The notes under the pieces: model-generated
Told to the model about the DNA's origin: nothing
The model's input: the letters and a program-made list of their open reading frames with translations, nothing else
Database searches by the model: none
In this document: in pieces, positions 1 through 45,769 of the stretch
Layout: the number at the start of each line of letters is the position of its first letter
How positions within the stretch are numbered: position 1 is the first letter of the stretch
Position numbers and translations under genes: made by a program
Assembly (NCBI GenBank): GCA_021299455.1
Contig: JAJTGQ010000037.1
Span: 1-45,769 of the forward strand
DNA length: 45,769 nt
Source: Flammeovirgaceae bacterium
GTDB taxonomy: Bacteria > Bacteroidota > Bacteroidia > Cytophagales > Cyclobacteriaceae
Direction: 5' to 3'

Positions 1-9
1 CTTCAATCC

Positions 10-136
10 ATAAGGTGGGTCAAACCATTCCCGGAATACCCGGGTCAGATGATTCCCGGAATAAGTGGGTCAGACTATTCCCGGAATACATGGGTGAGCT
101 AATTCCCGGAATAGGTGGGTCAGAGGTATCCGGAAT
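10..136. repeat. Five tandem ~25-bp units, IS21-like terminal repeats
   Basis: A unit of about 25 bp is repeated five times with drift. Each unit reads roughly TGGGTCAgactATTCCCGGAATA, and the last is cut short before the ATG at 146. Multiple related repeats near the ends are known in IS21-family elements, where they bind the transposase, and from memory repeats of this GGGTCA/CCGGAAT type are common beside IstA genes in Bacteroidota. The element body would lie left of the window. The array abuts a gene remnant on its right, as expected if an insertion cut that gene. The repeat is seen directly; the IS21 assignment is inference. Confidence 0.55.
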
Positions 137-145
137 ATTCATAGT

Positions 146-724
146 ATGGAACAAAGCTTTCTAGAAGAGTTTGGCTCTATACGCAATAACAAACTCGAAC
201 TGTCAAAAAAATTTCGGAGAAGTAAAACTGAAATTGAATCTGCTTTATTGGGACAAGAGACCAATTTATCAAGTGTTTATGAATTACTTGAGCATCGCAA
301 AGAACGAATAAAGATTGTGGTCGATAAGATTGATAAATTAAATCGCGGTGGCGAGTTAGGCGTTAGTCTTTTTAATCTTGTCTCTAGCATAATTCACATG
401 TCTCTAAATAGGATTTTCGAAAGTAAACATCGAATGCAAGAGATGGTTATCTACAGTTTTCTTTCATGTGTATTTCTTTGTTTTGATTTTTTCGTTTTCG
501 GTTCAATTTGTTATGGTTCTGACGTAGTCTCCCTTACCCAAAGTGGGTTCGGTATTGATTTCAATAATAATAACAGTGTTAAGAGAGTAAATTTTCATGT
601 TCGTGCTCCCTCTATAAGCTTCCTTATAGATTGGCTACATCGTTGGGTGCTTAACCTGTTGTGTGACCAATTTCATGTACGGGCTGTCATCGAAGACGCT
701 CCAGTAAAAAAACGGCCTTGTTAA
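146..724 (+). pseudogene. 3' remnant of a LanB / thiopeptide-type dehydratase gene
   Basis: The first ~105 residues resemble the extreme C-terminus of the thiopeptide-type bacteriocin biosynthesis domain (SpaB_C / Lant_dehydr_C): a charged helical stretch, then IHMSLNRIF, then a basic segment and EMVIYSFL, matching the usual HMxxNRxF...E..iY.fL ending. Full proteins are about 1000 residues and would transfer glutamate from tRNA to Ser/Thr or act in related dehydration chemistry. Only the tail is here, starting right after the IS21-like repeats, so the gene is broken. Residues after ~110 (rich in F, N, S) do not look like the family and probably read through into IS110 noncoding DNA; the hairpin at 611-630 lies inside this part. 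The family call is from motif memory. Confidence 0.55.
590..715 (-). ncRNA. Candidate bridge RNA region of the IS110 element
   Basis: IS110-family recombinases use a bridge RNA encoded in the noncoding end of the element. Downstream of the transposase stop on the same strand lies noncoding DNA containing a perfect 8-bp hairpin with a 4-nt loop (611-618 pairs with 623-630), plus a second small hairpin at 536-548 (ACCCA/TGGGT). This is the only noncoding stretch of the element long enough for such an RNA. Donor- and target-binding loops could not be assigned because the insertion target is not known. The hairpin is seen; the function is inferred. Confidence 0.3.
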
Positions 725-729
725 ATTTT

Positions 730-1955
730 TTAAGCGGCTATCAAATCATAGCCCAGCGCCTTGAGTTGAGCCAAGTGCTTTGCGATCTGCTTCTTGTTGC
801 GTTCTTCGCTATTGTGCAAGGGTGGCTCTTTATATTTTTCTTTTTTCTTCAAAACATGGTAGGCAGCAATAATGATTTTATGACCGACTGCTACAAGCGC
901 TTTCTTTTTGCCTCTGCGTGCAACTAAACTTTTGTATTTGCGCTTTAAGTATCCGTCCTTCTTGCGGGTTGCCCCCCAACCACATTCTGCGAGTAGCGAT
1001 TTTAAATATTTGTTTCCTTTGATGGCCCTTGTGCTTTTTTTTTACCAGCACTCTCGTTGTTGCCAGGGCTCATGCCCGACCAACTGCTCAAGTGGTGTTC
1101 GTTGGGAAACTGTTCCATGTTCACACCGATCTCGCTAATAATGCCGATTGCGCTGTCTTTCCCCACCCCATCGATGGTTTGCAGCAACTCTACTTCTACG
1201 GCATATTGAGCGGTGGCCACATCAATCTGGTCTTCCAACTCTTTGATGATCCCCTCTTTTTCTTCTATGCTCTTACGGATAATCTTGAGCATAAACCGAT
1301 GGTGGGCAGTCAACCTTCCTTCCAGTGCTTTGCGTATGTCTTCCCGGCTGGCTTTTACTTTTCCGTGGATGTGCTTTATGAGTTCATCCACATCTGTCTT
1401 GCCATCAATGATATCATGGATGATCTTGCTGCCCGATGCCCCATGCACATCGCTGAGTACGCTACTGATCTTGATGTTGGCATCTTCTAGTATTTTGATC
1501 ATCCGGTTTTTCTCGCTGGAAACATGGGCTACCTGTTTCTTCTTATAGCGGACCAGATCACGCAGTTCCCGGATGTCCCGCGGTGGAATGAAACTTCCCT
1601 TTAACAATCCGGCTAACAATAGTTTACTGATCCACTTGCTGTCCTTCTTATCGGTCTTATGGCCGGGTACATTCTTCACGTGCCGGGCATTGACCAAGAT
1701 GATCTCAAAGTCCTCTTCCAAGATGTTGAATACCGGCTTCCAGTAAACACCTGTGCTTTCCATAGCCACGTGCGTAACGCCTGCCCGTTTGCACCACTCT
1801 CTTAAATCTGTCAAAGAACTTGTAAAGGCGGAGAACTCTTTGGTCTCATAGTTCTCTTGCCCTTTGCTGATCGTTGCCACGATCACGGCTTGGTGGACAT
1901 CTATCCCGCAGCCCACCCTCACGGCTTGCTCAAAACTTATTTCTGTGCTTTCCAT
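730..1955 (-). pseudogene. IS110-family transposase, split by a -1 shift at an A9 run
   Basis: DEDD-type recombinase of the IS110 family. The first frame (1955 to 1002, 317 residues) shows the N-terminal RuvC-like DEDD domain (GCGIDVH, MESTGVYWKPVF, HKTDKKDSKWI), a long coiled middle and the start of the C-terminal Transposase_20 domain (LLQTIDGVGKDSAIGI, LSSWSGMSPGNNESAG), then stops after PSKETNI. The -1 frame continues the family motif exactly as KGNKYLKSLLAECGW, then AARRGKKKALVAVGHKII-like sequence, ending GYDLIAA at 730. The switch falls at nine T on the plus strand (1035-1043). One added A, or -1 slippage there, gives a normal ~408-residue protein. Either a recent frameshift mutation, programmed slippage, or a homopolymer sequencing error. 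Confidence 0.85.
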
Positions 1956-2046
1956 ATAATTTTAGGTGGCCTAAATGGCCAACTAAAATTAGCAAAATTC
2001 ATCTTCGTTCGGGTGTGCTAGTCGCTCATGGAGATTTCATGGCTTA

Positions 2047-2277
2047 TTATTTAAATGACCTGTCAAAAAAAGCATTATGAATTGTTATTCCGTCTTCTAA
2101 AACTATTACTCTCAAATATTTACCAATTTCATCAAAATACCTCCATCTTCGTATTCTTCCATCATACTGAACAACTTCCTTCTGCGGAAAAAGATATGTT
2201 CTCTCGATCCAATCCATTTCAATGCCACTTCTATCCGGTCTTCTACGAGTTTCAACAAAATAGTTTGAGAACTTCAT
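2047..2277 (-). CDS. Small conserved hypothetical protein, 76 aa
   Basis: A short basic protein with RPDRSGIEMDWIE near the N-terminus, VQYDGRIRRWRYF in the middle and YLRVIVLEDGITIHNAFFDRSFK at the end. I recognise the pattern from small proteins common in cyanobacteria and other bacteria (RPDR..I..eWI...v..P..E..q.DGRIR.W...gkYLRVil..dg.tvHNAFFDR.F), usually annotated as hypothetical or DUF4258-like and often next to a DUF2283 gene. No function is claimed. No DUF2283 partner follows: the next ATG on this strand (~2040) hits a stop within a few codons, and the IS110 element begins there. The partner may have been lost to the insertion. Confidence 0.65.
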   Translation of the reverse strand: MKFSNYFVETRRRPDRSGIEMDWIERTYLFPQKEVVQYDGRIRRWRYFDEIGKYLRVIVLEDGITIHNAFFDRSFK

Positions 2278-2325
2278 CAGCTTGGTAAAGGTACAAAAAT
2301 GACTACAATCTATTTCTAAATTTCC

Positions 2326-2895
2326 CTATTCCCCAGCCTGACTAAATCCACTCACTCCTCCTGAAATAATAAACTTCATTGCAATGGCCCCGAGGATATT
2401 CAATGGCTGAACATTCTCGCGAGGCACCACAAAATGATCTCCCGCTACCGCATAAGATTGAGGAAAATAAACAACAACCATATCTTTTAGTCCCAGCTCA
2501 CTTAAATCTTGTTGGGTAACAAATCCAATTCGGTGTAACTGGTTCTCTTTATTGATTCGAACCAGCACCGGGCGATCAAATTTTTTCTTATCGCCCACAA
2601 AAGCGGCCAACAAATCTTTGACGGACGAATAGATTAGTTTCACCAATGGAATGCGGTTAATGCCGAGGTCAAACCAATTTGAAAAAGTCTTGAATGCAAA
2701 ATTGGAGGTGAGATAGCCAAATAACGTTATCACACTTAGTATGATGGCAAAGCCAACGCCCGGATAAGGCAAATTCAATCGACTGTCCAGCCATTGAAAG
2801 GAAACAATGATGAAATAGACAGTTGCTACCAACGGAACAATAAAAAGGGTACCATTAAAAAAGTACCGAACGATCTTTCCAGCAAAGCCTTTCAT
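2326..2895 (-). CDS. DUF502 family membrane protein
   Basis: 189 residues with two N-terminal membrane segments (about 12-32 and 47-68), then a soluble half with the DUF502 signature: GINRIPLVKLIYSSVKDLL, PVLVRINKENQLHRIGFVTQ, VVVYFPQSYAVAGDHFVVPRENVQPL. DUF502 proteins are widespread inner-membrane proteins of unknown function. It lies after the nqr operon on the same strand but is separated from nqrE by a terminator (2943-2962), so it is probably a separate transcription unit. It sits where nqrF might be expected but has no resemblance to NqrF. Confidence 0.85.
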   Translation of the reverse strand: MKGFAGKIVRYFFNGTLFIVPLVATVYFIIVSFQWLDSRLNLPYPGVGFAIILSVITLFGYLTSNFAFKTFSNWFDLGINRIPLVKLIYSSVKDLLAAFVGDKKKFDRPVLVRINKENQLHRIGFVTQQDLSELGLKDMVVVYFPQSYAVAGDHFVVPRENVQPLNILGAIAMKFIISGGVSGFSQAGE

Positions 2896-2937
2896 ACACG
2901 TTTTGTTAAATCAATTTACCTATCAAATGCCTACCAA

Positions 2938-2962
2938 CAAAAAAGGCTTCTTGCGAAGCCTT
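2938..2962 (-). terminator. Rho-independent terminator of the nqr operon
   Basis: Perfect 8-bp hairpin AAGGCTTC/GAAGCCTT with a 4-nt loop (2943-2962), followed on the minus strand by a run of T. It lies directly after nqrE and before the DUF502 gene, marking the operon end. Confidence 0.85.
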
Positions 2963-2984
2963 TCTATTTATTGTTCGCCAATTT

Positions 2985-3599
2985 TTATAAAGAGAAGCCG
3001 AGGAAACTCAAAAACCCCAGCGACATCAGCCCTACCAATATGAATGTAATGCCCAGCCCTCTAAGCGGAGCAGGTACATTTGAATACTTCATTTTTTCTC
3101 TTACTCCTGCTAGTGCAACGATGGCCAGCATCCAACCTATTCCCGAACCAAGTCCAAAAACAGTTGCTTCTGTCAAGTTGTAGGGGCGACCCACCATAAA
3201 CAATGCAGCGCCCAATACAGAACAATTTACAGCAATCAATGGAAGAAAAATTCCCAGTGTGCCATACAGTGCGGGTGAAAATTTCTCAACTGCCATTTCG
3301 GTCAATTGGGTAATAGCAGCAATTACTGAAATGAATATAATGAACTGCAAAAAGCCCAAATCGATATTTTTAAAATCGTCACCCAGCCACGCCAAACTTC
3401 CCGGTACCAACACACGGTTTTGAATTAACCAATTGATAGGAACGGTTATTCCAATTACGAAAACAACCGCCACGCCAAGGCCAATGGCAGTTTTTACTTT
3501 TTTGGAAATGGCGAGGAACGAGCACATTCCCAGAAAGTAGGCGAATATCATGTTGTCGATAAAAATCGACCGGATACCAATATTTACTAAATTTTCCAT
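2985..3599 (-). CDS. nqrE: Na+-translocating NADH:quinone reductase subunit E
   Basis: NqrE, 204 residues, a six-helix inner-membrane subunit of the Na+-NQR complex; with NqrD it forms the inverted-topology pair that binds the intramembrane iron centre. Family motifs are [26 protein letters not shown] at the start (containing the conserved Cys), [18 protein letters not shown] (the second Cys) and a final [17 protein letters not shown]. It is the last gene of the operon, 11 nt after nqrD, and is followed by a terminator. NqrE rather than RnfA because nqrA, nqrB and nqrC precede it. Confidence 0.95.
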
Positions 3600-3610
3600 A
3601 TCAAATTAGT

Positions 3611-4279
3611 TTAATGCGTCTCGCGATGTCCGTTCAAGGTACGCTGTACCCAAATAATAATACCTACCAATATACAAGCACCCGCTGGTAACAACAGTAA
3701 GCCATTGCCGGTATAGTGAACGCCCATTGATTCAAATACTTTAAATCCAAAAAGGCTACCGCCACCAAACAACTCACGAACGAAGGCGACCATCATCAGG
3801 ATAATGCCGTATCCTAAACCATTCCCAATTCCATCTAAAAATGAAGGCCAGGGCTTATTACCCATAGCGAACGCTTCCAACCTACCCATCACAATGCAAT
3901 TGGTTATGATTAGCCCAACAAACACTGATAGTTGCTTAGAGACGTCATAGACATAAGCCTTCAAAATCTGATCTACTAAGATCACCCATAGCGATACAAT
4001 AGCCAATTGAACAATGATTCGAATACGGGAAGGAATTGAATTTCGCATCATTGAGATCACCACGTTGGAGGAAGCCGTTACCACCATCAATCCGATGGAC
4101 ATAACAAAAGCAGGTTTCATCTGAGTCGTCACTGCCAAGGCAGAACAAACACCTAAGATCTGCACCGTGATTGGATTATCAATGTCAAGTGGATTTGTAA
4201 TCAGCTTTTTGTTTTTCTTAGAGAAAAGCGGTTCTGCTTTTTTCTCCACCATATCTACTTCCGCTGTTGCTGTGCTCAT
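3611..4279 (-). CDS. nqrD: Na+-translocating NADH:quinone reductase subunit D
   Basis: NqrD, 222 residues, multi-helix membrane partner of NqrE. Motifs: [20 protein letters not shown] with the conserved Cys, [25 protein letters not shown] with the second Cys, and [26 protein letters not shown] ~25-residue charged N-terminus precedes the first helix. Its ATG overlaps the stop of nqrC in an ATGA arrangement (4276-4279), indicating translational coupling. nqrE follows after 11 nt. Confidence 0.95.
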
Positions 4280-5031
4280 AGGTTTAGCGATAAATTTTGT
4301 TGATTCTTCTTTAAATAATTTTTATAGCAAGAGAAATAATCCGCGAGCATATTGTTTACACCTTTTCCGGTAAGGGTTGCTCCTGACATTCCATCTACTT
4401 TATGCGGATCGGCAGAATAATCCATGCCCTCTCCTTTTTGCATTTGAACGGACATGATCTTGTCTCCTTCAAAAACCTTTTTCCCTTTGTATCGAACTTG
4501 TATATCATCAGAAGTAATTCGAGCACCCAAACCGGGCGTCTCACCGGCATGCTCAAACTTTACACCCTGCACGGTATTCAAATCAGATTGTAGCGCAACA
4601 AATCCCCAGATGTTATTCCATAATCCATATCCATAGACGGGCATTACCGCATTTTCAATTTTCGTTGAATCGGTCTCATTTCTAAATTCATAAATAGGCA
4701 ATAGGCGTTCCTCTGGCTTCAGCTTGTATTGTTCAGCAATCACCACCTGACTTGCTTTCATGCCCACTTTTACATTACCTTGAAAATCAATAACACTTTC
4801 TTTCACCCGCGAAGCATACAGCTTTACAACATCATCTCCGTCTTTCAACTCCATTACTGTAGCGAGGATATTCTTCTTGCGTTCCAACTCGATGTTAGCA
4901 TCTTGAAGGGGCTTTAAAGTTTGTGAAGCAATTGCTAATGCTCCGCCACACACAATAGTGATGGCCGCAGCATATAAAACGATGTAAAGGTTAGACTGTC
5001 GCACGTTGTAATCTTCTTTTTTTGTTTGCAC
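4276..5031 (-). CDS. nqrC: Na+-translocating NADH:quinone reductase subunit C
   Basis: NqrC, 251 residues: one N-terminal membrane helix (about 15-36) and a periplasmic FMN-binding domain. The covalent FMN site is the Thr in [11 protein letters not shown] near the C-terminus, matching the S(G/T)ATxT flavinylation motif. [12 protein letters not shown] is also typical. The chosen ATG makes a 41-nt overlap with the end of nqrB; a later GTG at codon 10 (VRQSNLYIV) would shorten the overlap and cannot be excluded. Flavinylation needs ApbE, which is not in this window. Confidence 0.94.
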
Positions 5032-6190
5032 TAACTACAAAATAATCAATGAGAGGGGCGAACACATTCATCAACAATATCGCCAACATGATGCCCTCAG
5101 GATAAGCTGGATTGAATACCCGGATCATAACGGTAAAGATACCAATCAGAGCCCCATAAATCCATTTCCCTGTTTCTGTTTGCGAGGCAGTTACCGGATC
5201 TGTCGCCATGAAGACAGCGCCAAAAGCCAATCCGCCAATCACCAAATGATAATGGGCGGGCATTTCTACAAAGGCATTTCCGCCAATCAGATTTAACAGA
5301 AGGCCCATTGCATAAGCACCTCCAAAAACACTCAATATCACTTTCCAACTTCCTGCACCTGTGGCTACCAAAATAAAGGCACCCACTAAACACATTAATG
5401 TGGATGTCTCGCCAATGCAACCTGGCATAATACCCATAAACATATTCCAGAACGAAAATACACCTTCATTCCAGCCAGCACCAAAAGAGTTGAGGGAAGT
5501 AACTACGTTGGTTCCTGTTGTGGCTGCATCTGCGGCCAAAGACAAAGGCGTTGCACCAGAGTATCCAGCGACTGTCTTTGCCTCACCAATATAAGTCCAA
5601 ACGCTTCCCGAAATATCAGTAGGGTAAGCAAAGTACAAAAAGGCGCGAGCCGTCAAAGCAACATTCATCACATTCATGCCCGTTCCACCAAAAGCCTCTT
5701 TACCAATAATCACGGCAAAAGCAGTGGCCAAGCCAACTTGCCAAAGTGGTACGTCAGGAGGCATGACCAACGGAATGAGCATTCCCGTTACCAAAAATCC
5801 TTCGTTGACCGGATGTCTTCTGTATGTGGCAAACACAAACTCAATACCCAAACCTACACCGTATGAAACAACTACGATCGGCATTACTTGAACTACTCCA
5901 ATCCAAAATTTATCCATGAACGAAGCAGCCTGACCAATGGCCAAAAAATGCTGGTGACCCACATTCCACATTCCAAACAACAAACAAGGAACCATCGAAA
6001 TAATCACGGTCATCATCAACCGTTTCAAATCAATGGCATCGCGAATCTGTGCTCCCTTTATTCCGTTCGTTGTTGCTGGCGCAAACAAGAATGTCTCTAA
6101 TGCCTCGAAGGAATAATAGTGCTTCTCCCACTTTCCACCCTTCTCAAAATTGGGCTTTATTTTTTCTATCTGATGCTTAATAAACTCCAT
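4991..6190 (-). CDS. nqrB: Na+-translocating NADH:quinone reductase subunit B
   Basis: NqrB, 399 residues, the main membrane subunit with about ten helices; it carries covalent FMN and riboflavin and is central to Na+ movement. The FMN attachment motif SGAT is seen in AGYSGATPLSLAADA. Other typical stretches are RRHPVNEGFLVTGMLIPLVMP, GGTGMNVMNVALTARAFLYFAYP and GGLAFGAVFMATDPVTA. The length is normal. It lies 12 nt after nqrA and overlaps nqrC by 41 nt. Confidence 0.96.
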   Translation of the reverse strand: MEFIKHQIEKIKPNFEKGGKWEKHYYSFEALETFLFAPATTNGIKGAQIRDAIDLKRLMMTVIISMVPCLLFGMWNVGHQHFLAIGQAASFMDKFWIGVVQVMPIVVVSYGVGLGIEFVFATYRRHPVNEGFLVTGMLIPLVMPPDVPLWQVGLATAFAVIIGKEAFGGTGMNVMNVALTARAFLYFAYPTDISGSVWTYIGEAKTVAGYSGATPLSLAADAATTGTNVVTSLNSFGAGWNEGVFSFWNMFMGIMPGCIGETSTLMCLVGAFILVATGAGSWKVILSVFGGAYAMGLLLNLIGGNAFVEMPAHYHLVIGGLAFGAVFMATDPVTASQTETGKWIYGALIGIFTVMIRVFNPAYPEGIMLAILLMNVFAPLIDYFVVSANKKRRLQRATV

Positions 6191-6202
6191 CTGACCGCTG
6201 TA

Positions 6203-7567
6203 TTAACTTTGTTGAACTAACTCAAGACCTTCTCTCAAAATTTCCTGCACCTTGTGCTTAGACACATCTACAAACTCACAAAGCGCCAAATCCTCTTCGA
6301 TTACTTCATAGATGCCCAGTGCTTCCATTTCATCAATGTCTTCTGCCAAAATGCTCTTAATCAACTGAGTGGGTAGAATATCCATTGGAGTTACCTGCTC
6401 AAAAATACCTGATTGCACAAAAGCGCGTGGCTCTCCGTGCGTATTGGTGTCCACCACTCGTTCTTTGTTGGGGGAAAGAAAAGAAAACAAGCCGATGGCT
6501 CGGTGGAAACTTAGTTTACGCTCACCCGGGGTAATCCAACCCACAAATTCCGCGTAATCTCCTTCTGGTATAACGGAGACTTGCTGATCGAAGAACCCGA
6601 TATGACCTTCCTTGCCAATGGAAGATCCGGTTAACGGGTTGCCCGAAATCACGCGAACGTTTTCTTGCTTTAAGTTACCTTGAAGAAATTTTTTGACAGA
6701 TGCCCCGGTGTAGGTCTTATAATATTGGGGGGCTTTAACCTCAGAACCTGTCAATGCCACTATTTTTGATGAATCATACACCCCGTTTAACAAAAGCTTC
6801 GCGATTTGAATTACACCTGCTGGCGTAGTCGTCCAAACGGTTTGCCCTTTATTAATGGGGTCTAGATGATGAATTTGAACTCCCACGCATCCGACCGGAT
6901 GAGGCCCGGAAAACTTGTTCACCTCCGCACCCTTCACCTGTGAAAAAACGGTTGAAATTTCGGTGGTAGCGTGTGTGTTCACATGAACTGCACCTGAAGT
7001 AAGCTTCTTCAACACGTCAATCCCAATTTGAAAATAGTGCTCCTGCCCTTTGTAGAGCACGCTATAATCCGGAGCCAGGGGATGAGTATCAAAAGCAGAG
7101 ATGTGTATGGCTTTTGGTGTTGTAGCAGGATCGGCCACTACGCCAAAAGGGCGCTGAATAAGATTAGGCCAAACTCCGGACTTTACCAATTGCTCCTTCA
7201 GTTCTACTGCCGACAGATTAGCTATTTCTGAAACCGTGTGCTTTTTAAAGGTTTCGTACTCTACCTTCTTGTCAGCCAATATTTTTATTTCTAGCAGCTT
7301 GCGCTTTTCGCCACGTTTGATCTCGACCACCTCTCCGCTGACCGGAGCTGTATACAAGATATTTTCGTGTTTTTTATCATGAAACAAAGGAGAACCTGCT
7401 TTCACGGTGTCTCCTTCTTTTACGACTGGTTTTGGCATGTAAATACCATAGAAGTCCGTGGGTTTAATCACAAAAGTTTCAGGTTGCTCAATTTCGACCA
7501 CTTTGGGGACAGCTTTGCCTGCCAGATTAATGGTAAAACCTTTTTTTAGTCGGATGAATTTGCCCAT
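6203..7567 (-). CDS. nqrA: Na+-translocating NADH:quinone reductase subunit A
   Basis: NqrA, 454 residues, the cytoplasmic subunit implicated in quinone binding. The N-terminus (IRLKKGFTINLAGKA) and the barrel-sandwich region (VKEGDTVKAGSPLFHDKKHENI, YTAPVSGEVVEIKRGEKRKLLEI) are typical, followed by GVWPNLIQRPFGVVADP and HPVGCVGVQIHHLDPI. NqrA has no counterpart in Rnf complexes, which fixes the operon as Na+-NQR. It is the first operon gene, with a Bacteroidota-type promoter at 7643-7672. nqrF, the NADH- and FAD-binding 2Fe-2S subunit, is not found in this window. Confidence 0.96.
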   Translation of the reverse strand: MGKFIRLKKGFTINLAGKAVPKVVEIEQPETFVIKPTDFYGIYMPKPVVKEGDTVKAGSPLFHDKKHENILYTAPVSGEVVEIKRGEKRKLLEIKILADKKVEYETFKKHTVSEIANLSAVELKEQLVKSGVWPNLIQRPFGVVADPATTPKAIHISAFDTHPLAPDYSVLYKGQEHYFQIGIDVLKKLTSGAVHVNTHATTEISTVFSQVKGAEVNKFSGPHPVGCVGVQIHHLDPINKGQTVWTTTPAGVIQIAKLLLNGVYDSSKIVALTGSEVKAPQYYKTYTGASVKKFLQGNLKQENVRVISGNPLTGSSIGKEGHIGFFDQQVSVIPEGDYAEFVGWITPGERKLSFHRAIGLFSFLSPNKERVVDTNTHGEPRAFVQSGIFEQVTPMDILPTQLIKSILAEDIDEMEALGIYEVIEEDLALCEFVDVSKHKVQEILREGLELVQQS

Positions 7568-7642
7568 GAGGAGTTGGCAATAAGTTAAGTTTAGTATCCC
7601 TTCTCAATTCAACCAAAAAAGGCATTTTAGGAAGGAACGTGG

Positions 7643-7672
7643 CAAAATTAGCAATTAAATTCAAGCAGCAAA
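7643..7672 (-). promoter_or_regulatory. Promoter of the nqr operon
   Basis: Minus strand: TTTG (7669-7672), 18 nt, TAATTTTG (7643-7650), an exact match to the Bacteroidota -33/-7 pattern TTTG...TAnnTTTG, about 75 nt before the nqrA start. Confidence 0.6.
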
Positions 7673-7724
7673 GAGGAGTCAAATCAAAGAATTTTTGCGC
7701 GTTGAACTGGGTCGTCAATAAGGA

Positions 7725-8408
7725 TCAGACAGACCTTACAATTCTCGAAAAAGCCAGCCTAACCACCTCGTCCACTTGCTCATCGATAGTGATGTGAGTT
7801 GTATCAATCAAAATGGCATCATCCGACTTGACTAGCGGGCTTTCCTTTCTAGTGCTATCGATTTGGTCACGAGAGTTGAGATTTTCGACAATGGTATCAA
7901 TATCGACCAGGTCATCGCGCTGAAGAAGCTCTTTTTGCCTTCTAAAAGCCCTCACCAAGATATCTGCTGTAAGGAAAATCTTCAACTCGGCATGGGGAAA
8001 CACAACCGATCCAATATCTCGGCCATCCATGACGATACCTTTCTCTTTCCCCAACTTTCGTTGAATGGCCACCATGGCTTCGCGAACTTCTTTTAGGGCA
8101 CTTACCGGACTTACATTCTCTGAAATTCGCATTTTTCGAATGTCCTTTTCTACGTTAATGCCATTCATAAACAACTCGGAAACCCCTTTTGCATTGACCC
8201 GAAAAGAAAGCTGGATTTCGCGTATTGCCTTTTCAACTTCCTTGCAGTTGGTGATCGCTACCAGATGATCTAAAAAATAAAGGGTGACGGCTCTGTACAT
8301 CGCCCCGGAATCGATGTATCGATAGTTCAACTCCTTGGCTACGTTCTTGGCTGTAGAACTTTTGCCGCAAGCGGAGTACCCATCAATAGCAATCACAATT
8401 TTCCGCAT
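7725..8408 (-). CDS. cmk: Cytidylate kinase
   Basis: Phosphorylates CMP and dCMP with ATP in the cytosol. 227 residues; the P-loop is GYSACGKSST (10-19), followed by YRYIDSGAMYRAVT, the CMP-binding insert region, and GIVMDGRDIGSVVFPHAELKIFLTA, all diagnostic of Cmk. The ATG lies 4 nt after the stop of the small lipoprotein gene at 8413-8553, suggesting a two-gene unit. Confidence 0.95.
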   Translation of the reverse strand: MRKIVIAIDGYSACGKSSTAKNVAKELNYRYIDSGAMYRAVTLYFLDHLVAITNCKEVEKAIREIQLSFRVNAKGVSELFMNGINVEKDIRKMRISENVSPVSALKEVREAMVAIQRKLGKEKGIVMDGRDIGSVVFPHAELKIFLTADILVRAFRRQKELLQRDDLVDIDTIVENLNSRDQIDSTRKESPLVKSDDAILIDTTHITIDEQVDEVVRLAFSRIVRSV

Positions 8409-8412
8409 AAAC

Positions 8413-8553
8413 TCAACAATCTTTTTGTGGGCAAGGTATCGGCTTGTTAGGATTGAGCTTCTTAAAGCGCGGTTTATAACCTGAGTTAGATTTGGCGCAG
8501 GCAGAGACTACGATCAAAACAGCCAAAAAGAGAAAAATGAGCTTGGTTTTCAA
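8413..8553 (-). CDS. Tiny lipoprotein, 46 aa, TTG start
   Basis: A short frame with a TTG start: L-K-T-K, then a hydrophobic stretch IFLFLAVLIVV, a lipobox SAC at about residues 19-21, and a short basic tail ending KPIPCPQKDC. This is the architecture of a secreted lipoprotein with a mature peptide of about 26 residues holding two more cysteines. Upstream in frame there is a stop (TAA) and no ATG, so TTG (or ATT) is the only possible start. It ends 4 nt before cmk. From memory, small lipoproteins ending CPxKDC recur in Bacteroidota; no function is known to me. Confidence 0.6.
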   Translation of the reverse strand: MKTKLIFLFLAVLIVVSACAKSNSGYKPRFKKLNPNKPIPCPQKDC

Positions 8554-8741
8554 AATGGGTAGGTTTTAAAAATCAAATTTAAACCAAAATTGCAAATAGT
8601 AGCCACCTGGTCGATGAACCCCCGAAAGGAACCGATCCGTAGTCCAATCTATTCAATTTCACATTTAAAATTCCAACCTTGATTTATTCTATGGGAATGT
8701 CAACAGTTGATTAGATTTTTCTTCATTAAAAGAAATGTCAA

Positions 8742-9011
8742 ATGGAAGAATCAAACCACGAAGGCTCGGCCGAAAAGTTTTTTAGGGACTTTGGAAAGAA
8801 ATTCGATCAATTTTTGGTGGAGGCCAAAGATGCCAGTACTCGCGTGGAGGCTGACCTAAAGAAAAAATTTGAGGAGCTACAAGTAGCCGCTGACAAATTT
8901 AAAAATGACGCAGAAAACAAAGAACGTTGGAAAGAGGTAGAAGCCAGTTTGAAAAAAGCCGGTGAAGAATTGAATAATGCGGTGAAGGCTGCGTTTAAGA
9001 AAGGTCAATAA
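8742..9011 (+). CDS. Hypothetical coiled-coil protein, 89 aa
   Basis: A small, highly charged (K/E/D/A) helical protein without signal peptide or membrane segment. The pattern FRDFGKKFDQFLVEAKDAS, then VEADLKKKFEELQVAADKFK, then EASLKKAGEELNNAVKAAF suggests an amphipathic coiled coil such as a phasin- or apolipoprotein-like helix bundle, but no family is recognised. A repeat-rich spacer follows it. The 188 bp before it (8554-8741) shows no other gene. Confidence 0.65.
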   Translation: MEESNHEGSAEKFFRDFGKKFDQFLVEAKDASTRVEADLKKKFEELQVAADKFKNDAENKERWKEVEASLKKAGEELNNAVKAAFKKGQ

Positions 9012-9108
9012 GTCCATAGTCGATTTTCCATAGTCGATCGCAAATTGCCACCTCACTTACTGGCTATCGACCATGGACTATTCAACCGCGGACTGTCGAC
9101 TATTGACC
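9011..9108. repeat. Imperfect palindromic repeat in the spacer before the MATE gene
   Basis: Variants of AGTCCATAGTCGAT occur at 9011-9024 and, inverted, at 9066-9079 (one mismatch), with further GTCGA-type pieces at 9031-9037 and 9097-9105. The two arms could form a long stem. This looks like a dispersed intergenic repeat that may also end transcription from both converging genes. Confidence 0.5.
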
Positions 9109-10517
9109 TAAATTATAACTCCCTTCCATTTCCCCTGTCGGAAGATAACAATGGCAATAACCGCCATCACCGATTCGGCAATAGCAATCGCCCAAAAAAC
9201 AGCGCTCGGCCCAAGGCCAAATTGTACTGCTAGTAAGTAGGCCAACGGAATTTGGAAAAGCCAATAGCCAAACAAATTAAGAATGGTTGGGGTCTTGGTA
9301 TCTCCTGCACCATTAAACGATTGAACAATCACCATTCCATATCCGTAAAAGACATAGCCAAAAGCCACAATCTTAAGACATTGGGCGCCATAGCGAATTA
9401 CTTCTTCATTGGATGAAAAGATTCGCATGATTGGGTCTGAGACAAAATAAAAAGTGATGGATATCAAGCCGAGGAAAACCATATTCAAAAAACCAGCCGT
9501 CCATACAGATTGCTCTGCCCTCTCCGGTTTTTGGGCACCCAGGTTTTGACCTACCAACGTTGCTGCTGCATTGGCCATGCCCCAAGAGGGTAGAATCGTA
9601 AATATGATTACCCGAATAGCAAACTGATAGCCAGCGAAGGCAGCACTCCCAAAAGTTACAATAATCCTTGCCATAAAAAGCCAGCTGGCGGTAGAAATCA
9701 AAAACTGCCCGATGTTACCCGCTGATACCTTCACAAGGCGGGTGATAATATTCCAATCGATTTTTATATTTTCCTTGTGAATTTTGATGACTCCCTTTTC
9801 GCCTGAGAGATAGTACAGTTGGTAAAGCACACCAGCACCTCTTCCAGTATTAGTAGCAATAGCTGCCCCCTCCACTCCTAGTGCAGGAATGGGTCCCCAT
9901 CCAAAAATGAGTATCGGATCAAGAATCATGTTTAATATATTGGCTATCCATAACGAGTGCATAGCAATGGCTGCACTACCCGCACCGCGGAAAATAGCGT
10001 TCACTAAAAACAAAGCAACGATGGTAATATTCCCAATCAACATCCATTGTGTATATCCTGAGCCAACTGAAATCACACTCTCCGATGCGCCCATCAACCG
10101 CAGCACATCATCATAAAAGAAAATTCCTGCCAGAGTAATCACAATCGAAACAATCAAACCAATGTAAAGAGCGTTAACTGCTGCCACTGCCGCACCTGGC
10201 TGATCCTTTTCCCCGATGCGCCTCGCTACCATGGCCGTAGCCGCCATACCCAAACCCATCGCTAACGAATAAACAATCGCCAATACTGATTCAGTCAAGC
10301 CTACCGCGGTCACTGCATCGTTGTTATTTAGTTTGCTGATAAAAAATATGTCCACCACCGCCAGCAAGGACTCCATCGCCATTTCCAAAATCATGGGAAT
10401 GGACAAGAGAAAAATGGCGCGATTGATACTTCCTTCGGTGAAGTTTTGTTCGGAGCCTTTTACGGCTTCTTTGAATAAGCGAAAAATAGAAAATGCCTTA
10501 GTTGTAAAAGCTTTCAT
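9108..10517 (-). CDS. MATE-family efflux transporter
   Basis: 469 residues with about twelve membrane helices, of the NorM/DinF-like multidrug and toxic compound extrusion family, which exports cationic compounds in exchange for Na+ or H+. Typical stretches are SIPMILEMAMESLLAVVDIFFIS near the N-terminus, WGMANAAATLVGQNLGA in the middle and VVQSFNGAGDTKTPT in the second half. The substrate cannot be told. A perfect 7-bp hairpin (10569-10575 with 10581-10587) lies in the region before the gene. Confidence 0.92.
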   Translation of the reverse strand: MKAFTTKAFSIFRLFKEAVKGSEQNFTEGSINRAIFLLSIPMILEMAMESLLAVVDIFFISKLNNNDAVTAVGLTESVLAIVYSLAMGLGMAATAMVARRIGEKDQPGAAVAAVNALYIGLIVSIVITLAGIFFYDDVLRLMGASESVISVGSGYTQWMLIGNITIVALFLVNAIFRGAGSAAIAMHSLWIANILNMILDPILIFGWGPIPALGVEGAAIATNTGRGAGVLYQLYYLSGEKGVIKIHKENIKIDWNIITRLVKVSAGNIGQFLISTASWLFMARIIVTFGSAAFAGYQFAIRVIIFTILPSWGMANAAATLVGQNLGAQKPERAEQSVWTAGFLNMVFLGLISITFYFVSDPIMRIFSSNEEVIRYGAQCLKIVAFGYVFYGYGMVIVQSFNGAGDTKTPTILNLFGYWLFQIPLAYLLAVQFGLGPSAVFWAIAIAESVMAVIAIVIFRQGKWKGVII

Positions 10518-10717
10518 TATGAAAAATTAAAAGTATGAAAAAATGAAGAAATCCCTTCCGGGAAACGATTTGGTCTTTGCGACCAAAAATGATCATCGAA
10601 GCTTCTTAAGCGAGGACGAACAAGATAAAGGACTTCATGGGCTTTACAATTTGCAAGTCTCAATGACTTAGTGCAAAGATGGGGAAAAGTTTTAACTTTC
10701 TAATCTCAAGATAATAG

Positions 10718-10746
10718 CTTTTGGAAAGTTCCAAACTTTCCAAAAG
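10718..10746. repeat. REP palindrome upstream of RAYT-1
   Basis: A perfect 13-bp inverted repeat CTTTTGGAAAGTT / AACTTTCCAAAAG with a 3-nt loop. It lies 31 bp before the ATG of the RAYT gene. An almost identical copy sits inside the gene at 10981-11007. Confidence 0.8.
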
Positions 10747-10777
10747 TTTGAAATCTATTAGTAACCTGTCAAAAAGT

Positions 10778-11362
10778 ATGGAACCTCGAAAGCTTTACCA
10801 TCTTTATAACCACGCCAACGGTTTTGAAAATCTGTTCCTGTCGGACGAAAACTATCGTTATTTTCTACATAGATACCAACACTTCATCAGTCCCGTGGCT
10901 GATACATTCGCCTATTGTCTGATGCCTAACCATATTCATTTTTTAGTTCAAGTAAAAACAGAAGAGGAAATTGAATCAGTTTTTGGAAGGTTCGAAACTT
11001 TCCAAAAGTTAGAATATCGAATAAGTAAGCAATTCAGTAACCTATTTAGTGGCTACACGCAAGCTTTCAACAAAATGTACAATCGCAAAGGCAGCCTATT
11101 CATACCCAATTTTAAACGAAAAGAAATAACCGATGATCGCTACATTACCAATATCATTTGTTACATCCATTGCAATCCTATCTATCATGGATTCGCAAAA
11201 AATATTTCCGACTGGCAACGGAGTTCGTATCAACTAATTCTAAATGACACACCAGCGTTTATCAAACGGGAGGAAGTGTTAGAATGGTTTGGCAACCGAA
11301 ATGAATTCGAAAAAATCCACCTCCAAGAATTGAACAACAAAAGACCAACATTTGATTTTTAG
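10778..11362 (+). CDS. REP-associated tyrosine transposase (RAYT-1)
   Basis: Y1-type HUH endonuclease that cuts single-stranded REP hairpins. From the ATG at 10778 it has 194 residues: LYHLYNHANGFENLF, the HUH motif in MPNHIHFLV (His52, His54), the candidate catalytic Tyr93 in SGYTQAFNK, RKGSLFIPNFKRKEI, and the C-terminal WQRSSYQ...EVLEWFGNR. An upstream TTG at 10721 would add 19 residues, but that stretch is the REP palindrome. Residues ~68-77 (VFGRFETFQK) are encoded by an internal REP palindrome. It is paralogous to the RAYT at 43575. Confidence 0.9.
   Translation: MEPRKLYHLYNHANGFENLFLSDENYRYFLHRYQHFISPVADTFAYCLMPNHIHFLVQVKTEEEIESVFGRFETFQKLEYRISKQFSNLFSGYTQAFNKMYNRKGSLFIPNFKRKEITDDRYITNIICYIHCNPIYHGFAKNISDWQRSSYQLILNDTPAFIKREEVLEWFGNRNEFEKIHLQELNNKRPTFDF
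10981..11007. repeat. REP palindrome inside the RAYT-1 coding region
   Basis: TTTTGGAAGGTT / AACTTTCCAAAA with a 3-nt loop, one G-T wobble in the stem. It nearly copies the palindrome at 10718-10746 and is read in frame as residues 68-77. Confidence 0.75.
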
Positions 11363-11370
11363 GGTTGAGA

Positions 11371-11403
11371 AAACCTCTAAGGCTTCAAAAATCCTGAAGG
11401 TTG
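11371..11403. repeat. REP-like inverted repeat between RAYT-1 and the LytTR regulator
   Basis: AACCTCTAAGG...CTTCA...TGAAGGTT forms an imperfect stem (AACCT with AGGTT, CTTCA with TGAAG). It differs from the REP of RAYT-1. It may act as terminator for the two converging genes. Confidence 0.4.
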
Positions 11404-11415
11404 ATAGTTGACAAA

Positions 11416-12132
11416 TCATTTATCTCTTTTCACAGAAAGTGCAGCCATGGCAGATTTTTTAAATGCCCTGCCTATCGGAAGTTCCTTCCCTTTGATTTCA
11501 ATGCTGTCCGAGGAGATAGCTGAAATGTACTGGGTGTTAATAATGAACGAGCGATGTATCCGAACAAATGAACCGCTGGGGAGTATGGATTCAAGAGAGC
11601 TGATGTTTTCGCGAGTAACCAAGGTAACTTCTTTTAAATGCACCTTCACATAATCATCTAAACTTTCGATGTAAATGATTTCTTGCAAATGTATCTTATG
11701 ATTTTTTCGATCTGCCTTCAAATAAATGAAAGCCGATGATTTTTCCGGATCTAAGACTTCACCTGTTTTTCCTTCCAATCGCTTATCAAAAAATTTATTG
11801 ACTGATTTAGTAAACCGCTCAAACGAGATCGGTTTTAATAAATAGTCCACTACATCTAAATCAAAAGCTTCGGGCGCAAAATCACGGTAGGCGGTTGTTA
11901 AGATAATCGCGGGCGGATTTTTAAGAGTGCCTATAAATTGCAGGCCGTTGATCTCAGGCATTTGAATATCTAAAAAAAGAAGATCGACTTTTGACGTTCG
12001 CAAAAAATTGCCAGCTTCAATGGCATTGGTGCACTCCCCTGCCAATTCCAAACTTTGAATTTTTGAAATATGTGAGATCATGAGCTTTCTCGCCAATGGT
12101 TCATCATCTATAACAAGGCACCTGATCTTCAT
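11416..12132 (-). CDS. LytTR-family response regulator
   Basis: 238 residues: an N-terminal receiver domain (VIDDEPLARK, phospho-acceptor Asp55 in LLFLDIQMPEI, then VVDYLLKPISFERF) and a C-terminal LytTR DNA-binding domain (about 135-235: IIYIESLDDYVKVHL, FVRIHRSFIINTQYI, ELPIGRAFK). It works with the adjacent histidine kinase, whose stop lies just before this ATG. The likely target is the divergent membrane operon starting at 13388. Confidence 0.93.
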   Translation of the reverse strand: MKIRCLVIDDEPLARKLMISHISKIQSLELAGECTNAIEAGNFLRTSKVDLLFLDIQMPEINGLQFIGTLKNPPAIILTTAYRDFAPEAFDLDVVDYLLKPISFERFTKSVNKFFDKRLEGKTGEVLDPEKSSAFIYLKADRKNHKIHLQEIIYIESLDDYVKVHLKEVTLVTRENISSLESILPSGSFVRIHRSFIINTQYISAISSDSIEIKGKELPIGRAFKKSAMAALSVKRDK

Positions 12133-12133
12133 A

Positions 12134-13174
12134 TCATGAATTTAAAACCAACCGAACGGAAAACTGATCAGCCAAAGCACTGTCAATTTGCAAAGAATAT
12201 TTTTCAGGATATAAATGATCCAATTGACTACGCAAATTAGAAAGCCCAATGCCGGCACCGTGCTTGGCCGGCCGACCACTGTTGCTGATTTCAATTGTTG
12301 TACTATGAGGCGAGCTATGAATATGTATTTTTATCCAAGCTTTTCCAGCCGTTTTCATTACACCATGCTTAAATGAATTTTCAATCAGCGTAATCAGCAT
12401 CATCGGACCAATTTGCTTTTCATTGATATTGCCTTCAATTGTTTTGCTAATTTCAATTCGGTCTTCGTACCGCAATAGCTCCAAAGCAATATAATTATCT
12501 ACTTGCTTCAGCTCGCTTTCCAGGGGAACAAGCATGGCTTTGCCTTGATGAAGTACATAGTCCAAAATTTCACTTAGCTGAAGAATTGCTTGTGGTGCTC
12601 TATCGGATTTCGCGGTAGTAAGATAATAAAGGTTGTTCAATGTATTGAATAGAAAGTGTGGGTTGAGTTGTACTTTTAAAAACCTCAACTCGGTTTCAAT
12701 CTTATCGCGCATCAGCTTTTGATAATCCTCTTTGGACTGCTTCCAATGCAATAACATCTTGATGCCCATCGCAAAGAAGACCACCATTAACAAAGAGGCT
12801 AGTAAAAAAAATAAATCAATGGAAGCGGGGCTCATGTCGTGAATATTCAGTTCAGCCATCACAATAAACGTTACTGCTGAAATCATCATTTCCAGGAAAA
12901 GCGATCCGACAAGCGCATAAACAAAATAGGCGGCAAAATAGGCATAGCGCTCCTTCATTAGATAATTGGGCACCAGGTAATAGTTCAGGAAATAAGTGGT
13001 GAAAATGGTGACGGGCATCAACAGACCGACAAAGAAAAATGTCTGGAGGTAGTTATTATTTTTGCGCCCAAAAAAAATCACATACAACGCCAACACGAAC
13101 AGCCAAAAGAAAACATGGATCACCCACCGTTGGCGAGTGAAAACATAATCCAACCAAGTTGTCGTTCGATTCAT
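12134..13174 (-). CDS. LytS-type sensor histidine kinase
   Basis: 346 residues with four predicted N-terminal membrane helices (about 17-160), then the His_kinase domain (PF06580) with the phospho-accepting His in LNPHFLFNTLNNLYYL and a C-terminal ATPase domain (MMLITLIENSFKHG, GAGIGLSNLRSQL). There is no periplasmic sensor domain; sensing is presumably within the membrane. It is coupled to the LytTR regulator that follows by one base. Confidence 0.92.
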   Translation of the reverse strand: MNRTTTWLDYVFTRQRWVIHVFFWLFVLALYVIFFGRKNNNYLQTFFFVGLLMPVTIFTTYFLNYYLVPNYLMKERYAYFAAYFVYALVGSLFLEMMISAVTFIVMAELNIHDMSPASIDLFFLLASLLMVVFFAMGIKMLLHWKQSKEDYQKLMRDKIETELRFLKVQLNPHFLFNTLNNLYYLTTAKSDRAPQAILQLSEILDYVLHQGKAMLVPLESELKQVDNYIALELLRYEDRIEISKTIEGNINEKQIGPMMLITLIENSFKHGVMKTAGKAWIKIHIHSSPHSTTIEISNSGRPAKHGAGIGLSNLRSQLDHLYPEKYSLQIDSALADQFSVRLVLNS

Positions 13175-13240
13175 CTGTCTGCATAATTAGGAAAAATCCC
13201 GCAAGACTTATTTAAAAACAGCAGATTAGAGGCTGTTCAC

Positions 13241-13273
13241 ACCTTTTCGACAACATTGAATACCTTTTCGCCA
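13241..13273. promoter_or_regulatory. Direct repeat, candidate LytTR operator
   Basis: ACCTTTTCGACA (13241-13252) and ACCTTTTCGCCA (13262-13273) match at 11 of 12 positions and are spaced 21 bp apart, two helical turns. LytTR regulators usually bind pairs of direct repeats on one helix face at about this spacing. The pair lies between the LytS gene and the divergent membrane operon. It does not match the textbook LytTR consensus. Confidence 0.4.
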
Positions 13274-13387
13274 CATCCTTTGCCAGGACTTCAATAACCC
13301 TTTTGTGATGGCCAATTCGTCAGAAAGAAAAAATTTTGATGCTTTTATGCTTTAACCTTGCTGAAACAAAAACTAAAACTAAACTTT

Positions 13388-13780
13388 ATGAAAACTATGC
13401 TCGCTTTATCAATTACTGAACTACATAATGACGGAGGTATTGTCTTTATGGTTCCCCTGTCGATTTTATTGACCATCAACATTGGTCTGGTCATCTATTC
13501 CATTTTCAGACTTTCTCAAAAAAGAGAGGTATCAAAATTTGTTGAAGCGGTGAGGCAGATTGGCGTTCTAGCCGCAGCTTTTGGAGCAGCCTCTACTATT
13601 CTTGGATTATTCCAAGCTTTTGGCGCACTATCGGAGGGTACGCAAGTGTGGCCTTTTCAAGTTGTTATGGGAGGTATGAGAGTAGCCGTGATAACTGCCA
13701 TGTATGGGCTATTCATCTTTTGTTTGTCCCTCCTCGCTTGTATTATTCTTAAATTGACTTCAAAAAATATCGTAGACTAA
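13388..13780 (+). CDS. Small MotA/TolQ/ExbB-like membrane protein
   Basis: 130 residues from the ATG at 13388; an upstream TTG at 13358 would add ten, less likely. Three predicted helices. The central part IGVLAAAFGAASTILGLFQAFGALSEG and MGGMRVAVITAMYGLFIFCLSLL resembles the core of MotA/TolQ/ExbB proton channel proteins (GxxGTVxGxxxAF...ALxTTxxGL), which couple ion flow to work. It is shorter than ExbB, and no ExbD/TolR partner follows. It is followed after 4 nt by another membrane protein gene and lies opposite the LytS/LytTR pair, which suggests regulation by that pair. Confidence 0.65.
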   Translation: MKTMLALSITELHNDGGIVFMVPLSILLTINIGLVIYSIFRLSQKREVSKFVEAVRQIGVLAAAFGAASTILGLFQAFGALSEGTQVWPFQVVMGGMRVAVITAMYGLFIFCLSLLACIILKLTSKNIVD

Positions 13781-13784
13781 TCTG

Positions 13785-14111
13785 ATGAATGAATTTATTC
13801 TTCTTCTGGTAATCAATGCGGCCCTTGCCGGGGTTGTTATCACTTACTGGAGGAAGAGTAATCTTGATATTGCTTTTACTGGTGTAGGCAAATACATTTT
13901 CATTCTTTTAGCAGGATGGATTGGATTCTCAATAATAATCGGACTCTTTCTTGCTTTTCAAGATCTGGAAAATTCAAAAGTGTTTTCATACCAACTATTG
14001 CTTGGAGATGTAATAGTTGTTCTTCGCTTCATCGCAGTTGGATTGGTGTTGACTTTTCTTCTTACTTGGGCTACCGTCCGGTTTTCAGAACGGCTTATGA
14101 AAAAAAAATAG
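13785..14111 (+). CDS. Small three-helix membrane protein, 108 aa
   Basis: Three predicted membrane helices (about 3-20, 35-56 and 75-97) and a basic tail RFSERLMKKK. It shares a general layout with its upstream neighbour (IGLFLAFQDLENSKVFSYQLLLGDVIVVLRFIAVG compares loosely with ILGLFQAFGALSEG...FQVVMGGMRVAV), so the pair may be diverged paralogues forming one complex. No family is recognised with confidence. Confidence 0.6.
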   Translation: MNEFILLLVINAALAGVVITYWRKSNLDIAFTGVGKYIFILLAGWIGFSIIIGLFLAFQDLENSKVFSYQLLLGDVIVVLRFIAVGLVLTFLLTWATVRFSERLMKKK

Positions 14112-14181
14112 ATACTTTTTGTTTGTTCAGACTGGTAGTCAGCTATACACAAGACCTTCTACTTCTCTAACAGCCATCAAT

Positions 14182-14210
14182 AAAAAAGGGAGCTCATCGC
14201 TCCCTTTTTT
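14182..14210. terminator. Bidirectional terminator
   Basis: GGGAGC/GCTCCC stem extended by A6/T6 with a 5-nt loop. It serves the + strand membrane operon and the minus-strand tsf operon. Confidence 0.9.
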
Positions 14211-14229
14211 TTATCAGTGAACTTGTCAA

Positions 14230-15057
14230 CTATCCAATTGCTACTCTCTTGAATTCTACCACTGTCAATCCTTTGGTCACGCTGTCCAAATATTGCGCGA
14301 CAGTTTTCGAATTGTCCTTCACAAAAGTCTGAGGAAGTAATGTGCTTTCCTTAAAGAACTTGTTCAACTTACCTTGCGCAATTTTTTCAATCATGTGCTC
14401 CGGCTTGCCTTCTGCCAAAATTTGAGCCTTGGCAATCTCCATTTCTTTTTCAATCAATGTCTTGTCAACTTCGCTTTCATTCACCGCTACTGGGTTCATG
14501 GCAGCTATTTGCATACCAATGTCTTTTCCCGCTTCGGTTACGTCTTTGCCATTTACACCTTTCAAAGAAACCAATACGCCTAATTTGCTTCCTGAGTGGA
14601 TGTAAGGAACAACAGCCTCACCCTTCATGTGGATGAATGAGCTTACTTCCAACTTCTCTCCGATCTTGCCGACCAACTCAGTGATCTTGTCATTCAATGA
14701 AAGACCACCGACTACTTCAGCTAACAAAGCTTCCTTCGTTGCAGGCTTTTTTGCAAAAGCAGTTTCAGCAATCAACTTGCCTAAATTTTGAAACTCATCG
14801 TTTTTCGCAACAAAATCAGTTTCACAATTTAATGCGATCAATACGGCTTCTTTTTTATCGTCAGAAACTTTAACGAACACAGAGCCTTCTTTTGCATCTC
14901 TATCTGAGCGGGAAGCAGAAACTTTCTGTCCTTTCTTTCTCAATATTTCAATAGCCTTGTCAAAGTCACCCTCTGCTTCGGTTAAAGCTTTTTTACAATC
15001 CATCATACCTGCACCGGTCATGGTGCGGAGTTTGTTTACGTCTTGTGCGCTAATCAT
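14230..15057 (-). CDS. tsf: Translation elongation factor Ts
   Basis: Guanine nucleotide exchange factor for EF-Tu. 275 residues: N-terminal UBA-like domain with the signature LRTMTGAGMMDCKKALTEA, then LNCETDFVAKNDEF of the core and IAQGKLNKFFKESTLLPQTFVKD near the C-terminus. It is the last gene of rplM-rpsI-rpsB-tsf. A hairpin followed by T residues lies in the gap between rpsB and tsf, and no obvious promoter lies downstream of it. Confidence 0.97.
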   Translation of the reverse strand: MISAQDVNKLRTMTGAGMMDCKKALTEAEGDFDKAIEILRKKGQKVSASRSDRDAKEGSVFVKVSDDKKEAVLIALNCETDFVAKNDEFQNLGKLIAETAFAKKPATKEALLAEVVGGLSLNDKITELVGKIGEKLEVSSFIHMKGEAVVPYIHSGSKLGVLVSLKGVNGKDVTEAGKDIGMQIAAMNPVAVNESEVDKTLIEKEMEIAKAQILAEGKPEHMIEKIAQGKLNKFFKESTLLPQTFVKDNSKTVAQYLDSVTKGLTVVEFKRVAIG

Positions 15058-15095
15058 ACTTTATTAATTAAAAATTTACTTTTACTAATACCCTA

Positions 15096-15129
15096 AAAAA
15101 CAAAACATCGACTTTAAGGCCGATGTTTT
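15096..15129 (-). terminator. Terminator or attenuator between rpsB and tsf
   Basis: AAAACATCG/CGATGTTTT stem with a 10-nt loop (15102-15129), followed on the minus strand by a T-rich run. Because tsf lies downstream with no clear promoter, partial read-through is likely and would set the S2 to EF-Ts ratio. Confidence 0.6.
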
Positions 15130-15149
15130 GATTATTTAAAATCGGCCGT

Positions 15150-15172
15150 ACCTGCCTTGCCGGGAGGCAGGC
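15150..15172. repeat. CCTGCCT/AGGCAGG palindrome
   Basis: CCTGCCT (15151-15157) and AGGCAGG (15165-15171) with a 7-nt loop. From memory similar CCTGCC...GGCAGG palindromes are dispersed in Bacteroidota genomes. It lies just after the rpsB stop and could add to the attenuating structure there. Confidence 0.45.
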
Positions 15173-15193
15173 GTGAGTTTGGCCAATCAACAA

Positions 15194-15961
15194 TTAATTT
15201 GTCTCTACGGCTTCGTCAACTTTCTTCTTATCATCTTCCTCTTTCTTCATCCCAGCTTCTTCCTTATCCTTTTTACGCTCCATCAACGCTTCTTCCATGG
15301 CCTTGCCCAAATGGTTGGTAATGATCGAGATCGACTTGAACGCATCATCATTGGCAGGAATCGGGAAATCAATATTCGAAGGATCTGAATTGGTATCTAC
15401 CATTGCAAAAACCGGAATATTTAGTTTTTGAGCTTCTGCAACGGCAATGTGCTCGCGCTTTACGTCAATCACAAACAAAGCGGCAGGCAAGCGATTCAAA
15501 TCAGTAATACCACCTAACAATTTCTCTAATTTCGCTTTCTCACGGGCAATCATCAACCGCTCACGCTTGGCCAGGTTGTTGAAGGCATCATCCTTCATCA
15601 ACTTGTCAATCTGAGCCAATTTCTTCAATGACTTACGGATAGTAGCAAAATTGGTCAACATACCACCCAACCAACGCTCGGTTACGAAAGGCATGTTAAG
15701 ACGAGTTGCTTCCTGGTTGATAATGTCCTTTGCTTGCTTTTTCGTAGCAACAAACATGATCTTACGGCCAGAGCGTATGATGTTTTTCATCGCATAGGTC
15801 GCTTCTTCCAGACACTTTAGCGTCTTGTTCAAATCAATAATATGGATGCCGTTATTCTCCATGTAGATGTACTCTGCCATCTTAGGATTCCACTTTCTGG
15901 TCAAGTGTCCAAAATGAACACCTGCATCCATCAAACTCTGAGTTGTTATATTCTCTGCCAT
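15194..15961 (-). CDS. rpsB: 30S ribosomal protein S2
   Basis: 255 residues. Motifs: LMDAGVHFGHLTRKWNPKMAEYI at the N-terminus, FVATKKQAKDII, RWLGGMLTNFATI and the IPVFAMVDTNSDPSNIDFPIPANDDA signature. The C-terminal ~30 residues are a charged K/E/D tail of the kind seen in many Bacteroidota S2 proteins. It starts 9 nt after rpsI. Confidence 0.97.
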   Translation of the reverse strand: MAENITTQSLMDAGVHFGHLTRKWNPKMAEYIYMENNGIHIIDLNKTLKCLEEATYAMKNIIRSGRKIMFVATKKQAKDIINQEATRLNMPFVTERWLGGMLTNFATIRKSLKKLAQIDKLMKDDAFNNLAKRERLMIAREKAKLEKLLGGITDLNRLPAALFVIDVKREHIAVAEAQKLNIPVFAMVDTNSDPSNIDFPIPANDDAFKSISIITNHLGKAMEEALMERKKDKEEAGMKKEEDDKKKVDEAVETN

Positions 15962-15970
15962 GCTTATCGA

Positions 15971-16357
15971 TTAACGCTTACTGAATTGGAACTTCCTTCT
16001 TGCTTTTCTACGACCTGGTTTCTTTCTCTCCACCATGCGTGAATCACGTGTCATCAAACCTTCTTTTCGCAGGGCAGGACGATTTTCATTGTTGATCGTA
16101 ACCAATGCACGGGCAATCCCTAAACGAATCGCTTCGGCTTGACCTTTCGTACCACCGCCTTCTACACTCACATTCACATCATAGCTGCCTTCCAGTTTTA
16201 CCAGGGTAAGCGCCTGCTTCACAGTTGTTTGAAGTATCTCTGACGGAAAATAATCTTTCAATTCTCTCTCGTTCACAATAATATGACCGTTGCCGGGCTT
16301 TACATAAACCCTGGCTACTGAGGTCTTTCTCCGTCCGATGGTGTTGATTATCTCCAT
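15971..16357 (-). CDS. rpsI: 30S ribosomal protein S9
   Basis: 128 residues; GRRKTSVARVYVKPGNG at the N-terminus, the GGGTKGQAEAIRLGIARALV core and the basic tail KKPGRRKARRKFQFSKR that reaches the decoding centre. It starts 3 nt after rplM. Confidence 0.98.
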   Translation of the reverse strand: MEIINTIGRRKTSVARVYVKPGNGHIIVNERELKDYFPSEILQTTVKQALTLVKLEGSYDVNVSVEGGGTKGQAEAIRLGIARALVTINNENRPALRKEGLMTRDSRMVERKKPGRRKARRKFQFSKR

Positions 16358-16360
16358 GTA

Positions 16361-16804
16361 TTAAAACTTTAATTCTTTAGGTTTTTGTGCCGCGTGATCA
16401 TGTTCTGCACCTGCATATACATGCAAGCTTCTAAACAACTGACGACCCATTGTATTTTTTGGAAGCATACCACGCACACTGTGCTCAACCAATCTAGAGG
16501 GGTGCTTTTCCAACATCATTTTAGGCGATACCTGCTTTTGACCTCCCGGAAAGCCAGAGTAGAAAAACATGAAATGATCGTTCATTTTTTTACCGGTCAT
16601 CTTTACTTTTTCAGCATTGATAACAACCACATGGTCTCCCATATCAGTATTGGGTGTATAGCTTGTCTTGTGTTTGCCACGTAAAACGCGGGCAATTTGA
16701 CTTGCCAGACGACCTAGAATCTGATCTTTGGCATCAACGATCACCCACTGCTTGTTGGCAGTTGCATCATTGGCATTCAGTGTTTTGTAACTATTGTGAT
16801 CCAC
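16361..16804 (-). CDS. rplM: 50S ribosomal protein L13
   Basis: 147 residues, first gene of the rplM-rpsI-rpsB-tsf unit. Motifs: WVIVDAKDQILGRLASQIARVLRGK, YTPNTDMGDHVVVINAEKVKMTG and VRGMLPKNTMGRQLFRSLHVY. The promoter lies at 16855-16885. Confidence 0.98.
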   Translation of the reverse strand: MDHNSYKTLNANDATANKQWVIVDAKDQILGRLASQIARVLRGKHKTSYTPNTDMGDHVVVINAEKVKMTGKKMNDHFMFFYSGFPGGQKQVSPKMMLEKHPSRLVEHSVRGMLPKNTMGRQLFRSLHVYAGAEHDHAAQKPKELKF

Positions 16805-16854
16805 TTTGTTAGCTTTTAAACGATAAAATAACTATTGCCTTTTAAAAAGGGACA

Positions 16855-16885
16855 CAAAAGTAGGTTCAAGAAACTGAATATCCAA
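16855..16885 (-). promoter_or_regulatory. Promoter of the rplM operon
   Basis: Minus strand: TTGG (16882-16885), 19 nt, TACTTTTG (16855-16862), an exact -7 match to the Bacteroidota consensus TAnnTTTG, about 50 nt before the ATG. Confidence 0.6.
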
Positions 16886-16929
16886 CACCTGCCATTTGAT
16901 TTTTAGCTTTTTGGGGCTTTGCACCTGTA

Positions 16930-17649
16930 TTATCTCCTGTTTTCGCTCAATTGCTTAACCAAGGCTTGAAAATCTTTCGGGTAAGGAGCTACAATTTTGA
17001 CCGTTTCGTGGTTCAAAAGGGCAAATTCGAGCGAAAATGCATGTAAAGCCATTCGCTTGATCAGTGGCGTCTCTTCTGCTTCTTTTTTTAAATTAAATCC
17101 TCGTTTAACGGAAGAAACAAAGAATGGCTTACCCCCATATACCTCATCCCCGGTAATGGGCGCCTTCAGCAACCGCAAATGGATTCGAATTTGGTGCATA
17201 CGCCCTGTAATGGGATGACATTCCACCAAGGTATGGGCTTTGTAGGTGTCTTTGGTGGTAAAATAGGTGAGTGCGGGCTTTCCTTCCTTTGAAATCTTGA
17301 CGGTGCCATCATTGAGCTTAAGTATAGAGGCCTCAACGGATTTTTCCTGAAAAGAATGGATGCCGTCAACTACTGCATGGTACGTCTTTGACACTTCCCT
17401 ATTCTCAAATTGCATACTAAGGTGGCGATAGGCTTCTGGGTTCTTGGCAAGTGCAAGTACGCCAGAAGTGTCTTTATCCAATCGATGGCAAACCTGCGCA
17501 TCGGGAATCCATTGCTTGGCCAGGCTCAAAATGTGATCTGGATCGTGCCGGTCCTCCAACGTAGAAATAAAAGGCGGTTTGTTAATCAAGACATAGTCTT
17601 GGTTCTCAAACAAGACGGAGTCCTTAAAATTGTATTTGCTGTTTTTCAC
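16930..17649 (-). CDS. RluA-family RNA pseudouridine synthase
   Basis: 239 residues. The catalytic Asp is in HRLDKDTSGVLALAKN; also VLINKPPFIST near the N-terminus and ECHPITGRMHQIRIHL. No N-terminal S4 domain. The substrate (rRNA or tRNA site) cannot be told from the sequence. It lies 8 nt after the histidine kinase gene on the same strand, so it may be co-transcribed. Confidence 0.92.
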   Translation of the reverse strand: MKNSKYNFKDSVLFENQDYVLINKPPFISTLEDRHDPDHILSLAKQWIPDAQVCHRLDKDTSGVLALAKNPEAYRHLSMQFENREVSKTYHAVVDGIHSFQEKSVEASILKLNDGTVKISKEGKPALTYFTTKDTYKAHTLVECHPITGRMHQIRIHLRLLKAPITGDEVYGGKPFFVSSVKRGFNLKKEAEETPLIKRMALHAFSLEFALLNHETVKIVAPYPKDFQALVKQLSENRR

Positions 17650-17657
17650 GCGGCAAT

Positions 17658-18722
17658 TTACGATACCTCTGATGAATCTGAATCATCGGCCTTTGCACGT
17701 GCTAATTTGAAACTAAACACCGAGCCCTTTCCTACTGTACTTTGAACTTCGGCTTTTGAGGTATGCCCTTCCAAGATATGCTTGACGATGGCCAATCCAA
17801 GACCCGTGCCCCCTTTTTCACGGCTTCTACTCTTATCAACCCGATAGAATCTTTCAAAAATCCGCGGCAGGTGATTGGATGGTATACCCTCTCCGGAGTC
17901 CGTCACAAAGGTAGTCACCGCCTTTTTTGATACATCGAATGTGATGGAGACCTCGCTGTGTTCACCGCTGTATTTAATGGCGTTGGAAACTAAATTGGTG
18001 AGTACTTGATAAAGTCGTTTAGCATCTGCAAACACAAAAACCTTTGCCTGATGATCAGCCAAAACCCGCACAGTGATTTTCTTCTTCTCGGCTTTTTCTT
18101 CGAATTGCTCGACTACTTCCTCACACATTTTGCGCATATCAACCTGTTCAAAATGCATTTTAATGTCGCCCGTTTCCAAATGCGATAGCGTCAGAAGATC
18201 TTGAACTAACTCATCGAGGCCATCTAGACTCTTTGCCGCCTTTTTCAAAAACTTAGTTCGCACATTCTTATCATTCACGGCTCCATCTAATAACGTATGA
18301 ACAAAACCCTGTGCGGCAAAGATGGGTGTCTTTAATTCGTGCGAGACGTCTGCGATAAATTCCTTGCGAAAGGCTTCCAGTTTTTTCAACTCGTCAATTT
18401 CTTTCTGCTTAAGGGTAGCAAAGGAGAATATCTCTTCGTTAATGTTTCGTAGTGGATTGAGGGCGCCCGATTTTTCCTTGGCTATTCCAGAAAGTTCCTT
18501 CTTTCGAAGTTTACCCATCATCTTATAGATTTTATTGATTTCGCGAAAAATCAAAAACTCTAATATGACGAAAGTGAGTATATAGGACGATGAGAAACTA
18601 ATAATAGCAGCAACGATCAGCGCACTCTGATCTACATTCTCGACTAAAGACAAGAACAAACCCGTTACTACCGCAATGGAAGCAGCGAGCAGCAAAGCAA
18701 GCGTACGCGCACTATAAACCAT
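17658..18722 (-). CDS. PhoR-like sensor histidine kinase
   Basis: 354 residues: two membrane helices in the first 60 residues with a very short external loop, a linker, HisKA with His128 in ADVSHELKTPI, and HATPase_c with LVSNAIKYSGEHSEV, DSGEGIPSNHLPRIFERFYR and GGTGLGLAIVKHI. It lies 62 nt after the OmpR-type regulator gene, the PhoB-PhoR arrangement. The signal is unknown. Confidence 0.93.
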   Translation of the reverse strand: MVYSARTLALLLAASIAVVTGLFLSLVENVDQSALIVAAIISFSSSYILTFVILEFLIFREINKIYKMMGKLRKKELSGIAKEKSGALNPLRNINEEIFSFATLKQKEIDELKKLEAFRKEFIADVSHELKTPIFAAQGFVHTLLDGAVNDKNVRTKFLKKAAKSLDGLDELVQDLLTLSHLETGDIKMHFEQVDMRKMCEEVVEQFEEKAEKKKITVRVLADHQAKVFVFADAKRLYQVLTNLVSNAIKYSGEHSEVSITFDVSKKAVTTFVTDSGEGIPSNHLPRIFERFYRVDKSRSREKGGTGLGLAIVKHILEGHTSKAEVQSTVGKGSVFSFKLARAKADDSDSSEVS

Positions 18723-18784
18723 CTTCTAAACAAATGGCTTGCAAAGTACAAAATGATCAGAACCTACGAAAAATGATAGGCGAA

Positions 18785-19480
18785 TTAGCCGATATTGAAT
18801 TTATACCCAACGCCCTTTACGGTGGTGATGTAGTCCTCCCCAATTTTTTCTCGCACTTTTCTAATATGCACATCAACCGTTCTTGCCAATACGTAGACAT
18901 CCGACCCCCAGATGTTTTGAAGGAGTTCGTCTCGATTGAAGACCTTGTTGGGATTTTGCGCTAAAAAGAAGAGCAACTCAAATTCTTTTTTCGGCAAGCT
19001 AACTTCGCGATTGTTTACACGAATGGTGTAGCTCGTGCGATCTATAGTAAGATCGCCAATCTTAATTTGCGAGGATGCTGGCTTTTTCTTCGAATCTCTT
19101 CGGAAAATCGCACTGATTCGACTCATCAATGCGCGAGGCTTGATAGGCTTTAAAATATAGTCGTCTGCGCCACCATCAAAAGCAGCAATCTCTGAATACT
19201 CTTCTGCACGGGCTGTTAAAAAAACGATAAAGGTATTTACTAACTCGGGCATGGCGCGAATTTGCCGGCATGCTTCTACACCATCCATTTTGGGCATCAT
19301 AATATCTAACAGCACCAAATCAGGATGAAATTTCCTGGCGATTTCTACTGCTTCGGCTCCCTCTCCTGCTGTTCGCACATCGTATCCCTGTTTTTCTAGA
19401 TTATATTTCAGAAGTTCTAAGATCGGTTCTTCATCATCTACAACCAGAACTTTCTGTGTTGGCTTATTGGCCATATTCAA
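18785..19480 (-). CDS. OmpR/PhoB-family response regulator
   Basis: 231 residues: receiver domain (VVDDEEPILELL, phospho-acceptor Asp59 in LVLLDIMMPKMDG, ending DDYILKPIKPRAL) and a C-terminal winged helix (LPKKEFELLFFLAQNPNKVFNRDELLQNIWG, ARTVDVHIRKVREKIG, VKGVGYKF). Paired with the kinase that follows. A TACTTTTA element lies upstream, one base from the -7 consensus. Confidence 0.95.
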   Translation of the reverse strand: MNMANKPTQKVLVVDDEEPILELLKYNLEKQGYDVRTAGEGAEAVEIARKFHPDLVLLDIMMPKMDGVEACRQIRAMPELVNTFIVFLTARAEEYSEIAAFDGGADDYILKPIKPRALMSRISAIFRRDSKKKPASSQIKIGDLTIDRTSYTIRVNNREVSLPKKEFELLFFLAQNPNKVFNRDELLQNIWGSDVYVLARTVDVHIRKVREKIGEDYITTVKGVGYKFNIG

Positions 19481-19575
19481 CGCTTTTTATTGCGGAATAA
19501 AAGTAGACCTAAATTAAGCTAATTAAAAACCAATGTTACTAACTTAACAATTACTTAATGAGAGGGAGCAGCAAA

Positions 19576-20601
19576 TCAGAGGAATTGATATTGCTCACTC
19601 AGGTATCGGACATAAGCTCGCATATCACCTCTAAATTTCCTATCTAGTTCTTCTTCAAAAATGTTCTGCTTCGATTTGTACAATCGATACGACATGAAAA
19701 AGGTGTTGTTGGGAAGCCTCTTTTTTAGTGAAGCAGAATTTCTTTTTTCAAACAACTGAAGAGTGTCTATGGTAGAAATGATTTTCGAGATCATCGAATC
19801 CTTTTGCTGTTGCTTTTGATCGAAAGGATCATCTAGCTTCATCGTTTGGTACAAGCTATCTAATGAGCGTGTGCCCCTCAAAATATGTTTTGTATATTTT
19901 CGATAGTCCTGATCCTGGTGAAGATAGGTCATATACTCTTTTGAGGAGGGGCCAAATCGATACCTAAGAAAATCATACGCTGCAGTATCGCCAATAAAAT
20001 CAGCCAGGTTTTCATTGAAGTCGACATCATCCTTTACAAAAACGGTGGCATGGACCATTTCATGAATGATGAGACTAGCCAAGTCACCTTCGGTTCGATC
20101 CAACATGCCACTTAAAATAGGGTCGGTAAACCATCCCAAAGTAGACCATCCACCAGGGTTTCGTACGCTTACGTCATAGCCTTCCTCCTCTAATTCTTTT
20201 CGTAAATCAAGCGCCTTTGATTTATTAAAAAAGCCTTTGTAGGGAACGGATCCTACAACCGGAAAATGCCACTGCTTTGGCACTAAAGCGAATGGCTCAC
20301 ATGCCTGCACCACCCACATAACTTCTTTATTCTTTTGGTCATAAAGGGTTTTGTAGTTCTCCGTATCCTTAAGTCCAAGTGAGTCAATGGCAAATTTCCT
20401 TACATCTTCAATAAGCTTCAATTTAGACTTTAGCGAATCGGGGAAGGAAGGATCCTCCATAAACTCGGCCACGGGTCGTGAATTACAAATAATTTCAAAC
20501 TGACCTATTCCTTGGCGAATACCGTAGTAAATCAATGACCAGTTCCAAACAATCAGAGTGCTGCCAATAATTGATAGGCTCCAAATGGCTTTTTTCAACA
20601 T
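19576..20601 (-). CDS. PF10023-type putative aminopeptidase
   Basis: 341 residues with an N-terminal membrane anchor (about 5-26) and a zinc-peptidase core: HEMVH (HExxH) with downstream Glu in NENLADFIGD. GWSTLGWFTDPIL just before is the family hallmark. Proteins of this family are annotated as putative aminopeptidases; the substrate is unknown and no proteolysis data are known to me. It is probably anchored in the membrane facing the periplasm. It is divergent from recA. Confidence 0.88.
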   Translation of the reverse strand: MLKKAIWSLSIIGSTLIVWNWSLIYYGIRQGIGQFEIICNSRPVAEFMEDPSFPDSLKSKLKLIEDVRKFAIDSLGLKDTENYKTLYDQKNKEVMWVVQACEPFALVPKQWHFPVVGSVPYKGFFNKSKALDLRKELEEEGYDVSVRNPGGWSTLGWFTDPILSGMLDRTEGDLASLIIHEMVHATVFVKDDVDFNENLADFIGDTAAYDFLRYRFGPSSKEYMTYLHQDQDYRKYTKHILRGTRSLDSLYQTMKLDDPFDQKQQQKDSMISKIISTIDTLQLFEKRNSASLKKRLPNNTFFMSYRLYKSKQNIFEEELDRKFRGDMRAYVRYLSEQYQFL

Positions 20602-20765
20602 GGGGGCGCAAATTAGGTTAGTTTCAAAAATTTTTTTGATTAAAAGTTATTTTTGCTTTGTATTTTAGTAATTACTAATTAATTTAGCATTTCAATTTTA
20701 TCAGCCTTTCTAAATTTAGTGGTAATTTGAGCCAATTAAAAACGAAACAACAACTACTAACAACT

Positions 20766-21788
20766 ATGAGTGACGCAAAAGAAAAACTGAAAGCCCTGCA
20801 GCTAACAATCGATAAACTGGAGAAGACCTACGGCAAAGGCACCGTAATGATGTTGAATGACCAAAAGGTGAGTGATGTTCCGGCTATTTCCACAGGATCG
20901 CTTGGCTTAGATATCGCACTTGGTATTGGTGGTTTGCCGCGCGGCCGTGTGACAGAGATTTATGGACCTGAATCATCCGGAAAAACAACGCTAACGCTCC
21001 ATGCTATTGCCGAAGCGCAAAAGAAGGGTGGCTTGGCTGCCTTTATTGATGCAGAACACGCCTTTGACAAAAGCTATGCAGAGAAACTGGGCATTGATAC
21101 TGAAAATCTCTTGATTTCTCAGCCAGACAATGGCGAGCAGGCGCTTGAAATTGCAGAACACTTGATTCGGTCGGGTGCGATCGACATTATCGTAATCGAC
21201 TCTGTTGCCGCGTTGGTACCCAAGGCTGAATTAGAAGGCGAGATGGGCGAAAGTAAAATGGGTCTGCAAGCCAGATTGATGTCGCAAGCCCTTCGAAAAT
21301 TAACGGGTACTATTTCAAAAACAGGATGCGCGTGTATCTTCATTAATCAGCTACGCGAAAAAATTGGTGTTATGTTTGGGAATCCTGAGACAACAACAGG
21401 CGGGAATGCGCTTAAGTTTTATGCTTCTGTTCGATTGGATATAAGACGAATTGGCCAGATCAAGGAAGATGCCGATAATATTACCGGAAACCGGGTAAAA
21501 GTCAAAGTGGTAAAAAACAAAGTGGCTCCTCCTTTTAAAGTAGTTGAATTTGATATTATGTACGGTAGAGGAATCTCTAAATCGGGAGAGATTATTGATT
21601 TGGGCGTAGAACTAAATGTGATCCAAAAATCTGGCTCTTGGTTTTCGTACAATGGCAATAAATTAGGTCAGGGCCGCGACTCTGTGAAACAATTGATTGA
21701 AGATAATCCGGAGATGATGGAAGAGCTCGAGAAAAAAATAAAAGAAAAAATTTCGGCTGGTGCAGATGTGAAGAAGGAAGAAGAATAG
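20766..21788 (+). CDS. recA: Recombinase RecA
   Basis: DNA strand exchange and SOS co-protease. From the ATG at 20766 it has 340 residues; an in-frame TTG at 20727 would add 13 non-conserved residues. Walker [10 protein letters not shown] (67-75), then FIDAEHAFD, the [19 protein letters not shown] region, [39 protein letters not shown] split over loop L2, and the acidic C-terminus. A strong terminator follows. Confidence 0.98.
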
Positions 21789-21796
21789 ATAAATCC

Positions 21797-21827
21797 AAAA
21801 AGTTCAGGGTAGGCAGCCCTGAACTTT
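21797..21827. terminator. Bidirectional terminator between recA and ispE
   Basis: 12-bp perfect stem AAAAGTTCAGGG/CCCTGAACTTTT with a 7-nt loop, flanked by A and T runs; it serves both converging genes. Confidence 0.92.
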
Positions 21828-21851
21828 TCTCTTGACCAAAGTCCAATTTTT

Positions 21852-22661
21852 TTAACTGAGGGGTCCCTCCCAGTACTGCATCTGCGGAAACAAGCTTTTT
21901 AAATTGATTGGCTTTTCAAAAAGCCCAAAAACCGAAGATCCCGATCCGCTCATACTGGCATAAACCGCGCCCAGTTCATAAAGTTGATTTTTTATAACTC
22001 CGACTTCAGGATACTGTTTAAAAATAGATTCTTCAAAATCGTTTTCTAGTAATCCCTTCCATCGTGTAATGGGTAGTTGTAGTGCTTCTGCAAGTTGAAT
22101 TTGCGGCTGTTTGGGCACAACTCCACTATACGCTTGTTGGGTGGAAACATGGATAGGAGGTTTAACCAAAATCAGCCAAAAACCTTTTAAGTTGATGTCT
22201 AGCTCACGTAATATCTCGCCTTTGCCAGATCCAATCTGAGGTTTGTCTTGTGTAAAGAATGAACAGTCGCTGCCCAGTTGCGCGGCATATTTTCTAAGTT
22301 GATCGGGCGTCAAAGACAACTCAAAAACATTGCTTAGCAACCGAAGAGTATATGCCGCGTCAGACGATCCTCCCCCCAATCCTGCACCAATAGGGATAAT
22401 TTTGTGCAAATGGATTTTAACCGGCTCTATGTCAAAATCGCTTTTTAATAGGTTATAGGCTTTTAAACAAAGATTTTCCTCCGCTCTTCCGGGAATGGAA
22501 TTACCAGAAAAAGTCAACTCTGTTTCTCTTGCCGGGATAACCTCTAAAATGTCAGTCCAAGGGATCGGGTAGAAGCACGTTTCAATATTGTGAAACCCAT
22601 CTTGCCTTTTCGAAAGGATGTTTAGCCCTAAATTAATTTTACAAGGAGGAAATGCAATCAT
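21852..22661 (-). CDS. ispE: 4-diphosphocytidyl-2-C-methyl-D-erythritol kinase
   Basis: GHMP kinase of the non-mevalonate isoprenoid pathway. 269 residues: PCKINLGLNILSKRQDGFHNI at the N-terminus, the ATP loop IPIGAGLGGGSSDAA and the C-terminal ASMSGSGSSVFGLF. It follows fabI by 20 nt on the same strand. ispD of the same pathway lies at 30294. Confidence 0.95.
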   Translation of the reverse strand: MIAFPPCKINLGLNILSKRQDGFHNIETCFYPIPWTDILEVIPARETELTFSGNSIPGRAEENLCLKAYNLLKSDFDIEPVKIHLHKIIPIGAGLGGGSSDAAYTLRLLSNVFELSLTPDQLRKYAAQLGSDCSFFTQDKPQIGSGKGEILRELDINLKGFWLILVKPPIHVSTQQAYSGVVPKQPQIQLAEALQLPITRWKGLLENDFEESIFKQYPEVGVIKNQLYELGAVYASMSGSGSSVFGLFEKPINLKSLFPQMQYWEGPLS

Positions 22662-22681
22662 CTACAATTTCCAACGAATAA

Positions 22682-23494
22682 CTACTTAGACAGCCGGTCG
22701 ACCATTTGCTGCGTGATACCGGAGGATGAAAACCCGCCATCATGCATCAAATTTTGCATCGTCACCATTCGCGTAAAGTCAGAGAACATGACCGTTATAT
22801 AATTCGCACAATCTTCAGCAGTTGCATTTCCGAGGGGTGACATCATCTGCGCAAAATCAAAAAATACATCAAAGCCGGAAATCCCCGCGCCTGCCGTGGT
22901 TCTCGTAGGTGATTGCGAGATCGTATTTACCCGTACCTTTTTGGCTGTGCCGTAACGTTGGCCGTAACTTCTGGCAACGGATTCTAACATGGCTTTTGCT
23001 TGTGCCATATCGGTATAATCAGGATACGCCCTTTGCGCGGCTATGTAACTCAATGCAACGACAGACGCCCACTCATTTAACGCGCCCAGTTTTTCGGAAG
23101 TCTGTAGTACTTTATGAAAGGAAAGGGCCGAGATATCAAGCGTTTTCAGGTACCAGTCGTAGTTCATATCCCCGTATGACTTTCCTTTTCGTATGTTGGG
23201 GCTCATGCCAATAGAATGCAGGACAAAATCCAATTTACCCCCCAAGACCTCCATAGATTTAGCAAAAAGATTGGTCAGATCTTGCTCCGAAGTAGCATCA
23301 GCCGGAATTACTTCAGCGTTGCAAGCAGCCGCTAATTCGTTGATTTTGCCCATTCTCATGGCAATAGGTGCATTGGTGAGTGTAAAAGATCCCCCCTCTT
23401 CCTTAATCTTTAGCGCGGTTTTCCATGCGATTGAATTCTCATCCAAAGCGCCAAAAATAATCCCACGTTTGCCCTTGAGTAAGCCGTTTGCCAT
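22682..23494 (-). CDS. fabI: Enoyl-ACP reductase (NADH)
   Basis: Last reduction step of type II fatty acid synthesis, target of triclosan. 270 residues: GIIFGALDENSIAW (FabI-type NAD-binding variant of the SDR fold), LDFVLHSIGMSP, the catalytic Tyr and Lys in YPDYTDMAQAKAMLE, and VRVNTISQSPTRTTAG. First gene of a fabI-ispE unit. Confidence 0.95.
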   Translation of the reverse strand: MANGLLKGKRGIIFGALDENSIAWKTALKIKEEGGSFTLTNAPIAMRMGKINELAAACNAEVIPADATSEQDLTNLFAKSMEVLGGKLDFVLHSIGMSPNIRKGKSYGDMNYDWYLKTLDISALSFHKVLQTSEKLGALNEWASVVALSYIAAQRAYPDYTDMAQAKAMLESVARSYGQRYGTAKKVRVNTISQSPTRTTAGAGISGFDVFFDFAQMMSPLGNATAEDCANYITVMFSDFTRMVTMQNLMHDGGFSSSGITQQMVDRLSK

Positions 23495-23678
23495 ATTGAT
23501 TTCAGTTAAAACGAGTGCAATTATACAAAATCAAAACACTTCTAAGTTTAAGCAAATCAACAATTATCGATCAGATGTCTCCATTTTCTGATTCTAACAA
23601 TGTAATTTTTCCTTGTGATTCACCCCAAGATCGAAAGATTCTGTTAACTTTGGATTACCTAAAAACCTCAACAAAAAT

Positions 23679-24413
23679 ATGGAGCATGAATTTGTACTTA
23701 CCTGGGATCGATACATGGATTTTGGGACGGTAGCATCGATTGTTGGGGCTATCCTTATTTTCCTTTATCATAAATTTCGAGTACTTCAAATCAAAGACTA
23801 TAAAGAGAAATATGACTACGTAAATCTCCACGAGGTACGTTATTTTTGGTATGCTATTTTAGGACTGATCTTCGCTGCCGCTTTTTATGCTAACTCTGTG
23901 GCCACTGAGCAGATTTTAACAAAAGGGGATCTTTGGTTTTGGGTACGGATTTTTATAACCATTTGCTTTGTCGTCATTTTCTATTTTGTCTTTTACAGCA
24001 TGGTGAGAATCTACTATCCGCGTTACGTAGAAAAAAGACTTGTTAAACTACGCAATACACCTAGGATTTCGCCAGAGGGAAATGCGATGCGTAAGCTTGA
24101 CGAATCAGAAGAAGATATTCATTTAGATGCAGGGCAAATTGCAGAAGAAGCAAACGTGCATTCAGTAGATTATGATGTGTGGTTAGATGATAAAACAGGT
24201 TACAAAAAGATTGAAAAATACGACAGTTATTTACATGCCGAAGAATGCAGCGAGTGTGGATTCTTTACACTCAAGATTGATAAAGAAGAGATTGAAGTCA
24301 AACCCACTGCTCATGAGACTGGTTTACTTTTAAAGCATTACAAATGCAGCTATTGCAATCACCGTGAAGCTAAAGAAGTGAAACTTGCGAAATTATCAAC
24401 TAACGTGGCCTAA
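23679..24413 (+). CDS. Membrane protein with C-terminal zinc-ribbon-like cysteines
   Basis: 244 residues, family not recognised. Three predicted helices (about 18-34, 55-74 and 86-109), then a cytosolic part with an acidic linker (LDESEEDIHLDAGQIAEEA), a DVWLDDKTGYKKIEKYDSY segment, and two CxxC pairs (CSECGF and CSYCNH) about 35 residues apart, as in a zinc ribbon. A terminator follows. The role is unknown. Confidence 0.75.
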   Translation: MEHEFVLTWDRYMDFGTVASIVGAILIFLYHKFRVLQIKDYKEKYDYVNLHEVRYFWYAILGLIFAAAFYANSVATEQILTKGDLWFWVRIFITICFVVIFYFVFYSMVRIYYPRYVEKRLVKLRNTPRISPEGNAMRKLDESEEDIHLDAGQIAEEANVHSVDYDVWLDDKTGYKKIEKYDSYLHAEECSECGFFTLKIDKEEIEVKPTAHETGLLLKHYKCSYCNHREAKEVKLAKLSTNVA

Positions 24414-24435
24414 CTGGGCAGATATTTTAAGTCTT

Positions 24436-24463
24436 AAAAGCCCCAGGTTAATGGGGCTTTTTC
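24436..24463 (+). terminator. Terminator after the zinc-ribbon membrane protein gene
   Basis: AAAAGCCCC/GGGGCTTTT, 9-bp stem with an 8-nt loop followed by T residues. It ends 23 nt before the murI start. Confidence 0.85.
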
Positions 24464-24485
24464 TTTAACGATTAAGCAAAATAAA

Positions 24486-25298
24486 TTGAACCAAAGCCCT
24501 AGCTCTCCCATTGGAATTTTTGACAGCGGTATAGGGGGGCTGACCGTAGCGCATTCAATTCATCAGCAGTTGCCTCATGAGCAGATCATCTACTTTGGTG
24601 ATACGGCACATCTTCCTTATGGGGATAAGTCAGAAGCAGCGATTCAGGCCTATTCAATAAAAATTGTTGATCTGTTGCTTGAAAGAGGATGTAAAGTAAT
24701 TGTCATTGCTTGCAATTCGGCCAGTTCAGCAGCCTACGAATTATTGAAAGAATACGTGGGCTACCAAGCGCACATCATCAATGTGATTGACCCGATGGTA
24801 GAGCTAGTAGCTTCGACCTTAGCAGGCAAAAAAGTGGGCCTAATTGGTACCAAACGAACAGTTCAATCCGGCATTTACGCGAGGAAGATTAAAGAGATTA
24901 ACCCTAAACAAGATATCTGCTCACTCGCCACACCGTTACTTGCACCGATGATCGAGGAGGGCTTTTTCAATAGTCAAATTAGCCACGAAATTATCGTCAA
25001 CTACCTCTCAGATCAATTGCTAGCTTCAATTGACGCGCTCATCTTAGCCTGTACACACTACCCGTTGATCCACAAGGAGATCAACGATTTCTACCATAAC
25101 AAAATCATCACATTAGATTCTGCCTCGGTCGTAACTAAAAAACTTTCAAACTATCTATCGGAGCAAAGTTTAATGAATGCAAGCGCGAAACCTGTTCACC
25201 ATTTTATGGTCTCCGATTTTACTGAGTCCTTCGAGGCCTCGACCAGGATATTCTTTGGACACGAGATAAAACTTGATTGGTACCCATTGTGGAAATGA
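24486..25298 (+). CDS. murI: Glutamate racemase
   Basis: Makes D-glutamate for peptidoglycan. 270 residues from a TTG start: IGIFDSGIGGLTVAHSI, YFGDTAHLPYGDKS, and the two catalytic cysteines in VIACNSASSA (Cys76) and LACTHYPLI (Cys189). No ATG is available before the conserved N-terminal motif, so the TTG is accepted. Confidence 0.95.
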   Translation: MNQSPSSPIGIFDSGIGGLTVAHSIHQQLPHEQIIYFGDTAHLPYGDKSEAAIQAYSIKIVDLLLERGCKVIVIACNSASSAAYELLKEYVGYQAHIINVIDPMVELVASTLAGKKVGLIGTKRTVQSGIYARKIKEINPKQDICSLATPLLAPMIEEGFFNSQISHEIIVNYLSDQLLASIDALILACTHYPLIHKEINDFYHNKIITLDSASVVTKKLSNYLSEQSLMNASAKPVHHFMVSDFTESFEASTRIFFGHEIKLDWYPLWK

Positions 25299-25394
25299 GC
25301 CTTTAAAATTCTTATGTAGGTTTTGACAAATAATTGTACATTTTATTTATTTGAAAAAATAGAAATTAGCGACCCGAACTAAATCATCATTAAC

Positions 25395-27422
25395 GTGTCA
25401 AAACGCCTGTTTTTCTTTTTTACAATCTTTCTGATTTCAGTAACTGCCTCATACGGGCAATCAAAAGTTGACAGCCTGAATACGCTCTTGAACTCCGCAA
25501 AAAATGATTCAACAAGAGTCGGCATTTTGCTTCAATTGTCCTCCGAATACCAATTCATAGAGCTTACAAAGTCAGAAGAATTAGTTGATAACGCACTAAA
25601 AATTGCAGAAGCGGAAAATTTGTTGCCTTCCAGAGCGGAGGCCTACAAAGAAAAAGCATCTATCCAAAGTGTCAAGGGAGACTATAGCAGCGCAATCAAA
25701 TATAATGACCAAGCGTTGGTATTATTTTTTCAATTAAAGGACAGCGCTGGTATTGCAAAATGCTATAACAACTTAGGTACGAATTATCACAGTCTCGGAA
25801 AATTTGATGAAGCTTACTTTTTTCATACCCAAAGCTACCGGATCGGAGATGCTATTGGCGACAAACTACAACTTGCAATTTCGCTTCATAATTTGGGCTC
25901 TGTTTTCAAAGAACTTGGTCAATATGATCGTGCTTTAGACTATTTCAAGTTATCGCTAAAGCGTAGTGAAGAAGTAAAAGATAACGAGGCACCCGCTTAC
26001 TACTATAGCGAAATCGGGGATATGTATATCAAGAAAAAGCATTATGATTCCGCTTTGAGTGCGCTAAAGCTTTCTCTTTCATTTTCACGATCAATCAAAT
26101 TGAGGATTAATGAATTGGAGCCAATAGTACTCATCAATATAGCTCGAACATACCTGTATAAAAAGGATCACAGCCTTGCGCTAAAATACTACGACAGCGC
26201 TTCGTCATTATTTAAAGTATCTGAGAATGCTTTTGTGCTGGCGAAAACCGACTTGGGTAGAGGACTCGTTTTTATGAACGAAAAGAAATACAAAGAAGCG
26301 CAATTGTTAATGGAAAAGAGTGCCGAAACAGCTCATCGACTTAATGCCTGGACGCTTGAAGTTGAATGTTACCAAGCACTTTCACGTCTTTTTGAAGAAA
26401 TGGGAGACTTGAGAAAATCATTGATCTATTACAAACGTCACCAATCTGTGGAAGACAGTTTATTCAACCAGGGTATGCAGGCCAGGATTTTCCAAGATCA
26501 GATTCGTTTTGTAACCTCTTCAAAAGAAGAACAAATCATGGCTCTTACAAAGCAAGAACACCTTAATAAAGATCAAATTAGAAAACAAGAGCTTGTCCAA
26601 AATATCTTAGTCGTCACCACTGCGCTCTGCGGTGTTTTGCTGCTGTCTGTTTATCGAAGCGGGCAGCGCAGAATAAAAATCAATAAACTACTGCTGGAAC
26701 ATCAGGACGAAATAAAAAAACGCAGTCAGGAGCTCGAGCAACTCAATCAGGTTAAGGATAAATTCTTCTCGATCATTTCACATGATCTACGTTCACCGAT
26801 CAACGCACTATCAGGAATTTTAGACCTGATGGCCAAAGACCAAATTTCTCCCACTGAATTTTCTACTCTCAATAAAGAATTGCGACTTCAATTTAATCAT
26901 ACCAAAACGCTTATCAATAATTTGCTCGACTGGACGTTGCTCCAAATGGACAAGCTAAAGATCCAAGTTGAAAAAATCGATTTACATGTTTTGGCAGATA
27001 ACAACATTAAACTGCTGAGTTCGCTTCACTATAAAGAAATCAAAATTACAAACAAAGTCGCCCCGGTTAGCTTTGCTTTAGGTGACAGCAATATGATCAA
27101 CCTCGTAGTCAGAAACTTACTGACCAACGCTATCAAATTCTCTGAGGCTGGGGACTTGATAGAAGTAGATGCAAAACTAGATGGAGAAAACTACATTGTT
27201 TCGGTGAAGGACTATGGAGTAGGCATAAGCCCAGAAGTTCAAAAAATTCTCTTTGAAAAGACAAGCGGCTATAGTACTCGGGGCACTGCCAACGAAAAGG
27301 GAACCGGCCTTGGGTTGATCCTGTGTAAAGAATTTGTGGAACGAAATGGCGGTAAAATATGGTTGGAGAGTGAACTCGGAAAAGGAAGCACGTTTTTCTT
27401 TACAATAAAAAAGGGAGCATAA
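25395..27422 (+). CDS. TPR-containing sensor histidine kinase
   Basis: 675 residues from a GTG start: a signal peptide (RLFFFFTIFLISVTASYGQ), a periplasmic TPR solenoid of about six to eight repeats (residues ~40-370, e.g. AKCYNNLGTNYHSLGKFDEAY), one membrane helix at ~400-420, a short coiled coil, HisKA with His463 in SIISHDLRSPINAL and HATPase_c with NLLTNAIKFSEAGDL and GTGLGLILCKEFVERNGG. No response regulator is adjacent, so it is an orphan kinase. This architecture is very common in Bacteroidota. Confidence 0.93.
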   Translation: MSKRLFFFFTIFLISVTASYGQSKVDSLNTLLNSAKNDSTRVGILLQLSSEYQFIELTKSEELVDNALKIAEAENLLPSRAEAYKEKASIQSVKGDYSSAIKYNDQALVLFFQLKDSAGIAKCYNNLGTNYHSLGKFDEAYFFHTQSYRIGDAIGDKLQLAISLHNLGSVFKELGQYDRALDYFKLSLKRSEEVKDNEAPAYYYSEIGDMYIKKKHYDSALSALKLSLSFSRSIKLRINELEPIVLINIARTYLYKKDHSLALKYYDSASSLFKVSENAFVLAKTDLGRGLVFMNEKKYKEAQLLMEKSAETAHRLNAWTLEVECYQALSRLFEEMGDLRKSLIYYKRHQSVEDSLFNQGMQARIFQDQIRFVTSSKEEQIMALTKQEHLNKDQIRKQELVQNILVVTTALCGVLLLSVYRSGQRRIKINKLLLEHQDEIKKRSQELEQLNQVKDKFFSIISHDLRSPINALSGILDLMAKDQISPTEFSTLNKELRLQFNHTKTLINNLLDWTLLQMDKLKIQVEKIDLHVLADNNIKLLSSLHYKEIKITNKVAPVSFALGDSNMINLVVRNLLTNAIKFSEAGDLIEVDAKLDGENYIVSVKDYGVGISPEVQKILFEKTSGYSTRGTANEKGTGLGLILCKEFVERNGGKIWLESELGKGSTFFFTIKKGA

Positions 27423-27436
27423 GCATACTCCCTTTT
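27409..27436 (+). terminator. Terminator overlapping the kinase stop codon
   Basis: AAAAGGGAG/CTCCCTTTT, 9-bp stem that includes the TAA of the TPR kinase gene. It may also terminate the converging permease gene. Confidence 0.8.
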
Positions 27437-27456
27437 CTTAAATTGGTGCTTGCTAC

Positions 27457-28719
27457 TTAATTCGCTCGAATCGCTAGTACTGGATCAAGTCTTGCTGCCA
27501 TCGCAGCGGGCACAATTCCCGCTACCAATCCAATCACGGAAGAAACGCCCAGACCTAACACAATATTTTTAACTGACAGTACCACTTGCAGACTTCCGAA
27601 AGGCGCCAGGGTTAGTAGCCAGACGAGAAACAACCCTGCTAACCCTCCAATCAAACTCAAGAAAACAGACTCGAACAAGAACTGAAAAAGAATAAAAAAG
27701 TTCTTCGCGCCCAATGATTTCTGCAATCCAATAATGCTTGTTCTTTCCTTCACGGACACAAACATAATGTTAGCAATCCCGAAGCCACCTACTAACATTG
27801 AAAATCCACCAATTACCCAGCCCGCAGTTCCTAGTACATCAAAGACGCCACTGATGGCCTTAGCCACTGCTTCGGGGCGATTCAATACAAAGTTATCTTT
27901 CTGAGTAGGCTTCAATCCACGCTTTACACGCATCGCTCCCCGCGCCTCATTTTCAAGTTCAACCAAACCGACATCATTGGTAAACCCTTTCAATCCTATA
28001 TCTGAACCGTTTTCATACCATCTACCCGTGCCGGTCTGATACAATTTTCTAAATGAATCATAAGGTATAATGCAGCTAAAATCCCGGCTAGAATTGCCAA
28101 TAAAACTTTCACCTTCTCTCTTTAACACGCCTACGATTACAAATCGAAGGTTCTTAATCTTCACATACTTGCCCACCGGATTTTCAAGTTTTGGAAATAA
28201 GGCTTGCGCAACTTCAAATCCTAAAATAACTACGCTGCGCCCACTTTCCACTTCGTCTGAAGTAAAGTATCTGCCGCGTTCCACATTGATTTCAAATAAC
28301 TTGTCATAATCCAGCGAACTTCCCGTCAGCTTGATTTTATTGATAGACGTATTGTCTCCTTTTACCGTAATCTCATCTGTGTCAGCAAAAATGGAAACGG
28401 TCTCGCCATTCTTTAGGTTTGCCTTCAAAAACCGGTATTCGTTATAGGATGGGTTTGGCCTCTTGATGTAGTCCTTCCACCAATCTCTGCTATTTCCTCC
28501 GGTAAAGGGCCATTTACCAACATAGATCACATCACTCCCTAAAAAGTTAAGACTATCCCGAATATTCTTTTCCAATGAATCGACCAGCGTGAGTACGGCA
28601 ATTATTGAAAATATCCCGATGGTAACTCCCAGAAGGGAAAGGATCGTACGTAACAAATTGGATTTGAGTGCCTTCCATGCAAATCCAAGGCTTTCCAGTA
28701 TGAGTCGAAGTGTAAGCAT
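27457..28719 (-). CDS. MacB/FtsX-type ABC transporter permease
   Basis: 420 residues: N-terminal helix (about 22-46) with LRTILSLLGVTIGIFSIIAVL, a large periplasmic MacB_PCD domain (about 50-270), and three C-terminal helices with GIANIMFVSVKERTSIIGLQKSLGAK and VLGLGVSSVIGLVAGIVPAAMAARLDPVLAIR. MacB-type proteins couple ATPase energy to periplasmic events such as export or lipoprotein handling. No ABC ATPase gene is adjacent, so its partner is encoded elsewhere. Confidence 0.92.
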   Translation of the reverse strand: MLTLRLILESLGFAWKALKSNLLRTILSLLGVTIGIFSIIAVLTLVDSLEKNIRDSLNFLGSDVIYVGKWPFTGGNSRDWWKDYIKRPNPSYNEYRFLKANLKNGETVSIFADTDEITVKGDNTSINKIKLTGSSLDYDKLFEINVERGRYFTSDEVESGRSVVILGFEVAQALFPKLENPVGKYVKIKNLRFVIVGVLKREGESFIGNSSRDFSCIIPYDSFRKLYQTGTGRWYENGSDIGLKGFTNDVGLVELENEARGAMRVKRGLKPTQKDNFVLNRPEAVAKAISGVFDVLGTAGWVIGGFSMLVGGFGIANIMFVSVKERTSIIGLQKSLGAKNFFILFQFLFESVFLSLIGGLAGLFLVWLLTLAPFGSLQVVLSVKNIVLGLGVSSVIGLVAGIVPAAMAARLDPVLAIRAN

Positions 28720-28855
28720 GCGGTTTTAACGCTGGTTTATAGGTTTTGGATTAACAAAGTTCATTTTTATTTCAAGAACCAAACAAATCATTACTTTTGC
28801 AACCTCAAATTCCAGAATCTGGAACGTACCAGGTTTATAAAAAGCCCGTAAGCTT

Positions 28856-29902
28856 ATGAAATTATCTGAATTCAAGTTCGATCTTCCCAACAGTTTAATT
28901 GCCAACCACCCAGCCGACAACAGAGACGAAGCCAGGATGATGGTGTTACACCGTAGCACTGGAAAAATTGAGCATAAAATTTTCAAAGACATTGTCAACT
29001 ATTTTGATGACGGTGACGTGATGGTGGCCAACGATACGCTTGTTTTCCCCGCACGTTTGTATGGAAGAAAAGAAAAAACAGGTGCAAAGATCGAAGTATT
29101 CCTGCTTAGAGAATTGAACGCTGAGATGCATTTGTGGGATGTACTGGTAGACCCTGCACGCAAAATCCGGGTGGGCAATAAACTTTATTTTGGCGATGGT
29201 GACCTGGTGGCAGAAGTAATTGACAATACAACCTCTCGTGGACGTACCATTCGCTTCCTTTTTGATGGTGACTCTGTAGCTTTCGACAAAATCGTTGAGA
29301 CGCTTGGAGAAACCCCGCTTCCCAAATATATCAAGCGCAAAGTTGAGCCTGCGGATAAAGAACGTTTTCAAACCATTTTCGCAAAAAATAAAGGAGCTGT
29401 ATCAGCACCCACTGCTGGCATGCATTTTACCAAGCAACTGGTTAAACGCTTGCAGCTAAAAGGAGTTGACATGGCGTATATCACCATGCATATCGGGTTA
29501 GGTACTTTCCGTGCTGTCGATGTGGAAGATCTCACAAAACACAAAATGGATTCTGAGAATTTCATTGTGGGTACTGAGTCGGTGAAAATAGTGAATCAGG
29601 CATTGGATAACAAAAACAAAGTTTGCGCTATTGGAACAACCACTATGCGCACGCTAGAGTCGGCTGTTTCAGCTGGAAATCGTTTAAAAGAGCGCGAGGG
29701 CTGGACGGACAAATTCATTTTCCCACCCTACGAGTTTAAAATTTGCAGCGCGTTGGTGACTAACTTCCATCAGCCAGAGTCGACATTGCTAATGATGGCT
29801 GCCGCTTTTGGTGGTTTTGATTTAGTGATGAAAGCCTATGAAACTGCCAAAAAAGAAAAGTACAAGTTTTTAACCTATGGCGATGCCATGCTGATCGTTT
29901 AG
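28856..29902 (+). CDS. queA: S-adenosylmethionine:tRNA ribosyltransferase-isomerase
   Basis: Adds the epoxycyclopentane ring from SAM to 7-aminomethyl-7-deazaguanine in tRNA (queuosine pathway). 348 residues: [52 protein letters not shown] and [22 protein letters not shown] -7 element lies at 28792-28799. A terminator follows. Confidence 0.96.
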
Positions 29903-29924
29903 GATCAACATAAAAAATAAACAG

Positions 29925-29960
29925 AAGCAGTTGGCAGTCAAAAGGCCAACTGCTTTTTTA
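29925..29960. terminator. Terminator between queA and the small membrane protein
   Basis: AAGCAGTTGGC/GCCAACTGCTT, 11-bp perfect stem with a 9-nt loop followed by T6. Confidence 0.9.
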
Positions 29961-29964
29961 TGAG

Positions 29965-30216
29965 CTATTGCTGATTCTGCGTTTTAATAAGATAGACAAA
30001 CAGGGAAAGAGCAATCGGATAAATCAAGGTGTAGCCAATGGTAGGTTTGATAAATCCAAGCAACAACGTAGCGGGCAATAGCAATAAAAAAATACCCCCT
30101 CCAATAATCAGCCCTTTTCGTGGCACGTTCGATCGGTAAATCTGGAGAAGCCGGTAAACTAAAAAAGTAATGATAGCTGCATTAAAGGCGAGCAAAATAA
30201 TTCGAAGGAACAACAT
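29965..30216 (-). CDS. Small membrane protein, 83 aa
   Basis: Three predicted helices (about 2-22, 36-56 and 60-77) separated by a basic loop YRSNVPRKG. No family is recognised. It is divergent from ispD, with 77 nt between the two starts. Confidence 0.6.
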   Translation of the reverse strand: MLFLRIILLAFNAAIITFLVYRLLQIYRSNVPRKGLIIGGGIFLLLLPATLLLGFIKPTIGYTLIYPIALSLFVYLIKTQNQQ

Positions 30217-30293
30217 GGTCTTAGAATTTACTGTTAAAACTAAACAAGCTATTGGATTTTTCTACCTTCGTTGCTGGCAAATTACCTGACATC

Positions 30294-30968
30294 TTGAAAC
30301 TTACAGAACACGCTCTTATTGTTGCCGGAGGCAAAGGTACACGAATAAAAAGTGTGCTCCCCAAACAGTTTATTGAACTTGCCGGCAAGCCCATTTTACT
30401 ACATACACTCGAGGCATTTATTCGCTATTCTCCTACTATCCGGATCGTATTAGTACTGCCCGAAGATGATTTTGATATTTGGAGAGATATCAGCAAAAAA
30501 TTTGAATTCAATTATCCAGTCACCTTACAAAAAGGGGGTGAAACGCGTTTTCAATCGGTTAAGAACGGGCTGCAGAATATAGCGGAGGGTTTAGTTGCTA
30601 TACACGATGGTGTGCGGCCGCTGGTGAGTGAAGACATCATTGGTGCTTCCTTTCGATTGGCCGCGATACACAAATGTGCCATTGCTGCCGTGAGGCTTAA
30701 AGAATCTATTCGCATGACCGACCAGGATAATACCAAGGCAGTAGACCGGTCTCGTTTTCGTTTGATTCAAACACCGCAAACATTTCTGGTTGACCTGATT
30801 AAAAATGCCTACCAGCAAAAGGAAGACAATAGTTTCACAGACGATGCCAGCGTAGCTGAGCGTGCAGGCAATATCATATCATTGTTTGAAGGCAGCTATG
30901 AAAATATAAAAATCACAACGCAAGAAGATTTGATCGTGGCGAAGGCGCTGATGGAGGGGAGAGGTTAG
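30294..30968 (+). CDS. ispD: 2-C-methyl-D-erythritol 4-phosphate cytidylyltransferase
   Basis: Isoprenoid pathway step before IspE. From the TTG at 30294 it has 224 residues, the usual length; a TTG at 30252 would add 14 but overlaps a promoter-like TACCTTCG. Motifs: ALIVAGGKGTRIKSVLPKQF, IAIHDGVRPLVS-like VAIHDGVRPLV, RLIQTPQTF, FTDDASVAE and KITTQEDL. The last ~20 codons are duplicated at 31642-31713 beyond a toxin-antitoxin pair, so the present 3' end is a replacement. Confidence 0.94.
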   Translation: MKLTEHALIVAGGKGTRIKSVLPKQFIELAGKPILLHTLEAFIRYSPTIRIVLVLPEDDFDIWRDISKKFEFNYPVTLQKGGETRFQSVKNGLQNIAEGLVAIHDGVRPLVSEDIIGASFRLAAIHKCAIAAVRLKESIRMTDQDNTKAVDRSRFRLIQTPQTFLVDLIKNAYQQKEDNSFTDDASVAERAGNIISLFEGSYENIKITTQEDLIVAKALMEGRG

Positions 30969-31009
30969 AATTGCAATGTAACCTCGATATAGAGTATAAA
31001 AATTACTTA

Positions 31010-31023
31010 CTATCTTTGGATAG
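31010..31023 (+). promoter_or_regulatory. Promoter -7 box inside a palindrome, antitoxin operator candidate
   Basis: TATCTTTG (31011-31018) matches the Bacteroidota -7 consensus exactly. It is part of the inverted repeat CTATC-TTTG-GATAG (31010-31023), placing a candidate operator directly on the promoter, as expected for an autoregulated toxin-antitoxin operon. No clear -33 box is seen. Confidence 0.45.
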
Positions 31024-31051
31024 CAGCATTAAAAAAGTTACTTCGATAACA

Positions 31052-31282
31052 ATGAAACTACAAGTATTAGAAGATAGCAAAGGCAAGCAAACAGGTGTTT
31101 TTGTGCCAATAGAAGATTGGACATTGATTAAAAACAGTTATCCTGATATTGAAACCCTTGACCAGGATTTACCGCAATGGGAAAAGGATTTAATAGATAA
31201 AAGGTTGGAAGCCATTCAAAAAAATCCTCAACGTCTACGACCCATTAGCGAACTATTGGACGAACTAAACCGTAAGGTTTAA
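31052..31282 (+). CDS. Antitoxin of a RelE/ParE-type module
   Basis: 76 residues from the ATG at 31052 (MKLQVLEDSKGKQTGVFVPIEDW). An upstream in-frame start at 30971 would add 27 residues but would include the promoter and operator. The C-terminal half LPQWEKDLIDKRLEAIQKNPQRLRPISELLDEL resembles the short helical antitoxins that precede ParE-like toxins. Its stop overlaps the start of the toxin gene. The family is judged from pattern and position. Confidence 0.75.
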   Translation: MKLQVLEDSKGKQTGVFVPIEDWTLIKNSYPDIETLDQDLPQWEKDLIDKRLEAIQKNPQRLRPISELLDELNRKV

Positions 31283-31593
31283 TGGCTTACCAGCTTTTGT
31301 ATTTCGATGAAGTACTAACTGATATACAGGAAGCAAAAGCATGGTACAAAGAAAAAAGAGACGGACTAGAAGATGAATTTGCTTTAGCCGTAGAAACAGC
31401 GTTAGAAAGAATATTGAAAATGCCAACAGGCTACTCAATTCGGTATAAAAATATTCGTATCATTCATACAAAGGTATTTCCTTATAACGTTCATTATTTT
31501 GTTAATGAAGCAGAGAAAAAGATAGCAATAACTGCTATTGTCCATAATAAAAGAAACCTCGATGTAGTTCGAAATAGGATTTCGCAGTACTAA
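31282..31593 (+). CDS. RelE/ParE-family toxin
   Basis: 103 residues with the usual fold pattern: FDEVLTDIQEAKAWYKEKRDGLEDEFALAVETALERILKMP, then RYKNIRIIHTKVFPYNVHYFVNEAEKKIAITAIVHNKRNL. This matches ParE/RelE-like proteins (AxxWYxxxxxGLGxxFlxxve...r...fPy.iyY.v....i.i.aV.H..r.p). The target (gyrase or ribosome) cannot be told. It overlaps the antitoxin gene and is followed by a displaced ispD 3' end. Confidence 0.85.
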   Translation: MAYQLLYFDEVLTDIQEAKAWYKEKRDGLEDEFALAVETALERILKMPTGYSIRYKNIRIIHTKVFPYNVHYFVNEAEKKIAITAIVHNKRNLDVVRNRISQY

Positions 31594-31638
31594 AATCACC
31601 CCTGCTCTTGTTCGTGGAGACACAAAACCTGACTTTAG

Positions 31639-31713
31639 CGTTATGAAAACATTAAAATCACAACGCAAGAAGATTTGATTGTAGCGAAAGCGTTGATGGA
31701 TGCGCAGGCTTAG
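31639..31713 (+). pseudogene. Displaced 3' end of ispD
   Basis: Encodes YENIKITTQEDLIVAKALM then DAQA and a stop, against YENIKITTQEDLIVAKALM then EGRG in ispD. Over the 59-nt core there are six differences, all at synonymous third (or first Leu) positions. It has no start and is not expressed as a protein. It marks the far edge of the inserted toxin-antitoxin cassette. Confidence 0.85.
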
Positions 31714-31772
31714 TCTTTAGGAGTAGTAAATAGATTTTTAACGTATCTATCTTGAACAATGCTCTCTAAAAT

Positions 31773-31798
31773 AAAAAAAGCCCCGACCAGCAGGGCTT
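31773..31798 (-). terminator. Terminator of the DUF2795 gene
   Basis: AAGCCC/GGGCTT stem with a 9-nt loop, followed on the minus strand by T7. Confidence 0.75.
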
Positions 31799-31834
31799 CA
31801 TTCTAAATTCTGAATTCGATATTCTAACTACTTC

Positions 31835-32056
31835 TCAATACTCGTCCTCGTTAAAGAAAAAGTCTTCTTTGGTGGGATAATCCGGCCAAATCTCTTCAAT
31901 ACTCTCGTAAGGCTGGCCATCGTCTTCTAATTCTTGCAAATTTTCTACGACTTCAAGCGGTGCGCCCGAGCGAATAGAAAAATCAATCAATTCATCTTTG
32001 GTGGCAGGCCATGGAGCATCTTCCAGATACGAAGCCAATTCAAGTGTCCAATACAT
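31835..32056 (-). CDS. DUF2795 domain protein, 73 aa
   Basis: An acidic small protein matching DUF2795: DAPWPATKDELIDFSIRSGAPLEVVENLQEL, then SIEEIWPDYPTKEDFFFNEDEY. This family is near-universal and very conserved in Bacteroidota but has no established function. It is monocistronic, with its own terminator. Confidence 0.9.
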   Translation of the reverse strand: MYWTLELASYLEDAPWPATKDELIDFSIRSGAPLEVVENLQELEDDGQPYESIEEIWPDYPTKEDFFFNEDEY

Positions 32057-32239
32057 AATGTGTTCCCCCTTTAATTTTCCGCAAAAATAGAATTAATTAG
32101 ATCATTGACAAGAATCAACGGTCGATAGTTATTGATTCATAAAAGTAACCAAGTCGAAGCTCACATACATTAAAAGCAAACAATGGACTATTGAGGTAAA
32201 AAAGCCATATTTGCCGTTCAAAAACCTTTCTTTTATCCC

Positions 32240-33922
32240 ATGGCAGACGAAAAAATAATTTTCTCGATGGCAGGCGTAAGCAAGATTTACCCGCCACAAA
32301 AGCAAGTTTTAAAAAATATCTACCTCGGCTTTTACTACGGTGCCAAAATTGGTGTACTCGGTTTGAACGGGTCAGGAAAGTCTTCTTTGCTGCGAATCAT
32401 AGCGGGTATCGATAAGGAGTTTCAAGGTGAAGTTGTTTCAGATTTAAGTTTCAGCGTAGGACTGTTAGAGCAAGAACCTCAACTAGATAAATCAAAAACC
32501 GTACGCGAGGTTGTGGAAGAAGGCGTAAAAGAAACAGTTGCTTTGTTGAAAGAGTTTGAAGCCATCAACGAAAAATTTGCTGACCCGGAAATATTGGAAA
32601 ATCCCGATAAGATGGACAAACTCATAGCCAGACAAGCAGAGGTGCAAGACAAACTAGATGCTGTGGATGCCTGGAGTTTGGATGCCAAGCTGGATCGAGC
32701 CATGGACGCTTTGCGTTGCCCTCCTTCAGATGCAAAAATCGAAGTCTTATCGGGAGGGGAAAAAAGACGAGTGGCTCTATGCCGACTATTGCTGCAAGAA
32801 CCAGATGTTTTATTGCTCGATGAGCCCACCAACCACCTTGATGCTGAATCGGTGTATTGGCTAGAGCAACACCTTAAACAATACAAGGGAACCGTGATTG
32901 CTGTAACGCACGATCGTTACTTCTTAGACAATGTAGCGGGCTGGATATTGGAACTAGATCGTGGTGAAGGTATACCATGGAAGGGAAACTATTCTAGCTG
33001 GCTAGACCAAAAACAAAAGCGGTTAGCGCAAGAAGAAAAATCTGAATCAAAAAGACAAAAAGCGCTGGAGCGTGAGTTGGAGTGGGTTCGGATGAATCCC
33101 AAAGGTCGACATGCAAAAGGAAAGGCACGTTTGAGCAATTATGAAAAGCTAATCAGCGAGGATGCACGAGAAAAAGAAGAAAAATTAGAACTGTTTATCC
33201 CTCCAGGCCCACGACTTGGCAATAAAGTGATTGAAGCCAATGGAGTTTCAAAGGCATATGGAGATAAGTTACTCTATGAAAACTTAACATTTACACTACC
33301 TCCAGCGGGAATTGTTGGAATCATTGGGCCCAATGGCGCAGGTAAAACAACTTTATTCAAAATGATCACCGGTGCCGAAAAACCTGACTCTGGAACATTT
33401 GCGGTAGGTGAGACAGTGAAGTTCGCGTATGTAGACCAGGAGCATGATGATCTAAAGCCAGAGGATACAGTTTTCCAGGCAATCACTGGTGGTGGTGATT
33501 TGCTGATGGTGGGCGGTAAGGAAATAAATTCACGCGCCTATGTGAGCAAGTTCAACTTTAGTGGAACGGACCAATCGAAAAAAGTAAAAGAACTATCAGG
33601 GGGTATGCGTAACCGCGCCCATTTAGCTATCGCATTAAAGCAGGGAGGAAATCTTTTGCTACTCGATGAGCCAACAAACGATTTGGATATTAATACGCTT
33701 CGTTCGTTAGAAGAAGCGTTAGAAAATTTTGGTGGCTGTGCTGTAATCATTTCTCACGATCGTTGGTTTTTGGATCGAGTATGTACACACATCTTAGCCT
33801 TTGAAGGCGACTCGCAGGTATTCTGGTACGAGGGTACCTTCAGCGAATACGAAGAGAACAAGCGGAAACGTTTAGGAGATGAGCAGCCGAAGAGGATTAA
33901 GTATAAGAAGCTTGTTAAGTAA
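32240..33922 (+). CDS. ettA: Energy-dependent translational throttle protein EttA
   Basis: ABC-F protein that binds the ribosomal E site and gates the first elongation cycle by ATP/ADP ratio. 560 residues with two ABC domains: Walker A GLNGSGKSS and GPNGAGKTT, signatures LSGGEKRRVALCR and LSGGMRNRAHLA, Walker B LLLDEPTNHLD and LLLDEPTNDLD. The EttA-type arm (KSKTVREVVEEG region), the linker RQKALERELEWVRMNPKGRHAKGKAR and the C-terminal RRIKYKK-like tail support EttA over other ABC-F members. Confidence 0.95.
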   Translation: MADEKIIFSMAGVSKIYPPQKQVLKNIYLGFYYGAKIGVLGLNGSGKSSLLRIIAGIDKEFQGEVVSDLSFSVGLLEQEPQLDKSKTVREVVEEGVKETVALLKEFEAINEKFADPEILENPDKMDKLIARQAEVQDKLDAVDAWSLDAKLDRAMDALRCPPSDAKIEVLSGGEKRRVALCRLLLQEPDVLLLDEPTNHLDAESVYWLEQHLKQYKGTVIAVTHDRYFLDNVAGWILELDRGEGIPWKGNYSSWLDQKQKRLAQEEKSESKRQKALERELEWVRMNPKGRHAKGKARLSNYEKLISEDAREKEEKLELFIPPGPRLGNKVIEANGVSKAYGDKLLYENLTFTLPPAGIVGIIGPNGAGKTTLFKMITGAEKPDSGTFAVGETVKFAYVDQEHDDLKPEDTVFQAITGGGDLLMVGGKEINSRAYVSKFNFSGTDQSKKVKELSGGMRNRAHLAIALKQGGNLLLLDEPTNDLDINTLRSLEEALENFGGCAVIISHDRWFLDRVCTHILAFEGDSQVFWYEGTFSEYEENKRKRLGDEQPKRIKYKKLVK

Positions 33923-34077
33923 TTTGAAAATTTGAAAATGAGTTAATTTGAAGATTTAAGCACAGTACCGAGCGGCAGGCCTAATTTTTCTGATACTTGT
34001 TGTTTACTTTATTTTCAAAGAGCTGGCTTAAATGCCTTTTTAAGCATGTATTTTGTCAACAAAACTTAGCTCGACAT

Positions 34078-34109
34078 TTTGATAATTAAACCCCAAAGGC
34101 TTACTTTTG
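34078..34109 (+). promoter_or_regulatory. Promoter of tRNA-Asn
   Basis: TTTG (34078-34081), 20 nt, TACTTTTG (34102-34109), ending 10 nt before the mature tRNA 5' end. Exact -33 and -7 consensus boxes. Confidence 0.65.
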
Positions 34110-34119
34110 CCATCCAAAT

Positions 34120-34193
34120 TCTTCCTTAGCTCAGCTGGTTAGAGCATCTGACTGTTAATCAGAGGGTCCCTGGTTCAAGTCCAGGAGGGAGAG
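34120..34193 (+). tRNA. tRNA-Asn (anticodon GTT)
   Basis: 74 nt. Acceptor TCTTCCT pairs with AGGGAGA, the D-arm begins GCTCAGCTGGTTAGAGC, the anticodon stem is TCTGA/TCAGA with loop CTGTTAA (anticodon GTT at 34154-34156), and the T-arm is CCTGG-TTCAAGT-CCAGG. CCA is not encoded. The last 31 nt plus 5 bp downstream are repeated exactly at 34504-34539, beyond a GIY-YIG gene. Confidence 0.95.
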
Positions 34194-34198
34194 CAAAA
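34163..34198 (+). repeat. Direct repeat copy 1 (tRNA-Asn 3' end)
   Basis: 36 bp identical to 34504-34539. It covers the 3' part of the anticodon arm, variable loop, T-arm and acceptor, plus the following bases. This is the att-site-like copy that stays part of the working tRNA gene. Confidence 0.85.
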
Positions 34199-34222
34199 CA
34201 AACGAAAATAAATGGGTCCTCC

Positions 34223-34489
34223 GTGATCCATTTTTTTATGCCTTTTTCAGTATACGTAATAAAAAGTGTCACCACTGGTAAGCTTTACACTGGGCAGACA
34301 CAGCAATTGGACAAAAGGCTTTTGCAACACAACGATGGCTCAAGTCCATTTACCAAGAACCGGGGACCGTGGGTATTGATTTATGAAGAAAACTTCGCAA
34401 CCCGCGCTGAGGCAATGGCAAGAGAGAAGTTTCTAAAAACAGGAAAAGGCCGTGAATTTTTGAAAAGCAAAATTGGCCAGAGCAACTGA
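34223..34489 (+). CDS. Small GIY-YIG nuclease
   Basis: A single-domain GIY-YIG protein of 88 residues, or about 83 from the ATG that begins MPFSVYVIKS. The YVIKSVTTGKLYTGQT strand pair replaces GIY and YIG with the usual YVI / LYTG variants; LDKRLLQHNDG (with Arg) and the catalytic-type Glu in LIYEENFATRAEAMAREKFLK follow, ending GKGREFLK. This is the UPF0213/UvrC-N-like group that includes many selfish homing nucleases. It lies between two perfect copies of the tRNA-Asn 3' end. The start could be 34223 or 34238. Confidence 0.85.
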   Translation: MIHFFMPFSVYVIKSVTTGKLYTGQTQQLDKRLLQHNDGSSPFTKNRGPWVLIYEENFATRAEAMAREKFLKTGKGREFLKSKIGQSN

Positions 34490-34490
34490 T

Positions 34491-34502
34491 CCGCCTAGGC
34501 GG
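34491..34502. repeat. 12-bp perfect palindrome
   Basis: CCGCCTAGGCGG directly follows the GIY-YIG stop and directly precedes the second tRNA 3' copy. It may be part of the element end. Confidence 0.55.
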
Positions 34503-34503
34503 A

Positions 34504-34539
34504 AGGGTCCCTGGTTCAAGTCCAGGAGGGAGAGCAAAA
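34504..34539 (+). repeat. Direct repeat copy 2 (duplicated tRNA-Asn 3' end)
   Basis: 36 bp identical to 34163-34198, 341 bp downstream. It lacks the 5' half of a tRNA and is a remnant left by insertion of the GIY-YIG segment. Confidence 0.85.
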
Positions 34540-34579
34540 AGGCGCTGCGAAAGACAGTGCCTTTTTAGTTAATAGCCGG

Positions 34580-35758
34580 ATGAACAGGGTAATGAGAAAA
34601 CTAGGAGCTTTTATCATTATCTACTCATCGCTCGTGTCGTTGGCTTCTGCACATTGGCAAAGGGATTCCGTTGAAACCGACTTGATCGAGGTTTTATCAA
34701 AAAGCTTGAATATTTCCACCAAAGAAAAACCGCAAAAGCGTAAGGGGTTTTATTTTTCAATTGTTCCGGTGACCACCACATCAGGAGGCAAGAGAATCCT
34801 TGTGTCTTCCATCAACATTGCGTTCAGGCTTGGCAAAGAAGACTCCACTAATTTTTCAAGCATCTTTTTCCTTCCTTACACAAATTTTTCGGACAATATT
34901 GGGTTCGGTCTCAAATTAAATCTATTCACGAGCAAAAATATCTGGAATTTGCCCGGAGAAATACGTATCAGCAAAATTGGTCAGTTCACCTATGGGCTTG
35001 GCAGTCTTTCCACGGAAGCGCAACAAACCAATTTGCAATACAACAACCTACGGGTATACCTTAATGCAAACAGAAAGCTAGCCGGCAACTACTTTGCAGG
35101 AATGGGCTTTGACTACGATAATTACTATGACATTCAATCTACGCCTGCTGGCAACAACGAAAATCAATTTGAAAAGTATGGCATCGGAACTAATTCAAGT
35201 ACAGCTGCCCTGGGCATCAACTTCAACCTATTGTACGACAACCGCAAAAACTCAATTAACCCAACTGACGGCTGGTATGCGGCTTTTATTTATCGGGTTA
35301 ATCCGTTGACCACCAATGCCCAATGGACTTCTGTTTATTTCGATGCGCGAAGGTATTTTCGACTGCCATCTATTAAACGAAAAATCATGGCGCTGTCCGC
35401 CTTTTATTGGGGTACAGACGGGAAAGTACCTTACCTCAACTTGCCGGGCACACAATTGGAATTCACTGGACGTTCAGGGCGTGGTTATTCTGTCGGTCGC
35501 TTTCGCGGAAAACAAATGCTCTACTTAGAGGGCGAATACCGATTTGATATTTCTAAAAACGGATTGTGGGGAGGTGTTCTTTTTCTAAATGCACAATCAT
35601 TATCTGATAGCGATAACAATTTCACGGCTATCAATCCGGCAGGCGGTTTTGGTGCACGAATAAAATTTAACAAAACATCGGAAACAAACCTTACACTCGA
35701 CTTTGGTTTTGGCAAAGACTCCTTTGGTTTTTACATTGGCCTTGGCGAGTTTTTCTAA
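34580..35758 (+). CDS. Omp85/BamA-type outer membrane barrel protein
   Basis: 392 residues: signal peptide (GAFIIIYSSLVSLASA) and a C-terminal surface-antigen barrel of the Omp85 superfamily. Signs are LLYDNRKNSINPTDGWYAAFIYR, followed by FDARRYFRLPSIKRKIMALSAFYWG, GRSGRGYSVGRFRGKQMLYLEGEYRF, and an aromatic C-terminus GFYIGLGEFF. POTRA domains are absent, so this is a short barrel-only member. Its role, whether translocation or patatin-linked, cannot be told. Confidence 0.85.
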   Translation: MNRVMRKLGAFIIIYSSLVSLASAHWQRDSVETDLIEVLSKSLNISTKEKPQKRKGFYFSIVPVTTTSGGKRILVSSINIAFRLGKEDSTNFSSIFFLPYTNFSDNIGFGLKLNLFTSKNIWNLPGEIRISKIGQFTYGLGSLSTEAQQTNLQYNNLRVYLNANRKLAGNYFAGMGFDYDNYYDIQSTPAGNNENQFEKYGIGTNSSTAALGINFNLLYDNRKNSINPTDGWYAAFIYRVNPLTTNAQWTSVYFDARRYFRLPSIKRKIMALSAFYWGTDGKVPYLNLPGTQLEFTGRSGRGYSVGRFRGKQMLYLEGEYRFDISKNGLWGGVLFLNAQSLSDSDNNFTAINPAGGFGARIKFNKTSETNLTLDFGFGKDSFGFYIGLGEFF

Positions 35759-35779
35759 CTAAGCATCTATTTTGCCACT

Positions 35780-36610
35780 TCAAAATAAAGAAAGCTGCTG
35801 ATCTTTACTTTTAAAGAGCTGAGTGCTCCTTACCGCACCGTTAGCAGCCACAATTTGATAAACCTCCGTGGCAGAAGTTCGCGGTGCCACAATTACCTGA
35901 GTGCTACCCGCTACGCTTGAAAACAAACCTTCCACAATCTCGGGCCTATTGTTATTCTTTGAAAGATGTGAAAGGAACAAGTGACTCATAAAAAGTGGCC
36001 GATGCTTCAAAAATAGTTGCAAGGCTTCTTTATTGGATAAATGTCCAACTCCTCCACGAATTCTGTTTTTTAAATGCTGTGGGTATCCTCCGTTCTCCAA
36101 CATATCTTCATCATAATTCGATTCAAGAAAGGCGGCATGGCATAACTGAAAACCTTTTGTCAAATGCTCGCATACTCTCCCAGAATCTGTGAATACTCCG
36201 ACATTTACTCCACCGTGAGAAACAATAAAACTATGTGGATCGTTGGCGTCATGCAATTTCGGAAGCGCCACAACTGCCAAATCACCCACGTACACTGGCT
36301 CGTAAGCTGTAAAATGAACAGCCAAACATTCAGTCCACTCTAATGACTGATTTTTTCGCGTGGCTGATGTAATGTAGATGGGAATCTTGAACTTCTTGAC
36401 AATCTTGTGCAGTCCGTTAATATGGTCGGAATGCTCATGCGTGATAAATATCGCTTTCACTTTCTGCATCGAAAGCTCGAGCTGCTTCATCCGTTGCTCC
36501 GTCTCTCTACACGAAATACCAGCATCTATCAGCACCGCTTCGTGTTTATTGCCAATGTAATAGCAATTACCGTTACTGCCTGAATTTAGTGAAGCTACCT
36601 GGAGTGACAT
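35780..36610 (-). CDS. MBL-fold metallo-hydrolase (YycJ/WalJ-like)
   Basis: 276 residues: SLNSGSNGNCYYIGN at the N-terminus, VLIDAGISCRE, the metal motif FITHEHSDHINGL, GVFTDSGRVCEHL, a second His region (GGVGHLSNKEALQL) and SHLSKNNNRPEIV. This matches the YycJ branch, which includes exonucleases affecting genome stability. tex follows upstream on the same strand, 28 nt away. Confidence 0.88.
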   Translation of the reverse strand: MSLQVASLNSGSNGNCYYIGNKHEAVLIDAGISCRETEQRMKQLELSMQKVKAIFITHEHSDHINGLHKIVKKFKIPIYITSATRKNQSLEWTECLAVHFTAYEPVYVGDLAVVALPKLHDANDPHSFIVSHGGVNVGVFTDSGRVCEHLTKGFQLCHAAFLESNYDEDMLENGGYPQHLKNRIRGGVGHLSNKEALQLFLKHRPLFMSHLFLSHLSKNNNRPEIVEGLFSSVAGSTQVIVAPRTSATEVYQIVAANGAVRSTQLFKSKDQQLSLF

Positions 36611-36638
36611 TCTTCGAAGGTACAGTTTTCGTAGAAAC

Positions 36639-38915
36639 TTACTTCTTAAATTTATTCATCAGTGCTGCCATCTTCTCTTCCATGCTTACCTCGCGCACTG
36701 GCTCTTTTGGTTTTGGCTTTGTCAATCCTTCGGACTTCATCGACTGATGACTACCCTCCTTTTTCGGAGAAGCATTAAACGGATCACTCTTCAACGATAA
36801 TGCTATTCGTTTTCGCTGAACATCCACCTCCATCACCGTTACTTTTACTCTTTGTTGTACCGCCACCACTTGGTTTGCATCTTTCACGAAGCGATCTGCC
36901 AAATGACTCACATGGACCAACCCATCCTGATGAACACCTATATCAACGAATGCCCCAAAGTTAGTGACATTAGTGACGATACCAGGTAGCACCATTCCTA
37001 CTTTAAGGTCTTTGATTTCATTAACTCCTTCCTGGAAAGCAAACGCCTCGAATTTCTCGCGCGGGTCACGCCCCGGTTTTTCCAATTCAGCAAGAATATC
37101 ATTGAGTGTCGGGAGACCAACTGAATCACTCACATACTTTTTCAAATCCAACTTCTTTCGAAGATCACTGCTTGTCATTAAGTCACCAATCGTACATCCT
37201 AAATCGGTGGCAAATTTTTCAACTAACGCATACCTCTCCGGATGAACGGCACTGGTGTCCAATGGATTTTTTGCATCGCGGATACGCAAAAAACCAGCAC
37301 ATTGTTCAAACGCTTTCTCACCCAAGCGGGGAATCTGATGCAATTCTTTCCTTTCTTTAAATGGGCCATGTTGATTTCGATACTCAACAATACTTTTCGC
37401 CAATTGCGGACCAAGCCCGGATACGTAAGAAAGCAATTCCTTACTTGCCGTGTTCACCTCCACACCTACCGAGTTTACGCAACTCATCACCACATCATCC
37501 AAACCAGCTTTTAATTTTCCCTGATCTACATCATGCTGATATTGGCCAACACCAATAGACTTAGGATCAATCTTTACCAACTCGGCAAGCGGATCGGTGA
37601 GTCTTCGTCCAATGGAGACAGCACCACGCACTGTGAGATCGTGATTGGGAAATTCTTCGCGCGCCACTTCAGAAGCAGAATAAACCGAAGCTCCACTTTC
37701 ATTTACCATGACTACCATAATATCAGTGGGCAAGCCTATTGATTTCACAAAACTCTCCGTCTCTCTGCTAGCCGTTCCATTTCCAATGGCAATAGCCTCT
37801 ATTTTAAATCGATCGCAAAGGCCCAATACTATTGTAGCCGCCTGCGTGGTTTGGCGTTGCGGCTCCAGCGGATAAATAACGGTATCAAAAAGCAATTCGC
37901 CTTGAGCACCCAGACAAACCAGTTTAATTCCACTTCTAAAACCCGGATCCAAAGCAAGCACTCGTTTTTGACCTAGCGGTGAAGCGAGCAACAATTTTTT
38001 TAGATTGGCTGAAAATACTTTAATAGCTTCTGCATCTGCCTGCATTTTCGTTTCCAGTCGTAGCTCACTTTCCAATGTTGGCTTTAACAGTCTTTTGTAG
38101 CTGTCCTTAATGGCCAGTTTAACTTGTTCGCCAGCCGAAGTATTCGTTTTTACAAATTGATTTTCTAAATGTTGGATGACCAATTCTTCGGTGGGCGCTA
38201 TGTCTAACATTACAAAACCTTCTTTCTCAGCTCTGCGCATGGCTAACAACCGATGAGAGGGTGTTTTTTTGATCGGTTCCTTCCAATCAAAATAGTCTTT
38301 GAATTTCTGTGCCTCTTCGCTTTCGGCTTTTGATTTTATGACGGTAGCGTGTATGCTGCCATCTTGCCAAAAAAGATCCCGAACATTTTTTCTAGCCTCG
38401 GGATTTTCGCTAATCCATTCGGCCATGATATCCCGGGCTCCATCAAGCGCTTCCTGCTGGTTGCCTACACCCAGCTCTAGGTTGATAAACTGCGAAGCCA
38501 ATTCCTCGATGTTGACTACCTTTTGCTCAAAGATTTGATTGGCCAAAGGCTCTAGTCCTCGTTCCTTTGCTGCGGTAGCCTTTGTCTTTCGTTTTGGCTT
38601 GTAGGGTAAATAGATGTCTTCTACCTCAGCGAGTGTTTGTGCCTGCTCAATGGCCTTGATAAGTGCGGGCGTGAGTTTCTCTTGTTTTTCGATCGATTTC
38701 AAAACGGCCTCTTTCCGTTTATCTAACTCAGTAAGCTGTTCGTGCCGATCGCGAATCGCAGCCAACTGCACTTCATCCAGGCTGCCTGTTTGTTCTTTAC
38801 GATAGCGTGCCATAAATGGAATGGTAGCACCTTCTGCGAGCAGCGCTATCACTACCTCTACTTGGTTGGGAGAAACACTTAACTCTGTTGCAATTTGTAG
38901 ACTGTTTTTTTCCAT
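36639..38915 (-). CDS. tex: Tex-family RNA-binding transcription accessory protein
   Basis: 758 residues with the full Tex order: N-terminal helical domain (VALLAEGATIPFMARYRKEQTGSLDE), YqgF/RuvC-like domain (LALDPGFRSGIKLVCL), helix-hairpin-helix (GVEVNTASKELLSYVSGLGPQLAKSIVEYR), and an S1 RNA-binding domain near 630-700 (VGMVLPGIVTNVTNFGAFVDIGVHQDGLVHVSHLADRF). A K/E-rich tail follows. Promoter at 38952-38981. Confidence 0.95.
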   Translation of the reverse strand: MEKNSLQIATELSVSPNQVEVVIALLAEGATIPFMARYRKEQTGSLDEVQLAAIRDRHEQLTELDKRKEAVLKSIEKQEKLTPALIKAIEQAQTLAEVEDIYLPYKPKRKTKATAAKERGLEPLANQIFEQKVVNIEELASQFINLELGVGNQQEALDGARDIMAEWISENPEARKNVRDLFWQDGSIHATVIKSKAESEEAQKFKDYFDWKEPIKKTPSHRLLAMRRAEKEGFVMLDIAPTEELVIQHLENQFVKTNTSAGEQVKLAIKDSYKRLLKPTLESELRLETKMQADAEAIKVFSANLKKLLLASPLGQKRVLALDPGFRSGIKLVCLGAQGELLFDTVIYPLEPQRQTTQAATIVLGLCDRFKIEAIAIGNGTASRETESFVKSIGLPTDIMVVMVNESGASVYSASEVAREEFPNHDLTVRGAVSIGRRLTDPLAELVKIDPKSIGVGQYQHDVDQGKLKAGLDDVVMSCVNSVGVEVNTASKELLSYVSGLGPQLAKSIVEYRNQHGPFKERKELHQIPRLGEKAFEQCAGFLRIRDAKNPLDTSAVHPERYALVEKFATDLGCTIGDLMTSSDLRKKLDLKKYVSDSVGLPTLNDILAELEKPGRDPREKFEAFAFQEGVNEIKDLKVGMVLPGIVTNVTNFGAFVDIGVHQDGLVHVSHLADRFVKDANQVVAVQQRVKVTVMEVDVQRKRIALSLKSDPFNASPKKEGSHQSMKSEGLTKPKPKEPVREVSMEEKMAALMNKFKK

Positions 38916-38951
38916 TGAATGATACTATCCTTTTTTAAATAAACGGGGCTG

Positions 38952-38981
38952 CAAAAATAAGGAAGGAAAGGAAAGAGCAAA
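38952..38981 (-). promoter_or_regulatory. Promoter of tex
   Basis: Minus strand: TTTG (38978-38981), 18 nt, TATTTTTG (38952-38959), about 36 nt before the tex ATG. The rest of 38982-39120 shows only a 6-bp hairpin (ACGTGG-TTTT-CCACGT, 39049-39064) and no gene. Confidence 0.55.
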
Positions 38982-39124
38982 GTCCTGTTAAAGGGAAAGG
39001 CAAAATAGTTGAACAAAATGCCAAAAAAGAAAGGGGTTTGCTGAAAATACGTGGTTTTCCACGTTGACTTATGTTTGGAAATAAGACGACTTTTGGTTAA
39101 TACTAAAAAGGTAGGGCGGCTAGT

Positions 39125-39207
39125 AAAAAACAACCCCGACAAGTCGGGGCTATTTTAAATGTTTTCACAACGGAATAATCCTTATTGTGATTTGCTTCAA
39201 ATTGTGT
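39125..39207 (-). ncRNA. tracrRNA of the type II-C CRISPR system
   Basis: Minus strand. It opens with the anti-repeat CACAATTTGAAGCAAATCACAAT (39184-39206), which pairs with about 21 of the first 24 bases of the CRISPR repeat seen at 45769. Then comes AAGGATTATTCCGTTGTG, a nexus-like GGA-TTA-TTCC hairpin, then an A/T spacer, and a CCCCGAC/GTCGGGG terminator stem (39134-39149) with T-run to 39125. Layout and sequence fit Bacteroidota type II-C tracrRNAs. It is divergent from cas9. Confidence 0.88.
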
Positions 39208-39211
39208 AATT

Positions 39212-39240
39212 CAAAAGTAGCATAAAATATGGAAAACAAA
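39212..39240 (-). promoter_or_regulatory. Promoter of the tracrRNA, overlapping the cas9 start
   Basis: Minus strand: TTTG (39237-39240), 17 nt, TACTTTTG (39212-39219). The expected start at about 39205-39207 is exactly the first base of the anti-repeat. The -33 box lies in cas9 codons 3-4. Confidence 0.6.
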
Positions 39241-42200
39241 AAAATTGTTGGCTTGGACGTAGGCACATCTTCAATAGGATGGGCAGTAATTAACGAAGCT
39301 GAAGGTCAGCAAACCAAAATCCTTGGAATAGGAAGCAGAATAATACCACTTGCTACGGATGAAAAGAGTGAGTTTGAATCGGGTAATGCTATCTCAAAGA
39401 ATCAGAAAAGAACACTAAAGCGTACGCAACGAAAAGGATACGACCGTTATCAGTTAAGAAAGGAGAATCTTGGCAAACGGCTTATTGAATTAGGAATGAT
39501 GCCTGATACTTCGCTGTTCGCATTAAGCGCATTAGAGTTGTATGGGTTGCGTGCCAAAGCGACCTATGAAAAAATTACGTTACCAGAAATTGGTAGGATA
39601 TTATTTCATCTCAACCAGAAAAGAGGTTACAAAAGCAGCCGAAAGGATGAATCGAAAGACAAGAAAGAAACAGATTATGTAGCAGAAGTTAATTCGCGGC
39701 ACGAAAAAATTAAACAAGATAAAATAACCATAGGGCAATATTTCTATTCTCGACTACAAAAAGATGAACGTTATAGAATCAAAGATCAAATCTTCCCAAG
39801 GGCTGCTTATATAGAAGAATTTAATGCGATTTGTTCGACCCAACAAGAATTCTATCCAGAAGTATTAATAGATAACACTATTCGGCAACTGCGTGACGAA
39901 ATCATCTATTATCAACGCCCATTAAAATCGCAGAAAGGTCTTGTTTCCATTTGTGAATTTGAAGCCAAGTGGTTCAGGAATAAGGAGGGCAGAGAAGTAC
40001 TCAGTGGGCCGAAAGTAACGCCCAGAAGTTCTCCGCTCTTTCAGGTCTCTAAGCTGTGGGAAACGATTAATAATATTTCTATTAATTCAAAACGAGGTGA
40101 GCCTTTTACCATTTCCATTGAAAAGAAAAAGGAACTCTTCAATTATTTGGATAACAATGAAAAATTATCCGAGGCAGAGTTATTCAAAATACTTGGTATA
40201 GGCAAAAATGAAGGGTACTACGGAAATAAGCAACTGGCCAAGGGACTTCAAGGTAATTTAACTAAAACAGCCATTGCTAAAGTATTGCAGGGCAGCAATC
40301 CGCTAGTGCAATTATTAACTTTCGATCTAACTGAGGAAAATTATCAACGCCTTGATATTGATTCAGGAGAATTAGCAGAGCGCATCCGTGTGAACGTTGA
40401 TTTAGAACAGCAACCACTCTTTAAACTATGGCACGTACTCTACTCGATACCAGAAGAAAAAGATATTGTTAAAAAACTAGTTGCTGACTTTGACATACCA
40501 GAAGATTTAGCAAATCAACTAGCAAAACTAGACTTCACTAGAGGAGGTTTTAGCAACAAATCATCAAAAGCAACACGCCATATTTTGCCTTATCTTCAGC
40601 AAGGTGCAAAATACAGTGATGCAATGACATTAGCTGGCTATAGCCACTCTGACTCTTTAAGTAGGGCTGAAAATCTTATTCGGCCATTAAAAGATAAACT
40701 CAAGCTGCTCCCCAAAAATAGCTTAAGGCAGCCAGTAGTAGAGAAAATATTAAATCAATTGATCAATCTGGTCAATGCAATTATCGATAAATACGGTAAG
40801 CCAGATGAAATTAGAATTGAACTGGCGCGAGAACTAAAGCAAAGTTTGGATGAACGCAACACCGCATTTAAAAACAACAATAAAAGAGAAACTGAAAATA
40901 AAGGAATTGCTGAAAGGCTTCATAAAGAATATCATGTAAAGGCAAATAGAAGAAACATTGAAAAGTGGAGGTTATATGACCAAACAAACGGAAACTGTTT
41001 GTATTGTGGCAATAAAATTGAATTAGCCGATTTTTTGAATGGCGATGAATCTGATGTAGAACATATCATACCCAAGGCCAAACTATTTGACGACTCCTTT
41101 CAAAATAAAGTAATCAGCCACAGGCGATGTAACAAAGCCAAAGGAGATAGCACCGCTTATGATTATATGCTTACTCAATCCACAGAGCAGTTGAGCCGGT
41201 ATGAAGAATCAGTGGCTCAACTTTTTAAGGATAGAAGAATTACTAAAGCAAAAAGGGATAAGCTATTGATGGCTGAAGCAAAAATACCGAGTGATTTTAT
41301 TGCGCGGCAATTACGTGAAACGCAATACATAGCTCGAAAATCACGGGATATATTACAAGAGGTATGTCGCAACGTTTGGGCGACAAGTGGCAGCGTTACC
41401 GAAAAGCTGCGAAAACTATGGGGTTGGGAAGAAGCCCTCATGCATCTGCAACTCGATAAGTATAAAACAGCAGGAAAAACAGAATGGGTCGAATACGAAA
41501 GCAATGGCCAGACACATAAAAAAGAGCGAATCATTGGTTGGACAAAAAGAGATGACCATCGCCACCATGCCATTGATGCCCTTACCATTGCTTGCACACA
41601 GCAAGGGTTTATACAACGGATCAACACGCTTAACTCGAAGCATACGCGTAATGAAATGCTGGCCGAAGTAAAAGACCAAACTTATAGAGAAAAGCTAACC
41701 TTATTAGAAAAGTCACTCCTTAATAAAAGGCCATTTGATACTGCCAGTATTGAAAAGCACTTATCACAAGTTCTTATTTCATTTAAGTCAGGAAAAAAAG
41801 TAGCCGTCATTGGAAAGAGAAAAGTAAAAAAGAATGGAAAAAAAATAGTAAGGCAAGAAGGTATTGTTATCCCCAGAGGACCACTTAGCGAGGAGAGTGT
41901 CTATGGGAAAATAAAAGTTAGAAAATATGAAACTGTAAAACTTTCGCCTGCATTTGACAATGCAGAGGCCATCATCAACAAATCACACAAGGCATTAGTC
42001 AACAAACGGCTTGATGAATTTAACCAAGAGCCGGCAAAGGCATTTAAAGGATTAGCTAAAAACCCGATTTGGATAGATGCAAGCAAAACGCAAGCTCTAA
42101 CTTCGGTTGATGTGATATCCTTTAAAGACGAGTATGTAATTAAGTACCCCATCGGTAACATTACGTTAAAAGACCTACCCTCAATTGTCGATAAACATAT

Positions 42201-42888
42201 TCGTCAAGTAATTGAAAAAAGGCTCTCCCTCTATAATAACAATGCAAAAGAAGCCTTTAAAGATTTAGAGAATAACCCAGTATGGTTTAATGAAGAAAAA
42301 AGAATACCTATTAGAACTGTCCGTTGTTTCACAGGATTGGATGCAGTAGCTCCCGTAAAATTCAATGATGAAAGTAAAGCTGTTGGTTTCGTAAAGCCAG
42401 GCAACAACCATCACATAGCCATCTATCAAAATGAAGAACGTAAGAAACAAGAACACGTAGTTACTTTCTGGGATGCCGTAGAGAGGAAAATGAATAGAAT
42501 ACCTGTAGTAATCCGAAACCCAAAAGAAATTTGGGATATAGTGCTATCAAACAAAGAAAAATACTCCCAAGATTTCTTAGCAAAGCTTCCAGAAGATGGA
42601 TGGACTTACACAACTAGTATTCAACAAAATGAAATGTTCGTTTTCAATTTAAGTAACGAGACCTTAGATGAAGCTATCCGAAACAAAGACAATGATTTGA
42701 TTAGTAAAAATCTTTTTAGGGTAAGAAAGCTGACAGAGGGGGCATATTGGTTTAACCACCATCTTGAAACTGAACCCAAAGAAAGCGTGGAGGACAAGAA
42801 ATTAGGAAAGTGTGTGCAGGCAAGCTTAACAAGCATGACAGGGATAAAAGTAAAGATTGACTGCCTTGGCAATATTTCAAGAGCTTAA
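39229..42888 (+). CDS. cas9: CRISPR-associated endonuclease Cas9, type II-C
   Basis: 1219 residues. RuvC-I has Asp10 in KIVGLDVGTSSIGWAV; the Arg-rich bridge helix is KNQKRTLKRTQRKGYDRYQLRKENL (about 64-88); RuvC-II has Glu531 in IRIELARELKQ; HNH is CLYCGNK...DVEHIIPKA (His612) with a second Cys pair region ISHRRCNKAKG; RuvC-III is HRHHAIDALTIACT (His780, Asp783). All catalytic residues are present, so it should cut DNA. The C-terminus is the WED/PAM-interacting region. Type II-C because only cas1 and cas2 accompany it. It is AT-rich (28-42% GC in sampled lines), unlike cas1. Confidence 0.97.
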   Translation: MENKKIVGLDVGTSSIGWAVINEAEGQQTKILGIGSRIIPLATDEKSEFESGNAISKNQKRTLKRTQRKGYDRYQLRKENLGKRLIELGMMPDTSLFALSALELYGLRAKATYEKITLPEIGRILFHLNQKRGYKSSRKDESKDKKETDYVAEVNSRHEKIKQDKITIGQYFYSRLQKDERYRIKDQIFPRAAYIEEFNAICSTQQEFYPEVLIDNTIRQLRDEIIYYQRPLKSQKGLVSICEFEAKWFRNKEGREVLSGPKVTPRSSPLFQVSKLWETINNISINSKRGEPFTISIEKKKELFNYLDNNEKLSEAELFKILGIGKNEGYYGNKQLAKGLQGNLTKTAIAKVLQGSNPLVQLLTFDLTEENYQRLDIDSGELAERIRVNVDLEQQPLFKLWHVLYSIPEEKDIVKKLVADFDIPEDLANQLAKLDFTRGGFSNKSSKATRHILPYLQQGAKYSDAMTLAGYSHSDSLSRAENLIRPLKDKLKLLPKNSLRQPVVEKILNQLINLVNAIIDKYGKPDEIRIELARELKQSLDERNTAFKNNNKRETENKGIAERLHKEYHVKANRRNIEKWRLYDQTNGNCLYCGNKIELADFLNGDESDVEHIIPKAKLFDDSFQNKVISHRRCNKAKGDSTAYDYMLTQSTEQLSRYEESVAQLFKDRRITKAKRDKLLMAEAKIPSDFIARQLRETQYIARKSRDILQEVCRNVWATSGSVTEKLRKLWGWEEALMHLQLDKYKTAGKTEWVEYESNGQTHKKERIIGWTKRDDHRHHAIDALTIACTQQGFIQRINTLNSKHTRNEMLAEVKDQTYREKLTLLEKSLLNKRPFDTASIEKHLSQVLISFKSGKKVAVIGKRKVKKNGKKIVRQEGIVIPRGPLSEESVYGKIKVRKYETVKLSPAFDNAEAIINKSHKALVNKRLDEFNQEPAKAFKGLAKNPIWIDASKTQALTSVDVISFKDEYVIKYPIGNITLKDLPSIVDKHIRQVIEKRLSLYNNNAKEAFKDLENNPVWFNEEKRIPIRTVRCFTGLDAVAPVKFNDESKAVGFVKPGNNHHIAIYQNEERKKQEHVVTFWDAVERKMNRIPVVIRNPKEIWDIVLSNKEKYSQDFLAKLPEDGWTYTTSIQQNEMFVFNLSNETLDEAIRNKDNDLISKNLFRVRKLTEGAYWFNHHLETEPKESVEDKKLGKCVQASLTSMTGIKVKIDCLGNISRA

Positions 42889-42901
42889 AGCAAATTATCG
42901 A

Positions 42902-43102
42902 ATGGCACCAAAGATGCTCTACCATCTCTACACCCACACCAATGGCTCTGAAAACCTCTTCTTCAGTGATGAGAACTTTCGATATTTTTTAAAACTATAT
43001 AGAGTTTACAACGCGAGGCAAAGGCCTGACAGGTCTTCTCCGCGATGGCCATCAAGACCTGTCAGGTCTAGCCAGAATCCAGCAACTTGTTCTCAACTCT
43101 AA
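42902..43102 (+). pseudogene. Truncated RAYT copy 1, frameshifted
   Basis: Begins M-A-P-K-M-LYHLYTHTNGSENLFFSDENFRYFLK like a RAYT, but a 2-nt loss near 43000 shifts the frame so that the REP part reads as RQRPDRSSPRWP. It lacks the HUH motif and catalytic Tyr. It starts 14 nt after the cas9 stop. Probably inactive. Confidence 0.75.
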
Positions 43103-43124
43103 ATCCGTTAATGAATAAAGTACC

Positions 43125-43343
43125 ATGTTGCCCGGCAGAACCTACCATTTGTACACCCACGCCAACGGATCGGAAAACCTCTTCCGCTGTGATGAGAATT
43201 TCAGGTATTTTTTAAGACGATATAAAGAGTTTACAACGCGAAGCAAAGGCCTGACAGGTCTTCTCCGCGATGGCCATCAAGACCTATCAGGTCTAGCCAG
43301 AATCCAGCAACTTATTCTCACCTCTAAATCCGTTAATGAATAA
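43125..43343 (+). pseudogene. Truncated RAYT copy 2, 72 aa open frame
   Basis: MLPGRTYHLYTHANGSENLF...RYFLRRYKEFTTR followed directly by the REP-encoded peptide GLTGLLRDGHQDLSGL and a short tail to a stop. About 38 residues that hold the HUH motif in the intact gene are missing. The frame stays open, so a small protein could be made, but no enzyme activity is expected. Confidence 0.75.
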
Positions 43344-43349
43344 AACACC

Positions 43350-43565
43350 ATGTTGCCCGGCAGAACCTACCATTTGTACACCCACGCCATTGGCTCTGAA
43401 AACCTCTTCCGCAGCGATCAAAATTTTCGGTATTTTTTAAAACGATATAAAGAGTTTACAACGCGAGGCAAAGGCCTGACAGGTCTTCTCCGCGATTGCC
43501 ATCAAGACCTGTCAGGTCTAGCCAGAATCCAGCAACTTATTCTCAACTCTAAATCCGTTAATTAA
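43350..43565 (+). pseudogene. Truncated RAYT copy 3, 71 aa open frame
   Basis: Same build as copy 2 with scattered differences (AIGSENLFRSDQNF for ANGSENLFRCDENF). It ends at TAA 43563-43565. HUH and Tyr motifs are absent. Confidence 0.75.
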
Positions 43566-43574
43566 TAAAACACC

Positions 43575-44216
43575 ATGTTGCCTGGCAGAACCTACCACTT
43601 GTACACCCACGCCAACGGATCGGAAAACCTTTTCCGCTGCGATGAAAATTTTCGGTATTTTTTAAAGCGATATGAAGAATTTACGGGCCGTGTGGCCGAT
43701 ACGTTGGCCTGGTGCCTGATGCCCAACCACCTGCACCTGTTGGTAAAAATAAAAAGCGAAGCGGAGCTGGTGGGTTTTTTTAAGAGTAAAAATTTAGTGA
43801 AAGACCTGACAGGTCTTTTTCGCGATGGCCAACAAGACCTGTCAGGTCTGGAGGCGGAATTGGAGCTACAGCGCCTTACTATTTTACAATTCAGCCATCT
43901 CCTTAACGCCTACACCAAAGCATACAACAAAGTTTACCAGCGCAAAGGGTCGCTCTTCACAAGGGCTTTTAAACGCAAAGAAATTACCACCGACAGCTAC
44001 TTTACCTCAATCATCCACTACATCCATCACAACCCGGCACATCATGGCTTTGTAGAAAAAATAGAAAGCTGGCCGTGGAGTTCATACCATGCACTTCTCT
44101 CGCAATCGCTTTCACCCATTCAACAAGAAGTAATTGATTGGTTTGGCAATCGCAAGCAATTCATTGAATTCCATCAACAGGCAGCACAACCGTTACCCGA
44201 AATAGCCCATGATTAA
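43575..44216 (+). CDS. REP-associated tyrosine transposase (RAYT-2) inside the cas operon
   Basis: 213 residues, Y1-type HUH endonuclease: N-terminal LYHLYTHANGSENLF, HUH in MPNHLHLLV (His52, His54), candidate catalytic Tyr113 in LNAYTKAYNK, RKGSLFTRAFKRKEI, and C-terminal SWPWSSYHALL...EVIDWFGNRKQF. Residues 76-92 (KDLTGLFRDGQQDLSGL) are encoded by a REP palindrome inserted in frame. The stop overlaps the cas1 ATG (ATGATTAA, 44209-44216), so cas1 translation is probably coupled to it. It is intact, in contrast to the three partial copies before it. No known Cas function. Confidence 0.92.
   Translation: MLPGRTYHLYTHANGSENLFRCDENFRYFLKRYEEFTGRVADTLAWCLMPNHLHLLVKIKSEAELVGFFKSKNLVKDLTGLFRDGQQDLSGLEAELELQRLTILQFSHLLNAYTKAYNKVYQRKGSLFTRAFKRKEITTDSYFTSIIHYIHHNPAHHGFVEKIESWPWSSYHALLSQSLSPIQQEVIDWFGNRKQFIEFHQQAAQPLPEIAHD
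43802..43849. repeat. REP palindrome pair inside RAYT-2
   Basis: AGACCTGACAGGTCTT (43802-43817) and AAGACCTGTCAGGTCT (43834-43849) are exact reverse complements with a 16-nt spacer; each arm is itself nearly palindromic. The same hairpin occurs in the three upstream units. Confidence 0.9.
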
Positions 44217-45195
44217 ACGCACGCTGTACTTTGGCAACCCGGCCTATCTTAGCACTACACTTGATCAGCTTGTAGTCCGGCTGCCCACTATTGAAAAAAA
44301 TGATGGTCTACCTGCAGGATTTAAAAAAGAAGCGGCAGCCACCATACCCATTGAAGACATTGGTGTAGTCATGCTCGATCATCAGCAGATCATCATTACT
44401 CAGGCGCTGATGGCCAAACTACTCGACAACAACGCAGCCATTATCACCTGCAACCCTACGCATCACCCTACCGGATTACTACTCAATTTAGAGGGACATT
44501 CATTGCAGAGCCAACGCTTTCAGGCACAGCTTGAAGCAACCGAGCCATTGAAAAAGCAATTATGGCAACAAACCATTCGGGCCAAAATTTTAAATCAGGC
44601 CGCCTTATTACGGTGGCGTGGGTATGAAACCACCAACATGGAACGCTGGGCCAATGAAGTAAAATCGGGCGACCCCGAAAACATGGAAGGCCGTGCAGCT
44701 GCATGGTATTGGGCGCATATTTTTAAAGGCATAAAGGCCTATCTCCCTTTTGATGAGGGAGCGTCCGCCAACAGTTTATCCAATTTTGTGCGTGACCCTG
44801 GCGGCCTGGCACCCAATCAACTGCTCAACTATACCTATGCTTTGTTGCGCGCCACCATGGCACGCTCGCTGGTGGGGTCGGGCTTGTTGCCAGTAATGGG
44901 CATCTTTCACCGCAACCAATACAACGCCTATTGTTTGGCAGATGACATTATGGAACCCTACCGACCTTTTGCCGATAGACTGGTGGTGCAACTGATAGAG
45001 GAAAACGGATTGGCAGAGGAGCTTACTCCAACTATTAAAAAAAAATTACTCGTTTTGCCTGCGCTGGATGTATGCCTCCAAGGCGAAACCAGTCCGTTGA
45101 TGGTAGCTATGCAGCGCACAAGTGCTTCGCTGGCCAAATGCTTTTTGGGAGAAACAAGAAAAGTCATTTATCCTTCTTTGGAAGTTGGGACCTAG
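44209..45195 (+). CDS. cas1: CRISPR integrase Cas1, type II
   Basis: 328 residues. Catalytic Glu160 (ENMEGRAAAWYW), His234 (GIFHRNQYNAYC) and the Asp246/Glu249 cluster (LADDIMEPYRP) are present; also ANSLSNF...NQLLNYTYALLRA. With Cas2 it inserts new spacers. The start is fixed by the family N-terminus MIKRTLYFGNPAYL. It overlaps the RAYT-2 stop by 8 nt. Sampled lines are 57-60% GC, well above cas9. Confidence 0.96.
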   Translation: MIKRTLYFGNPAYLSTTLDQLVVRLPTIEKNDGLPAGFKKEAAATIPIEDIGVVMLDHQQIIITQALMAKLLDNNAAIITCNPTHHPTGLLLNLEGHSLQSQRFQAQLEATEPLKKQLWQQTIRAKILNQAALLRWRGYETTNMERWANEVKSGDPENMEGRAAAWYWAHIFKGIKAYLPFDEGASANSLSNFVRDPGGLAPNQLLNYTYALLRATMARSLVGSGLLPVMGIFHRNQYNAYCLADDIMEPYRPFADRLVVQLIEENGLAEELTPTIKKKLLVLPALDVCLQGETSPLMVAMQRTSASLAKCFLGETRKVIYPSLEVGT

Positions 45196-45263
45196 ACGCT
45201 AAACGGGGGTGCAAGACTTGAGACGGGAGATACTAGCCGTAAGGCTTTAAAACCACAGATTAA

Positions 45264-45644
<381 letters not shown>

Positions 45645-45733
45645 ACCGATAGATTGCCACATTTTTTTTCCTTGTAATTTTCGTTGTAACTATCTGTGAT
45701 AGAAAGAATTGCCCTAGGGTACTCTGTATGCAA

Positions 45734-45769
45734 TCTATCAAAGAACACAATCTGAAAGCAAATCACAAC
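45734..45769 (-). CRISPR. First CRISPR repeat of an array that continues past the window
   Basis: Read on the minus strand from the window end: GTTGTGATTTGCTTTCAGAT, then TGTG...CTTTGA. It matches the anti-repeat upstream of cas9 over ~21 pairs, so it is a repeat. The 5' GTTGTG on the minus strand means the array is transcribed toward cas2. It lacks the TA of a TAnnTTTG promoter-like element that I recall in repeats of this group, so it may be the degenerate terminal repeat. Only one repeat is visible, and its inner end is not defined. Confidence 0.75.

Follow-up and report, generated by a model that had tools for sequence, protein, structure and literature searches.

A RAYT gene that recurs between cas9 and cas1 in Bacteroidota: a possible aid to CRISPR adaptation or a persistent passenger

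What is a gene of the RAYT family, preceded by a row of hairpin-bearing partial copies, doing inside a CRISPR-Cas operon? The question is raised by a stretch of 45,769 nucleotides from a Flammeovirgaceae bacterium (hereafter the window), whose family we take to be the Cyclobacteriaceae of GTDB. Toward its end four genes lie on one strand (+) and match the Cas9, REP_Tyr_transpos, Cas1, and Cas2 models: a type II cas9 encoding 1219 aa (39229..42888; TIGR01865, 1.1e-153, with RuvC_III and HNH_4), an intact RAYT encoding a TnpAREP-like Y1 HUH protein of 213 aa (43575..44216), a type II cas1 (44209..45195; TIGR03639, 2.2e-81), and a cas2 ORF (45276..45632; TIGR01573, 1.9e-18; PF09827) in which homology to other Cas2 proteins begins only near 45318. 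The first CRISPR repeat, of 47 bp, is located at the contig end (45723..45769) and matches the array repeats of locus L198, found in a very close relative. A CRISPR-repeat-like stretch 5′ of cas9 (39184..39207) was read as a putative tracrRNA anti-repeat, and a stretch near it is shared with L198 despite the differing cas9 genes; searches of Rfam with E up to 0.1 gave no match for this tracr stretch or for the hairpins described below. The cas9-cas1-cas2 order, the repeats recognized by comparison with L198, and the lack of csn2 and cas4 place the locus in type II-C, with which it shares cas9, cas1, cas2, the repeat array, and the anti-repeat-like stretch, and from which it differs by the RAYT and tandem units inserted between cas9 and cas1. 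RAYT and cas1 share 8 nt, the stop of the one lying across the start of the other (ATGATTAA, 44209..44216, strand +), an overlap already pointed out in an earlier note on this DNA.

The RAYT protein scores 71.3 of 80 bits with the REP_Tyr_transpos model (NF047646, 7.3e-20), that is, under the curated cut-off, and PADLOC gave no match for it. Both motifs of the RAYT/TnpAREP proteins, HuH and Y---NP, are intact, as the earlier note had claimed: the first is NHLH (residues 51–54), and Tyr149 lies within YIHHNP. The protein matches E. coli TnpAREP (4er8) in sequence at 1.3e-5, and its predicted model (pLDDT 89, pTM 0.86) matches the same structure in Foldseek with an E of 2.6e-9, a probability of 1.00, and a TM of 0.69 by target and 0.54 by query, which points to the Y1 HUH fold. 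Model confidence falls below pLDDT 50 in a single segment, residues 75–89, which the stretch KDLTGLFRDGQQDLSGL overlaps; this stretch is encoded by an in-frame palindrome of 48–50 bp (about 43800–43849). A REP-like palindrome also lies upstream of the gene, flanking palindromes being a trait of RAYT loci, and dispersal of such REPs over the genome was not found with exact patterns, which may leave degenerate copies aside.

Between cas9 and the intact gene lie three partial units on the + strand, of 223 bp (42902..43124, frameshifted), 225 bp (43125..43349, with an open frame of 72 codons), and 225 bp (43350..43574, with an open frame of 71 codons), each composed of a RAYT 5′ end, a palindrome (43022..43069, 43247..43294, and 43472..43519, respectively), and a tail; the palindrome flanking the intact gene upstream is that of unit 3. 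The earlier note had correctly described this set of units followed by one intact RAYT, together with the open frame in two of the three copies. Its description of the units as RAYT 5′ ends fused to a REP hairpin is right as to the 5′ ends, but the hairpin is native, being present in frame inside the intact gene. Since the intact gene contains the palindrome of the units in frame, the units are copies of the RAYT's own 5′ end, each running from there to the gene's own hairpin and then continuing as the leader before the next ATG. The 225-bp units correspond to this segment minus an in-frame 105 bp with the HUH codons, and the related locus L199 retains one unit of 330 bp without the deletion. 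The number of units varies between relatives, a point that the note had proposed to check: three in the window, five in L198, four plus an older remnant in L199, and one in L203. Partial or decayed copies of the RAYT 5′ end, the decayed ones called by eye, precede the RAYT also in L093, L097, L101, L103, L105, and L107.

The palindromes are largely a property of this locus. A window scan with AGACCTGTCAGGTCT, tolerating up to 2 mismatches, gave 16 matches on both strands, all at the locus, with 0.01 expected. In the bacterium's own genome eight of nine exact 14-mer palindrome matches are at the cas locus, and unit DNA is found at this locus only; in the genomes of 12 relatives, where the palindromes are of low copy, 18 of 49 sites lie within 3 kb of cas1 (a hand tally, with matches within about 60 bp merged). 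A genome-scattered REP family was rejected on the near confinement of the exact palindrome to the locus, degenerate copies falling outside an exact-pattern search. Among nine 225-bp units the changes in the RAYT-derived part are distributed as 6, 7, and 24 over codon positions 1–3 (p 9e-5), and those in the tail (eight units) as 13, 4, and 5. As the 39 RAYT codons of the units vary mainly at third positions, the mini-ORFs may be translated; the full gene may, however, serve as a source from which the units are renewed, and for that reason the constraint is only suggestive of translated mini-ORFs. In L198, near 10800, a GC-rich hairpin-like insertion was seen by eye within one 47-bp CRISPR repeat.

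The same arrangement is common in the family. A II-C-like Cas1 is encoded in 43 of the 196 family genomes, one broken copy included and lower-scoring Cas1 matches of other kinds excluded. A same-strand RAYT occupies the cas9-cas1 gap in 25 of the 42 judged family II-C loci, the window included, versus one of the 54 judged II-C loci of other sampled Bacteroidota families (Fisher 7e-11); in ten of these 54 no same-strand Cas9-like ORF was seen upstream, and with only those outside loci that have such an ORF in view the comparison is 25/42 versus 1/44 (2e-9). G106 (L098), L144, and L150 were dropped as contig-edge cases, and G175 (L119), with a broken cas1 and no cas9 found, is included among the 25. 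A wider HMM search over the RAYT-less loci revealed no further RAYT in the gap; in L110 it picked up the known RAYT downstream of cas2, on the opposite strand. The statement of the earlier note that type II-C operons normally run without an insert is thus valid outside the family (53 of 54 judged loci) and not within it, and the situation that would have spoken for chance, no relative with a RAYT here, is not the one found, the gene being exactly here in 25 of the 42 family loci.

A scan of relatives, with one genome per species and an alignment of ten slot RAYTs as the query, which biases the result to slot RAYTs, placed 28 of the best 80 of 545 relatives in the slot, the top 15 without exception, and a further one between cas2 and cas9. 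Of the 28, twelve come from genomes already counted, and the total of 42 different slot loci consists of the 25, L140, and 16 new ones, with the window and L198, very close relatives, both among them. All 42 slot RAYTs are co-directional; 14 of them have a stop that overlaps the start of cas1, by 8 nt in 11 (window included) and by 4 nt in three. The carriers include Chryseotalea sanaruensis (assigned to Chryseotaleaceae in the NCBI taxonomy), Shiella aurantiaca, Splendidivirga corallicola, Belliella kenyensis, Roseivirga spongicola, and Hydrotalea flava. In L264 (4676–10585) the order is cas1-cas2-RAYT-cas9, i.e., a RAYT is again located at the border of effector and adaptation genes, and in the RAYT-free L083 (4853–6022) and L092 (5489–6619) the same gap is filled with ORFs that by eye are ATPase-like.

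The slot RAYTs of the family are well preserved: the HUH motif is present in 25/25 and the canonical YIHxNP in 23/25, and none of the 25 has an internal stop. In L091 and L119 the Tyr motif is split by a seven-residue insert (YLSVRKAGIHHNP) that may disable catalysis. In one close clade of six the mean dN/dS is 0.072 for RAYT (11 of 15 pairs with defined dS) and 0.020 for cas1 (7 of 15 pairs), and the tested RAYT clade is under purifying selection. A strong in-frame palindrome lies between HUH and Tyr in 23 of the 25 genes, each outscoring its own 20 codon shuffles, with sequences that vary from lineage to lineage; strong hairpins also occur upstream of RAYT (10 of the 25 loci) and in the interval that separates it from cas1 (14 loci). 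Two long RAYTs, P0099 and P0101, have the HUH-Tyr loop filled by short peptide repeats, marking it as a site of repeat insertion.

In comparison with the REPtrons (class 2 TnpAY1) described by Quentin et al. (2018) in the available part of PMC6006769, the window RAYT has in common the HUH and YxxxNP core with the 4er8 fold, hairpins beside and inside the gene, and few copies per genome, and it differs by its link to CRISPR adaptation genes and by the absence, judged by eye, of a GT[AG]G foot at the four palindromes of the window. In-frame REP insertions between HuH and Y are reported there mainly for RAYT subclass 2.4, and the in-gene hairpin is therefore a trait known in kind. The 23 in-frame palindromes agree with subclass 2.4 (group 4), but two other marks of that subclass, the W(Q) motif and the GT[AG]G foot, are absent from the window, where inspection by eye showed no W in the part of the protein that separates HUH from Y. 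Subclass 2.6 (group 5, Bacteroidetes) is defined by NH[LIV]H, YIH[QN]NP, an SS motif, a HuH-Y distance of about 82, and atypical hairpins; the slot RAYTs have SS in 25/25, an HUH-Y spacing of 74–98, and, in the window, hairpins without GT[AG]G, whereas many relatives have NHFH and the window has YIHHNP.

RAYTs are linked to CRISPR loci of a second type as well. When 80 of the 96 ORFs neighbouring RAYTs without a II-C slot were scanned against Pfam, Cas4 was the most frequent match (6/80). By mapping and tblastn a RAYT was placed directly 5′ of cas4 in L224, L226, L230, L261, and L266; in L222 and the family locus L073 its position is between cas4 and cas1, an extra ORF preceding cas1 in L222, and in L213 it follows cas5 at a contig end. 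The RAYTs of L066 and L073 are type I-linked. Protein models identified Cas3b, Cas4b, and Cas1b in L224, and Cas8a, Cas7a, and Cas5a in L266. With the queries used, 36 of the best 80 relatives are directly cas-linked and 44 are not. Surveyed from the cas1 side within flanks of 1.5 kb, a RAYT is present at 5 of 57 judged type I loci (2/28 in the family and 3/29 in others, one weak); the matches judged were those with flanks, namely 28 of 29 from the family search and, from the phylum search, the top 30 of about 61 strong ones. As the upstream gene at type I loci varies (cas3, cas5, or another ORF), the constant neighbour is the adaptation module, which is the common point of RAYT placement.

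The slot has had a lively history. A tree was built from 120 RAYTs, of which 43 are linked to II-C loci, 8 to type I loci, and 69 to neither; L005, L008, L182, and loci from genomes already represented were left out. On it 24 label changes are needed, at least nine of them forced by well supported branches, and on the Cas1 tree the presence of RAYT needs 10 changes, at least seven of them forced. L099 and L100 have Cas1 proteins that are 96% identical and RAYTs from different lineages. Taken together, these data indicate a slot that was filled, emptied, and refilled, the trees requiring repeated gain, loss, or swap. A dedicated clade of cas RAYTs was ruled out, as cas and non-cas labels mix on the tree; within the window's clade and within L097–L109 (minus L100) the slot stays with one RAYT lineage. 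The window contains a second RAYT (10781–11362), 33 kb off and with no adjoining cas gene, which groups with the cas-slot RAYT of G094, from the same genus, and not with the window's own slot RAYT. In L119 (G175) the RAYT frame is open though cas9 was not found and cas1 is internally deleted.

Several readings of this recurrence have to be weighed. That a single REPtron inserted here by chance and decayed in tandem can hardly be true: unit 1 is decayed and a second RAYT does exist elsewhere in the window, but the relatives share a RAYT at the same place, in many genera and at two CRISPR types, and this refutes it. A regulatory role for the RAYT, which would set or insulate cas1-cas2 expression by binding to its own hairpins within the gene and on either side of it, is improbable. 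The strong hairpins within the gene (23/25), upstream of it (10), and in the RAYT-cas1 interval (14) are in its favour, yet where the genes overlap there is no room for a hairpin, and the likeness of hairpins within a locus is modest (mean 7-mer sharing 0.28 in 22 comparisons, versus 0.11 between loci). A hairpin 3′ of cas2 is not enriched, being found in 8/41 RAYT-carrying versus 12/37 RAYT-free loci, and was discarded as a general mark. Somewhat less improbable, though still unlikely, is that the RAYT and its hairpins at the cas9-cas1 border give DNA ends or homology promoting the exchange of cas9, with the adaptation genes and repeats retained. Upstream, a stretch of 350 bp is 99.7% identical between the window and L198; their cas9 genes differ, and agreement resumes about 38 nt before the end of cas9 and runs through the units, RAYT, cas1, cas2, and repeats, a clean replacement of cas9; in L080 (4989–5321) an old window-like cas9 3′ end remains between a different cas9 and the RAYT. 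When disjoint pairs were formed from loci whose Cas1 identity is 0.80 or more, the Cas9 C-terminus is less than 0.40 identical in 11/12 pairs with RAYT versus 1/6 pairs without (p 0.004; from 0.003 to 0.022 over four thresholds). However, family and RAYT are inseparable in these pairs, those without RAYT coming almost all from other families, which weakens the link; moreover, two of four mixed pairs inside the family are swapped at 0.80, the sole RAYT-free family pair (at 0.75) is swapped too, and the left breakpoint lies at the tracr region, where RAYT is absent.

Two readings carry most of the weight and are about equally likely, with a slight lead, because the search had not been designed to yield the type I finding, for the RAYT-REP cassette being retained as an accessory of the CRISPR adaptation module. 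This we hold tentatively, at somewhat short of an even chance. It is favoured by the occurrence at two CRISPR types, the orientation, the cas1 overlap, the mostly intact motifs, and the longer arrays: in the family the median array has 30 repeats in 17 loci with RAYT versus 18 in 10 loci without, these being the 17 of 25 and 10 of 17 loci with enough downstream sequence (p 0.05, kinship uncorrected). The enrichment in the family, the low dN/dS, and the retention of the RAYT array with cas1, cas2, and repeats across the cas9 replacement that separates the window from L198 point the same way. Recurrent linkage to cas1-cas2, expected of an adaptation accessory, is observed, while the absence of RAYT from 17/42 family and 53/54 other judged loci and its low rate at type I loci stand against such a role. 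The competing reading is that effector and adaptation genes meet at a gap that tolerates insertions and often recombines, where a RAYT-REP cassette lands or is carried and persists through read-through and as part of a selected locus that is exchanged horizontally, with no role in CRISPR. A passenger of this kind is favoured by the patchy presence, the frequent gain, loss, and swap, the persistence of RAYT next to the broken cas genes of G175, and the lack of fusions: no RAYT-Cas1 fusion was found among proteins of about 298–947 aa, and two long RAYT proteins were not Cas1 fusions by length, sequence, or Pfam domains. The other ORFs in the gap (L083, L092, and one before RAYT in L100) fit it too, as do the palindromes clustered near the locus in the bacterium's own genome and in the 12 relatives, a pattern that in the available part of PMC8266576 is taken as recent arrival for other REPtrons. 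It accounts less well for RAYTs that adjoin the adaptation genes, on their strand, at two CRISPR types with different upstream genes, for an occupancy of about 60% in one family, for the recurrent cas1 overlap, and for the lack of internal stops in the 25 family slot RAYTs. The two alternatives of the earlier note, landing and expansion of a REPtron or recruitment of an HUH nuclease, therefore both stand; the type I association favours recruitment, which is weakened by cas RAYTs not forming one clade and being swapped with non-cas ones, and by the 44 of the best 80 relatives that are not cas-linked.

If the cassette is an adaptation accessory, the RAYT would be made together with Cas1-Cas2, and its HUH and Tyr residues would cut and join single-stranded DNA on hairpin or fork-like substrates, either freeing and trimming the DNA captured by Cas1-Cas2 or opening the end of the array so that integration can proceed. 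The idea of a Cas4 substitute was rejected, because RAYT and Cas4 co-occur in type I loci. The tandem units would be by-products of a duplication that took in the leader and the 5′ part of the RAYT, start codon through in-gene hairpin, later copies having lost the HUH codons in frame. Slightly less probable than either main reading is the fuller proposal that a RAYT-family HUH/tyrosine single-strand nuclease is a genuine, repeatedly recruited adaptation component in Bacteroidota types II-C and I, working with Cas1-Cas2 and modulated by translated mini-RAYTs that the truncated tandem copies encode. Known adaptation accessories include Cas4, Csn2, and RT-Cas1; the RAYT resembles them in being a non-core DNA-processing gene linked to cas1/cas2, and differs by its HUH/Tyr chemistry, its co-occurrence with Cas4, and the lack of any fusion found.

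In the literature, searched by titles and abstract beginnings and largely without subscription papers, RAYTs in cas loci were not found. CRISPR is not mentioned in the main text of PMC6006769, and HUH, TnpA, and RayT have no occurrences in the main text of PMC10910872, in the available part of which adaptation-linked genes are discussed. The accessible portion of PMC9067536 describes palindromes that overlap cas genes of types I and III. According to the available parts of PMC6006769 and PMC8266576, what the widespread, domesticated RAYT transposases do for their hosts is an open question, and Bertels and Rainey, in the accessible text of PMC3116915, raised the speculative idea of an origin of CRISPRs from REPIN-like elements. 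With a RAYT next to cas1 there is a definite place to examine for it, although the present data do not show such an origin.

To our knowledge, prespacer processing in type II-C systems, which work without Cas4 and Csn2, is only partly understood. The linkage of RAYT and cas1 joins this question with that of the host function of RAYTs, in a form that can be tested in named, cultured strains. Its recurrence at the same place in the CRISPR loci of Bacteroidota suggests that the RAYT is either a helper in the formation of CRISPR memory or an unusually faithful passenger.
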